DNA of 27,645 nt from positions 1 to 27,645 of the IMG/VR virus record IMGVR_UViG_3300025449_000714; one strand, 5' to 3'. Under the pieces are notes generated by a model. The model did no database searches, was not told where the DNA came from, and saw only the letters and a program-made list of their open reading frames with translations. Shown here in pieces: positions 1 to 27,645 of the stretch. The first letter of the stretch is position 1. The number at the start of each line of letters is the position of its first letter. The position numbers and the translations under genes were made by a program. Source of the DNA: a virus.

Positions 1-1
1 C

Positions 2-958
2 TTACAAGGTGAGAATCACGCCGATGCCGAGGGATGGTATCAACATATGAAAAAATATTGTGATCCAAAACAATATCCTGGTCGTCATTTTAATGGCTGG
101 GGCATGGGGGGTCAAAATATGTGCGATGTGCATCTTGTATTAAAAAGACTAGTGGCACTAAGATTTGACGGATTGTTAGAACAAGGCCAACAAGACTGGA
201 TGCACTTTTTAGGAACAAGTAAATTAGAGTGGGCATTACTACTAACTGATATACAACGTGCCGTTAGAAAATATCATAATCCTGATTTTACAATTAGTTT
301 TGATTGTGCTAGTCCTTTCTTAGCCACTGCTAATGGTCAAGTTTACCATCAAACAGATATTGAAGATAGACAAAAATGGTGTTATCGCATGAGTTTTATT
401 GCTGATGATAAAAAATATGCTACTGATACTAGATCTTATCGTGATGCTGTCTTACAAGACAAATTAATAGATCATTTTGATGAAAGTCCTGTTAGTAAAA
501 ATTTACAAATTAAAGATATTTGTATCTATAAACCAGGGGACCTAAATAAAATAGGCAAAGAAGGAAAAACATCTTGGGATAGTTTTAGTTATGCTTTACT
601 CATGTCACATAATGTCTGGACACATATTCATAGTGTACAAGAAGCAAATCGTCAATACGATGCTGGGCTTTGTCCAAATATGCTTGTAGATGATAGATTT
701 AATACGCTATACTTTAAAGATGTAGTGGATGCTATATTTGCCACAAGTGATCGAGGTACTGCTGATGCTATTATCGAAGAGTATGATAAATTTTGGCAAA
801 GTATTCCAGGGACACGTGGGGCCACTGGTAAAAAAACAGTCAATGCTGGTACTATGTTTAATAGTTTATTTGAAGTTGAAGAATCTAAAGAAGTTACTTC
901 AGACGAACCAGAATTTGATGAAGATAAACTTGATAAATTAGAAATTGATAATGCATAA
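2..958 (+). CDS. dpdA: DpdA-like 7-deazaguanine DNA transglycosylase (TGT superfamily), 5' end outside window
   Basis: The frame is open from base 2, so the start lies upstream; an internal ATG at 47 is probably not the start. Numbered from that ATG, the segment NPDFTISFDCASPF with Asp86, followed by ATANGQVYH, matches the nucleophile region FDCVxPTRxxRNG of tRNA-guanine transglycosylases. A GMGGQ at about 19-23 fits the substrate-binding GG loop, and a late SHNVWTHIHSV fits the C-terminal conserved His region. The TGT zinc Cys cluster is not obvious. In phages, DpdA-type members exchange guanine in DNA for a 7-deazaguanine precursor. FolE, QueD and QueE further along supply that precursor, which makes DNA rather than tRNA the likely substrate. 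The acidic tail (about residues 277-303) is low complexity. A tRNA-directed TGT is the main alternative. Confidence 0.68.
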   Translation, partial: LQGENHADAEGWYQHMKKYCDPKQYPGRHFNGWGMGGQNMCDVHLVLKRLVALRFDGLLEQGQQDWMHFLGTSKLEWALLLTDIQRAVRKYHNPDFTISFDCASPFLATANGQVYHQTDIEDRQKWCYRMSFIADDKKYATDTRSYRDAVLQDKLIDHFDESPVSKNLQIKDICIYKPGDLNKIGKEGKTSWDSFSYALLMSHNVWTHIHSVQEANRQYDAGLCPNMLVDDRFNTLYFKDVVDAIFATSDRGTADAIIEEYDKFWQSIPGTRGATGKKTVNAGTMFNSLFEVEESKEVTSDEPEFDEDKLDKLEIDNA

Positions 959-1130
959 TTTTAATAAAAATCATCTTAAAAAATTAGAACAACAGCATAA
1001 AGAAATTAATAAAAAAATTGATGTTCTAGAAAAAACTGGAATTTTTGAAGACGAAAATCTGCAATCATTAAAAAAACAACGATTACATCTTAAAGATGAA
1101 ATTGCTAAATTTAAAACATTAGGTGATTAA
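951..1130 (+). CDS. Small YdcH/DUF465-like coiled-coil protein
   Basis: This 59-residue protein is almost wholly helical and charged. The pattern HLKKLEQQHKEINKKI, a short break, then LKKQRLHLKDEI resembles the DUF465 (YdcH) signature, in which a terminal RLxLKDEI helix is typical. Function is unknown. The ATG at 951 overlaps the dpdA stop by 8 bases; a TTG at 945 in the same frame is a less likely start. The stop abuts the next gene's ATG, so the two are translationally linked. Confidence 0.7.
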   Translation: MHNFNKNHLKKLEQQHKEINKKIDVLEKTGIFEDENLQSLKKQRLHLKDEIAKFKTLGD

Positions 1131-2009
1131 ATGAAAAGTTTAATAGTAGGTATGGGTATAGGACAGTTATATAAAACTGTTTTAACGAATCTTGGATACG
1201 AAGTTATTACCGTTGATAAAAATATTAATTGTAAGGCTGATTTTACTAGTGTTGACTCCGCAATTATCGCGCATGGTCCATTTGATACTGTACATATCTG
1301 TACACCAAATTTTACTCATTTTGAAATCGCATATAGATTAGCTCCGCATACACAAATTATGTTTATAGAAAAACCCGGGGTCGCCAATAGTTTTACCTGG
1401 AAAAAATTAGTAGAAGCATTTCCTAGAACAAGATTCATGATGGTTAAAAATAATATGTGGCGTAGTAACATTTCAGATTTAAAAAAATCTGCTGACAAGG
1501 CTAAAACTGTTGAAATTAACTGGATAAGAAAAAACGGAGTCCCTTTCCCTGGCGGATGGTTCACTACAAAAAAATTAGCATTTGGTGGGGTGAGCAGAGA
1601 TCTTATGCCACATTTGTTAAGTTTATATATTGCTATGAATTCAAAATGGCGAACCGATACTATAACTAGTTCTTCGTCAACTATTCAGTGGAAGTTAGAA
1701 GATATCGATAGTACAGAATATGGAACTGTCAATAAAAATGGTACATATGATGTTGACGATTTATGTTCTATTAATATCGAAGACAAATGGAAATGTACAG
1801 CAAATTGGCGTAGTGTACATGATGAAAATAAATCCATTAAGTTTATTATGGAAGATGGTACCGAGGAATCTTTTGAATTAGGATGGTGCCCCGAAGATGC
1901 TTATCAATCAATGATTAAAGAAGCAGTTGAAAAAATAAACGACTCAAATTTTTGGCGAGATCAATACGACCAAGATACTTGGATACACGAAAGAATAGAA
2001 AAACTATGA
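1131..2009 (+). CDS. Gfo/Idh/MocA-family NAD(P)-dependent oxidoreductase
   Basis: The 292-residue protein starts with a Rossmann dinucleotide motif (LIVGMGIGQLY, residues 4-14). The conserved ICTPNFTHFEIA follows at about 60-71 and FIEKPG at about 79-84; the EKP lysine is the usual catalytic residue of this family. The C-terminal half is the expected alpha/beta substrate domain, ending in a WIHERIEKL helix. Family members oxidise or reduce sugars, inositols and sugar nucleotides. The substrate cannot be told from sequence, but sugar-modifying genes elsewhere in the window make a sugar likely. It overlaps the next gene by 4 bases (ATGA), and the two dehydrogenases may act in one pathway. Confidence 0.85.
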   Translation: MKSLIVGMGIGQLYKTVLTNLGYEVITVDKNINCKADFTSVDSAIIAHGPFDTVHICTPNFTHFEIAYRLAPHTQIMFIEKPGVANSFTWKKLVEAFPRTRFMMVKNNMWRSNISDLKKSADKAKTVEINWIRKNGVPFPGGWFTTKKLAFGGVSRDLMPHLLSLYIAMNSKWRTDTITSSSSTIQWKLEDIDSTEYGTVNKNGTYDVDDLCSINIEDKWKCTANWRSVHDENKSIKFIMEDGTEESFELGWCPEDAYQSMIKEAVEKINDSNFWRDQYDQDTWIHERIEKL

Positions 2010-2911
2010 AAGTAAAATGTCTACAAACTACTGGGCAAGGGTGGTTTGACGAAGTTGAATATGATAAACCTGATCCTGCTCCTTATGAAATAGAAGTACG
2101 GGCAGTAATGACCGGTGTTTGTCGTAGCGATATAGATATGATGAGTGGAAATTTTGGCCCGTTACCATTACACATGCAAGGGCATGAAGGTATTGGGCAA
2201 GTAACAAGGTTAGGATCAAACATTGTAACTACTAAAATAGGATCATACGTAGCAACTCGAGGAGAGCCTGCTTACGCAGACTATTATAATGTTAAAATGG
2301 ATGAATATGTTGAGATACCAGAAGCTAATCCAAAGTATATCTTAGAACCAGTAGCCTGCGGTATTAATCTTATTAATCAGGCTAAAACATATTTCCAAGA
2401 TCGCCAAGGTAGAAATGAAAACAACAGAGTCTTAATTATTGGCAGCGGTTTTCTTGCCTGGGTAGCATACTATACTATGCGCCTCAATGGGTACATCTTT
2501 CATATAGATGTCCTAGGATCCAACAATAAAGATTTGTGGGATGGTATATTGAAATCGTCTACTACCGAAAGTTACGATATAGTAATTGATCTTACAGGAA
2601 AATATCGATTAGGCATAGATATCAATCTAAATAACAATGCTGTTATTATCGATGGGGTCGGCAAAACCGTTGATAGAGAAGAGTCGCAACAACAACTATG
2701 GAAGGCTATTACCACAGTACGCCCAAGTCCACGTAATTCAAGATTTATCGATTGTATGCACATGGCAAAATATTGGATTGAAAACGGCTATCTAGAGGTT
2801 GACAGTTTTTGGACACAATGTTATAATAGGGATACGGAGTGGCAACAAGCGTTTGCGGATGGTGTAGACCGTCCAAGCGGTTACAGTCGAGGTTATATTA
2901 AATGGGACTAA
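2006..2911 (+). CDS. Zinc-type alcohol dehydrogenase (MDR family)
   Basis: The ATG at 2006 gives 301 residues and a 4-base overlap with the previous stop, which is preferred to an upstream in-frame start at 1952. TGVCRSDID and MQGHEGIGQVTRLG match the catalytic-zinc Cys and GHExxG motifs of medium-chain dehydrogenases. The four-Cys structural zinc lobe is absent, and the protein is shorter than the usual 340-380 residues. The Rossmann part (VLIIGSGFLAWVAYY) keeps only part of the GxGxxG motif. It probably oxidises or reduces a small alcohol or sugar, possibly together with the preceding Gfo/Idh protein. A sigma70-type promoter for downstream genes lies inside its 3' part. Confidence 0.78.
   Translation: MKVKCLQTTGQGWFDEVEYDKPDPAPYEIEVRAVMTGVCRSDIDMMSGNFGPLPLHMQGHEGIGQVTRLGSNIVTTKIGSYVATRGEPAYADYYNVKMDEYVEIPEANPKYILEPVACGINLINQAKTYFQDRQGRNENNRVLIIGSGFLAWVAYYTMRLNGYIFHIDVLGSNNKDLWDGILKSSTTESYDIVIDLTGKYRLGIDINLNNNAVIIDGVGKTVDREESQQQLWKAITTVRPSPRNSRFIDCMHMAKYWIENGYLEVDSFWTQCYNRDTEWQQAFADGVDRPSGYSRGYIKWD
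2799..2827 (+). promoter_or_regulatory. Internal sigma70-type promoter
   Basis: TTGACA at 2799-2804 and TATAAT at 2822-2827 are separated by exactly 17 bp. Both hexamers match consensus fully although the site lies inside the dehydrogenase gene. Transcription would begin near 2834 and serve the gene at 2902 and the run of small genes after it. Confidence 0.65.
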
Positions 2912-3426
2912 ACACTGAAGAACGACAAAATGTCGTTTATTTTACAGGTTACGAAGTCGAGCATACCATTTGTCATGGTATGAAGACATTGTTTGTAGTA
3001 GGAACTCCACCATTAGAAGAAATCTTACAACAGGCAAATCGAGATGTTGAAATTAAACATATCTATTTTGGTACTAGTCAAAGTTTTAATCCTCAAGGTA
3101 TTACGTTTCAAGAATATCGAGCATGGGATGAAGTCATTCTAGGCTGTCTTAAAGAAGACTATTGGGTGACTTTGGATTTTGATATCAAACACACAGAAGG
3201 AGTACTTGAATCTGGATATTCTGAATATCCAAGATTTGTACCAATGATTAGTTGTAAGTTACCTTACATTAATCAATTTAACTATAACGCTACACTAAAA
3301 CTGGACGACCTTACATGGGGCAAAACCAATCCAGGGGTATGGACACATCAATTACATGATCTAATGAGTAAGGACAAATATACTTACTGGGATCAATATA
3401 CACAAGACACGGGAGTATTAAAATGA
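2902..3426 (+). CDS. Conserved phage-type protein, function unknown
   Basis: The 174-residue protein is not recognised with certainty. It has the distinctive N-terminal stretch YFTGYEVEHTICHGMKTLFV and then VEIKHIYFGTSQSFNP, which suggests an alternating alpha/beta fold with His and Cys residues that could bind a metal. The C-terminal half is rich in Trp, Tyr and Asp. It overlaps the dehydrogenase by 10 bases and the next gene by 4. A perfect sigma70-type promoter sits about 75 bases upstream of its ATG. No signal peptide or membrane segment is visible. Confidence 0.7.
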   Translation: MGLNTEERQNVVYFTGYEVEHTICHGMKTLFVVGTPPLEEILQQANRDVEIKHIYFGTSQSFNPQGITFQEYRAWDEVILGCLKEDYWVTLDFDIKHTEGVLESGYSEYPRFVPMISCKLPYINQFNYNATLKLDDLTWGKTNPGVWTHQLHDLMSKDKYTYWDQYTQDTGVLK

Positions 3427-3683
3427 GATGGTTAAAATATAAATTAAGACAGTGGTTGAATGATGAAGTACTCGCGACCACTAGCCTTAACAGGACAATA
3501 GAATTTTCTAGTGCTTTAAGATTTAGTGTACAATCAGCATCAGGCGGAACTGTAATTGAAGTTAATACATATGATTCGAAAAAAGATCAATATGGGTCTA
3601 ATCTTCACGTCATTCCAGACGGGGAAGATATATCTGAATGTATAGGTAAAATTGTAATGATCGAAATGCTGAAAAGATCATAA
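3423..3683 (+). CDS. Small hypothetical protein
   Basis: An 86-residue protein with a basic amphipathic N-terminus (MRWLKYKLRQWLN) followed by a beta-rich part (SGGTVIEVNTYD, LHVIPDGEDISECIGKIVMI). The family is not recognised. The ATGA overlap with the preceding gene and the one-base gap to the next support it as a genuine member of this gene run. Confidence 0.6.
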   Translation: MRWLKYKLRQWLNDEVLATTSLNRTIEFSSALRFSVQSASGGTVIEVNTYDSKKDQYGSNLHVIPDGEDISECIGKIVMIEMLKRS

Positions 3684-3684
3684 T

Positions 3685-4032
3685 ATGAAATATCAAAAAC
3701 CAGCTGAAGGTATTTTAAAAACATACGATTGGGGATCAACTCAATCATATAAGGTAATGTGTGAATGCGGTGCCGATGAACACTCGCATAATCTTTGGGT
3801 AGAAGCCGATGATACTAATGTAATTGTTACAATCAGTACTCGACTAAAATCTAAATTTTGGAGTATAAATCGTTGGAAAAAGATTTGGACTTTGTTATTC
3901 AAAGGCTATGTCGAAGTTGAAGAATGTGTTATAATGACAGAACAACAAACATTTAACTATGCCAATACTTTATTAAGTGCCGTTAACGAAGTAAAAGAAT
4001 TTAAAAAGAAACATTCCGATAAAGGAAAATAA
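3685..4032 (+). CDS. Conserved hypothetical phage protein
   Basis: The 115-residue protein begins MKYQKPAEGILKTYDWGSTQ and has CECGADEHSHNLWVE near residue 30. Two Cys and two His there could form a small metal site. The next part is beta-rich and the C-terminus is a charged helix (NEVKEFKKKHSDKGK). Its function is unknown. It lies in a tight head-to-tail run with one-base gaps on either side. Confidence 0.65.
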   Translation: MKYQKPAEGILKTYDWGSTQSYKVMCECGADEHSHNLWVEADDTNVIVTISTRLKSKFWSINRWKKIWTLLFKGYVEVEECVIMTEQQTFNYANTLLSAVNEVKEFKKKHSDKGK

Positions 4033-4033
4033 T

Positions 4034-4492
4034 ATGGATCAACATAAACAAGCTCAAATAGAAACAGCCATAAGAATTATGCAGTTAGCTGAACGTAAAA
4101 TTTGGATTACTTTCCAGAAAGAAGGTATCCACTGCTACCCAGCGGCAGCAACAGATACAACATTAGCTACAGGAGATGAATATGATGTATCGTTTTTGGC
4201 TACTCCTCATCGTCATATCTTCCATTTCCGGGTGTGGATTGATGTGCTCCATAATGACCGAGACATCGAATTCATCCAGTTCAAACGATGGCTCGAATCG
4301 CTGTATAATGGTCAAGGTTCCGTTTTGAGCCTTGATTACAAAAGTTGTGAAATGATCGCAGATGATCTCTACACACAGATAACAAATCGATACCCAGATC
4401 GTTCTGTGTGGATTGAAGTAGCCGAAGATGGTGAGAATGGCTGCTTAATTAAATATGAAACTTCTCGCCCTAACCTCAGTATTAAAATTTAA
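4034..4492 (+). CDS. Conserved phage protein, possible remote T-fold (QueF-like) relative
   Basis: The 152-residue protein has a strongly conserved-looking core: TPHRHIFHFRVWIDV, then DIEFIQFKRWLESLY, then YKSCEMIADDLYTQI and RSVWIEVAEDGENG. The order of a beta strand, a Glu-containing segment, a helix with DDL and a final WIEV strand resembles the tunnelling-fold protein QueF (VESKSLKLYLFSF, NDL, EVWGKF). Cys34 and Asp41 have the same spacing as the QueF catalytic Cys-Asp pair. The FHE signature is missing, and the Cys-to-Glu distance is about 20 residues too long. QueF activity is therefore not established and the resemblance may be chance. The gene stands between dpdA and folE. Confidence 0.6.
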   Translation: MDQHKQAQIETAIRIMQLAERKIWITFQKEGIHCYPAAATDTTLATGDEYDVSFLATPHRHIFHFRVWIDVLHNDRDIEFIQFKRWLESLYNGQGSVLSLDYKSCEMIADDLYTQITNRYPDRSVWIEVAEDGENGCLIKYETSRPNLSIKI

Positions 4493-4501
4493 GGAAATCA
4501 A

Positions 4502-4723
4502 ATGGGTAAGCAATTATTCCAATCTAACCCTCGCACTAATCAGATTCATGAAGATTTAGAAAAGTTTTTAGATTTTTGTCGTGAATATGGCTATAAATTT
4601 AATGAAAATGATTTATATAATTTTAAAAGTTATGCGTGGCAACAATATAACAAATATATTCAAGGTAAAAATGCCAAGAATATGTGGACTGAAGACGCTC
4701 GTAGATTAGGACGTCTAGTGTGA
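4502..4723 (+). CDS. Small hypothetical helical protein
   Basis: A 73-residue, mostly helical protein rich in Tyr, Asn and Lys, with HEDLEKFLDFCREYGYKF in its first half. AAGGAAATCA precedes the ATG and gives a usable ribosome-binding site. Its stop overlaps the GTG start of the glycosyltransferase by 4 bases (GTGA). The family is not recognised. Confidence 0.6.
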   Translation: MGKQLFQSNPRTNQIHEDLEKFLDFCREYGYKFNENDLYNFKSYAWQQYNKYIQGKNAKNMWTEDARRLGRLV

Positions 4724-5811
4724 CAGTTTTTTTAATTGATCTAGAAGCTGTAGACACAAGGTACACTGGCGAATGGAAACGCCATGTACCCGATCTCTTA
4801 CGAAAGGCAGGACACAATGTTCAAGTTATCTCTGGTCCTACGGATATTCCTAGCGCCACTACTCCTGGTGCTTTCCTTAATTTTGGTGGTACCAATATAT
4901 ATAAGTCATCTCAGGTGGAGCAGATGGGTCGTTTATTCTGCTCAGGATCTGTTCGGCCTGGTGATCATTTTGTATTTTATGATGCTTGGCATCCTGGGAT
5001 TATAAATCTCAAATACATGAGTGAGCTATTGGGGATACCAATAGTCACACATGGATTATGGCATGCTGGTAGTTATGATCCTCAAGATTTTTTAGGAAGA
5101 CTTGTTGGTAATAAACCTTGGGTCAGACATGCCGAAAAAAGTTTCTTTGCGGCATTTGATCACAATTACTTTGCTACTCAATTCCATATCGACATGTTCC
5201 ATCATAATTTATTAAATGATGGTATGATTGAAAATCCTTGGGAAAAAGAAGATAAATTAGATATGCTAGAGTCTGGCAAATATGTACGCACAGGCTGGCC
5301 AATGGATTACTTTGATGACTTGTTGTCCATGTATAAGAATATGCCCAAGCGTGATTTAATTCTTTTTCCGCATCGCATCGCGCCCGAGAAGCAAGTTGAG
5401 ATTTTCAGAGACTTAGCTACACACTTACCGCAGTATGAATTTGTAGTGTGTCAGGATCAACAACTAACAAAAAATGAATATCATAACTTGTTAGGCGAAG
5501 CGAAGATGGTGTTTAGTGCTAACTTACAAGAAACACTAGGCATTAGTTGCTATGAAGGTGCGGTTGTTGATGCTATTCCCATGGTTCCTGATCGTTTAAG
5601 TTATACAGAAATGTATCATGATACATTTAAGTATCCTAGTAAATGGACAGAGAGCTTTGATGCTTATACAGTCTATAGACCAGATTTATGTCGTAAAATA
5701 ATGGAACACATGGATAATTATAAAACTCGGGTACCTGCTCTGACCAATCAAACGCAGTACTTAACAGAGAATTTTTTTAGTGCCAAAAACTTATTGGAAA
5801 ATATAAAATGA
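4720..5811 (+). CDS. GT-B glycosyltransferase-like protein
   Basis: The GTG start at 4720 lies in a GTGA overlap, giving 363 residues. The N-terminal domain has RHVPDLLRKAGHNVQVISG, typical of a GT-B nucleotide-sugar transferase. The C-terminal domain has LILFPHRIAPEKQ followed by ETLGISCYEGAV, in which two glutamates are spaced EX7E as in family 4-type retaining transferases. No membrane segment is seen, so it should be cytoplasmic. In a phage it may glycosylate modified DNA, a virion protein or a host glycan; which one cannot be judged here. The stop overlaps the following oxygenase start (ATGA). Confidence 0.72.
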   Translation: MTVFLIDLEAVDTRYTGEWKRHVPDLLRKAGHNVQVISGPTDIPSATTPGAFLNFGGTNIYKSSQVEQMGRLFCSGSVRPGDHFVFYDAWHPGIINLKYMSELLGIPIVTHGLWHAGSYDPQDFLGRLVGNKPWVRHAEKSFFAAFDHNYFATQFHIDMFHHNLLNDGMIENPWEKEDKLDMLESGKYVRTGWPMDYFDDLLSMYKNMPKRDLILFPHRIAPEKQVEIFRDLATHLPQYEFVVCQDQQLTKNEYHNLLGEAKMVFSANLQETLGISCYEGAVVDAIPMVPDRLSYTEMYHDTFKYPSKWTESFDAYTVYRPDLCRKIMEHMDNYKTRVPALTNQTQYLTENFFSAKNLLENIK

Positions 5812-6434
5812 AACCATTTGAAGTCATACCTTTATTTCCGACCCCGTTATATTTATCAGAGGTATCAGTCGATGATGAGGTAAAAAATTTAGTAAAAAAT
5901 TTAAAGTTTATGCGAATGACAGACGACAACGGCGATGTATCTGTCGATCATTATGTTTTATCAAATTTAAAATTTAAAAATCTATATGATCAAATTATGA
6001 TGCATGTTAACAGATTTACTAAAGATATTTTGAATGTGACATCATCTATTGATTTTGAAATGAAAAATTCTTGGGCTGTAAGGATGTCTGAAGGAGATTA
6101 CGCTAATAGGCATTATCACAATAATTGCTTATTAAGCGGTATTGTTTATGTGGAAACTTATCAAAATTCAGGCGATATTGCATTTGAAAAATCGCCCAAT
6201 TACACAAGTTTATTTCCTTCGGCAGTTAATGTTCCTATGGATCCGCCAAACATATTTAATTCAGACCTACGTGATTTTACACCAAAAAATAATCAAATTT
6301 TTATTTTTCCATCGCATCTTCTTCATCAAGTGACTGCTAATTTTTCCGGAAATATACGATACAGTTTAGCCTTTAACTTTTTTCCTAAAGGTATTTTTAA
6401 CTCAGCACCATTGTGTGAATTAAATTTAAAATAA
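5808..6434 (+). CDS. 2OG-Fe(II) oxygenase, first of a tandem pair
   Basis: The 208-residue protein matches phage 2-oxoglutarate/Fe(II) oxygenases of the PF13759 type. EGDYANRHYHNNCLLSGIVY supplies His102 and His104 as likely iron-site residues. SHLLHQV holds a distal His, and NIRYSLAFNFFP holds the Arg expected to bind 2-oxoglutarate. The start FEVIPLFPTPLYLSEV is also typical. The substrate is unknown; relatives are often found near phage structural genes and may hydroxylate proteins or bases. It has the same length as, and clear similarity to, the next gene, so the two arose by duplication. Confidence 0.85.
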   Translation: MKPFEVIPLFPTPLYLSEVSVDDEVKNLVKNLKFMRMTDDNGDVSVDHYVLSNLKFKNLYDQIMMHVNRFTKDILNVTSSIDFEMKNSWAVRMSEGDYANRHYHNNCLLSGIVYVETYQNSGDIAFEKSPNYTSLFPSAVNVPMDPPNIFNSDLRDFTPKNNQIFIFPSHLLHQVTANFSGNIRYSLAFNFFPKGIFNSAPLCELNLK

Positions 6435-6447
6435 TTTATAAAATATT

Positions 6448-7074
6448 ATGACAGAATTTCAAGTACTGGCGTTATTCCCAACGCCAGTTTATATGTCAAC
6501 CATCGAAGTTAACGATAATATTGTTACTCTAGTTAAACAAACTAGTTATACAAGAACTCAACCTAATAATGATGCTTGGAGATCTGCTAGTACGCATATT
6601 TTAGATTTACCAGAATATCAATATATACGAGAAGAAATTTTAAAACACGTTAATCATTTCATAAAAAATATTTGTTTAGTAAAAGCCGCAATTACATTTG
6701 AATTAAAAAACTCATGGATAATGAAGCATGAAAAGGGGGACTATGCCGAAAAACATTATCACATAAACAGCGTGTTAAGTGGTATACTATATATTGACGC
6801 TGATGAAAATTCAGGAGATATAGTTTTTAGAAAAAATATGGGATACCAAACTTTATTTCCTGGTAATTTAGCTTTTGACCTAGCCGAATTTAATTTATTA
6901 AATGCTGATAATTGGCAATTTACTCCTAAAAAAAATCTTTTACTTTTATTTCCATCTCATTTAGATCATGAAGTAGAGCCATCCAAATCTGACAACACAA
7001 GATATTGTATTGCTTTTAACTTATTTCCTTCGGGAGATTTAGGATTAAATGACATAACTGAATTAAAATTATAA
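6448..7074 (+). CDS. 2OG-Fe(II) oxygenase, second of a tandem pair
   Basis: This 208-residue paralogue of the preceding gene shares FQVLALFPTPVYMSTIEV, EKHYHINSVLSGILY, PSHLDHEV and TRYCIAFNLFPSG. The iron-site His residues and the 2OG-binding Arg are kept, so it should be active. Much of the surface sequence has diverged, which fits an old duplication with a change of substrate rather than recent copying. It starts 13 bases after the first copy, without a strong ribosome-binding site. The stop lies just before the folE promoter. Confidence 0.85.
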   Translation: MTEFQVLALFPTPVYMSTIEVNDNIVTLVKQTSYTRTQPNNDAWRSASTHILDLPEYQYIREEILKHVNHFIKNICLVKAAITFELKNSWIMKHEKGDYAEKHYHINSVLSGILYIDADENSGDIVFRKNMGYQTLFPGNLAFDLAEFNLLNADNWQFTPKKNLLLLFPSHLDHEVEPSKSDNTRYCIAFNLFPSGDLGLNDITELKL

Positions 7075-7075
7075 G

Positions 7076-7104
7076 TTGACATAACCTAAATAAATCTATA
7101 TAAT
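7076..7104 (+). promoter_or_regulatory. sigma70-type promoter of folE
   Basis: TTGACA at 7076-7081 and TATAAT at 7099-7104 have a 17-bp spacer. The start point would be near 7111, giving a leader of about 11 bases that still contains AAAGGA before the ATG at 7122. The spacer contains CCTAAATA. Confidence 0.8.
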
Positions 7105-7121
7105 AGTACAAAGGAATACTT

Positions 7122-7886
7122 ATGATCAAATCAAAAATCTACCAAAACTTACTAGCAGGAGCAGATATGCAAGATGACGACAATAAAGAATACAAAGAAG
7201 CAAACTTAGCAGATACTATTCGTTTTAGAATGAAGCGAGATGGCAAGAGATTCTGGGCTAACGATAATATTAGCGAATACTTGTCTGATATCTATCGCAA
7301 AAAACTAATAGACGAAGCAACTGAGGCATTTGAACAAGTGCTGAAGACCTTGCTGATTGACACAGAAACAGATCCTAGTAGTAAAGGTACTGCCCGGCGA
7401 TTGGCAAAAATGTATATTAATGAGGTAATGAGTGGAAGATATGAACCAGCCCCGGACGCAACAGCGTTCCCAAATGATTCGGCGGACCGTTATGAAGGTA
7501 TGCTGGTTGTCCGTAGTGAGCTTCGCAGTATGTGTAGCCATCATCACCAACCCGTTACTGGTGTTGCTTATATTGGCATTATTGCCGCTCAAAAACTTAT
7601 CGGACTATCAAAATACACTAGAATTGCACAGTGGTGCGCCAGACGAGGTACTCTCCAGGAGGAACTTTGTAATGAAATTGCTCGAGAAATAGGCAAGGCA
7701 ACAGATACTAAGGATATAGGTGTTTACATTCAAATGACTCACGGATGTTGTGAGAATCGAGGAATTATGGCACACTCTAGTCTAACACAGACCACAGTAC
7801 TTAAAGGTGCGTTCAAAGACGATCACGGTACAAAGAAAGAATTTATGGATAATATTAAGTTACAACAGGAGTTTGCCCCCAGATGA
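7122..7886 (+). CDS. folE: GTP cyclohydrolase I
   Basis: The 254-residue enzyme makes 7,8-dihydroneopterin triphosphate from GTP, the first step towards both folate and 7-deazaguanines. Residues 137-143 (MCSHHHQ) match the zinc-binding Cys-His of FolE, with Cys138. HGCCENRG near 207-214 supplies the second zinc Cys (209). LIGLSKYTRIAQWCARRGTLQE matches the conserved LSKxxRIxxxxARRPQxQE core. The first 30 residues are a charged extension. QueD and QueE in the same window indicate a role in deazaguanine rather than folate synthesis. It has its own promoter and overlaps the next gene by 4 bases. Confidence 0.93.
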   Translation: MIKSKIYQNLLAGADMQDDDNKEYKEANLADTIRFRMKRDGKRFWANDNISEYLSDIYRKKLIDEATEAFEQVLKTLLIDTETDPSSKGTARRLAKMYINEVMSGRYEPAPDATAFPNDSADRYEGMLVVRSELRSMCSHHHQPVTGVAYIGIIAAQKLIGLSKYTRIAQWCARRGTLQEELCNEIAREIGKATDTKDIGVYIQMTHGCCENRGIMAHSSLTQTTVLKGAFKDDHGTKKEFMDNIKLQQEFAPR

Positions 7887-8236
7887 TTAAAGGAATTAAC
7901 TATACAGGAAAATATATAAGTATCAGCGGAGGTAACCCTGTTACCAATTATATTTACGGACAGAGTGGCCAACAGGGGCTGGGCAACATGCGATATAATA
8001 TTAGTTTAAATAATATAGAAGTTTGGGATGGATATGTTTGGCAAATACTTTCTTCAAGTTATCCTAGTATTGGTCTTACATCAGATGCTGAAGCAATATT
8101 AGATTGGGCTAAGAATAAAAAATTAGAAGAAGAAAAGATATTGGTACTGGCCGAAAAATATCCTGGTATCAAAGATATCAAGGAAAAATTGGATGTTATG
8201 ATGGCATTGGTGCGAGAGTCTGAAAAAACAGAATAA
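7883..8236 (+). CDS. Hypothetical phage protein
   Basis: The 117-residue protein has a beta-rich, Gly/Asn/Tyr-rich N-terminal half (YTGKYISISGGN, NYIYGQSGQQGLGNMRYN). The C-terminal helical half (AILDWAKNKKLEEEKILVLAEK) predicts a coiled coil. The combination resembles small virion-associated phage proteins, but the family is not known to me. It is coupled to folE by an ATGA overlap and is followed by an 86-base gap. Confidence 0.6.
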   Translation: MIKGINYTGKYISISGGNPVTNYIYGQSGQQGLGNMRYNISLNNIEVWDGYVWQILSSSYPSIGLTSDAEAILDWAKNKKLEEEKILVLAEKYPGIKDIKEKLDVMMALVRESEKTE

Positions 8237-8250
8237 ATATTATTTCAAAC

Positions 8251-8322
8251 ACCGGCCTTCGGCGTTCATCCCGGTATACAAACTCTGCCGCCTATGCTAA
8301 AATTTAACATAGGAGAAACAGC
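8251..8322 (+). promoter_or_regulatory. queD leader with dyad structures, one covering the ribosome-binding site
   Basis: CCTATG (8291-8296) and CATAGG (8308-8313) form a 6-bp stem, extended inside by TAA/TTA. The stem buries the AGG of the AGGAG ribosome-binding site (8311-8315). An upstream dyad, ACCGG (8251-8255) with CCGGT (8271-8275), surrounds a small GCC-TTC-GGC hairpin. There is no T-run, so this is not a clear terminator. Translational control of queD is possible, but the sequence does not match the preQ1 riboswitch patterns I know. Confidence 0.4.
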
Positions 8323-8820
8323 ATGACACCAGTAACATACAAGTACACAAGTACTAAAGAATATATAGACGCATTTCCTTGCGCTTACAGACAGTGGAGG
8401 GCGGATAGTCACTGCAATCTAAATCACGGATACTCATTTAGTATGAAGTTTTACTTTGGTACTAATGATTTAGATGTGCGTAACTGGGCTGCCGACTACG
8501 GTGGCCTAAAAGAACTCAAAAAGATTTTAGAAGATCAATTTGACCATACAACCTTAGTTGCCGAGGATGATCCGGAATTAGAGTTTTATAAAGAAATGGA
8601 AAGACGTAAATTAGCCAAACTAACAATACTTCCAAGATTAGGTTGCGAAAGTTTGGCAGATATGCTTTACAAATACATCAATGCCGTATATATTCCAGAC
8701 ATGTGGGGACCAGGCGAAGCCGCAAGATTATGGTGCTATAGAGTAGAAGTTAGAGAAACACAAAGCAATATGGCTTTTAGAGAAGGGCACCGCGAGTGGG
8801 ATGAGGACTTACTATCATGA
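8323..8820 (+). CDS. queD: 6-carboxytetrahydropterin synthase (QueD-like, PTPS family)
   Basis: The 165-residue protein converts dihydroneopterin triphosphate to 6-carboxytetrahydropterin, after FolE. Family landmarks are FPCAYRQW, HCNLNHGYSF (catalytic Cys followed by the HG zinc site), NWAADYGGLKELKKIL, the FDHTTLV catalytic Asp-His, and VRETQSNMA with the pterin-binding Glu. Two of the three usual zinc His positions appear as Tyr (AYR for AHR, HGY for HGH). This may be a phage subfamily trait or a change in metal binding. It starts after a leader with a possible translation-control hairpin and overlaps the cupin gene by 4 bases. Confidence 0.85.
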   Translation: MTPVTYKYTSTKEYIDAFPCAYRQWRADSHCNLNHGYSFSMKFYFGTNDLDVRNWAADYGGLKELKKILEDQFDHTTLVAEDDPELEFYKEMERRKLAKLTILPRLGCESLADMLYKYINAVYIPDMWGPGEAARLWCYRVEVRETQSNMAFREGHREWDEDLLS

Positions 8821-9146
8821 AATATAGCATTTATGATATAGGCGGGGATATCGTTAAAGACAACGAAACTTATATTTTAAAAGATAATAAGTTTTTAAAT
8901 AATCTTATAGTAAGCTCAACTGAACTTAAACCACATCAAAGTACCCGTGGACATAGTCATGCTGGACAAGAAGAAGTCTATTACTTTGTTAGTGGCAGTG
9001 GCGAAATGGAATTAGGCGACGATAAATTTTCCGTACAAGGTGGCGACGTTGTGCTTATACCCGACGGAGTGTTTCATCGAGTACATAATCCTAATAATAG
9101 TCCATTTTATTTTGTATGTGTATTTGATGGTAAACGCAATCATTAA
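8817..9146 (+). CDS. Small single-domain cupin
   Basis: The 109-residue protein is a single cupin barrel. Motif 1 is HSHAGQEEVYYFVSGSGEME, with two His and a Glu for metal binding. Motif 2 is GDVVLIPDGVFHRVHN, with the last metal His. Such small cupins are sugar isomerases, dioxygenases or sugar sensors. The substrate is unknown, although the sugar island begins close downstream. Its end overlaps the membrane protein gene by 20 bases. Confidence 0.82.
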   Translation: MKYSIYDIGGDIVKDNETYILKDNKFLNNLIVSSTELKPHQSTRGHSHAGQEEVYYFVSGSGEMELGDDKFSVQGGDVVLIPDGVFHRVHNPNNSPFYFVCVFDGKRNH

Positions 9147-9300
9147 ACGACTTTGGCGAATTTGGGCCAAAGCATTAGGCGAAAAATCAGGTAATACCGA
9201 CAAAGAATCAGATAAGATTGCTGTTATTCGTACCATTATTTTATTATCATATATTATTACAAATTGTTTTATCATAGCAGGTGTAGTTAGACATTGGTAG
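9127..9300 (+). CDS. Small conserved phage membrane protein
   Basis: The ATG at 9127 gives 57 residues. An upstream in-frame ATG at 9040 would lie deep inside the cupin gene and is not favoured. The sequence starts with an amphipathic LWRIWAKALGEKSG, then a charged linker (NTDKESDK), then one membrane helix of about 20 residues (VIRTIILLSYIITNCFIIAG). This architecture recurs in T4-like marine phages as a tiny inner-membrane protein of unknown role. Confidence 0.72.
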   Translation: MVNAIIKRLWRIWAKALGEKSGNTDKESDKIAVIRTIILLSYIITNCFIIAGVVRHW

Positions 9301-9359
9301 ATAAAAATAGTCATATATTTTTTTAAGATTAAATATATCCATAGAATTAAAGGATAATA

Positions 9360-10181
9360 ATGTCAGAGAATGAATACAAAATAGCAGTAATGCTTCCAAC
9401 TAGAGGCAGAACTACAGCATTGAAATTAAGTATAATTAGTTTATTTAATAGAGTACTTAAAATAGATGATGTACAATTATTATTAGCATTTGATAATGAT
9501 GATGAGGTTGGATTAAAATATTTTTCAACAGATATACAGCCCTGGCTAGAGCAAAAAGGCGTACACTATAGTGTTACTACATTTGATCCTATGGGATATA
9601 TTAATCTAAATTTATACTACAACGGACTAGCAAAACTAGCAGATGCTGATTGGTTATTTGTCTGGAATGATGATGCTTTAATGGAAACAACATCATGGGA
9701 TAAAATTATTACAGATTGTACCGGCGAATTTAAACTGCTCAAAGTACACGGACATAGAGAACATCCTTATAGTATTTTCCCTATTATTCCAAAAGAATGG
9801 TATAATTTATTTGGGTTCTTTTCAAGACATCAAATGATTGATGCCGAGTTAAGTCAAAATGCCTACATGCTCGATATCATGAAAATCATTGATGTATATG
9901 TTACCCATGATAGACATGATCTCACTGGTAATAATAATGATTTGACGTTTAAAAATAAAAAGATGCTAGAGGGAAATCCCAATAACCCAAAAGATTTTCA
10001 TCATACATCCTACACAATTGCTAGAATGATTGATTGTGATAAAATTGCCGAATTATTAAAGTCTAAAGGCGAAGACACTTCGTTTTGGGAAAAAGTTAAA
10101 CAAGGTAAACAAGATCCTTGGGAAAAACTTAAAATAAATGATATCAATAAACAAATGGTACAATTTGATAGGCCTAACTAA
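9360..10181 (+). CDS. Glycosyltransferase family 2-like protein
   Basis: The 273-residue protein starts IAVMLPTRGRTTALKLSI, the usual GT-A entry with a PTRxR nucleotide-binding turn. LLLAFDNDDE and WLFVWNDDALME then provide acidic residues, the second fitting the DxD-like metal site. It is probably a cytoplasmic or peripheral sugar transferase. AAAGGATAA lies just before the ATG. Its stop and the next start share TAATG. It leads the sugar island, so it may attach the sugar made by the following genes. Confidence 0.75.
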   Translation: MSENEYKIAVMLPTRGRTTALKLSIISLFNRVLKIDDVQLLLAFDNDDEVGLKYFSTDIQPWLEQKGVHYSVTTFDPMGYINLNLYYNGLAKLADADWLFVWNDDALMETTSWDKIITDCTGEFKLLKVHGHREHPYSIFPIIPKEWYNLFGFFSRHQMIDAELSQNAYMLDIMKIIDVYVTHDRHDLTGNNNDLTFKNKKMLEGNPNNPKDFHHTSYTIARMIDCDKIAELLKSKGEDTSFWEKVKQGKQDPWEKLKINDINKQMVQFDRPN

Positions 10182-11413
10182 TGTCTAATATAACAGAAAG
10201 TACACAACTATCATCTTGTTTAATTACAAATGACCCTGTAGTAAAAATAATTGATTTAGGCCAACATGCTTATGCTGACACTTTTATTGCCAAAAATCAA
10301 TTAAATTTATCTGAACCTGTTTTTCCATTACAGCTTTATTTAAACCCAAATTCAGGGCAAATACAGTTAGGTTATATCAGCGATGCCGAAGATAGGTATA
10401 ACTTGTATGCTTATAGTTATACATCTAGTAATTCTAAAACTGCTCGAGATCATTGGGACGAATATGCTGATACTATTAAAAATAAATTAGGTAATTCAGG
10501 ATTAATTGTTGAGATCGGTAGCAACGACGGATACTTGATTAATCAATTTCTTTCCCCCGAAGATAATATTGTATTAGGCGTTGATTTGTCTGAAAAAATG
10601 TGTGAGATTGCCCAAGAAAAAGGTATTCAAACAGTTTGTGGATTATTCAATCAAGAATTGGCAATTAAGATTAGAAATCAATATAATAGTGCCAGTATTA
10701 TTATGGCGAATAATGTTTTTAATCATGCTAACAATCCGATTGATTTTGCTCGTGGTGTAGCAAATTTATTAGATAAAGATGGAACTTTTATTTTCGAATT
10801 GCCATATTGGGCAAGTATGATAGAAAGTGGAAGATTCATTGATATGGTTTACCATGAGCACATAAGTTATTTTACAATTAAAAGTTCTTGGAATTTGTTA
10901 ATTAAAGCTGGACTAAAAATTGTAGATTATGATATTGTTGATTATCATGGTGGCAGTATAAGAGTTTTTGCTCAACATGCTATAGATAATAGTATGCCTG
11001 AAAAAATAGCCAATGCGATAGATAAAGAAACTGGCATGGGATTATTTGATATTACTTTTTATCAAGCATTCCAAATAAAATTAGAAAAACAACGTAACAA
11101 ATGGCTATTGAAATTTTATCAATTATTAGAAGAAAATCCAGACGCAGTCGTCATAGGTGTTGGTGCCGCAGCCAAAGCTAATACATGGTTAAATTGGCAT
11201 AAATTAGACGGTACATTACTTCATTGTATTACTGATTCTTCTGAATATAAACAAGGAAAGTATACGCCATTAAGTCGTATACCTATCATGGGAGACAATG
11301 AATTTGCCAAACATGAAAATCCATATGCTCTTGTATTAAGCTGGAACATCGGCGAGCCACTCAAGCAAGCATTACTTAAAATTAATCCTAATGTAAGGTT
11401 TATATCACAATGA
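10181..11413 (+). CDS. Sugar C-methyltransferase-like SAM enzyme (NovU/TylC3 type)
   Basis: The 410-residue protein has the three-part form of sugar C-methyltransferases. An N-terminal region contains IIDLGQHAYADTFI. The SAM domain has LIVEIGSNDGYLINQF as motif I, and ELPYWASMI with VYHEHISYF as the catalytic Tyr-His-Glu-His signature. A C-terminal Rossmann-like domain has GVGAAAKANTWLNW. Relatives C-methylate 4-keto-deoxysugar nucleotides. The zinc-binding CxxC pairs usual in the N-terminal domain are mostly missing. It overlaps the cupin by 4 bases. It is likely to modify a nucleotide sugar in the same pathway. Confidence 0.85.
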   Translation: MSNITESTQLSSCLITNDPVVKIIDLGQHAYADTFIAKNQLNLSEPVFPLQLYLNPNSGQIQLGYISDAEDRYNLYAYSYTSSNSKTARDHWDEYADTIKNKLGNSGLIVEIGSNDGYLINQFLSPEDNIVLGVDLSEKMCEIAQEKGIQTVCGLFNQELAIKIRNQYNSASIIMANNVFNHANNPIDFARGVANLLDKDGTFIFELPYWASMIESGRFIDMVYHEHISYFTIKSSWNLLIKAGLKIVDYDIVDYHGGSIRVFAQHAIDNSMPEKIANAIDKETGMGLFDITFYQAFQIKLEKQRNKWLLKFYQLLEENPDAVVIGVGAAAKANTWLNWHKLDGTLLHCITDSSEYKQGKYTPLSRIPIMGDNEFAKHENPYALVLSWNIGEPLKQALLKINPNVRFISQ

Positions 11414-11823
11414 AATATTATAACATTAACAACAACACAGAAGAAGGCTTAGGAATTCATCAAGATGACAGAGGTTCAATTATTGATATATTCTATAAGC
11501 GTTCCATAAATCACGGGTGTTTAATTAGTAACGTGCCAGGTGCTATCCGCGGTAATCATTATCATAATTATACTACTCAATATACGTATATCGTAGCTGG
11601 AAATTTAACTTACTATTCTCAACCAGTAGATAAATCAACACCGGTAGATATTTATATGGCCCAACCCGGTGATTTTATCATCAGTGAACCTAATGAAATA
11701 CATGCGTTAAAAGCATCTAATACTGGATGTGTGTTTATTGCTTTTGCTGAAGGCCCGCGTGGTGGTGAAGATTATGAAACTGATACTGTTAGAGTTGATT
11801 CAATTATACCAGCAGATGAGTAA
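11410..11823 (+). CDS. RmlC/WxcM-like cupin (sugar isomerase or epimerase type)
   Basis: The 137-residue cupin has DDRGSIIDIFYKRSIN and VPGAIRGNHYHNYTTQYTY, the latter resembling the RGNHYH signature of the dTDP-sugar 3,5-epimerase and FdtA/WxcM group. It continues with QPGDFIISEPNEIHAL. Such proteins isomerise or epimerise nucleotide-linked keto sugars. Its place between a sugar C-methyltransferase and an SDR supports that role. The exact reaction cannot be assigned. It overlaps the SDR gene by 8 bases. Confidence 0.82.
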   Translation: MKYYNINNNTEEGLGIHQDDRGSIIDIFYKRSINHGCLISNVPGAIRGNHYHNYTTQYTYIVAGNLTYYSQPVDKSTPVDIYMAQPGDFIISEPNEIHALKASNTGCVFIAFAEGPRGGEDYETDTVRVDSIIPADE

Positions 11824-12409
11824 AAATATTTTAATATTTGGTTCTAGTGGAGGCATTGGAGCAGCCACTAAATCGGCATTTTTAAAAGCAAAATATGCGG
11901 TAATTGCTGTAAATCGTGGTCAAATTAATTTCACAAATGCTAATAGTGATAAAAAAATTCAAAGTTTGTTATCAATATATAACCCCGACATAATAATTAA
12001 TTGTGCTGGGCATTTTGCTGATAATAAAGAAACACATAATAAAACAATGGATGTAAATGTAGGATCTAATTGGTCAATTATCAGATACTATATGGAAAAT
12101 CCACCAGCAACACCTGTAAAAATTATTATGGTAGGGTCAAGTGCTTGCCGAGCAGGTCGCAAAGACTACATTTTATATGCGGCTTCTAAATCTGCGCTAT
12201 ATAATTTATGGCAAGGTGTCAGAGATTATTTTGTTGACACTAATGTACTTGTGGGATTAATTAATCCTGTGAGAACTCGTACTAAAATGATTGATATGCT
12301 AACTACGTCTGTATGTTTAGAACCAGAAGATGTGGCAAAAGAAATATTAAACATGGCATCAACACAAACAAGCGAATGTGTTGATATGGAATATCCCAAG
12401 GAGAATTAA
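11816..12409 (+). CDS. Short-chain dehydrogenase/reductase (SDR)
   Basis: The ATG at 11816 gives 197 residues beginning MSKNILIFGSSGGIGAA. This contains the GxxxGxG cofactor motif, and the start is preferred to an upstream ATG at 11729 that lies within the cupin. NCAG (for NNAG), the active-site Ser in GSSACR and YAASK (YxxxK) are all present, so it should be an active NAD(P)-dependent enzyme. It is shorter than the usual 250 residues. In this island it probably reduces a keto sugar. AAGGAGAA near its end is the ribosome-binding site of the next gene. Confidence 0.85.
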   Translation: MSKNILIFGSSGGIGAATKSAFLKAKYAVIAVNRGQINFTNANSDKKIQSLLSIYNPDIIINCAGHFADNKETHNKTMDVNVGSNWSIIRYYMENPPATPVKIIMVGSSACRAGRKDYILYAASKSALYNLWQGVRDYFVDTNVLVGLINPVRTRTKMIDMLTTSVCLEPEDVAKEILNMASTQTSECVDMEYPKEN

Positions 12410-13183
12410 ATGAAAATTGGTCTTATCGGTAAAGGTACTGTAGGAAAAGCAGTATACGAAGGTTTGTTACATCTAGGACATACCATGAGTTTTTTTGATC
12501 CAGCGTATGAAGGTTCAAAACTCAGTGATATATTAGACACTGAATGCGTTTTTGTTTGTGTTCCGACAAATCAAGCGCCAAACGGAGATTGCGACACAAG
12601 CATTGTTGAAAGTGTAGTAGCTGAATTAGATGATGTCAAATACACGGGATTAGTTGCTGTCAAAAGCACAGTAGTACCAGGAACTTCTGATAATTTATCA
12701 GCCGCACATCCATCATTAAGAATTTGTTCAGTACCAGAATTTTTACGTGCTAAAACTGCCCTTGCTGATTTCATGTATAATCATGATCTGTTAATTATCG
12801 GTAGTCATCGTGACGAAGATTTTGAACTAATCAAAAAAATACACGGGCACTTGCCTAAAAATGTTTCTTGTGTTAAACCAACAGAAGCGGAAGTAGTAAA
12901 ATATTTTAACAATGTAAATCATAGTGTTCAAATTATTTTTGCCAATATTGCTTTTGAAGTATGTAAATCTTTAGGTGTAGATTATAATGCTGTTTATGAT
13001 GCTATTATCAAACGTGAATGTTTTAATCCAGCATACTTAATGTGTAATGATAATTTACGCGGATTTGGTGGCCATTGTTTGCCAAAAGACACAAGCGCAT
13101 GGAATAACCTTGTTAAAAAATTAGGATTAGATTATTCTATGATACAGGCAGTAATTAACGATAATGAGAAACTTAGCAAATGA
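12410..13183 (+). CDS. UDP-glucose/GDP-mannose dehydrogenase-like protein, short form
   Basis: The 257-residue protein opens with an NAD motif (GLIGKGTVGKAVYEGL). It has VFVCVPTNQ, AVKSTVVPGT and SVPEFLRAKTA, all typical of nucleotide-sugar dehydrogenases. GFGGHCLPKDTSAW holds the catalytic Cys. It then stops, so the C-terminal UDP-sugar domain of standard 390-450 residue enzymes is missing. The key residues are intact, so this looks like a compact phage form rather than a decayed gene. It would oxidise the C6 alcohol of a nucleotide sugar to an acid. It is coupled to the epimerase by ATGA. Confidence 0.83.
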   Translation: MKIGLIGKGTVGKAVYEGLLHLGHTMSFFDPAYEGSKLSDILDTECVFVCVPTNQAPNGDCDTSIVESVVAELDDVKYTGLVAVKSTVVPGTSDNLSAAHPSLRICSVPEFLRAKTALADFMYNHDLLIIGSHRDEDFELIKKIHGHLPKNVSCVKPTEAEVVKYFNNVNHSVQIIFANIAFEVCKSLGVDYNAVYDAIIKRECFNPAYLMCNDNLRGFGGHCLPKDTSAWNNLVKKLGLDYSMIQAVINDNEKLSK

Positions 13184-14070
13184 GTAAAGTATTAGTAACA
13201 GGGGCCAGCGGCTTATTAGGCACAGAATTTTGCCGCCAACTTAAAGAAGCTGGACATATAGTTTATGCAGTAGACAATCATTCGCGTAGCACAACCATAC
13301 CGCCTTGCGATGAATGGTTTAGAATTGATTTAAATGATGTCGATTCATTAAATCAATTACCAAATGATTTTGACTACATATATCATTACGGAGCAATAAA
13401 CGGCACGACAAACTTTTATAAATTTCCAAATAAAGTATTAAGTAACAACTTTATTTGTGATTTAAATATTTTCAATTTTGCTTCTAAATGTTCAAATTTA
13501 ATTAGATTAGTATACGCTTCTAGTAGCGAAGTAGTGGCAGATGATCCCGTCAGCCCTGTGCCTGAAAACACAGATGTAATGATTAAAGATATACACAATG
13601 CTAGATGGAGTTATCGATTAGCAAAAATTACTAGTGAAAATTATTTGTCTAATAGCACCTTACCTTGGGTCATGTTGCGTTACTTTAATGTGTACGGTGA
13701 AAATAGTAAGCAAGGCCATTTTCTAGGAGACCAAATACAAAAAATTAAAAGTGGAATATTTTCAGTTATCGGATCTCAAGAAACTAGAAGCTTCTGCTAT
13801 GTAAGCGATGCTATTAAGGCAAGTATCTATGTTGCCGAAAATGTTAATCAGCAGTTAGTAAACATTGGCAACGACAGAGAAATTACTATAGGCAACGCAG
13901 TCAAAGTCATAGCCAACGAACTTGGGCATCCCGACGCAGTATTTGAACAATTACCAAGCATGCCTGGATCAGTTTCCAATCGTCGTCCTGATATTTCTAA
14001 ACTACGAGCAATAATGCCACATTATAGTCCAATAAGTTTCGAAGAAGGAATTCGGCAAATCTTAGGTTGA
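13180..14070 (+). CDS. NAD-dependent epimerase/dehydratase (extended SDR)
   Basis: The 296-residue protein begins KVLVTGASGLLGTEFCRQL, a TGxxGxxG motif. YHYGAINGTTNFYK, VYASSSEV and WSYRLAKI (YxxxK) follow, and then RYFNVYGEN. These are the marks of UDP-glucose epimerase, dehydratase or UDP-glucuronate decarboxylase-type enzymes. With the dehydrogenase directly upstream, UDP-glucuronate decarboxylation to UDP-xylose is one possibility, but it is not proven by sequence. Its stop codon is part of the -35 box of the next promoter. Confidence 0.87.
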   Translation: MSKVLVTGASGLLGTEFCRQLKEAGHIVYAVDNHSRSTTIPPCDEWFRIDLNDVDSLNQLPNDFDYIYHYGAINGTTNFYKFPNKVLSNNFICDLNIFNFASKCSNLIRLVYASSSEVVADDPVSPVPENTDVMIKDIHNARWSYRLAKITSENYLSNSTLPWVMLRYFNVYGENSKQGHFLGDQIQKIKSGIFSVIGSQETRSFCYVSDAIKASIYVAENVNQQLVNIGNDREITIGNAVKVIANELGHPDAVFEQLPSMPGSVSNRRPDISKLRAIMPHYSPISFEEGIRQILG

Positions 14071-14095
14071 CAATTTCTGTTAATTTGTTTATAAT
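14067..14095 (+). promoter_or_regulatory. sigma70-type promoter
   Basis: TTGACA at 14067-14072 and TATAAT at 14090-14095 have a 17-bp spacer. The TGA stop of the epimerase gene lies within the -35 box. Transcription would begin near 14102, about 22 bases before the ATG at 14124, and would serve the run of genes from the cupin-like protein on. Confidence 0.78.
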
Positions 14096-14123
14096 TATTA
14101 TACAGTCAATACATTAGACAAAT

Positions 14124-14600
14124 ATGATATCAATATCTAAATTATTTTTATCTAAACTAGAAAGTTTGGATCGCAAACGTATTATTATGGATCGAGAAAA
14201 TAACGCTCCTTATTTAGAGCGTTATTATGTTTTTCTTAAAGACAGAACTTGGTTTCCGTTTAATATCTTTATTCATAAATTTTTAAAATCAGATCCAGAT
14301 GATGTACATGATCATCCTTGGCCTTATGCCACTTTAATTTTAAAAGGCGGTTATTGGGAATGGATTCCTGTATTTGATACAGTAGGTAAAAAATTAGCAG
14401 AATATAAAGTATGGCGTGGACCAGGACATTTTAGATTTTGTCGCGCTGAAAGTTATCATAGAATTGAATTAGATCCCTGTGTAACAGCCTGGTCATTGTT
14501 TATACCAGGGCCAAAAAAAAGAGAGTGGGGATTTCTTGTTAACAATAAATGGATTCATAATGAAAGTTATTTAGAATCCAGGAGTAAAAATGTTAGATAA
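14124..14600 (+). CDS. Cupin-like phage protein
   Basis: The 158-residue protein has LERYYVFLKDR, then DDVHDHPWPYATLILKGGYW, a cupin-type metal motif with two His and a Gly-rich turn. RAESYHRIEL follows with a third His. This small cupin-like family is frequent in phages; its substrate is unknown. No strong ribosome-binding site precedes the ATG. Its end overlaps the HIT gene, whose AGGAG lies inside this gene. Confidence 0.72.
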   Translation: MISISKLFLSKLESLDRKRIIMDRENNAPYLERYYVFLKDRTWFPFNIFIHKFLKSDPDDVHDHPWPYATLILKGGYWEWIPVFDTVGKKLAEYKVWRGPGHFRFCRAESYHRIELDPCVTAWSLFIPGPKKREWGFLVNNKWIHNESYLESRSKNVR

Positions 14601-14976
14601 TGAAATAATTGACGGACCCAACGATAAAGATGATAGTTCAGCTCCGTGGACTGATATTGTTCAAGAAGATTTTCATATAGTAGTTTATAAAGATAAGTAC
14701 CCTGTAACCGAAGGACATTTGTTATTTGTACCTAAATACAATAGTACTCATATACTAAGTACTGCTTTTATTGATGCTTTTCGATATGGTAGAGATAAAG
14801 TCCAATCAAAAGAGTGGGACGGATTTAATATTGGATTCAACTATGGCAAGGCTGCTGGGCAGACTGTAGATTGGCCGCATGTACATTTAATTCCTAGACG
14901 TAACGGAGATGTGGAAGATCCAATCGGCGGAGTGAGAAATACTATACCAGGTAAAGGAAACTACAAAAAGTGGTAA
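14590..14976 (+). CDS. HIT-family nucleotide hydrolase or transferase
   Basis: The 128-residue protein has FHIVVYKDKYPVTEGHLLFV, the N-terminal HIT strand with the EGH loop. GQTVDWPHVHLIPR carries the His triad region. By alignment to Fhit-type proteins the first His of the triad is Trp, while the catalytic middle His and the third His are kept. HIT proteins split dinucleoside polyphosphates or nucleotide phosphoramidates. In phage infection this may adjust nucleotide alarmones. AGGAG lies upstream at a good distance. Confidence 0.85.
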   Translation: MLDNEIIDGPNDKDDSSAPWTDIVQEDFHIVVYKDKYPVTEGHLLFVPKYNSTHILSTAFIDAFRYGRDKVQSKEWDGFNIGFNYGKAAGQTVDWPHVHLIPRRNGDVEDPIGGVRNTIPGKGNYKKW

Positions 14977-15152
14977 AACATAGAAAATTACAATCTGGGG
15001 TTGAAGTTCCTGAACTTGATGAACCAATAACATTAAAAGTATATACCAAGTGCCCGGAAAAATATATGTTGATCGATATGGAAACTGGCGAAAAATATAT
15101 AGGATATTCAAACAAAGATAAGAATAATTGGCGAAAAATAAATGATGAATAA
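14970..15152 (+). CDS. Small hypothetical protein
   Basis: This 60-residue basic protein has GVEVPELDEPITLKVYTK and then MLIDMETGEKYIGYSNK. The beta pattern is that of a small barrel or sheet. The family is not recognised. It overlaps the HIT gene by 7 bases and the next gene by 11, consistent with coupled translation. Confidence 0.6.
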   Translation: MVKHRKLQSGVEVPELDEPITLKVYTKCPEKYMLIDMETGEKYIGYSNKDKNNWRKINDE

Positions 15153-15384
15153 TAAATCCGAAACTGCCAAAATAATTACTGATAATTTAATAAATCGTGT
15201 TAAGTCCTTGAAAACATTTCGAATAACACGTAAAGTAGATAACAACTGGTTACCAAATGGTGCTATTCCTTTCGACATTCGTGCTAGTAAAGGAATAGCA
15301 ACCTTTACAGTTGTAGCATTGTCACAGCAGGAAGCCGAAGATCAAATTGACAATTTCTTAAAAAAAGAGAACTTAGATGAATAA
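15142..15384 (+). CDS. Small hypothetical protein
   Basis: An 80-residue protein with a helical N-terminus, a central strand (FRITRKVDNNWLPNG) and a C-terminal helix (LSQQEAEDQIDNFLKK). The TFTVVALSQQEAE pattern resembles small phage proteins of unknown role. The start may be this ATG or the ATG three bases on. It overlaps both neighbours. Confidence 0.6.
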   Translation: MMNNKSETAKIITDNLINRVKSLKTFRITRKVDNNWLPNGAIPFDIRASKGIATFTVVALSQQEAEDQIDNFLKKENLDE

Positions 15385-16087
15385 TCTGGAAATTGAATTT
15401 TATAGTCTAGCTCCTGAGTATACAAAAGATTTTCCAATACAAAAATCTTCTGCTAAAATATTCAAGTGGGTTGAAGAGCTTAGAAATGATTATGTAAAAA
15501 AAATAAAAGAATTTCCAAACGGTGGTTTTACTCACACCTCTAAATGTATAGGTATAAATTCTATTTTAAAAACTGGTTGGGTACAAACCGCTTATCAAGA
15601 TATAACTATTAAAACTTTTGGTGATAAAAAAACTTTCCTTTGGGAATCAGAGTACGATCAGTGTAAATCTAAATTCGGCAACATAATATCAGATGCCGTT
15701 TCTTTTCATACCAAACAAGCTTTACATGACTTCAAAAATATGCCGGAAAATACACTTCAATCAGTAATAAAAATTCAAAGTCCATGGTTCGCAAAAATCC
15801 CAGAAGGATATTCTTTATTATCCATGCCGGTTCCTTATAATGATGATACTCGATTTACAGCCGCTACGGGAATATTAACTTACAATAATCATCTTAATGT
15901 TCAGCTTTATTGGCATTGTTTAGATTCTACTGAAGTTATCAAAAAAGGAACACCATTATGTCAATATATTTTATTAAAAAATGAAAGCATAAACTTTAAA
16001 ATCAAGGATCTTGAAAGTTTAGAAGAATTAAAAGAAATGTACCCATTATATGATGAAGTAATTAAGGAAAATTATGAGCAAAATTAA
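15377..16087 (+). CDS. Conserved phage protein (DUF6065-like), function unknown
   Basis: The 236-residue protein has IEFYSLAPEYTKDFPIQ, SKCIGINSILKTGWV, IKIQSPWFAKIPEGYSLL, FTAATGIL and GTPLCQYIL. This order recalls an uncharacterised family common in cyanophages and other marine phages (DUF6065-like, recalled not searched). It is soluble, with a jelly-roll-like beta pattern. Its role is unknown. It ends 14 bases inside queE, so translation of the two is tightly linked. Confidence 0.7.
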   Translation: MNNLEIEFYSLAPEYTKDFPIQKSSAKIFKWVEELRNDYVKKIKEFPNGGFTHTSKCIGINSILKTGWVQTAYQDITIKTFGDKKTFLWESEYDQCKSKFGNIISDAVSFHTKQALHDFKNMPENTLQSVIKIQSPWFAKIPEGYSLLSMPVPYNDDTRFTAATGILTYNNHLNVQLYWHCLDSTEVIKKGTPLCQYILLKNESINFKIKDLESLEELKEMYPLYDEVIKENYEQN

Positions 16088-16925
16088 AATAGCAGAACTT
16101 TTCTATTCGATTCAGGGAGAGGGCAGATACATGGGAGTGCCCAGTGTCTTCTTAAGGACTTTCGGGTGTAATTTCAAATGTGCCGGATTTGGTATGCCTC
16201 GCGGTAAACTAAGTACCGAAGCAGATGATATTGCACAGGTAGTAACTCACTTTAATAAGTACGAAGAACTTCCGTTGGTATCTACTGGGTGTGATAGTTA
16301 TGCGAGCTGGCATCCTGACTTTAAGGATCTTAGTCCCATGCTTACATCTGACGCTATTGCTGAAAGAATTATGGAAATTATTCCACACAGCGAATGGAAA
16401 GATGAACATCTTGTAATTACAGGTGGTGAGCCGTTATTAGGTTGGCAACGTGCGTATCCAGACTTGTTGAATCATTCTAAGATGGCGGGCTTGAAAGAAA
16501 TCACATTTGAAACAAATGGCACTCAAAAACTAACACCAGAGTTTAAAGAATATTTGTTAAACTGGGATCGATATGATCATCAGAAGCGTGAGATTACATT
16601 TTCAGTAAGTGCTAAATTGCCTGCCAGTGGTGAAAAATGGGAAGAAGCAATTTTACCAGAAGTTGTTTGTGAATATGAACAGGTTGGAACTGTGTATCTT
16701 AAGTTTGTTGTAGCAACAGAACAAGATATTGCCGACGCAGAATGTGCTGTAGGTGCTTATCGTGCCGCAGGATTTACAGGGCATGTATACTTAATGCCAG
16801 TGGGTGGGGTCGAGAGTGTTTATACACTAAATGCTAAAAATGTAGCACTAGCGGCAATGAAACGTGGATGGCGTTATAGTGATAGACTTCAAGTACCTTT
16901 ATTTAAAAATGAGTGGGGTACTTAA
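16074..16925 (+). CDS. queE: 7-carboxy-7-deazaguanine synthase (QueE, radical SAM)
   Basis: The 283-residue protein has the QueE opening AELFYSIQGEGRYMGVPSVF, then LVITGGEPLLGWQ (the SAM-binding GGEP) and EITFETNGT. QueE turns carboxytetrahydropterin into 7-carboxy-7-deazaguanine. The iron-sulfur motif is unusual: Cys32 and Cys36 are in the normal CX3C spacing, but the third position (CX2C) is Phe39. The next Cys is Cys73 in STGCDSYASW. Either Cys73 is the third ligand or the cluster is altered. The insertion around residues 40-80 is also absent from small bacterial QueE. It overlaps the preceding gene by 14 bases. Confidence 0.88.
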   Translation: MSKIKIAELFYSIQGEGRYMGVPSVFLRTFGCNFKCAGFGMPRGKLSTEADDIAQVVTHFNKYEELPLVSTGCDSYASWHPDFKDLSPMLTSDAIAERIMEIIPHSEWKDEHLVITGGEPLLGWQRAYPDLLNHSKMAGLKEITFETNGTQKLTPEFKEYLLNWDRYDHQKREITFSVSAKLPASGEKWEEAILPEVVCEYEQVGTVYLKFVVATEQDIADAECAVGAYRAAGFTGHVYLMPVGGVESVYTLNAKNVALAAMKRGWRYSDRLQVPLFKNEWGT

Positions 16926-17309
16926 ATGAAGATATTAGATTGGATTAACAAAAAAATTAAACCTACTCCTAAAGTAGTAACTAGCACACCTGAAGAAAAA
17001 AAATCAGAAAAAGATATTGCTACCGAAAAAGGAGAACCTTATGTTAACATTCTTAGTATGGAAATTGATCCAAATAACATGGGGCAGGGAGCATTTGAAT
17101 TAGATTGGAATGATAAATTTGTTGCTAATTTGGTTCGTGCCGGATATCAAATGCGCCCAGACGATACTGATGCTGACATCATAGATCGTTGGTTTACTGC
17201 TGTTTGCCGTAATGTAGTTTTGGAAACGTATGAACAATACGAAGCTATGTCAGGAAATCGAGTTGTTAAATCTCGAGATGTTGGCGGGGGCCGATCGGAA
17301 GTTAGTTAA
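16926..17309 (+). CDS. Hypothetical phage protein
   Basis: The 127-residue protein has a basic N-terminal helix, a Thr/Pro/Lys/Glu-rich linker (about residues 13-38), and a folded C-terminal part with FELDWNDKFVANLVRAGYQM and DIIDRWFTAVCRNV. No function is recognised. It starts directly after the queE stop. Its 3' end carries AAAAGGAAA, the ribosome-binding site of the nucleotidyltransferase. Confidence 0.65.
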   Translation: MKILDWINKKIKPTPKVVTSTPEEKKSEKDIATEKGEPYVNILSMEIDPNNMGQGAFELDWNDKFVANLVRAGYQMRPDDTDADIIDRWFTAVCRNVVLETYEQYEAMSGNRVVKSRDVGGGRSEVS

Positions 17310-17319
17310 AAGGAAATAT

Positions 17320-17787
17320 ATGATATTCAGTAAAATTAAAGAACTAAGAGAACAGGGTAAGAAAATTGGTATTACATTTAGTACCTTTGATCTATTACAT
17401 GCCGGACATATTGCAATGCTTAGTGAGGCTAAAAATCATTGTGATTACTTAATTGCAGGATTACAGACTGACCCTACTATTGATAGATCAGATACAAAAA
17501 ATAAACCAATTCAAAGTATTGTAGAAAGACAAATACAATTGAGTGCTTGTCGTTATGTTGATGAAGTAGTAATTTATCAAACTGAACAAGATTTGATTGA
17601 TTTGTTGCTGATATTACCATTGAATGTTCGTGTATTAGGTGTTGAATATGAAGGTAAAAAGTTTACCGGCGATGAAGCATGTTATACGCGTGGCATTGGT
17701 ATCATTTTTAATGGACGTGACCATAGTTTTAGTAGTACTAGTTTGCGTAAACGTGTACATGACGCAGAATCTAGAAAAAATAAATAA
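17320..17787 (+). CDS. Cytidylyltransferase-like nucleotidyltransferase
   Basis: The ATG at 17320 follows AAAAGGAAATAT and gives 155 residues. An upstream in-frame start at 17230 lies within the preceding gene and is rejected. GITFSTFDLLHAGHIAML holds the HxGH motif (His27 to His30) of nucleotidyltransferases. FSSTSLRKRV matches the C-terminal ISSTxLR signature. Relatives include glycerol-3-phosphate and heptose-phosphate cytidyl- or adenylyltransferases. It may activate a sugar or polyol phosphate for the glycan genes upstream. Confidence 0.87.
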   Translation: MIFSKIKELREQGKKIGITFSTFDLLHAGHIAMLSEAKNHCDYLIAGLQTDPTIDRSDTKNKPIQSIVERQIQLSACRYVDEVVIYQTEQDLIDLLLILPLNVRVLGVEYEGKKFTGDEACYTRGIGIIFNGRDHSFSSTSLRKRVHDAESRKNK

Positions 17788-17790
17788 CTG

Positions 17791-18363
17791 ATGATACTAT
17801 ATGTAAATGGCGATGGGCACACGGGAGCTTCTTTGGCTGTAAATCCTTTTGAGTTTACAGATGATGATCCTTCTATTGAATATTTAAAAGGGTTGCCTCA
17901 TCCGGAAAATTTAGCATCCAGTTGGGGTAAAACATTAAGTCTTTCACTTAGAGCTACATTCCATTGCTCAGTTAAAAGAAATAATACAAATATTAGTATT
18001 ATAGAAGATGTTAAAAAATGGATTACTACAAATTTTAATAATTTAGTTATTATACAATGGACAAATTTTCTTGACGAAAACGAAGAACATAATAAAATTT
18101 GGGAGTTACACCAATTTCTATTAGAACAAAGTATACCCCATATATTTTTTAACGGTGATGTAGCATTCACTAAAATCACAACAAAGTACGATTGGGGTAA
18201 TAACTATTTAGATCCTTATAGCCTCGAAAATACATTTAGTGCTCTAGTAAAAGCAAATAACATTGATACCGTGTCGCCAGATTCTAAATATTTTAGCAAA
18301 GAAGCTCACTCTTTCTGGCATAGATTTTTATTGAAATATATTATTAAAAATAATTTTATTTAA
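17791..18363 (+). CDS. SGNH hydrolase-like phage protein with altered nucleophile motif
   Basis: The 190-residue protein starts MILYVNGDGHTGASLAVNPF, very like the GDSHT block I of an SGNH-type phage family (DUF6071-like). FNNLVIIQWTNF and a C-terminal KEAHSFWHRFLLKYI with a block V His also fit. The position of the nucleophile Ser is Gly9 here. Without that Ser, ordinary esterase chemistry is unlikely, so the protein may be a binding protein or a diverged member. Its TAA stop overlaps the stop of the converging minus-strand gene. Confidence 0.65.
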   Translation: MILYVNGDGHTGASLAVNPFEFTDDDPSIEYLKGLPHPENLASSWGKTLSLSLRATFHCSVKRNNTNISIIEDVKKWITTNFNNLVIIQWTNFLDENEEHNKIWELHQFLLEQSIPHIFFNGDVAFTKITTKYDWGNNYLDPYSLENTFSALVKANNIDTVSPDSKYFSKEAHSFWHRFLLKYIIKNNFI

Positions 18364-18983
18364 ATTTTCAACAGCGGAATAAAATTGTTTATTAAATAAT
18401 TATCAAAAGATTTAGTTGAATGTCTTAGTGCTTGCCACGGTATTATGTCAAACGCAATAGTAATTCTGTATTTGTCATTGTCTTCCCATGGTGAACTCTT
18501 GTGTAAATCACCGTTAGATTTTCCAACAACCAGTAGCCCATCATTACTATCAACTCTAATTTCTGGATAACCGGGGATACGATAATCAGTGTATGACTTA
18601 CAATTTCCTTCTGTGTTCACGCAATAAAATCCATGCCAAGTCTTATGCTCAGGTGGCCAATGCTGATGCCAATCAATATTTTTGCCTGGACTAAATAAGT
18701 TTACCCAACATCTAATGTAATACTGAGTAGAAGGGTCAACTATTAATTTTAAATTTTTTGATAGTTGATAATACAGCTTGTGTAATTCAGGGCAAGCAAA
18801 TGAAAACAAATTATATTTTGTGTGATGATAACTTGTAAAATTTCCATAAGCATTGTCTTCCGGAATTGGCGGAAGTATTTTTCTTAACCATTTATCAATT
18901 TCGCAACAAGAATTATATAATAGTTGATTATCAATTTCATCAATTTGAAAAGTATATAAGTAATCTTTAGCAACTTCGTTCAT
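18360..18983 (-). CDS. 2OG-Fe(II) oxygenase, only minus-strand gene
   Basis: From the ATG at 18983 this gives 207 residues; start codons at 19010 (ATG) and 19013 (GTG) are in-frame alternatives, and none has a strong ribosome-binding site. NIDWHQHWPPEHKTWHGFY holds the first iron ligands. GDLHKSSPWED holds the distal His, and KYRITIAFDIIP the 2OG-binding Arg. It is a 2-oxoglutarate-dependent hydroxylase of unknown substrate. It is divergent from the exonuclease gene and convergent with the SGNH-like gene, whose stop shares the sequence TTAA with its own. Confidence 0.75.
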   Translation of the reverse strand: MNEVAKDYLYTFQIDEIDNQLLYNSCCEIDKWLRKILPPIPEDNAYGNFTSYHHTKYNLFSFACPELHKLYYQLSKNLKLIVDPSTQYYIRCWVNLFSPGKNIDWHQHWPPEHKTWHGFYCVNTEGNCKSYTDYRIPGYPEIRVDSNDGLLVVGKSNGDLHKSSPWEDNDKYRITIAFDIIPWQALRHSTKSFDNYLINNFIPLLKI

Positions 18984-19040
18984 AAAAATACTTATCTTAC
19001 AAATTACCATCACAATTTTTTAATTTAATCAAAATATTAG

Positions 19041-19069
19041 TTGACTTTTATCGTCAAATACTATATAAT
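19041..19069 (+). promoter_or_regulatory. sigma70-type promoter giving a leaderless exonuclease mRNA
   Basis: TTGACT at 19041-19046 and TATAAT at 19064-19069 have a 17-bp spacer. The expected start point, about 7 bases after the -10 box, falls on the A of the ATG at 19076. TTGAC (19041-19045) and GTCAA (19053-19057) form an inverted repeat around the -35 region, which could be an operator or a minus-strand -35. Confidence 0.7.
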
Positions 19070-19075
19070 TAACAC

Positions 19076-20077
19076 ATGAAATACATACTTATTGACACAG
19101 CAAATTTATTTTTTAGAGCAAGACACGGGGCACATCGTGCTAGTGATATGTGGGAAAAAGTAGGGTTTGCGCTACATGTTACTCTTATGGCTGCTAATAA
19201 AATGGCTCGAAGGTTTGAGTCAGATCACGTAGTATTCGCGCTCGAAGGTCGTAGCTGGCGTAAGGATATGTATAAACCTTATAAAGCTAATCGTGTAGTG
19301 GCAAGATCTGCTTTAACAGAAGAACAGCAAGAAGAAGATAAAATATTTTGGGAGTCGTATGATTCGCTAACCACTTTTTTATCCGAAAAAACTAATTGTA
19401 GTGTTATACGTTGTCCAACCGCTGAAGGTGATGATATCATAGCTCGATGGATAGCACTTCATCCAGAAGATGAACATGTGGTAATTTCAAGCGACACAGA
19501 TTTTGTACAATTATTGGCAACCAATGTCAAGCAATATAACGGAATTACCGATGAACTAATAACTCTCGAAGGTATATTTGATGCTAAAGGTAAATTAGTC
19601 ATTGATAAAAAAACTAAACAACCAAAAATTTGTCCAGATCCGTCCTGGTTGCTATTTGAGAAATGTATGCGCGGAGACAGCACTGACAATGTCTTCAGTG
19701 CATATCCTGGAGTTCGTGAGAAAGGGACAAAGAATAAAGTTGGTCTCCGTGAAGCATTCGAAGATCGAGGAAAACAAGGATTCTCTTGGAACAACATGAT
19801 GTTGCAACGTTGGACTGACCCGGATGGCATCGAACATCGTGTGTTAGATGATTACGAGAGGAATCGAACATTGATTGATTTGAATGCTCAGCCCGACGAT
19901 GTTAAAATAACTGTAGATACTAGTATTAAGGAACAAATTAGTCATAAAGATGTTGGACAAGTTGGTGTAAGATTTTTACAATTCTGCGGCAAATATGAAT
20001 TAAATAAATGCAGTGAAAACGCAGAAAGTTTCGGAAAATGGATGAATGAAACTTATAAAGGTATGTTGAGCGCATGA
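19076..20077 (+). CDS. 5'-3' exonuclease / RNase H-like flap nuclease (T4 Rnh type)
   Basis: The 333-residue protein has the FEN-family acidic residues in order: ILIDTANLFFRARH (Asp7), PTAEGDDIIARW, VVISSDTDFVQLL, and KCMRGDSTDNVFSAYPGV, the H3TH-type DNA-binding segment. It should remove RNA primers and flaps during phage replication, as T4 RNase H does. The start at 19076 is the natural N-terminus of the family. There is no ribosome-binding site, because the promoter lies just 6 bases upstream. It overlaps the next gene by 4 bases. Confidence 0.9.
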   Translation: MKYILIDTANLFFRARHGAHRASDMWEKVGFALHVTLMAANKMARRFESDHVVFALEGRSWRKDMYKPYKANRVVARSALTEEQQEEDKIFWESYDSLTTFLSEKTNCSVIRCPTAEGDDIIARWIALHPEDEHVVISSDTDFVQLLATNVKQYNGITDELITLEGIFDAKGKLVIDKKTKQPKICPDPSWLLFEKCMRGDSTDNVFSAYPGVREKGTKNKVGLREAFEDRGKQGFSWNNMMLQRWTDPDGIEHRVLDDYERNRTLIDLNAQPDDVKITVDTSIKEQISHKDVGQVGVRFLQFCGKYELNKCSENAESFGKWMNETYKGMLSA

Positions 20078-20589
20078 GTTCTAATTACAAAGTAATTGAT
20101 AACTTTTTATCAAAAGGTGATTTTAAAGTAATTCAAGACGCTATGTTTTCGGCTGAATTTTTTTGGTATTATAATTATACCCTCGACGGGATTGCTCACG
20201 AACATCCTACTAAAGATTATTATTTTACTCACGCTTTCTTTGATGTTCATAAATCTTCAAAGAGTAAAGCATACACTCTCATTTTACCTTTATTGTCAAA
20301 CCTTAATATTTTTGATTTAATTAGGGTAAAAGGTAATTTATATCCAGGCACTGATATTATAGTCGAAGACCCAATGCATGTTGATTACGAAATTTTACAC
20401 ACAGGTGCGGTATTTTCAATTAACACAAATAATGGGTATACCAAATTAGAAGATGGTACTAAAATTCAATCTATTGAAAATAGAATACTAATCTTTGATT
20501 CATCTAAACCGCATTGTTCAGGCAGGTGTACAGATGAAAAAGTAAGAATTAATATCAATCTGAATTATTTTGAAAGGAATATTAAATGA
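20074..20589 (+). CDS. 2OG-Fe(II) oxygenase-like protein (prolyl hydroxylase type)
   Basis: The 171-residue protein starts YKVIDNFLSKGDFKVIQDAM, typical of phage prolyl 4-hydroxylase-like oxygenases. MHVDYE supplies the HxD iron ligands, SKPHCSGRC the distal His, and VRININLNYF the 2OG-binding Arg. TKLEDGTKIQSIENRILIF is the usual strand before the distal His. It is the fourth oxygenase of this fold in the window. The substrate is unknown. It overlaps its neighbours by 4 bases on both sides. Confidence 0.82.
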   Translation: MSSNYKVIDNFLSKGDFKVIQDAMFSAEFFWYYNYTLDGIAHEHPTKDYYFTHAFFDVHKSSKSKAYTLILPLLSNLNIFDLIRVKGNLYPGTDIIVEDPMHVDYEILHTGAVFSINTNNGYTKLEDGTKIQSIENRILIFDSSKPHCSGRCTDEKVRININLNYFERNIK

Positions 20590-21038
20590 CATTAGTAGCG
20601 AAACCCGTAGTTGATAAACAATTTTGGGTAATACAAGACAATAATCAAAAAGTAGGTAATGTCGAAGCTTGTGATGGCGGATTTCAAGTTAAAATTAATA
20701 ATCAGATAGTAGCACAATATAAAACTATTAAACTAGTTGAAAGAAATATTGACATTTATTTTGAACCGATTAATAAACCAATTAAAAAAACATCAGCAGT
20801 TTTTGAAGTACACGGTTATAGTACTTCTAGTAAGGTATATAATCCGGTTTGGGACGTTCCTCAAAAATTGCCCATATATACTAAAACAAATAAAAGCAAA
20901 AGTTGGCATGCAGCTGGGTGGTATACTGTAAAAAAAGGTAGACACTGGAGTGTTATGCGTGATCCAAAATTAATCGTTTTACAACGATATCCGTACCATG
21001 GACCATTTCATACTAAAGAAGAGGCAGAATCAAAATGA
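20586..21038 (+). CDS. Conserved phage protein of unknown function
   Basis: The 150-residue protein begins LVAKPVVDKQFWVIQDNNQK and has KVYNPVWDVPQKLPIYTK and SWHAAGWYTVKKGRHWSVMR. I recall similar proteins in T4-like cyanophages, where the function is also unknown. It is a soluble, basic, beta-rich protein. Its position among replication genes may mean a DNA-linked role, but nothing in the sequence proves this. It is coupled to mazG by ATGA. Confidence 0.7.
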   Translation: MTLVAKPVVDKQFWVIQDNNQKVGNVEACDGGFQVKINNQIVAQYKTIKLVERNIDIYFEPINKPIKKTSAVFEVHGYSTSSKVYNPVWDVPQKLPIYTKTNKSKSWHAAGWYTVKKGRHWSVMRDPKLIVLQRYPYHGPFHTKEEAESK

Positions 21039-21409
21039 CAAATTTATTTCGTGATCAAGAAAAATTTATGCGAGCTTGTGAGCAAACAGTTGACGGGCCA
21101 CCCGGACCACAATTTGATATGTATTGTGCTTTAATTGAAGAAGAACATAAAGAACTAAAACAAGCATTAATAGATAACAATGATGTAGAAGTACTCGATG
21201 CTCTTATTGATATCTTAGTAGTAACTATTGGTGCTATACATAGTACCGGATGGGACGGTGAAGGGGCATGGAAGGAAGTCATGTCAACTAATTTTGCCAA
21301 AATTGATCGAACTATGGGCAAAGTACGCCGAAGAGAGGATGGGAAAATTTTAAAACCATTAGGTTGGGAACCACCTAATTTAACTCCGTTTTTAAATCAA
21401 AAATCATGA
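21035..21409 (+). CDS. mazG: MazG-like nucleotide pyrophosphohydrolase
   Basis: The 124-residue protein has ALIEEEHKELKQAL and then EVLDALIDILVVTIGA, the EExxE and ExxD metal-binding motifs of all-alpha NTP pyrophosphohydrolases. MazG proteins hydrolyse (d)NTPs or related alarmones and are widespread in marine phages, where roles in nucleotide-pool control are proposed. The C-terminus after residue 90 is basic. It lies in an overlapping run with the genes on both sides. Confidence 0.85.
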   Translation: MTNLFRDQEKFMRACEQTVDGPPGPQFDMYCALIEEEHKELKQALIDNNDVEVLDALIDILVVTIGAIHSTGWDGEGAWKEVMSTNFAKIDRTMGKVRRREDGKILKPLGWEPPNLTPFLNQKS

Positions 21410-21621
21410 GCTTACACTTACAAAAATTTATCGAAAGAGTTCGCGGACACGAATTTAAAGGTAATAAAGATTTTATTATGCCAATGACTGATGCTAAAGG
21501 TATGGCTGCTGATTTAACAGAATTGTTACTTGAACTTAGAATGCTGAAAGAGTCCTCAAATACTGTTTCCAAAGAAGAAATTATCGAAGTTTCAGTTAGC
21601 GGGGGCAGATTCAAAAACTGA
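21406..21621 (+). CDS. Small hypothetical phage protein
   Basis: A 71-residue helical protein with LQKFIERVRGHEFKGNKDFI and then AADLTELLLELRMLKE. The last part, EEIIEVSVSGGRFK, is a short strand. The role is unknown. It overlaps mazG by 4 bases and is followed by a short gap with a TATAAATA box. Confidence 0.65.
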   Translation: MSLHLQKFIERVRGHEFKGNKDFIMPMTDAKGMAADLTELLLELRMLKESSNTVSKEEIIEVSVSGGRFKN

Positions 21622-21631
21622 GTATATTATG

Positions 21632-21639
21632 TATAAATA
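21632..21639 (+). promoter_or_regulatory. TATAAATA box, candidate T4-like late promoter
   Basis: This is an exact match to the T4 late promoter consensus, placed 7 bases before the ATG at 21647. No -35 box is seen, which is normal for that class. If it works as in T4, transcription would begin at or just before the start codon, so the next mRNA would be leaderless or nearly so. Function is inferred from the motif only. Confidence 0.4.
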
Positions 21640-21646
21640 ATATACT

Positions 21647-21934
21647 ATGTCTAGACCTAAACCAAAAATTTTAGTTGAACTTACAAATAAGTCTACTTAT
21701 AAAACCGAACAAGTACTTGCTTCTGAAGGTGTGTGGGCAGTTTATTTTGATAATACTCCCGTAAATCTCAAAACTTCTCACATGCTAGTTCAATACCCTG
21801 GACCAAAATATAAAAAAGTGTCATTTAGTAATCCGGGACATGCAATTAATTTGGCAAAAAAACTTAATAGTCAATTCAAAACAGATAAATTTACAGTAGT
21901 ATTGCTTAAACAAGGTGATCAAATTTACCCATAA
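21647..21934 (+). CDS. Conserved small phage protein
   Basis: The 95-residue basic protein starts MSRPKPKILVELTNKSTYK and has MLVQYPGPKYKKVSFSNPGH and then NLAKKLNSQFKTDKF. I recall this pattern in T4-like marine phages, without a known function. The basic, beta-rich make-up suggests nucleic-acid or virion binding, but that is speculative. No ribosome-binding site is seen between the TATAAATA box and the ATG. Confidence 0.7.
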   Translation: MSRPKPKILVELTNKSTYKTEQVLASEGVWAVYFDNTPVNLKTSHMLVQYPGPKYKKVSFSNPGHAINLAKKLNSQFKTDKFTVVLLKQGDQIYP

Positions 21935-22300
21935 GTGCGTAATAAAATTAAATTAACCGAAGCCTTAGTAAAACAGTTACCTAAAGATAATAATATTTCA
22001 CTAGAAAATGCCAAAGTTGCGTGGTGGTATAATATTAAAATAGATGGTGGACTAAGATTGACTGAAGCGGGGTATAATACGTTTATAAATTTATTGAATA
22101 TATCTCATTACGAATATACAATAAAAGACAATTTTATTTTTACCAAACAAATACTATTAGATTTAGACAAAAAATTACAAATGCCTTACTATATTAAAGC
22201 TAAAAAACATTTTGTTGAAAAAATTATATTTTTCGGCAGTAAAGAAGCAGTTTTAGCTAATTTGTACGGTGATTTAGGAAAATTTTTAAATAATTACTAA
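21935..22300 (+). CDS. Hypothetical protein with GTG start
   Basis: The GTG start follows directly after the preceding stop, giving 121 residues. The protein has IKLTEALVKQLPKDNN, KVAWWYNIKIDGGLRLTEAG and ILLDLDKKLQMPYYIKAKK. FFGSKEAVLANLYGDLGKFL ends it. It is soluble and basic with a mixed alpha/beta pattern. I recall similar small proteins in phages but no function. A 90-base gap follows, holding only AT-rich sequence and the leader of the next gene. Confidence 0.65.
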   Translation: MRNKIKLTEALVKQLPKDNNISLENAKVAWWYNIKIDGGLRLTEAGYNTFINLLNISHYEYTIKDNFIFTKQILLDLDKKLQMPYYIKAKKHFVEKIIFFGSKEAVLANLYGDLGKFLNNY

Positions 22301-22390
22301 AAAATTAATATTAGTTTACTTTCAGCTAAATAATTGTTAGTAGTAACATATATCGTTTGAGATATAAAAACTTTTTAAAAGGAAATACAA

Positions 22391-22861
22391 ATGAAAAAAA
22401 TCGTAATCGCATCATTATTTGCTCTCGTAGCATCAATGGCTAGTGCTGTTGAAGTTGGTATTATTGGCGGAGAAGTATTCAATGCTAATAAACATGCTAG
22501 TAATGCCGCAGGATTAACTATCGGTGAAAATTTTGGTAAGTTTGGACTTGCGGTCGAAGCTGATCATAACTTTTCAAAGAAAGTTTCTACAAATGCTGAT
22601 CGTTATAGTTTAATTGGATCATACAATCTAGCCAAAATTGGTCATGCTAACATTGCTGTTAAAGCAGGTGTTGATTATTTGAGCCAACGTAGTGGGTCTA
22701 CGCTACCAGCAGGGTATGGTTTGTTGGCAGGAGTTGGTGCTACAGTTCCGGTAACTAAAGCTGTTAGTCTAACAGCCGACTATCGTTACGATGCCGGGCA
22801 ATCTCGTGTAAAAGCAGAAAACGGTAATCAATTCTTGGTTGGATTAAAATACGCATTTTAA
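22391..22861 (+). CDS. Outer-membrane beta-barrel protein with signal peptide
   Basis: The 156-residue protein has a clear Sec signal peptide (MKKIVIASLFALVASMASA, cut after residue 19), leaving about 137 residues. The rest alternates hydrophobic and polar residues in short strands, for example FGLAVEADHNF, IAVKAGVDYL and VSLTADYRYDAG. It ends FLVGLKYAF, with the C-terminal Phe used by the BAM complex. This is the size of an 8-stranded OmpX/Ail/Lom-type barrel. Phage-made barrels can alter host surface properties or block superinfection. AAAGGAAA precedes the ATG, and a strong terminator follows. Confidence 0.85.
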   Translation: MKKIVIASLFALVASMASAVEVGIIGGEVFNANKHASNAAGLTIGENFGKFGLAVEADHNFSKKVSTNADRYSLIGSYNLAKIGHANIAVKAGVDYLSQRSGSTLPAGYGLLAGVGATVPVTKAVSLTADYRYDAGQSRVKAENGNQFLVGLKYAF

Positions 22862-22880
22862 TTTATAAGATAAGAAGTTG

Positions 22881-22903
22881 AAACCCGCTTCGGCGGGTTT
22901 TTT
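22881..22903 (+). terminator. Intrinsic terminator after the outer-membrane gene
   Basis: AAACCCGC (22881-22888) pairs with GCGGGTTT (22893-22900) around a TTCG tetraloop, and the T-run continues to 22903. This is a strong terminator, and it separates the barrel gene from the halogenase. Confidence 0.92.
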
Positions 22904-22950
22904 GTTGATTAATAATTTTCAAAATAAGTAAAAATACATACAGGATAAGA

Positions 22951-24486
22951 ATGGAAAACATTAAAAATATTATAGTCGTCGGGGGCGGAACAGCCGGGCT
23001 AGTTTCAGCATTAATGCTCAAAAAAACTTTTCCCGATATTAATTTGTCTATAATTTATTCTAAAAATATAGGTATTATTGGCGTCGGCGAGGGTACTACA
23101 CCAAACTGGGATGAATTTATAGAATATTGTGATATTGATACAACAGAATTTTTTTTGAGAACAGATGCTACATTTAAATTTGGTATTGAATTTTTAAATT
23201 GGGACGGTAATAATAAATCATACTTACATAGCGCGGTCTGGATGAATAGATGGTTTGGCTATAATACTTTTTATGATGTACATAATAATTACCCGTATAT
23301 GTTTGCTCATATGATTGCTGATAATAAAAGTACTTACGAAACTACACACCCTTTTATTTCGACAGATTTAATACCTAAAGATAAATTACTTACTGGACCA
23401 ATACATTTTAATACTTACAAAACTAATGATTATTTAAAAGAACTGTGCGACCGGCGATCAATAAAGTTAATTGAAACTGATATAGTTTCTGTCGCTACAA
23501 CTGATAATGGTATTTCTAGTATAACTGATGTCAATAATGTAACCTATAATGCTGATTTTTTTATTGATTGTTCAGGTTTCGCTAGATTATTATCAAAAAA
23601 TTTAGATTCTAAATGGATAGATTATAAAAAATATTTACCCATGAATCATGCTATAGCTTTCCCGACAGAGCAAAAAGATTACATTTCAAATATTACAAAA
23701 AGCACGGCGCTTTCATCGGGATGGTGCTGGCAAATACCAACTTACGGCAGAAATGGCAATGGTTATGTTTTTGATGATAGTTATATTACCGTAGATGAGG
23801 CTAAAAAAGAAATAGAGAATCTGTATGGCCATGAAATTGAAATTGGAAAAGATATCAAATTTAGCGCTGGCAAAATAGATAAATTTTGGAATAAAAATTG
23901 TGTTAGTATTGGGTTAGCCGGAAGTTTTGTTGAACCATTAGAAGCATCTAGTATCGGATTTACTATTAAACAAATGTTTTATCTAATAGGAAATATCGTG
24001 TACTGGCGCAACAATTCAAAATTTATAGAAAATAATTTTAATACAATTTTCGACAAATCTTTTGATAATATTGTAGATTATATACAATTGCATTATTTTA
24101 CAAAAAGAAAAGACACACCATTTTGGAAAGAATTAGAATTCATAACTACCGATTTCAACAAAGATACTATAGAAATATTTAAAACTAATTTACCCAGGTC
24201 CACTTTATTCGACAGCAATAATTTTTTATTTTTAGCACATGATTGGATACAGGTTATGCATGGTTTAGATATGTTTGATAAAGAAAAAATTGGTAATGAG
24301 CTACTTTCTTTTAATTTCAATTATAATAAGTTGAATGAAATACGATTAAATCATTTAAATAATGACAAAAACTTACCAAAAATAACGCATAAACAATATT
24401 TAGACGAATTACATATAACTAAGGGCGAAAATATTAAAATTTTATATCAAAAATCTTTAGATGAATGGGACAAAATTAATCAGTAA
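22951..24486 (+). CDS. Flavin-dependent tryptophan halogenase-like protein
   Basis: The 511-residue protein has the FAD motif VVGGGTAGLVSAL (GxGxxG, residues 11-16). FKFGIEFLNW holds Lys76, which aligns with the catalytic Lys of PrnA. GWCWQIP (Trp258 to Pro263) is the halogenase WxWxIP motif. FVEPLEASSIGFT matches the region with the catalytic Glu. All key residues are present, so FADH2-dependent halogenation of an aromatic substrate is likely; free tryptophan may not be the substrate. Viral homologues are known, for example VirX1 of a cyanophage. No flavin reductase is seen nearby, so a host reductase would be used. AGGAT precedes the ATG. Confidence 0.9.
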   Translation: MENIKNIIVVGGGTAGLVSALMLKKTFPDINLSIIYSKNIGIIGVGEGTTPNWDEFIEYCDIDTTEFFLRTDATFKFGIEFLNWDGNNKSYLHSAVWMNRWFGYNTFYDVHNNYPYMFAHMIADNKSTYETTHPFISTDLIPKDKLLTGPIHFNTYKTNDYLKELCDRRSIKLIETDIVSVATTDNGISSITDVNNVTYNADFFIDCSGFARLLSKNLDSKWIDYKKYLPMNHAIAFPTEQKDYISNITKSTALSSGWCWQIPTYGRNGNGYVFDDSYITVDEAKKEIENLYGHEIEIGKDIKFSAGKIDKFWNKNCVSIGLAGSFVEPLEASSIGFTIKQMFYLIGNIVYWRNNSKFIENNFNTIFDKSFDNIVDYIQLHYFTKRKDTPFWKELEFITTDFNKDTIEIFKTNLPRSTLFDSNNFLFLAHDWIQVMHGLDMFDKEKIGNELLSFNFNYNKLNEIRLNHLNNDKNLPKITHKQYLDELHITKGENIKILYQKSLDEWDKINQ

Positions 24487-24511
24487 TTATACTAGTAAAA
24501 TAGCAGTATAG

Positions 24512-24537
24512 ACAATATTAAGCATAAATATTGTTTT
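24512..24537 (+). terminator. Terminator-like hairpin after the halogenase
   Basis: ACAATATT (24512-24519) and AATATTGT (24527-24534) form an 8-bp stem with a 7-base loop, followed by a short T-run. The stem is AT-rich and therefore weak. The loop and 3' arm contain CATAAATA, a late-promoter-like box for the cold-shock gene, so the site may act as either or both. Confidence 0.5.
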
Positions 24538-24549
24538 ATAGGAAACGCA

Positions 24550-24759
24550 ATGTCAGCAACAACAGGTACAGTAAAATGGTTCAACGATGCAAAAGGTTTT
24601 GGTTTTATCACTCCCGATAATAAAGGTCCAGACTTATTTGCTCATTTCTCTCAAATTAAGTCAAATGGATTTAAAACTTTAAAAGAAGGTCAAAAAGTTC
24701 AATTTGATATAACTCCCGGCTTAAAAGGCCAACAAGCTAGTAATATAGAATCAATTTGA
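24550..24759 (+). CDS. Cold-shock domain protein
   Basis: The 69-residue protein is a complete CspA-like OB fold. [19 protein letters not shown] contains RNP1 (KGFGFI, residues 15-20), and DLFAHF (28-33) is RNP2. It binds single-stranded RNA or DNA and melts RNA structure. In infection it may help translation of phage mRNA or act as an antiterminator. AGGAAA lies 5-10 bases before the ATG. A palindrome that may terminate it overlaps the next promoter. Confidence 0.95.
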
Positions 24760-24771
24760 AGTGACTCGCTC

Positions 24772-24792
24772 AAAAGTCTTGACAAGACTTTT
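24772..24792 (+). promoter_or_regulatory. Perfect 21-bp palindrome, operator and/or terminator of the cold-shock gene
   Basis: AAAAGTCTTG (24772-24781) and CAAGACTTTT (24783-24792) are perfect inverted repeats around one base. As RNA the outer part would form a stem ending in T residues, so it could terminate the cold-shock transcript. As DNA it covers the -35 box of the next promoter and could be an operator. Confidence 0.6.
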
Positions 24793-24807
24793 ATAAAAAT
24801 GTATAAT
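24779..24807 (+). promoter_or_regulatory. sigma70-type promoter of the 305-residue protein
   Basis: TTGACA at 24779-24784 and TATAAT at 24802-24807 have a 17-bp spacer. The start point is expected near 24814, with a leader containing CAAGGAAAA before the ATG at 24843. The consensus boxes and good ribosome-binding site suggest high expression. Confidence 0.85.
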
Positions 24808-24842
24808 CATCTAATACATTTATTAATATTCAAGGAAAAAAT

Positions 24843-25760
24843 ATGACAACAATTGTAACAATCGGACAAACTCCAATTAATACAACTTATACTGCTGTAA
24901 CTGGCACAACCAGCGGAGCAGGCACAGGCGCCAAATTTGACGTAACAAAAACTAATGGGGTGTATACCACTGTAGTCGAAGCCGCAAATTTAGGTACAGG
25001 ATATGCGTTAGGCGACACTGTTACTATCGCAGGTACAAGCCTTGGTGGAACTGCCCCGGCTAATAATGACGTTGTAATTGTTACTGGACTTGGTACAAAT
25101 GGCTCAATTAAATCATTTGCTACAGCAGGCGTTGGTGCAATCGGTAACGGAACAATTAATACAGTTATTAATGTTACTCCGGATACATCCTCTACTGTTA
25201 ACGCATACAACTTGGGCGACAAGTCTGCCGACTTTACGGTAGTAAATGATACAACTGATAATATTCTTAAAGTTACAAGCGTTTTAGATAACACAGTAAG
25301 TTTTAATTTAAATAATTATCAACGCATTACATATACAGACAAATCAACAGCTTTTGATGTATCTGGTCATGCCGGAGATGTTTACGCATTGCTTAAAGCA
25401 GGGTTTGGCGGCACGGTTAATACTTCATATGAAGGTATTGGTATTAAGTTAGAAGATTCTGGCACATCTAGTTTAGGAATTGCTCAAGCAATTGTAGCAT
25501 CTACTCCGTTCACAACAGCAAATCCTGATTTTGCTACATTTGTTAACAACATATATACTTATGTTATGGGAGTGACTCCTACCCCTACTCAAGCATTGCC
25601 TTATGTTGCGGCCCTAGCAACTGGTACTACAACTGAAGCGGCGTTATTAAATGCGGCAGCACATCTGACAACATTCCAACAAACTATTGGTGTAGTTGGC
25701 GTCGCACCGGCAACAACTGGTGTGTTAGCAGGATCTGGCATAGACTATATTCCGGCATAA
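24843..25760 (+). CDS. Likely virion or cell-surface protein with DUF4214-like C-terminus
   Basis: The 305-residue protein is rich in Thr, Gly, Ala and Val, with few charged residues and almost no Cys or Met. The first 160 residues look like beta repeats, including NLGTGYALGDTVTIAGT and a related IGNGTINTVINVT, a pattern common in phage tail or decoration proteins. The last 90 residues (FVNNIYTYVMGVTPTPTQAL, then EAALLNAAAHLTTFQQ) resemble the DUF4214 helical repeat of secreted surface proteins. No signal peptide is seen. It has a strong promoter and higher G+C than its neighbours. A structural role is likely but inferred. Confidence 0.7.
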   Translation: MTTIVTIGQTPINTTYTAVTGTTSGAGTGAKFDVTKTNGVYTTVVEAANLGTGYALGDTVTIAGTSLGGTAPANNDVVIVTGLGTNGSIKSFATAGVGAIGNGTINTVINVTPDTSSTVNAYNLGDKSADFTVVNDTTDNILKVTSVLDNTVSFNLNNYQRITYTDKSTAFDVSGHAGDVYALLKAGFGGTVNTSYEGIGIKLEDSGTSSLGIAQAIVASTPFTTANPDFATFVNNIYTYVMGVTPTPTQALPYVAALATGTTTEAALLNAAAHLTTFQQTIGVVGVAPATTGVLAGSGIDYIPA

Positions 25761-25763
25761 ATA
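25756..25763 (+). promoter_or_regulatory. CATAAATA box before the tmRNA acceptor half
   Basis: This box differs from the T4 late consensus TATAAATA at one base. It overlaps the TAA stop of the preceding gene. Transcription from it would begin near 25770, just before the first tmRNA stem. It is a candidate promoter for the tmRNA precursor, supported only by motif and position. Confidence 0.35.
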
Positions 25764-25780
25764 AAAAGATAGTTGTAATC

Positions 25781-25833
25781 CCTTCAAAGCGAAGGAGTCC
25801 TGGACGGGGGTGCGAATCCCCCCAGGTCCACCA
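25781..25833 (+). ncRNA. ssrA: tmRNA acceptor half (permuted, two-piece), ends in CCA
   Basis: From the 3' end, ACCA (25830-25833) follows the acceptor strand CAGGTCC (25823-25829). Before that lies a T-arm of GGGGG, loop TGCGAAT and CCCCC (25806-25822). AGTCC (25796-25800) pairs with GGGCT at 26256-26260 of the other half. A 5-bp hairpin (CCTTC/GAAGG, 25781-25795) precedes it. There is no anticodon arm, so it is not an ordinary tRNA. The acceptor strand pairs fully with GGGCCTG at 26236, including G3-U70, and the discriminator is A73, both alanine identity features. The true 5' end is not defined and may lie some bases upstream. Confidence 0.85.
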
Positions 25834-25856
25834 TAAGGAGATTGAATAAATACTAG

Positions 25857-26234
25857 ATGCGAATAAAAGACATTGTAACCGAATCATTAAACTTTGAAGA
25901 AGGTGACTGTCCTATATTTGCCATTGCCCTGCATCGCTTATCCAAATTGCCATTAATGGCATTGGTTGAATACGATGAACAAATGGGCAAGACTGTATTA
26001 ATTCACGCCTATGTAAAATTTACTGATGGCAGAGAATATCCTTGTGTTGACATTAATGGGGAAGGTACTACTGAATGGTATCTACAACAGTTCCCAAATA
26101 ATGGCAACGCAGAGGAAATTCAAATTAGTGAGAAAGATTTGTTAGAGTTGGGGTATGGTAAAAGTCAATGCCCATCATTACATCAAGTCCTTCCGCAAGC
26201 CAAAGAAGTTTTAGCAGACATAGATTCTTTATGA
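25857..26234 (+). CDS. Phage protein encoded inside the tmRNA spacer
   Basis: The 125-residue protein has MRIKDIVTESLNFEEGDC, ALHRLSKLPLMALVEYDEQM, TVLIHAYVKFTDGREYPCVD and ISEKDLLELGYGKSQCPS. It reads as a real folded phage protein of mixed alpha/beta type. I recall similar proteins of unknown role in T4-like phages. AAGGAG is 16 bases before the ATG, longer than usual. The gene lies wholly between the two tmRNA halves: it starts 23 bases after the CCA end, and its TGA stops one base before the tmRNA 5' G. Cutting the precursor at the mature tmRNA ends would therefore release this mRNA. Confidence 0.75.
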   Translation: MRIKDIVTESLNFEEGDCPIFAIALHRLSKLPLMALVEYDEQMGKTVLIHAYVKFTDGREYPCVDINGEGTTEWYLQQFPNNGNAEEIQISEKDLLELGYGKSQCPSLHQVLPQAKEVLADIDSL

Positions 26235-26235
26235 T

Positions 26236-26453
26236 GGGCCTGCATAGTTTCGACAGGGCTAGATAGTAGAGACGGCAACTGGGTAGGCGATGACCCTAAA
26301 TCAAGCAAAACTCGTAAATGCAAACGCAAATACAAAATCTGGCACTGTAACTGTAAACGGCAAAGGAGTTAAATTCTCTGCTCGCACAGCAAAGGTAGCG
26401 TTAGTTTAATCTAACACCAGCGGGGCAAGTATGCCTTGTAAACAAAAATACTA
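26236..26453 (+). ncRNA. ssrA: tmRNA coding half (permuted, two-piece) with tag frame
   Basis: It begins GGGCCTG (acceptor 5' strand) and then TTTCGACAGG, the hallmark D-loop-like segment of tmRNA. GGGCT (26256-26260) pairs with AGTCC of the acceptor half. GGGT and ACCC around 26281-26295 fit the first pseudoknot. The resume codon region CGTAAATGCA begins a 29-codon tag. The TAA stop lies in the loop of GTTAG/CTAAC (26404-26414), as in other tmRNAs. A GGCA/TGCC hairpin follows. The 3' end is inferred from the terminator. Its job is to free stalled ribosomes and tag the unfinished protein. Confidence 0.85.
26320..26409 (+). CDS. tmRNA proteolysis tag frame (29 codons)
   Basis: The frame starts at GCA (26320-26322) and ends at TAA (26407-26409). 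It reads ANANTKSG at the start and KFSARTAKVALV at the end. A second GCA two codons on could be the true resume codon, giving 27 residues. The tag is longer than the 10-15 residues of many bacteria. It ends Ala-Leu-Val rather than the common Leu-Ala-Ala or Val-Ala-Ala. Confidence 0.75.
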   Translation, partial: ANANTKSGTVTVNGKGVKFSARTAKVALV

Positions 26454-26476
26454 GACACCCTTCGGGGTGTCTTTTT
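26454..26476 (+). terminator. Intrinsic terminator after the tmRNA
   Basis: GACACCC (26454-26460) pairs with GGGTGTC (26465-26471) around TTCG, followed by five T residues. This is a strong terminator that ends the tmRNA transcript. Confidence 0.95.
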
Positions 26477-26493
26477 ATTTGCCAAGAAAAGAT

Positions 26494-26522
26494 TTGACAA
26501 CAAACATAAATAACTATATAAT
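26494..26522 (+). promoter_or_regulatory. sigma70-type promoter, first of two before a structured RNA
   Basis: TTGACA at 26494-26499 and TATAAT at 26517-26522 have a 17-bp spacer. The spacer contains CATAAATA (26505-26512). Transcription would begin near 26529. Confidence 0.8.
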
Positions 26523-26580
26523 AGAAGTTGTAGAGATATTAGAATCTATTGTTGTGTAAATACAACATCAACCAAAAGAG

Positions 26581-26609
26581 TTGACAGTTAGATATAATAA
26601 AGCTATACT
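26581..26609 (+). promoter_or_regulatory. sigma70-type promoter, second of two
   Basis: TTGACA at 26581-26586 and TATACT at 26604-26609 have a 17-bp spacer. The start would be near 26616, inside a 9-bp hairpin (26613-26638). Confidence 0.65.
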
Positions 26610-26612
26610 ATG

Positions 26613-26856
26613 TCTATACGTTGTTAAAAACGTGTAGATTTTTAAAGGAAAATTGGAAATAAAATGAAAAGCGTAAGTTTATATAGACACGTTAATTCCA
26701 TAGCCAAACAGCCAGGCTTTACGCCTTCATGCTGGCTTGCGATTAATAGTTTAGGAAACGATCGTACATCAGAGATTTATAATAGGGTCCAGGAGACCAT
26801 AGTGTAACTAAAATACACTTAACTTCCAAGGACCCTAGAACTAAACACTCTAGGGT
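26613..26856 (+). ncRNA. Candidate structured leader or regulatory RNA with nested hairpins
   Basis: Several stems can form: TCTATACGT/ACGTGTAGA (26613-26621 with 26630-26638, then five T); AGCCAG/CTGGCT (26710-26715 with 26732-26737); TAGGGTCC/GGACCCTA (26784-26791 with 26830-26837), enclosing TAGTGTA/TACACTA (26801-26807 with 26815-26821). The last outer stem competes with the terminator for the same CCCTA. The region lies between two promoters and a terminator. It does not match an RNA family I know. Confidence 0.45.
26664..26783 (+). CDS. Possible short leader peptide (39 codons)
   Basis: AAAGGA and TTGGAAAT precede the ATG. The product reads MKSVSLYRHVNSIAKQPGF, then TPSCWLAINSL, and ends YIRDL. 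It looks protein-like and has a plausible ribosome-binding site, but it overlaps hairpins that may be the real function. The frame stops at TAA 26781-26783, just before the TAGGGTCC stem, a position suited to a leader peptide that controls the switch by translation. Confidence 0.4.
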
Positions 26857-26861
26857 TTTTT
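26832..26861 (+). terminator. Intrinsic terminator of the structured RNA
   Basis: ACCCTAGA (26832-26839) pairs with TCTAGGGT (26849-26856) around a 9-base loop, followed by T residues to 26861. Its 5' arm can instead pair with TAGGGTCC at 26784-26791. Confidence 0.88.
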
Positions 26862-26880
26862 GTTTTTGATACATAGAAAA

Positions 26881-27036
26881 ATGATAGATAAAAAGAAAAA
26901 AGAAATTGAATGGTGGAAAACACATACTTTAACTGACGAGGAAAAACGAAAGTTAATTCAAGAAAAGTTAGAACGTGCTCAAAATTATTTAAAATCTTTA
27001 ACTCAGCGAGAGATGCTTATCCAAAAGTATCGTTAA
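26881..27036 (+). CDS. Small charged helical protein
   Basis: The 51-residue protein is very rich in Lys and Glu: KKKKEIEWWKTHTLTDEEKR, then LIQEKLERAQNYLKSL and LIQKYR. It predicts one long helix or a coiled coil. It starts 20 bases after the T-run of the terminator, and no ribosome-binding site or promoter is seen. It is either translated from read-through RNA or is leaderless. The composition and continuous helix support a real gene, but with moderate certainty. Confidence 0.5.
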   Translation: MIDKKKKEIEWWKTHTLTDEEKRKLIQEKLERAQNYLKSLTQREMLIQKYR

Positions 27037-27203
27037 TATCGCAAAGTGTGTATAGGAAACGAGATCCTAGCCCGCACTTAAAACATGGGCAAATGGGCGG
27101 CGGCGAGGATGGCTTATCTTCTTGTAGATAAAAAAATTCGTCGTATTAAAGTATTTTTTAATTTGTAAAAATATATTAAAGAGTTCTTTAATACACACAT
27201 TAG
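27037..27203 (+). other. Intergenic region with one long hairpin and one palindrome
   Basis: AAGTGTG (27044-27050) pairs with CGCACTT (27073-27079) with one G-U pair, and inside it TAGGA (27053-27057) pairs with TCCTA (27065-27069). A GC-rich patch follows (27083-27116). TATTAAAGA (27174-27182) and TCTTTAATA (27185-27193) form a palindrome just before the tRNA promoter. No convincing gene is seen; a 27-codon frame at 27090 lacks a ribosome-binding site. Confidence 0.45.
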
Positions 27204-27232
27204 TTGACAAAGATCAATTAGTATGTTACAAT
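27204..27232 (+). promoter_or_regulatory. sigma70-type promoter of tRNA-Tyr
   Basis: TTGACA at 27204-27209 and TACAAT at 27227-27232 have a 17-bp spacer. The start would be near 27239, only about 2 bases before the mature tRNA 5' end, so little 5' trimming would be needed. The methyltransferase gene downstream may share the transcript. Confidence 0.75.
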
Positions 27233-27240
27233 TAAAACAT

Positions 27241-27327
27241 GGAGGAACGGCGCAGTTGGAGGGGCGCGGCAGACTGTAAATCTGTTTTCTTAGGGACTAG
27301 TTGGTTCGATTCCATCTTCCTCCACCA
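27241..27327 (+). tRNA. tRNA-Tyr (anticodon GTA)
   Basis: The 87-base gene has acceptor strands GGAGGAA (27241-27247) and TTCCTCC (27317-27323) followed by ACCA, so CCA is encoded. The anticodon arm is CAGA, loop CTGTAAA and TCTG, giving anticodon GTA. A long variable arm (class II) and the T-loop TTCGATT fit tRNA-Tyr. A phage-encoded tRNA-Tyr would support translation of the AT-rich, Tyr-rich phage genes. Confidence 0.95.
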
Positions 27328-27345
27328 TAATATAAGGATATTAAA

Positions 27346-27645
27346 TTGAAATCAATTTATCAAGATAACGCCAATAAATGGAATCATGTCTATGCTACCG
27401 TATCAAATATACCATGGGAATATGATAAAGTCGATGCTAATATTGAGCAGTGGTTTTTAAATCAAAGTTTAATTGGAAAAAATGTATTAGACGTGGGTTG
27501 CGGTCAAACTGCAGCAGAGGCAATCTGGTTAGCAAAGCAAGGGTTAGACGTTACAGCCATAGACGTTTCCAATAAAGCAATAGAAAAAGCCAATGAATTT
27601 ATAAAAAAAGAAAATTCTTCTTTAAAACTAGCAACAGTTGATATT
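27346..27645 (+). CDS. Class I SAM-dependent methyltransferase, 3' end outside window
   Basis: A TTG start at 27346 follows AAGGATA at a good distance. The first 100 codons are in the window. KNVLDVGCGQTAAEAIWLAK holds motif I (DVGCG), and DVTAIDVSNKAIEKA holds the acidic motif II that binds the SAM ribose. The substrate cannot be told from this part. The N-terminal NKWNHVYATVS pattern is seen in TehB/UbiE-like small-molecule methyltransferases. It may be co-transcribed with tRNA-Tyr. Confidence 0.85.
   Translation, partial: MKSIYQDNANKWNHVYATVSNIPWEYDKVDANIEQWFLNQSLIGKNVLDVGCGQTAAEAIWLAKQGLDVTAIDVSNKAIEKANEFIKKENSSLKLATVDI

Follow-up and report, generated by a model that had tools for sequence, protein, structure and literature searches.

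Exchangeable protein genes in the intervening sequences of permuted phage tmRNA genes

The stretch of DNA analysed here (the window), a linear fragment of viral origin in IMG/VR with 27,645 bases, carries a permuted two-piece tmRNA gene with a complete protein gene in its intervening sequence (IVS). Comparison with related loci shows that the IVS serves as a slot for exchangeable protein genes which, judged by their sequences, have been exchanged between phages without the tmRNA and its flanks. The comparative case for this architecture and for the exchange is unusually strong, and we regard the finding as real. In addition, we infer a plausible regulatory mechanism: one transcript would probably serve both as mRNA and as pre-tmRNA, with translation and tmRNA folding in competition and the IVS acting as an exchangeable gene slot.

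The permuted tmRNA gene of the window

The preliminary description of this DNA proposed a permuted two-piece tmRNA in which the CCA-ending half lies upstream of the half with the 5' end and the tag. A scan against all Rfam families (cmscan) returned RF04321 (tmRNA_permuted) as the sole strong match at this place, extending over 25771–26356 of the plus strand with 109.6 bits (E = 7e-21; gathering score 47). The alignment is full-length (model 1–213) and handles the ORF as an insertion; as it takes in both halves and not one of them only, the halves, their order and their coordinates are confirmed (Table 1). The complete protein gene in the spacer is found as proposed, with an IVS of 402 nt and a 125-codon ORF whose stop lies one base ahead of the tmRNA 5' G. 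Likewise present are the 7-bp acceptor stem (26236–26242 with 25823–25829), including G3-U and A73-CCA, and the 5-bp helix of the T stem (26256–26260 with 25796–25800).

Table 1. Features of the tmRNA locus in the window
Feature	Position	Strand	Remarks
Sigma-70-type promoter-like site	24779–24807	+	TTGACA-17-TATAAT, 12/12 consensus match; head of unit, at end of cold-shock-type gene region
Upstream ORF, 305 aa	24843–25760	+	Weak DUF4214 similarity; probably co-transcribed
tmRNA acceptor piece (3' tRNA-like half)	25771–25833	+	P2 strand, T arm GGGGG-TGCGAAT-CCCCC, acceptor CAGGTCC, ACCA 25830–25833; 5' limit approximate; RF04321
IVS, 402 nt	25834–26235	+	Predicted absent from mature tmRNA; RF04321 match
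Extension stem, 5' strand UAAGGAG	25834–25840	+	Holds Shine-Dalgarno AAGGAG 25835–25840
AATAAATACTAGA, like T4-type late promoter	25845–25857	+	Similar block ahead of IVS ORFs of L053, L068, L345
IVS gene, 125 codons (MRIKDIVTES...DSL, stop)	25857–26234	+	UGA stop 26232–26234; homologous to module of larger phage proteins
Extension stem, 3' strand UUCUUUA	26225–26231	+	Inside last codons of IVS gene
UGAU	26232–26235	+	Faces ACCA (A-U, C.A mismatch, C-G, A-U); supplies UGA stop
tmRNA coding piece	26236–26452	+	5' G at 26236, acceptor GGGCCTG, UUCGAC, P2 strand, tag frame; 3' limit approximate
Tag reading frame, 29 codons + stop	26320–26409	+	GCA AAC ... TAA, ANANTKSGTVTVNGKGVKFSARTAKVALV, stop; unusually long
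Intrinsic-terminator-like hairpin, then TTTTT	26453–26472	+	

Both helices are conserved over 88 distinct relatives: the acceptor pairs are formed in 87–88 of them and the pairs of the 5-bp helix, depending on position, in 84–88. Two positions of the 5-bp helix show compensatory changes. Three acceptor types occur among the 154 permuted tmRNAs listed (135 GGGCCTG/CAGGTCC, 12 GGGGGTG/CACCTCC and 4 GGGGATG/CATCTCC), which amounts to compensatory change in the acceptor. Chance as the origin of the arrangement is excluded by the fold z-score of −4.15 together with the counts of full-length ORFs with a Shine-Dalgarno (SD) sequence relative to shuffles (see below).

A separate one-piece tmRNA, which would speak against this assignment, was seen in the window neither by ARAGORN nor by cmscan, and no CCA half was found downstream of the 5' half in the window, unlike the order of one-piece tmRNAs. 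RF00023 reached 18.2 bits in the window, under its cut-off of 47. The window gave no Rfam match to a group I intron, and the T-loop is intact. ARAGORN does not detect the window tmRNA itself.

The tag of the window ends in ALV and not in LAA, and the score with RF01850 (beta_tmRNA) is 21.9 bits in the window, compared to a cut-off of 84 that many relatives do pass. Both properties would fit a tmRNA that is defunct or a decoy in this phage, with the protein gene sitting in a relic. This explanation is very improbable, as all tRNA-like pairings are intact, the tag frame is open and the RF04321 model is matched at 109.6 bits. Moreover, long tags of about 27–31 aa recur in L086, L098, L112 and L123, which are related to that of the window, and in L056, their C-termini varying between ALV, LAV, VLA and ALAA. 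Most relatives have 10-aa tags of the ANDSQFALAA type, and the carriers of IVS genes, too, mostly have such ordinary 10-aa tags, mostly ending in LAA. Possibly, not all of the long tags are degradation tags.

The promoter-like site, the DUF4214-like ORF, the acceptor piece, the IVS gene, the coding piece and the terminator-like hairpin suggest one transcription unit. Co-transcription is suggested because a 12/12 sigma-70 match stands at the head of these elements and a terminator-like hairpin at their end, both being predictions. A second perfect promoter-like site is located at 26494. Elsewhere in the surroundings, a tryptophan-halogenase-family gene (22951–24486, Pfam E 4e-93) is preceded by an outer-membrane-like protein and followed by a cold-shock-like gene, and a AATACTAG repeat at 25849 and 26447 is weakly enriched (4 vs 1.3 expected). 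In 50,697 phage records, the coding half and the ORF of the window gave no match, only acceptor halves being matched, and no isolated phage of the window lineage was found. A neighbouring exonuclease is at most 53% identical to those of jumbo Pseudomonas phages.

Protein genes in the intervening sequences and their exchange

Relatives, i.e. loci or contigs labelled with L-numbers, were collected with a 5'-half pattern in 2.9 million viral contigs and by scans with constraints on IVS length or SD, which resulted in at least 154 permuted tmRNAs; many pattern hits from the constrained scans were chance matches and were set aside. Rfam scans of 28 relatives gave scores above the RF04321 gathering score in every case; L047 passes (79.2 bits) with permissive filters only and is missed by the fast filters. 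Several relatives also exceed the beta_tmRNA cut-off, and L304 (95.6 bits) and L134 that of alpha_tmRNA. The IVSs of the relatives range from 25 to 491 nt. ARAGORN detects 109/115 relatives with an IVS below 220 nt, 3/9 at 220–300 nt and 2/15 at ≥300 nt, so that loci of the last class are probably annotated as a plain protein gene without a tmRNA. Permuted tmRNAs are present without tmRNA annotation in isolated phages as well, namely L008 (2446–2837, Pseudomonas phage SM1), L284 (Xanthomonas phage X1), L285 (Xanthomonas phage Rb1) and L286 (Stenotrophomonas phage vB_Sm_QDWS359), the latter with a hypothetical protein annotated over the tmRNA on the opposite strand. A pattern for IVSs of 360–420 nt gave 96 chance matches and no permuted gene in 84,980 species genomes, a null result that is not evidence of absence since the pattern excludes the common alpha and beta 5' motifs. 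Among 150 genomes of the Pseudacidovorax-MAG order, four exceed the RF04321 cut-off, three of which were resolved to a permuted gene with an IVS of 24–42 nt.

Three peculiarities were noted among the relatives. The acceptor of L040 has a U-U mismatch (GGGCCTG/CTGGTCC) and a different T arm, as if its acceptor half came from another tmRNA. L119 and L150 share a T-arm-like hairpin, GTTGGTTCGATTCCAAC, in a non-coding IVS of 80 nt, perhaps a tRNA remnant. L093, a phage contig, has a COG2908 RNA over its Rfam cut-off at 159–203.

The search in related phages recovered the arrangement of the window many times: among the matches listed, 82 of 154 permuted tmRNAs have an SD and an ORF in the IVS (35 families, 22–151 aa). 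One scan selected for TAAGGA, so this ratio is not a frequency, and the shortest ORFs (22–26 aa) are individually less certain. In a sample chosen without reference to the SD, an SD and an ORF running to the IVS end were present in 12/14 IVSs of ≥300 nt (shuffles 0%) and in 12/16 IVSs of 130–300 nt (shuffles 0.5%), giving 24/30 coding IVSs at ≥130 nt vs 0–0.5% in shuffles. Full-length ORFs and an SD within the first 12 nt are associated (23 both, 6 ORF only, 8 SD only, 45 neither; p = 1e-8). Of the 24 families with an ORF extending to the end of the IVS, 18 use the UGA of the terminal UGAU as stop codon (p = 4e-5 vs one frame in three).

Recognisable IVS products comprise a thioredoxin in L396 (PF00085, E 4e-21), a GNAT acetyltransferase in L068 (PF13508, E 2e-6) and a CxxCxxCC protein in L022 (PF03692, E 1e-5). 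The remaining products are without a recognisable family, many of them being small and hydrophobic, and no homing-endonuclease family was found among the IVS ORFs tested against Pfam. The gene pair L013/L022 shows a dN/dS of 0.06, and four comparisons within a family of 122-aa IVS genes gave about 0.13–0.22; the values of about 0.40 (L074/L136) and 0.67 (L057/L107) stem from close pairs and are uninformative. As judged by codon substitutions, purifying selection acts on the IVS genes in most of the pairs that allow such a test.

The window ORF gave no sequence match in Pfam, PHROG or PDB, and its AlphaFold model (pLDDT 72) gave no significant fold match, the best being an uncharacterised phage protein (E 0.006). 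Homologues with 69–75% identity are present in six contigs, where no Rfam tmRNA lies nearby, and in both of the two contigs examined in full the homologue is a module within a larger protein. The differences between the window ORF and its homologues are concentrated in third codon positions (25–32/10–18/44–54 by position), and 32–35 codons differ synonymously only. A phage protein of 1170 aa (L001:2029–5541) combines GNAT, PARP-like, window-ORF-like and other modules with GVAEG-like linkers between them, which might be prohead-protease sites. Several IVS genes correspond to single modules of an L001-type protein, starting MRIxEI..TES. As both the window ORF and the GNAT protein of L068 resemble modules of this protein, some cassettes draw on the repertoire of a modular phage protein.

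Exchange of the IVS is apparent from pairs of loci. L114 and L048 are 96% identical upstream, 100% in the acceptor half, 99% in the coding half and 98% downstream, with an IVS identity of 52%, i.e. chance level; one IVS encodes 23 aa, the other is without such an ORF, and the switch falls within a few bases of the mature ends. For L114 and L091, it is the IVS that is shared (99%), with 51% identity upstream, 75% in the coding half and 52% downstream. A GNAT-like IVS gene of 122 aa is 92–100% identical in six loci, the upstream sequences being mostly unrelated and the downstream sequences unrelated. A quick tree of the mature tmRNA, of low resolution, shows ORF-bearing loci in scattered positions, and many near relatives have a short non-coding IVS. 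The 52-aa gene of L087 type is found in other phages outside the IVS, upstream of the tmRNA; genes thus move between the slot and its neighbourhood. The near-identical tRNA-like halves flanking the IVS would act as homology arms for the exchange. A GIY-YIG-like gene (E 0.00065, below Pfam's cut-off) adjoins the tmRNA in six loci (L047, L055, L092, L094, L013 and L058) as the first gene downstream, on the opposite strand, and might be a candidate for mobilising the locus.

Pairing of the IVS ends and a possible translational switch

The ends of the IVS prolong the acceptor stem by A73-U(-1), a C.A mismatch, C75-G(-3) and A76-U(-4), followed by approximately 11 bp; UGAU is present in 120/154 relatives listed. 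Over 88 distinct loci, pairing was found in 76–88 at each of stem positions 2–11 and in 69 at position 1, and compensatory changes occur at every position of the extension stem. Cognate IVS ends pair at 10.3 of 11 positions, compared to 7.0 for non-cognate ends and 7.6 for the best of 2000 shuffles. Isolated Pseudomonas, Xanthomonas and Stenotrophomonas phages with a short IVS have the same stem and UGAU, and three bacterial permuted genes a shorter version of the stem. Since non-coding IVSs and other permuted tmRNAs have it as well, gene regulation is not what the stem arose for.

Where the IVS is coding, the SD is provided by the 5' strand of this extension stem and should therefore become hidden on folding. 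For 18 of 19 genes, the predicted unpaired probability of the SD falls from 0.38–0.77 in the nascent RNA to 0.00–0.22 in the folded precursor; in the L057 type, SD pairing is unchanged between nascent and full RNA. The SD is predicted to be still paired in most excised IVS RNAs, and excision alone would thus not switch translation on. The window is among the weaker cases, with 7 contiguous pairs, 16 nt between SD and ATG and a change in SD accessibility from 0.53 to 0.22. As most relatives have a stronger stem and a better SD spacing, it is mainly on them that the argument for a switch is based.

In the proposed sequence of events, the primary transcript would span the acceptor and tag-coding pieces with the protein gene between them, probably starting at the promoter at 24779 and ending with the terminator at 26453. 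The protein would be made while the downstream strand of the stem is untranscribed or unwound by ribosomes, and folding of the precursor would then hide the ribosome-binding site. RNase P and 3' processing, which are established to excise the IVS of permuted tmRNAs, would yield the mature tmRNA and an mRNA ending one base past the stop. Ribosomes finishing the IVS gene would hold the acceptor stem open, such that translation and tmRNA maturation compete. Among the readings considered, the idea of the preliminary description that a single transcript is a competing mRNA and pre-tmRNA appears best supported by the wider evidence. A broader proposal is advanced tentatively and with some doubt: across a large phage group the excised IVS could be a working mRNA, mutually exclusive with tmRNA maturation, with the tRNA-like halves as recombination arms and the IVS protein maybe a preferred tmRNA substrate in a feedback loop. 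This last element is speculation: processing that would end the mRNA one base after the stop may make the IVS protein a preferred substrate of the same tmRNA.

The IVS genes could instead be passengers, deposited by recombination between the tRNA-like halves in a site that tolerates them, with the SD paired since the stem is needed for processing and with no regulatory coupling. The stem and UGAU of non-coding IVSs and of the isolated phages, the many near relatives with short non-coding IVSs and the frequent cassette exchange all agree with such passengers, but the tight association of SD and ORF, the preference of stop codons for the frame ending at −1, the purifying selection on IVS genes and the predicted sequestration of the SD in nearly all coding IVSs make this explanation unlikely. 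It should be noted that none of these observations proves regulation.

A separate question is raised by the block ATAAATA(C/T)TA, which abuts the ATG in the window, L053, L068, L345 and L069, the genes starting MRIxEI, MQINEI or MRFKEI. Its position before the ATG accounts for the SD-ATG distance in the window. The T4-type late promoter box is TATAAATA, from which the window copy, AATAAATA, differs by one mismatch; the block is common to four IVS genes, and in L069 the similar box lies at a gene start outside any tmRNA. In the corresponding alternative, a T4-late-like promoter within the tmRNA gene (AATAAATACTAG-ATG) would drive late expression of the IVS gene, and the tmRNA would be produced from the upstream promoter at a different time, so that both uses are separated in time and do not compete on one RNA. 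The recurrence of the box and the poor SD spacing in the window speak for this scenario; against it, the window shows no enrichment of near-matches to the box, and about 31 of the 35 IVS-gene families are without a box, most of these having a well-spaced SD. We consider it quite improbable and retain competition between translation and tmRNA folding on one transcript as the preferred reading.

Relation to known tmRNA genes

If this reading is true, what is discarded from a stable RNA can provide an exchangeable slot for genes, a single transcript can serve as both messenger and ribosome-rescue RNA, and phages swap genes across a scaffold that is conserved because it is RNA. The analysis also exposes a blind spot of annotation, as permuted tmRNA loci with a long IVS are mostly missed by ARAGORN. 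Full-text searches of 5.4 million open papers turned up no permuted tmRNA with a protein gene in its IVS, and the small number of long-IVS genes found by ARAGORN may explain the lack of an earlier report.

Permuted tmRNA as such is already known, aquatic phages included (PMC11915505, PMC9004378). The permuted tmRNAs of Alphaproteobacteria, Betaproteobacteria and Cyanobacteria (RF04321, RF01849, RF01850, RF01851; PMC11915505) have the same order of halves, tRNA-like pairing, G3-U, CCA, tag frame and IVS; in contrast to these, the IVS described here carries a complete protein gene that is exchanged as a cassette. The two-piece tmRNAs of OM43 phage Melnitz and other aquatic phages are likewise phage-borne permuted ssrA genes, reported together with a glutamine riboswitch, and in the accessible part of that report no IVS protein gene is described (PMC9004378), whereas one is present here. 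Protein genes nested in a tmRNA gene are also known from group I introns, some of which contain homing endonuclease genes, but in that case the gene resides in a self-splicing intron of the T-loop (PMC11915505), and in the present loci it lies in the IVS of a permuted gene that has no intron. Finally, a permuted tmRNA of one nominally archaeal MAG has a tRNA-Ala gene in its IVS (PMC11915505) and thus likewise an IVS with another gene; that single case concerns an RNA gene, whereas the IVSs described here carry protein genes at many loci.
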